Made by a program: the position numbers and the translations under genes
Part shown: one piece after another, positions 1-7,311 of the stretch
Layout: each line of letters starts with the position of its first letter
How positions within the stretch are numbered: the stretch's first letter is position 1
DNA from: a bacterium
GTDB lineage: Bacteria; JAJVIF01; JAGGVT01
Assembly: GCA_021157815.1 (NCBI GenBank)
Contig: JAGGVT010000164.1
Coordinates: forward strand, 1-7,311
Reading direction: 5' to 3'
DNA: 7,311 nt
Notes under the pieces: generated by a model
What the model was told of the DNA's origin: nothing
What the model saw: the letters and a program-made list of their open reading frames with translations, nothing else
The model's database searches: none

Positions 1-30
1 ACCGAAAGTGAACACCGAATCGTTCTATCC

Positions 31-143
31 GTAAAAAGGGGACAGTCCACATAGGCTTCAAATCTGACGTTATCAATATACCATACTGCAAACCCTCTTT
101 TATACTGTATTTATTCACATGGTTGGGGCAGTCCCCTTTTTAC
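31..143. repeat. 113-bp element with 13-bp perfect terminal inverted repeats
   Basis: GTAAAAAGGGGAC at 31-43 is the exact reverse complement of 131-143. Over 18 bases (31-48 against 126-143) 16 positions pair. The interior (49-125) is AT-rich and shows no open reading frame. AAAAAGGGGACAGTCC-type ends recall short non-autonomous palindromic repeats found in many environmental genomes, sometimes linked with REP/IS200-type transposases. That link is from memory and not demonstrated here. No transposase and no clear target-site duplication is visible. Confidence 0.6.
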
Positions 144-269
144 TACCATCGTGGAATATTCTCAGGAATTATATATTTTCACTCTAACTTAACCGGACAC
201 TAGTGAATAAATTACTCTGTGAATTACTTAATGAGAAACCCATTGGCAATATTTCCTCAAAACGACGAT

Positions 270-283
270 TATAATAGTATAAT
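270..283 (+). promoter_or_regulatory. Two overlapping -10-like boxes upstream of the acetyltransferase gene
   Basis: TATAAT occurs twice, at 270-275 and 278-283, about 40-50 bases before the TTG start at 322. Neither has a good -35 at 16-18 bases: TTGGCA at 243-248 is too far from the first box (21-base spacer). The region is AT-rich, so chance matches are likely. I call it a possible promoter only because of position and the two consensus hexamers. Confidence 0.35.
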
Positions 284-311
284 TATGTTTTTGTTATGCC
301 GTCATTCCGCG

Positions 312-315
312 GGAG
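312..315 (+). promoter_or_regulatory. Shine-Dalgarno GGAG that decides the TTG start
   Basis: GGAG (within GGGAGA) lies 6 bases upstream of TTG at 322. The ATG codons further upstream, at 285 and 296, are out of frame with the gene. The N-terminal residues of the predicted protein already look like the start of the CelD-type domain. This supports TTG as the true initiation codon. Confidence 0.6.
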
Positions 316-321
316 AAACGG

Positions 322-2049
322 TTGGTAACTGTCGAGCGATTTGATACATTACGCGATATATCCAGCGATGCCTGGAACAGTCTGCTGGCACGTAGTGAGA
401 TAAACACCGTATTCCTCACGCAGCAGTGGATTAACTGCTGGTGGGATGTTCTCGGCAGTGACAACGAACTGCTTCTTCTGGCCGCGAAGGATGGCAGTGA
501 GATTGTTGGCATCGCCCCGTTGATGATAAACCGTAAAGTCGCGCAATTTATCAGCGCTGGTGAAACTGACTACAGCGATTTCATTATCAATACTGAGAAA
601 AAGCATGAAGTCCTGACAGCGTTTTTTTATTACTTGAAAAATAATCGCGGTTTATTCAATAGATTATCGCTGGATAATATTCCTGAAAGATCATCCACGG
701 TTGAGTTTATACGCAGCCTTTCACAAAAAACACAATGGAAAACGATTGAATCTGTGTCGAGTGAGTGCTCAGCGATTGAAATACGCGATAAAGAGGAGCA
801 GGCCAGGGCAAGCCTTAGAAAGAACGATGTCAAAACCCGGTTTAACTACCTTAACAAAAACGGCAGGCTTGAATATCGTGTATTGACAGACATAAAGGAA
901 ATCGACGCCACACTCGATGGTTTCTTTGAAATGCACAAGGACAGGCGGCTTATTGCCGGCGACAGCAGCAAATTCCTCGGCGGCAGGGCGAAAGAGTTTT
1001 ATCGTAAACTCGCGGATGCTTTCCTGCCGGAGGGATGGCTCAGGTTCAACGTGTTAAAATTCAACGGTGAACTAATCGCGTGCCATTTCGGATTCCTGCA
1101 TGAAAACACGCTTTTGCACTACACTCCGACATTCAATATGGACTATTTCAAACGCTCCCCCGGTCTTGTTCTTATGAAATTCATGCTTGAGGAATGCCTT
1201 GAGAATCAGGTTGAGTTGTTTGATTTCACAAGGGGCGCGGAAGGATATAAAAGGCGTTTCGCAACAGTAACACGCAATAACATCAAATTCGAAATGTTCC
1301 TCGACAATACGCAGTATTGCTTAATAAAAATATCACAGTCAATAAAGAACAGGATCAAAGGCAAATCACTACGGCTGTTTAACCTGCTGAAGAAAGTTCT
1401 AAGCCCATCGACATATAGAAGCATATTGCATGAAACTGCATTTGTTGTACGTAAAAACGGGATTCCGCGCCTTATCGCGATGTTCTTCCGGCAATTAATC
1501 CCTAAAATATTTTTCTCTATGAGATTGATTATATATCGTCGCGTGTTTGAAGAAAGGGACAAAGACTGGACACAGGGCGATTTTATTATCCGTGAGGGTA
1601 AATTGAGCGATTTAAAAATATTTGTCGCGGATACAACAATTAAAAAGCAACAGAAATTCCTGCAACAGGCTTTCGACCGGATAAGGAAAGGGCACAAGCT
1701 GTTTGTTGTCGAGAAGGATAATATAATCGTGCATTATTCATGGGTTGAATGCGCGAAGGTTATATACCTTATGGAAATCGATACATACCACGATTTTAAG
1801 CAGGATACATGGTATATATATCACAGCTACACATCGCCGGATTTCAGGGGAAAAGGCATCTATACAGCGGTATTGAGATTTATTTGCGACACGTTTGCTG
1901 ATACGGGTGTCGAAAATCTGTGCGGATATGTGTTAATGAGCAATTTCATTCCACATAAGGGAGTAAAACGAACAGGCGCGACTCCGATGGTTGAATATAA
2001 TGTAACAAGGTTTTTGGGTATTACGTGGCGGAGGCATAAGGAATATTAA
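322..2049 (+). CDS. CelD/BcsL-type acetyltransferase fused to a second C-terminal GNAT domain
   Basis: A 575-residue protein with two acyltransferase modules. Residues ~1-330 match the pattern of the CelD/BcsL family (GNAT-like, FemAB-related; Acetyltransf_6). Visible hallmarks are an early FLTQQWINCWW segment (31-41), the VGIAPL strand (62-67), LRKN at 165-168 and the family-typical DFTRGAEGYKRRF at 301-313. A basic, partly hydrophobic linker (~335-410) follows. Residues ~420-575 form a second GNAT domain with an acetyl-CoA pyrophosphate-loop motif RGKG (509-512) after a 'YTSPDF' lead-in, and a late Asn (541) before the terminal strand. Such proteins are cytoplasmic and often lie in exopolysaccharide or surface-glycan clusters, where they probably acylate sugars or precursors; the substrate here is unknown. 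The start is TTG, chosen from a GGAG at 6 bases. The 3' end overlaps the convergent membrane-protein gene by 29 bases. I see no frameshift or truncation. Confidence 0.85.
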   Translation: MVTVERFDTLRDISSDAWNSLLARSEINTVFLTQQWINCWWDVLGSDNELLLLAAKDGSEIVGIAPLMINRKVAQFISAGETDYSDFIINTEKKHEVLTAFFYYLKNNRGLFNRLSLDNIPERSSTVEFIRSLSQKTQWKTIESVSSECSAIEIRDKEEQARASLRKNDVKTRFNYLNKNGRLEYRVLTDIKEIDATLDGFFEMHKDRRLIAGDSSKFLGGRAKEFYRKLADAFLPEGWLRFNVLKFNGELIACHFGFLHENTLLHYTPTFNMDYFKRSPGLVLMKFMLEECLENQVELFDFTRGAEGYKRRFATVTRNNIKFEMFLDNTQYCLIKISQSIKNRIKGKSLRLFNLLKKVLSPSTYRSILHETAFVVRKNGIPRLIAMFFRQLIPKIFFSMRLIIYRRVFEERDKDWTQGDFIIREGKLSDLKIFVADTTIKKQQKFLQQAFDRIRKGHKLFVVEKDNIIVHYSWVECAKVIYLMEIDTYHDFKQDTWYIYHSYTSPDFRGKGIYTAVLRFICDTFADTGVENLCGYVLMSNFIPHKGVKRTGATPMVEYNVTRFLGITWRRHKEY

Positions 2050-2689
2050 GCATACATCTAAATATTTCTTCATTATAATAATCATACGCATTGTATTTAA
2101 CAAACCAGAATATCGTCATTAACAGGCAGATGTTTATCAATAACAATGCGGTGCCTGACAATAATATCCCCCAAATTCTCATCGTTCGATATCGATAAAC
2201 GCAAATAAGAACAAAAACTATTGGAAATGCGATGAATGAATATTCCATGTAGGAAAGTAAAAAGTAATCGAAAGTGTTATTCATTGTGACTGTAAGATAT
2301 AATGAAAAAAAGCCGTAGGATAAAAGGATTGATGCACTATCCATTATTAACCATGTTGCCCTGTCCTTGCTCTTTTTAATACATCCGATTATCAAACCTA
2401 TTATTGGGAAAGCAAGAAACATGTATATAATGTTGTTTTCAGAAATCAAGTCGTAGTAAGATACTGCAAGTTGACCACACAAATAAAAACTGCAAATCAT
2501 AAGAAATTGAAATCCTAAAACTACAATTCCGCTTATAAGCAATCTTCTTGACCAGTTTCGACTTTTAAAAGAGTAACTGTATGAGATAGCGATGATTGGC
2601 CCGATGCCGATTAGGGGAAAAATCGCAAGTGTTAGCAGGAATGCTGTTTCCCATTGCAGATGATTGTTATTTTGCTGGTTGGCTTTCAA
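2021..2689 (-). CDS. Hypothetical polytopic membrane protein, about 6 TM segments
   Basis: A 222-residue, very hydrophobic protein I do not recognise. Likely membrane segments are at about 15-39, 49-71, 87-104, 112-134, 148-166 and 172-197. Short basic loops (FKSRNWSRR at 41-49, KKSKDR at 105-110, YRYRTMR at 165-171) suggest cytoplasmic sides. The tail (198-222) is Tyr/Asn-rich and polar. The start is TTG at 2689, because the next Met is only at residue 64, inside the second membrane segment. A GAG overlaps the upstream stop codon, and only 9 bases separate the two genes, so translation is probably coupled to the GINT1-N-like gene. The gene is AT-richer than its neighbours and has many Ile, Asn and Tyr codons, which could reflect membrane composition or a different origin. 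Its 3' end overlaps the convergent acetyltransferase gene by 29 bases. No enzyme motif is visible and the function is unknown. Confidence 0.75.
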   Translation of the reverse strand: MKANQQNNNHLQWETAFLLTLAIFPLIGIGPIIAISYSYSFKSRNWSRRLLISGIVVLGFQFLMICSFYLCGQLAVSYYDLISENNIIYMFLAFPIIGLIIGCIKKSKDRATWLIMDSASILLSYGFFSLYLTVTMNNTFDYFLLSYMEYSFIAFPIVFVLICVYRYRTMRIWGILLSGTALLLINICLLMTIFWFVKYNAYDYYNEEIFRCMLNIPYASAT

Positions 2690-2698
2690 AGCGCTGTC

Positions 2699-3745
2699 TC
2701 AAAAAAACTTGTTAATCTTTGGATTTCGCCTGAGGACATCAACCACAGTAAGGCCATCGCAGAAATTAACTGTGTGGACTCCGCAGATATTAGGCATCCA
2801 GGTTGGTAGAATCCTCGCGACTTTTTCCTCTAAATACTCATCAACACTTAATTTTACCATCTTGTTGAATGTAATCCCATAGCCGTAACGGGCTGAGCAG
2901 TCCTGGCCGGGGCGATAGATATCGTTGTTCCATTGGATTATTTTACCCGCGGGACGTGTTGATCTGATATCAACCTTGACAGGATTTTGTTTGTGAGGTT
3001 TCCATTCGCCGAAAAGGTCATCGGTGTAAAATATGGACAGCTTGTTATTCAGCGATGTTCCGCCATCCACGGTGTTAAGAAACATCCACAGAAGGTTGTC
3101 CTTTTCGAGGATTGTGGCATCAACGGCTGAAACATCCTTCATGATATATTTCTCGAATTTCCATTCGTATGGGAACGATACACACCTGTATAGCTCAACA
3201 GTTCTGTTGCTGCTTGTTTCCGGTATCATGAAAAGCGAATCATCCCACTCAAACATGAACGGATATGACAGATGATAATCGGTTTCAAGAATGCATTTGG
3301 GTTTCGACCAGCCGCCATCATCGTTTTGGGAGATTACCGAAATAACTCCCTTGCTGTTGTGGTAGAAATACTCCTCAAGAAAAACGTGGAATTTGCCATC
3401 AACCCTCACGGGAAAAGGGTCAGCCCACTGGCGATCTGCTGTTGGTTTCAGATATTTAAACGTGCGAAGATCATACTGCCCATTCTCCGCCTCGCCAAAT
3501 CTGTATCCGAGGAACCACTGCATATCCATTAGTTTTCGTGAGAAGAATCTAAGGACAGTTCTGTAGCCGGGACATGCCAAATTGGATGACGGCGTTGGAG
3601 TGTCATCTACAGGAGTCATGTTCTGGAAAAGGTCAAACCTAGCGTCTGCCATTATGAATAAACCTGTCGTCCCGATTCTTGTTTCGCTAGTATCATTAGA
3701 TGTAATCACTCGGCGAAATAATACGTTTGCGTTTGTATCATGCAT
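2699..3745 (-). CDS. GINT1 N-terminal-like beta-propeller protein (glucosamine inositolphosphorylceramide transferase family)
   Basis: A 348-residue protein (numbered from Met at 3745) whose core from about residue 75 carries the hallmark motifs of the bacterial homologues of the plant GINT1 N-terminal domain. In order they are QWF (76-78), ADPF (108-111), FLEEYF (122-127), HLSYPF (158-163), MIPE (173-176), DATI (209-212), RPAG (264-267) and YRPGQDCS (277-284) followed by a YG. The repeated Asp/Trp blades resemble a glycosidase-like five-bladed propeller. The plant protein also has a GT64 catalytic domain, which is absent here, so glycosyltransferase activity should not be assumed. Bacterial members commonly occur in polysaccharide or glycolipid loci; no signal peptide is obvious. 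The reading frame stays open to an ATG at 3811, but the first residues would then be encoded inside the 101-bp palindrome. I prefer ATG at 3745, just downstream of a TGCTATAAT box, or ATG at 3652 (weak ACAGG 10 bases before). The first ~70 residues have no recognisable homology. Confidence 0.8.
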   Translation of the reverse strand: MHDTNANVLFRRVITSNDTSETRIGTTGLFIMADARFDLFQNMTPVDDTPTPSSNLACPGYRTVLRFFSRKLMDMQWFLGYRFGEAENGQYDLRTFKYLKPTADRQWADPFPVRVDGKFHVFLEEYFYHNSKGVISVISQNDDGGWSKPKCILETDYHLSYPFMFEWDDSLFMIPETSSNRTVELYRCVSFPYEWKFEKYIMKDVSAVDATILEKDNLLWMFLNTVDGGTSLNNKLSIFYTDDLFGEWKPHKQNPVKVDIRSTRPAGKIIQWNNDIYRPGQDCSARYGYGITFNKMVKLSVDEYLEEKVARILPTWMPNICGVHTVNFCDGLTVVDVLRRNPKINKFF

Positions 3746-3749
3746 AAAG

Positions 3750-3758
3750 ATTATAGCA
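3750..3758 (-). promoter_or_regulatory. Extended -10 promoter for the minus-strand pair
   Basis: On the minus strand this reads TGCTATAAT, a perfect extended -10. No good -35 is present 16-18 bases upstream (AGTAAA/GTAAAT-like), which extended -10 promoters can tolerate. Transcription would start close to 3743-3745. This gives either a nearly leaderless mRNA from ATG 3745 or a ~90-base leader before ATG 3652. It argues against translation from ATG 3811. Confidence 0.5.
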
Positions 3759-3781
3759 TGTGAGAAGAGGGATTTACTAAA

Positions 3782-3882
3782 CCTGGGAGCGCTGGAATCT
3801 TGCCGGCGCATGGAGCGCTAAAGCGCTCCTGTATAAAGGCGAGGACGCCTTTTCGCGCCGGCAAGATTCCAGCGCTCCCAGG
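3782..3882. repeat. 101-bp palindromic element able to form a cloverleaf/cruciform
   Basis: A perfect 28-bp inverted repeat (3782-3809 against 3855-3882, starting CCTGGGAGCGCTGG) encloses 45 bases that hold two more perfect hairpins. One is GGAGCGCT/AGCGCTCC (3812-3819/3822-3829). The other is AAAGGCG/CGCCTTT (3835-3841/3846-3852) with an AGGA loop. The whole folds as a three-way-junction cloverleaf. It is far more GC-rich than the flanking intergenic DNA. From memory, repeats with a GAGCGC-GGNATCTTGCC-GGC core are dispersed in several environmental bacterial genomes and give spurious 'RRQD(A/S)xAP' peptides; the overlapping minus-strand frame indeed begins MRRQDSSAP. Both predicted promoters point away from it, so neither gene's transcript would include it. 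It is thus more likely a DNA-level repeat than a terminator or leader RNA for these genes. Confidence 0.85.
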
Positions 3883-3898
3883 GAAGTAATTTAAAACT

Positions 3899-3928
3899 TT
3901 GCGATTATTAATCTTAAGTTGCTATAAT
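3899..3928 (+). promoter_or_regulatory. Promoter for the CsgG-like/glycosyltransferase pair
   Basis: TTGCGA (3899-3904, 4 of 6 to the -35 consensus), an 18-base spacer, and an extended -10 TGCTATAAT (3920-3928). The start of transcription would be near 3935, giving a leader of about 30 bases that contains GGAG at 3958-3961. The -10 box is identical to the one driving the divergent unit. Confidence 0.6.
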
Positions 3929-3965
3929 TGGCATCAATAATCTGAAATCTTATTATCGGAGAAGC

Positions 3966-5237
3966 ATGACAATGAAAAGAGCAATTACAATTCCAATATT
4001 TTTTATGATTCTGCTATCCGTTTTGCCTGTGTATTCGATAACCTACGAACGCATCGACGCGCCGGAATTTGATTTAACGCATCTTGACCGCATCGCAATC
4101 CTGCCGTTCGAGCCGGGCTATGAGACTGCATACGAGGGCGAGGCGATTGCCGACAGGCTCGCGACTCATCTTGCGCAGGAAGGTTTTCTGAATTTAATCG
4201 AGCGGATGCAGATTGAGAAAGTCATGGAGGAGGGGGCATTTTCGCGCGAGGCTTTCGCTGACTCGGCATCCGCTTCCGGTTTCGGGAAACTTCTTGGCGC
4301 GGATGCGGTAATCATTGGGCGAATCGAAACACGGTATTCCGAAAAGAAGGATACAACCTGGGTCTGGCAGGATAAGAAAGTGCTGGTGTGGGTTGAGGGC
4401 AGGCAGGTTGAAAAAACGGTTCGCGAACAGGTGAAAGTGCCTGTTTTGGTCAAAAGCGGCGAGGTGAATATCGACACGAAAGTAGTCGAGGTTGAAACCG
4501 GCAGGATACTGGCATCCAAGGTCGCATATCATAACTGGGAAAAACGCGGTGTTGAGGACAAGGAAATCAACGCGCTGCCATCGCAACATGATGTAATTGA
4601 GGACTGTGTCGCGAAATGCATGGATATTCTGATTCGGGCATACACTCCGCACAAGGTTGTGATTGAGCGGGAGCTTAGGCCTAAAAGCCACGCGACAACA
4701 GAAGAGATGCAGGCAAAAAAACTGGCTGAGAGCGGATTTTACGCCGAGGCGATTAAAATATTCGAGGACGTTCTTGCCGACAAACCGAAGAAAAATGATA
4801 TCCGTGGCAATTTAGCATGTATAAATGAAGCGATGGGTAATTTCGAAAAAGCGAATTACTGGCTTAATGAGGCCGCGCGTAATGGAAAAACCGTACATGA
4901 CATAGACGACTATCGAAACAGCATGCTTCAGGCGTGGTATTTTATCGAATCGAAAAAACTCGCGGATAAACCGATTATCGTACTGGATATTGTTGGCGAT
5001 AAAGTGTATCTCGATGCCGGCCTGAAAAGAGCAATAAAAGTCGGAACCCGCCTGCAGATATGCAGGGAAACGAAAATAATGCACCCGGTAACCGGTGAGG
5101 AAATGGGCAGCGACAAACGTCCGGTCGCGTTGATTGAAATAACCGAGGTTCAGGAAAAAATGGCTGTGGCTAAAGTCATTGAACTGTATGATGACGAACT
5201 CAAAATCATGAAACTCGATGTCGCGATTTTGCAATGA
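3966..5237 (+). CDS. CsgG-like periplasmic protein with TPR and FlgT-C-like domains
   Basis: A 423-residue exported protein. Residues 1-24 form a Sec signal peptide (KR, a hydrophobic core, then LPVYS before ITYER). There is no lipobox Cys, so it is not an obvious lipoprotein, unlike classical CsgG. Residues ~40-230 resemble the CsgG/LpoB-type fold: RIAILPFEP at 42-50, a helix ending in LATHLAQEG, FLNLIER-MQIEKVMEE at 74-89, GADAVIIGRI at 111-120, and a long beta-hairpin-like insert rich in Trp/Val/Lys. A TPR-like pair of helices occupies ~245-305 (ESGFYAEAIKIFEDVL, then MGNFEKANYWLNEA). The C-terminus (~335-421) resembles the FlgT C-terminal domain (GDKVYLDAGLKRAIKVGTRL, then HPVTGEEMG). Likely role: an envelope assembly or scaffold factor; no curlin genes are present, so it should not be called a curli gene. 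ATG 3966 has GGAG only 4 bases away; ATG 3972 (10 bases) is an equally good start. It is followed after 32 bases by the glycosyltransferase gene. Confidence 0.75.
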   Translation: MTMKRAITIPIFFMILLSVLPVYSITYERIDAPEFDLTHLDRIAILPFEPGYETAYEGEAIADRLATHLAQEGFLNLIERMQIEKVMEEGAFSREAFADSASASGFGKLLGADAVIIGRIETRYSEKKDTTWVWQDKKVLVWVEGRQVEKTVREQVKVPVLVKSGEVNIDTKVVEVETGRILASKVAYHNWEKRGVEDKEINALPSQHDVIEDCVAKCMDILIRAYTPHKVVIERELRPKSHATTEEMQAKKLAESGFYAEAIKIFEDVLADKPKKNDIRGNLACINEAMGNFEKANYWLNEAARNGKTVHDIDDYRNSMLQAWYFIESKKLADKPIIVLDIVGDKVYLDAGLKRAIKVGTRLQICRETKIMHPVTGEEMGSDKRPVALIEITEVQEKMAVAKVIELYDDELKIMKLDVAILQ

Positions 5238-5269
5238 GAGTTTGAACCTTTTAAACCGATAATAAAACC

Positions 5270-6955
5270 ATGAACCGCAGACTGCTTCTTGTGATAATCA
5301 TTGGCATTCTTCTGAGGGTGGCGTTTATCAACTCGCCCATGGTGGATGCATTTGGCAGCATGCGCCAGACCTACACTGCCGGGTTTACCAGATACATGAT
5401 TGAACATGGGATTACACTCTCGAACGTTCTGCAGCCTCATTCAATCGTGCAGGACAGAATATCGCTCGAAATACCGCTTTATAACCTTCCGACAGTTTTT
5501 CTTGCGAAATTATTCGGTGAACATGACTGGGTTTATCGCCTGACCAGTTTGCTTTACTGGATAATCGGCGCGCTGTATCTTGCGTATTGCCTGCGACGGA
5601 TTTACAGCGAAAAAGAAACATCATATATCCTGTGGCTTTATACACTGCTGCCCTTGTCGATTTTCATCGGGCATTATTATCATCCTGAGGTTCTCTCCAT
5701 TTTTTTGTCAATGGCTGTGATTTTCAACGCGTGGTTTTTTCTTCAGGAGGGAAAACCCATTGACCTTGTTATTTCAGTCGTGGCGCTGCTGCTGGCGCTG
5801 TTGGTCAGAGCGTCGCATTTCCATTTGATTCTGGTACTCCTGCTGCTTGGATTGTCCAAACACGGATTGCGAATATTCCTCAAGCTGTGGATTTATGCAT
5901 ACTTAATCCCTGTGATTGCCTGCGTGATATGGTGCATGAGAGGAAGCGACCTTGCATCAAGTCAGAGTGTCCATCAGTATCTCGGATATTTTACATTCAG
6001 ATTTTCGCCGGCATATCTTGGAATGATTCTGTTCAACCGCCTTGGCGGACTGACACTTTCTCCGGTCGGTTTGCCAATTCTTGTTCTGGCGATAGCGTCA
6101 GCGAAAAATCGTAAAAACAAAGCGCTTGATTTCGCATGGTTTTATGGCGCAATTGCGTTTTTACTAATAGTGGCGGGAGGTAATTTTATTCATCCGCACT
6201 ATCAATCAGCGGTGATTTTGCCGTTTCTGATTTTCATCGGGCGATTCCTCTGCCGGATGTCCGAGGGCGCCCTTTTCGATTCATGGTACAGGTGGTGGCG
6301 TTCAATTCCAAAAGCGGCGCTGGCAGCTATGATGAGTTTGTATTTATTCTTCGACTGCCTTGTGTTCTACATTTTTTTCTCAGCACCGTGGGATGCGGTT
6401 AAACTGAAATCACAGATTGCCGGTTTGAATATGAAATCGCTTCTTATCTGGTTTGTTGCCAGCCAGGTTGTTTTAATCTGTGGAATACTCTTGATATGGA
6501 AAAAGGATACGTTCACAAGAGCGATTAACGCGCCTCGTAATGCGGCATTGATTGTAGTTATGATTTTTGTTACAGGCATTATTGTATTTCACCCGATGTA
6601 TCATCTCGATATGGATTACATCGACGCCGCTAAATCAATAAGCGCAAAACTGGACAGGGATGCCAAAGTCGCTTTTGTCGGAAAGAAAGATAACGCCGAC
6701 CCGTTTATATTCTATTCAAGCCAGTCAACGGCATGGGATTACAACACGAAAATATTTCTACGGCGAGATTGGGAAAAGCTTATTGAGATACGAGATGCCG
6801 GGGCGCAATACATGGCTGTTATGCGCAAGAACCGATTTATTCAGCCTGATCATCCGTTGTCGGGTGAAATTAATTCATATCTTTTGCAGTTAAGCATATA
6901 TTATGAAGATGCTTATATAACAATCTACGACCTTGCGTCAATACCGGCAGAGTAA
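5270..6955 (+). CDS. GT39/ArnT-like polytopic glycosyltransferase (GT-C fold)
   Basis: A 561-residue integral membrane protein with about ten or more hydrophobic segments from residue 4 to ~440, then a soluble ~110-residue C-terminal domain (~447-556) likely outside the cytoplasm. Family hallmarks are a first segment followed by an extracytoplasmic loop with Asp26 and SMRQTYTA (30-37), a candidate metal/sugar-phosphate site; EIPLYNL (67-73); LFGEHDWVYRLTSLLYW (81-97); HYYHPE (135-140) in a membrane-proximal loop; and NFIHPHYQSAVILPFL (305-320), like the His/Tyr region before the last membrane block of RgtB/ArnT-type enzymes. Such enzymes move a sugar from a polyprenyl-phosphate donor to lipid, glycan or protein on the periplasmic side; donor and acceptor here are unknown. 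No clear Shine-Dalgarno precedes ATG 5270. The 32-base gap after the CsgG-like gene suggests one transcript with coupled or leader-poor translation. No terminator hairpin with a T-run is evident after the stop. Confidence 0.8.
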   Translation: MNRRLLLVIIIGILLRVAFINSPMVDAFGSMRQTYTAGFTRYMIEHGITLSNVLQPHSIVQDRISLEIPLYNLPTVFLAKLFGEHDWVYRLTSLLYWIIGALYLAYCLRRIYSEKETSYILWLYTLLPLSIFIGHYYHPEVLSIFLSMAVIFNAWFFLQEGKPIDLVISVVALLLALLVRASHFHLILVLLLLGLSKHGLRIFLKLWIYAYLIPVIACVIWCMRGSDLASSQSVHQYLGYFTFRFSPAYLGMILFNRLGGLTLSPVGLPILVLAIASAKNRKNKALDFAWFYGAIAFLLIVAGGNFIHPHYQSAVILPFLIFIGRFLCRMSEGALFDSWYRWWRSIPKAALAAMMSLYLFFDCLVFYIFFSAPWDAVKLKSQIAGLNMKSLLIWFVASQVVLICGILLIWKKDTFTRAINAPRNAALIVVMIFVTGIIVFHPMYHLDMDYIDAAKSISAKLDRDAKVAFVGKKDNADPFIFYSSQSTAWDYNTKIFLRRDWEKLIEIRDAGAQYMAVMRKNRFIQPDHPLSGEINSYLLQLSIYYEDAYITIYDLASIPAE

Positions 6956-7017
6956 AAAAATGATAGTGTTTTCGTAGGGGCGTATCCGATGAAGGTGTCT
7001 CAGAACATGGCTTTTCT

Positions 7018-7043
7018 GTCATTCTGAATGAAGTGAAGAATCT
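7018..7043. repeat. GTCATTCTGAATGAAGTGAAGAATCT-type dispersed repeat half
   Basis: This stretch begins GTCATTCTGAATGAAG and ends GAAGAATCT. It closely resembles the dispersed GTCATTCTGAGCGAAGCGAAGAATCT words that I recall in many bacterial intergenic regions. A related GTCATTCC word starts the next repeat at 7067 and again at 7171. It is called by family resemblance only. Confidence 0.45.
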
Positions 7044-7069
7044 ATTCGTGATAATGTAAATAATTCGTC

Positions 7070-7129
7070 ATTCCGACATTCGACCCAATCGACTTCGCTC
7101 AGGATCTTAGAGAAGCGAATGGTCGGAAT
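7070..7129. repeat. 60-bp imperfect inverted repeat
   Basis: ATTCCGAC (7070-7077) pairs with GTCGGAAT (7122-7129). The stem continues with ATTCG (7078-7082) pairing CGAAT (7116-7120), separated by a single bulged G at 7121. The loop holds CTTCGCTCAGGAT, a word typical of dispersed bacterial intergenic repeats. An alternative inner stem, TTCGCT/AGCGAA, is possible. It is not followed by a T-run and lies over 110 bases past the nearest stop, so a terminator role is unlikely. Confidence 0.6.
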
Positions 7130-7190
7130 CCCTTTCTTACATTCGATTACCCCATTATGTCGAATAACACGTCATTCCCGCGAAAGGGGC

Positions 7191-7311
7191 TGTTGAAAAA
7201 GCCTATTATATCCCAGACCGTAGGGGCAACTCTCCGTGGTTGCCCTGTATTTATGCCAATATTTAGGGTAGGCACAGAGACCTACCCCCTACATTCAGCC
7301 CTTTTTCAACA
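7191..7311. mobile_element. MITE-like element with 11-bp terminal inverted repeats and two internal hairpins, reaching the window edge
   Basis: TGTTGAAAAAG at 7191-7201 is exactly inverted at 7301-7311 (CTTTTTCAACA). The ~121-bp interior has no ORF. It carries two well-formed hairpins: GGGCAAC/GTTGCCC (7224-7230/7239-7245, 8-base loop) and GGGTAGG/CCTACCC (7266-7272/7281-7287, 8-base loop). TGTTGAAAAA ends are reminiscent of several IS families, so a non-autonomous derivative is plausible. The right end coincides with the end of the window, so the target duplication cannot be examined and the element may extend further. Confidence 0.5.

Follow-up and report, generated by a model that had tools for sequence, protein, structure and literature searches.

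We found that a 101-bp palindrome separating two divergent bacterial genes belongs to a repeat family, family A, that is dispersed, multicopy and extragenic in its genome. It is probably a REPIN-like (BIME/TIR-dimer), non-autonomous miniature element, most likely mobilised in trans by a RAYT (TnpA_REP)-type Y1/HUH transposase. The element occupies positions 3782-3882 of the window, the 7,311-nt stretch of DNA that was analysed. A mobile palindromic repeat was among the readings offered by an earlier note on this DNA, and the many dispersed copies, variable inner hairpins and covarying stems described below support that reading.

Anatomy and setting of the palindrome

The element as a whole, taken without strand, is an inverted REP-like dimer with a structured spacer, folding as a cloverleaf. 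The left arm (3782-3809, plus strand) consists of the foot CCTGGGA and a hairpin, GCGCTGG/CCGGCGC, in which 3789-3795 pairs with 3803-3809. The right arm (3855-3882, minus strand) is its exact reverse complement with the foot outermost, so that the two arms, 28 nt each and separated by 45 nt, are 100% complementary. Between them lie two unstranded inner hairpins. Hairpin 1 (3812-3829) reads GGAGCGCT-AA-AGCGCTCC and has 8 complementary pairs, 7 of which form with a 4-nt loop, and hairpin 2 (3835-3852) reads AAAGGCG-AGGA-CGCCTTT, its 7-pair stem being conserved among copies. Arm comparison and folding agree with the 28-bp perfect outer stem and two perfect inner hairpins described in the earlier note.

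The arm plan of family A, CCTGGGA and then a short hairpin GCGCYGG...CCGGCGC, is the foot-plus-hairpin plan of a REP, with the consensus form GGGAGCGCYGG-N-TCT-NN-CCGGCRC. With its feet outside, its short spacer and its single-strand hairpin, the window element has the form of an inverted REP pair. The calculated DNA fold energy of positions 3772-3892 was -58.6 kcal/mol, compared with -20.2 +/- 2.9 for 200 dinucleotide shuffles (z = -13.3), none of which matched the real sequence. The cloverleaf-like single-strand fold might also suggest a site of site-specific recombination, such as an integron attC-like one, or the gene of a structured non-coding RNA. Both are very improbable here: copies stand singly, dispersed between ordinary genes and with no cassette arrays, and the window holds neither an Rfam family nor a tRNA.

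The palindrome separates a minus-strand GINT1_N-like ORF (2699-3811) from a plus-strand ORF for a CsgG-like/FlgT_C/TPR-like protein (3966-5237). The mechanically called GINT1_N ORF runs through the left arm, and its true start probably lies further in, for example at codons at about 3745 or 3652. Outside the element, a promoter-like site of the downstream gene (TTGCGA-18-TATAAT; 3899-3928, plus strand) begins 17 nt past the palindrome, and a local influence of the palindrome on expression of that gene is possible. The divergent promoter region had been put forward as a meaningful setting, with a topological insulator or a replication-pausing site as candidate roles. We judged the context of 16 copies with a crude ORF caller: 15 were intergenic, with seven in tandem, five in convergent (six including one copy overlapping a small ORF) and two in divergent gaps, and one undetermined. 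Because only 2 of the 16 copies lie between divergent genes, the setting in the window is incidental, and the preponderance of tandem and convergent gaps leaves both the insulator and the pausing roles unsupported. A dedicated function for the host is improbable at this locus, and such palindromes should not be annotated as promoter or insulator elements.

Copies, covariation and distribution

The source genome (3.2 Mb, 221 contigs, 91% complete) contains eight full-length copies of family A, including that of the window, together with about ten fragments. Seven full copies share the same plan (C50, C18, C27, C105, C144, C148 and C164), and a covariance model added a divergent full-length copy on C56. 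In a DNA search of the genome, the best full-length match was 92% identical to the window copy and the other full copies were 84-86% identical. The palindrome is therefore far from unique in its genome, and the idea of a young element, drawn from its perfect arms, sits poorly with such divergence within the family. The arms of full copies differ at 0-5 of 28 positions. On average, arms differed at 2.0 of 28 positions within copies and at 2.9 between copies, a comparison made without a formal test; the arms may be corrected by template switching.

The same copies bear on the concern that the palindrome is an assembly artefact, that is, a chimeric fold-back. Misassembly can in general yield perfect long palindromes, and no result of the analysis indicates it here. 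In contrast, the same plan recurs in independent copies of divergent sequence, located within many other contigs and with unrelated flanks, which makes the chance of an artefact practically negligible.

Truncated or deleted forms of family A occur on C187, C29, C142, C139, C144 and C170, and a short form is the hairpin on C177 (CTGGGAGCGCTGGATTTCATCCGGCGCTCCCAG). The copy on C29 has no right arm, its inner GCGCTCC joining the outer CCCAGG directly, as a deletion between short repeats would leave it. Three copies of family A adjoin a tandem repeat of type TAACTTACTAACCTGC (L006 on the right flank, L002 and L025 on the left). Other repeats, namely CCCTAAATCCGCGATTGAAC..., apparently with a TTTATC duplication, and GGGGCTGTTGAAAAAG..., interrupt or truncate repeat copies at L192 (about 1413-1799), L007 and L197.

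The stems have changed in a paired manner. Pairing is kept in 95.5% of pair cells over the seven full copies. The stem of hairpin 1 varies as GGAGCGC, TTGGCGC and AGGCGC, with A-U replaced by G-C at one pair and G-C by U-A or A-U at the next. In the outer stem, A-U has become C-G and U-A has become G-C. The covariation score was 0.133, compared with 0.068 +/- 0.013 for shuffled data, and none of 500 shuffles reached the real score, although the count reflects few independent events because the copies are related. The earlier note had proposed to look for exactly such compensatory changes.

A search of the genome with the arm pattern, allowing up to 3 mismatches, returned 117 matches versus 1 with a reversed-pattern control. 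The majority of these matches lie in elements about 173 bp long that carry the arm CCTGGGAGCGCTGGTCTCTGACCGGCAC as inverted pairs, here called family B. Family B has about 45 copies, with 29-bp arms that are almost invariant and a strongly diverged interior. Mean pairwise identity over 25 copies was 95% in the arms, 68% in the interior and about 40% in the outer flanks; an arm-based search favours good arms, but most of the matches listed carry the consensus rather than forming a tail at the mismatch limit. With its conserved arms and variable interior, family B matches the description of REPINs (PMC3116915). Its outer flanks (L185-L224, on many contigs) can be sorted into a few shared types, of which some are inverted relative to each other (TAGTCGTCCCTGAAAAAC...GTTTTTCAGGGACGACTA), a pattern that hints at a larger composite element.

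With one mismatch allowed in the arm, family A was present in 0 of 384 other genomes, apart from a single arm match with one mismatch in G043. The covariance model, run on 144 genomes, found copies in their own genome alone and none in the 143 relatives. The nearest kin among the genomes searched belong to the same class, and none to the same genus or family. Within the range of these searches, family A appears to be lineage-specific: the palindrome is indeed absent from the relatives searched, but it has siblings in its own genome. Pattern hits in 84,980 species genomes and in viral contigs were scattered singles, mostly resembling GC-rich coding sequence, and included no cloverleaf copy. Two Verrucomicrobia arm-pattern hits, L085 (Verrucomicrobiales) and L099 (Verrucomicrobiia), lie in palindromic settings like REP pairs (CTGGGAGCGCCGGA...CCGGC) and may be distant REPs.

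These data also weigh on the explanation that the repeats are host-maintained functional sites, such as nucleoid-protein or gyrase binding sites, replication pauses, insulators or RNA hairpins, whose copies are kept for their function. Such a role would fit the far better conservation of family B arms than of the interior, the covarying stems and the intergenic position of nearly all copies. However, a transposase substrate equally predicts conserved ends, the repeat is confined to 1 of 385 genomes, its gene context is inconsistent, and many copies are truncated or broken by other inserts. We consider host maintenance improbable.

RAYT genes and a proposed route of mobilisation

No target-site duplication was present at any of the seven full family A copies. 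Among the available loci (joined flanks of eleven copies, with nearest kin of the same class), no empty site was found. We also considered whether the flanks represent pre-existing palindromic targets; over seven copies this was not significant (P = 0.20), with only the C164 copy clearly showing palindromic flanks.

Short dispersed elements with inverted ends can also be MITEs of DDE-type insertion sequences, whose ends are cut as double-stranded DNA and which insert with a short target duplication. The size of about 100 bp, the dispersal and the perfect inverted ends of the palindrome would suit such an origin. It is disfavoured by the absence of a target duplication at all seven full copies; in addition, such an element would need neither the conserved pair of inner hairpins nor the hairpins within the arms, and no transposase with family A ends was seen, in a direct search that covered Y1_Tnp genes only. 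There is thus a small chance at best that the palindrome is a DDE-type MITE.

Nine RAYT (Y1/HUH) genes in the source genome scored above the Pfam Y1_Tnp cut-off, and several of them have short inverted palindromes of their own on either side. The RAYT unit on C84 (L074, G000:C84, about 923-1589) is 667 bp long with perfect 49-bp inverted ends, and encodes a protein of 182 aa with HVH and Y-I-H-N-N-P motifs visible in the translation. The left 56 bp of this unit match, at 100% identity, the left half (positions 1-56) of a separate cloverleaf repeat of 104 bp, which numbers at least 40 copies that are 91-100% identical (40 of 104 candidates scored, so that the family may be larger). Since the end of the C84 unit is half of this repeat, this genome has a cloverleaf family and a RAYT unit with a common end, and a RAYT flanked by its own repeat. 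The pairing of a RAYT unit with a high-copy cloverleaf repeat of identical ends, in a poorly sampled bacterial class, offers a compact case for testing RAYT recognition of branched substrates.

A Y1/HUH gene cognate to family A would carry the end sequence CCTGGGAGCGC. Neither among the nine RAYTs of the genome nor in three same-class genomes did any RAYT have GGGAGCGC ends on both sides, although some RAYTs of those three genomes also bear long inverted ends. With the source genome incomplete and fragmented into contigs as it is, the missing cognate gene is weak evidence. Upstream of the RAYT on C65, at a distance of about 60 bp, lies an A-type hairpin that has no counterpart on the other side. 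This RAYT was set aside as a candidate for the cognate enzyme, its own perfect ends being AAAGGGGACGGACACTTTTT.

We propose the following route for the REPIN-like element. The element would fold as single-stranded DNA, which the lagging-strand template, for instance, would expose. A RAYT-type Y1/HUH transposase acting in trans would recognise, cut and re-insert it, and the element would thereby spread through intergenic gaps. That a RAYT moved family A by a single-strand route is inferred from the known biochemistry of RAYTs, which act on REP/BIME substrates (PMC8266576). A bolder extension, which we regard as unlikely, is that a RAYT-related system takes multi-branched (cloverleaf) structures rather than simple REP hairpins as its usual substrates. 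Several unrelated families of one genome, at least the 101-bp and 104-bp ones, would then have arrived at branched palindromes by convergence or by being shaped into them, and the transposase would use the branches for recognition.

Comparison with known repeat systems

A limited literature search found no earlier description of family A. REPINs are REP doublets that form hairpins in Pseudomonas fluorescens and others, with conserved ends and a variable spacer of constrained length (PMC3116915). Family A likewise has two inverted REP-like units, conserved ends, a variable spacer and a single-hairpin fold, is dispersed between genes and shares its genome with RAYT genes. Unlike REPINs, it has two extra perfect hairpins in its spacer and a foot other than GTAG, its copy number is low, and no RAYT with family A ends was found.

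Published accounts cover REP head-head dimers whose spacers are structured, as well as RAYT genes that lie between inverted repeats forming families (PMC3733652). The GTAG- or CGTC-tagged head-head dimers also have their feet outside and a spacer of 20-100 bp, and the CGTC-3 dimers of Agrobacterium tumefaciens have two stem-loops in the spacer (PMC3733652). In contrast, family A carries neither tetranucleotide tag and its cloverleaf is tight; its foot is CCTGGGAG in almost every copy, that is, GGGA(G), and for this reason we filed it as REPIN-like rather than as a GTAG/CGTC REP. The RAYT-flanking TIR families ("TIRtrons"; PMC3733652) are comparable in that long inverted repeats flank RAYTs and form families.

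The closest parallel within the same genome, the 104-bp family, is also dispersed, about 100 bp long and built on a cloverleaf plan. Its sequence is unrelated to that of family A, and it differs in having a 13-bp outer stem, several inner helices and a direct link to a RAYT. Set beside these systems, the 101-base palindrome is most likely a good example of an already known class rather than a genetic switch of a new type, and a conspicuous feature of the window is accounted for as mobile-repeat DNA.
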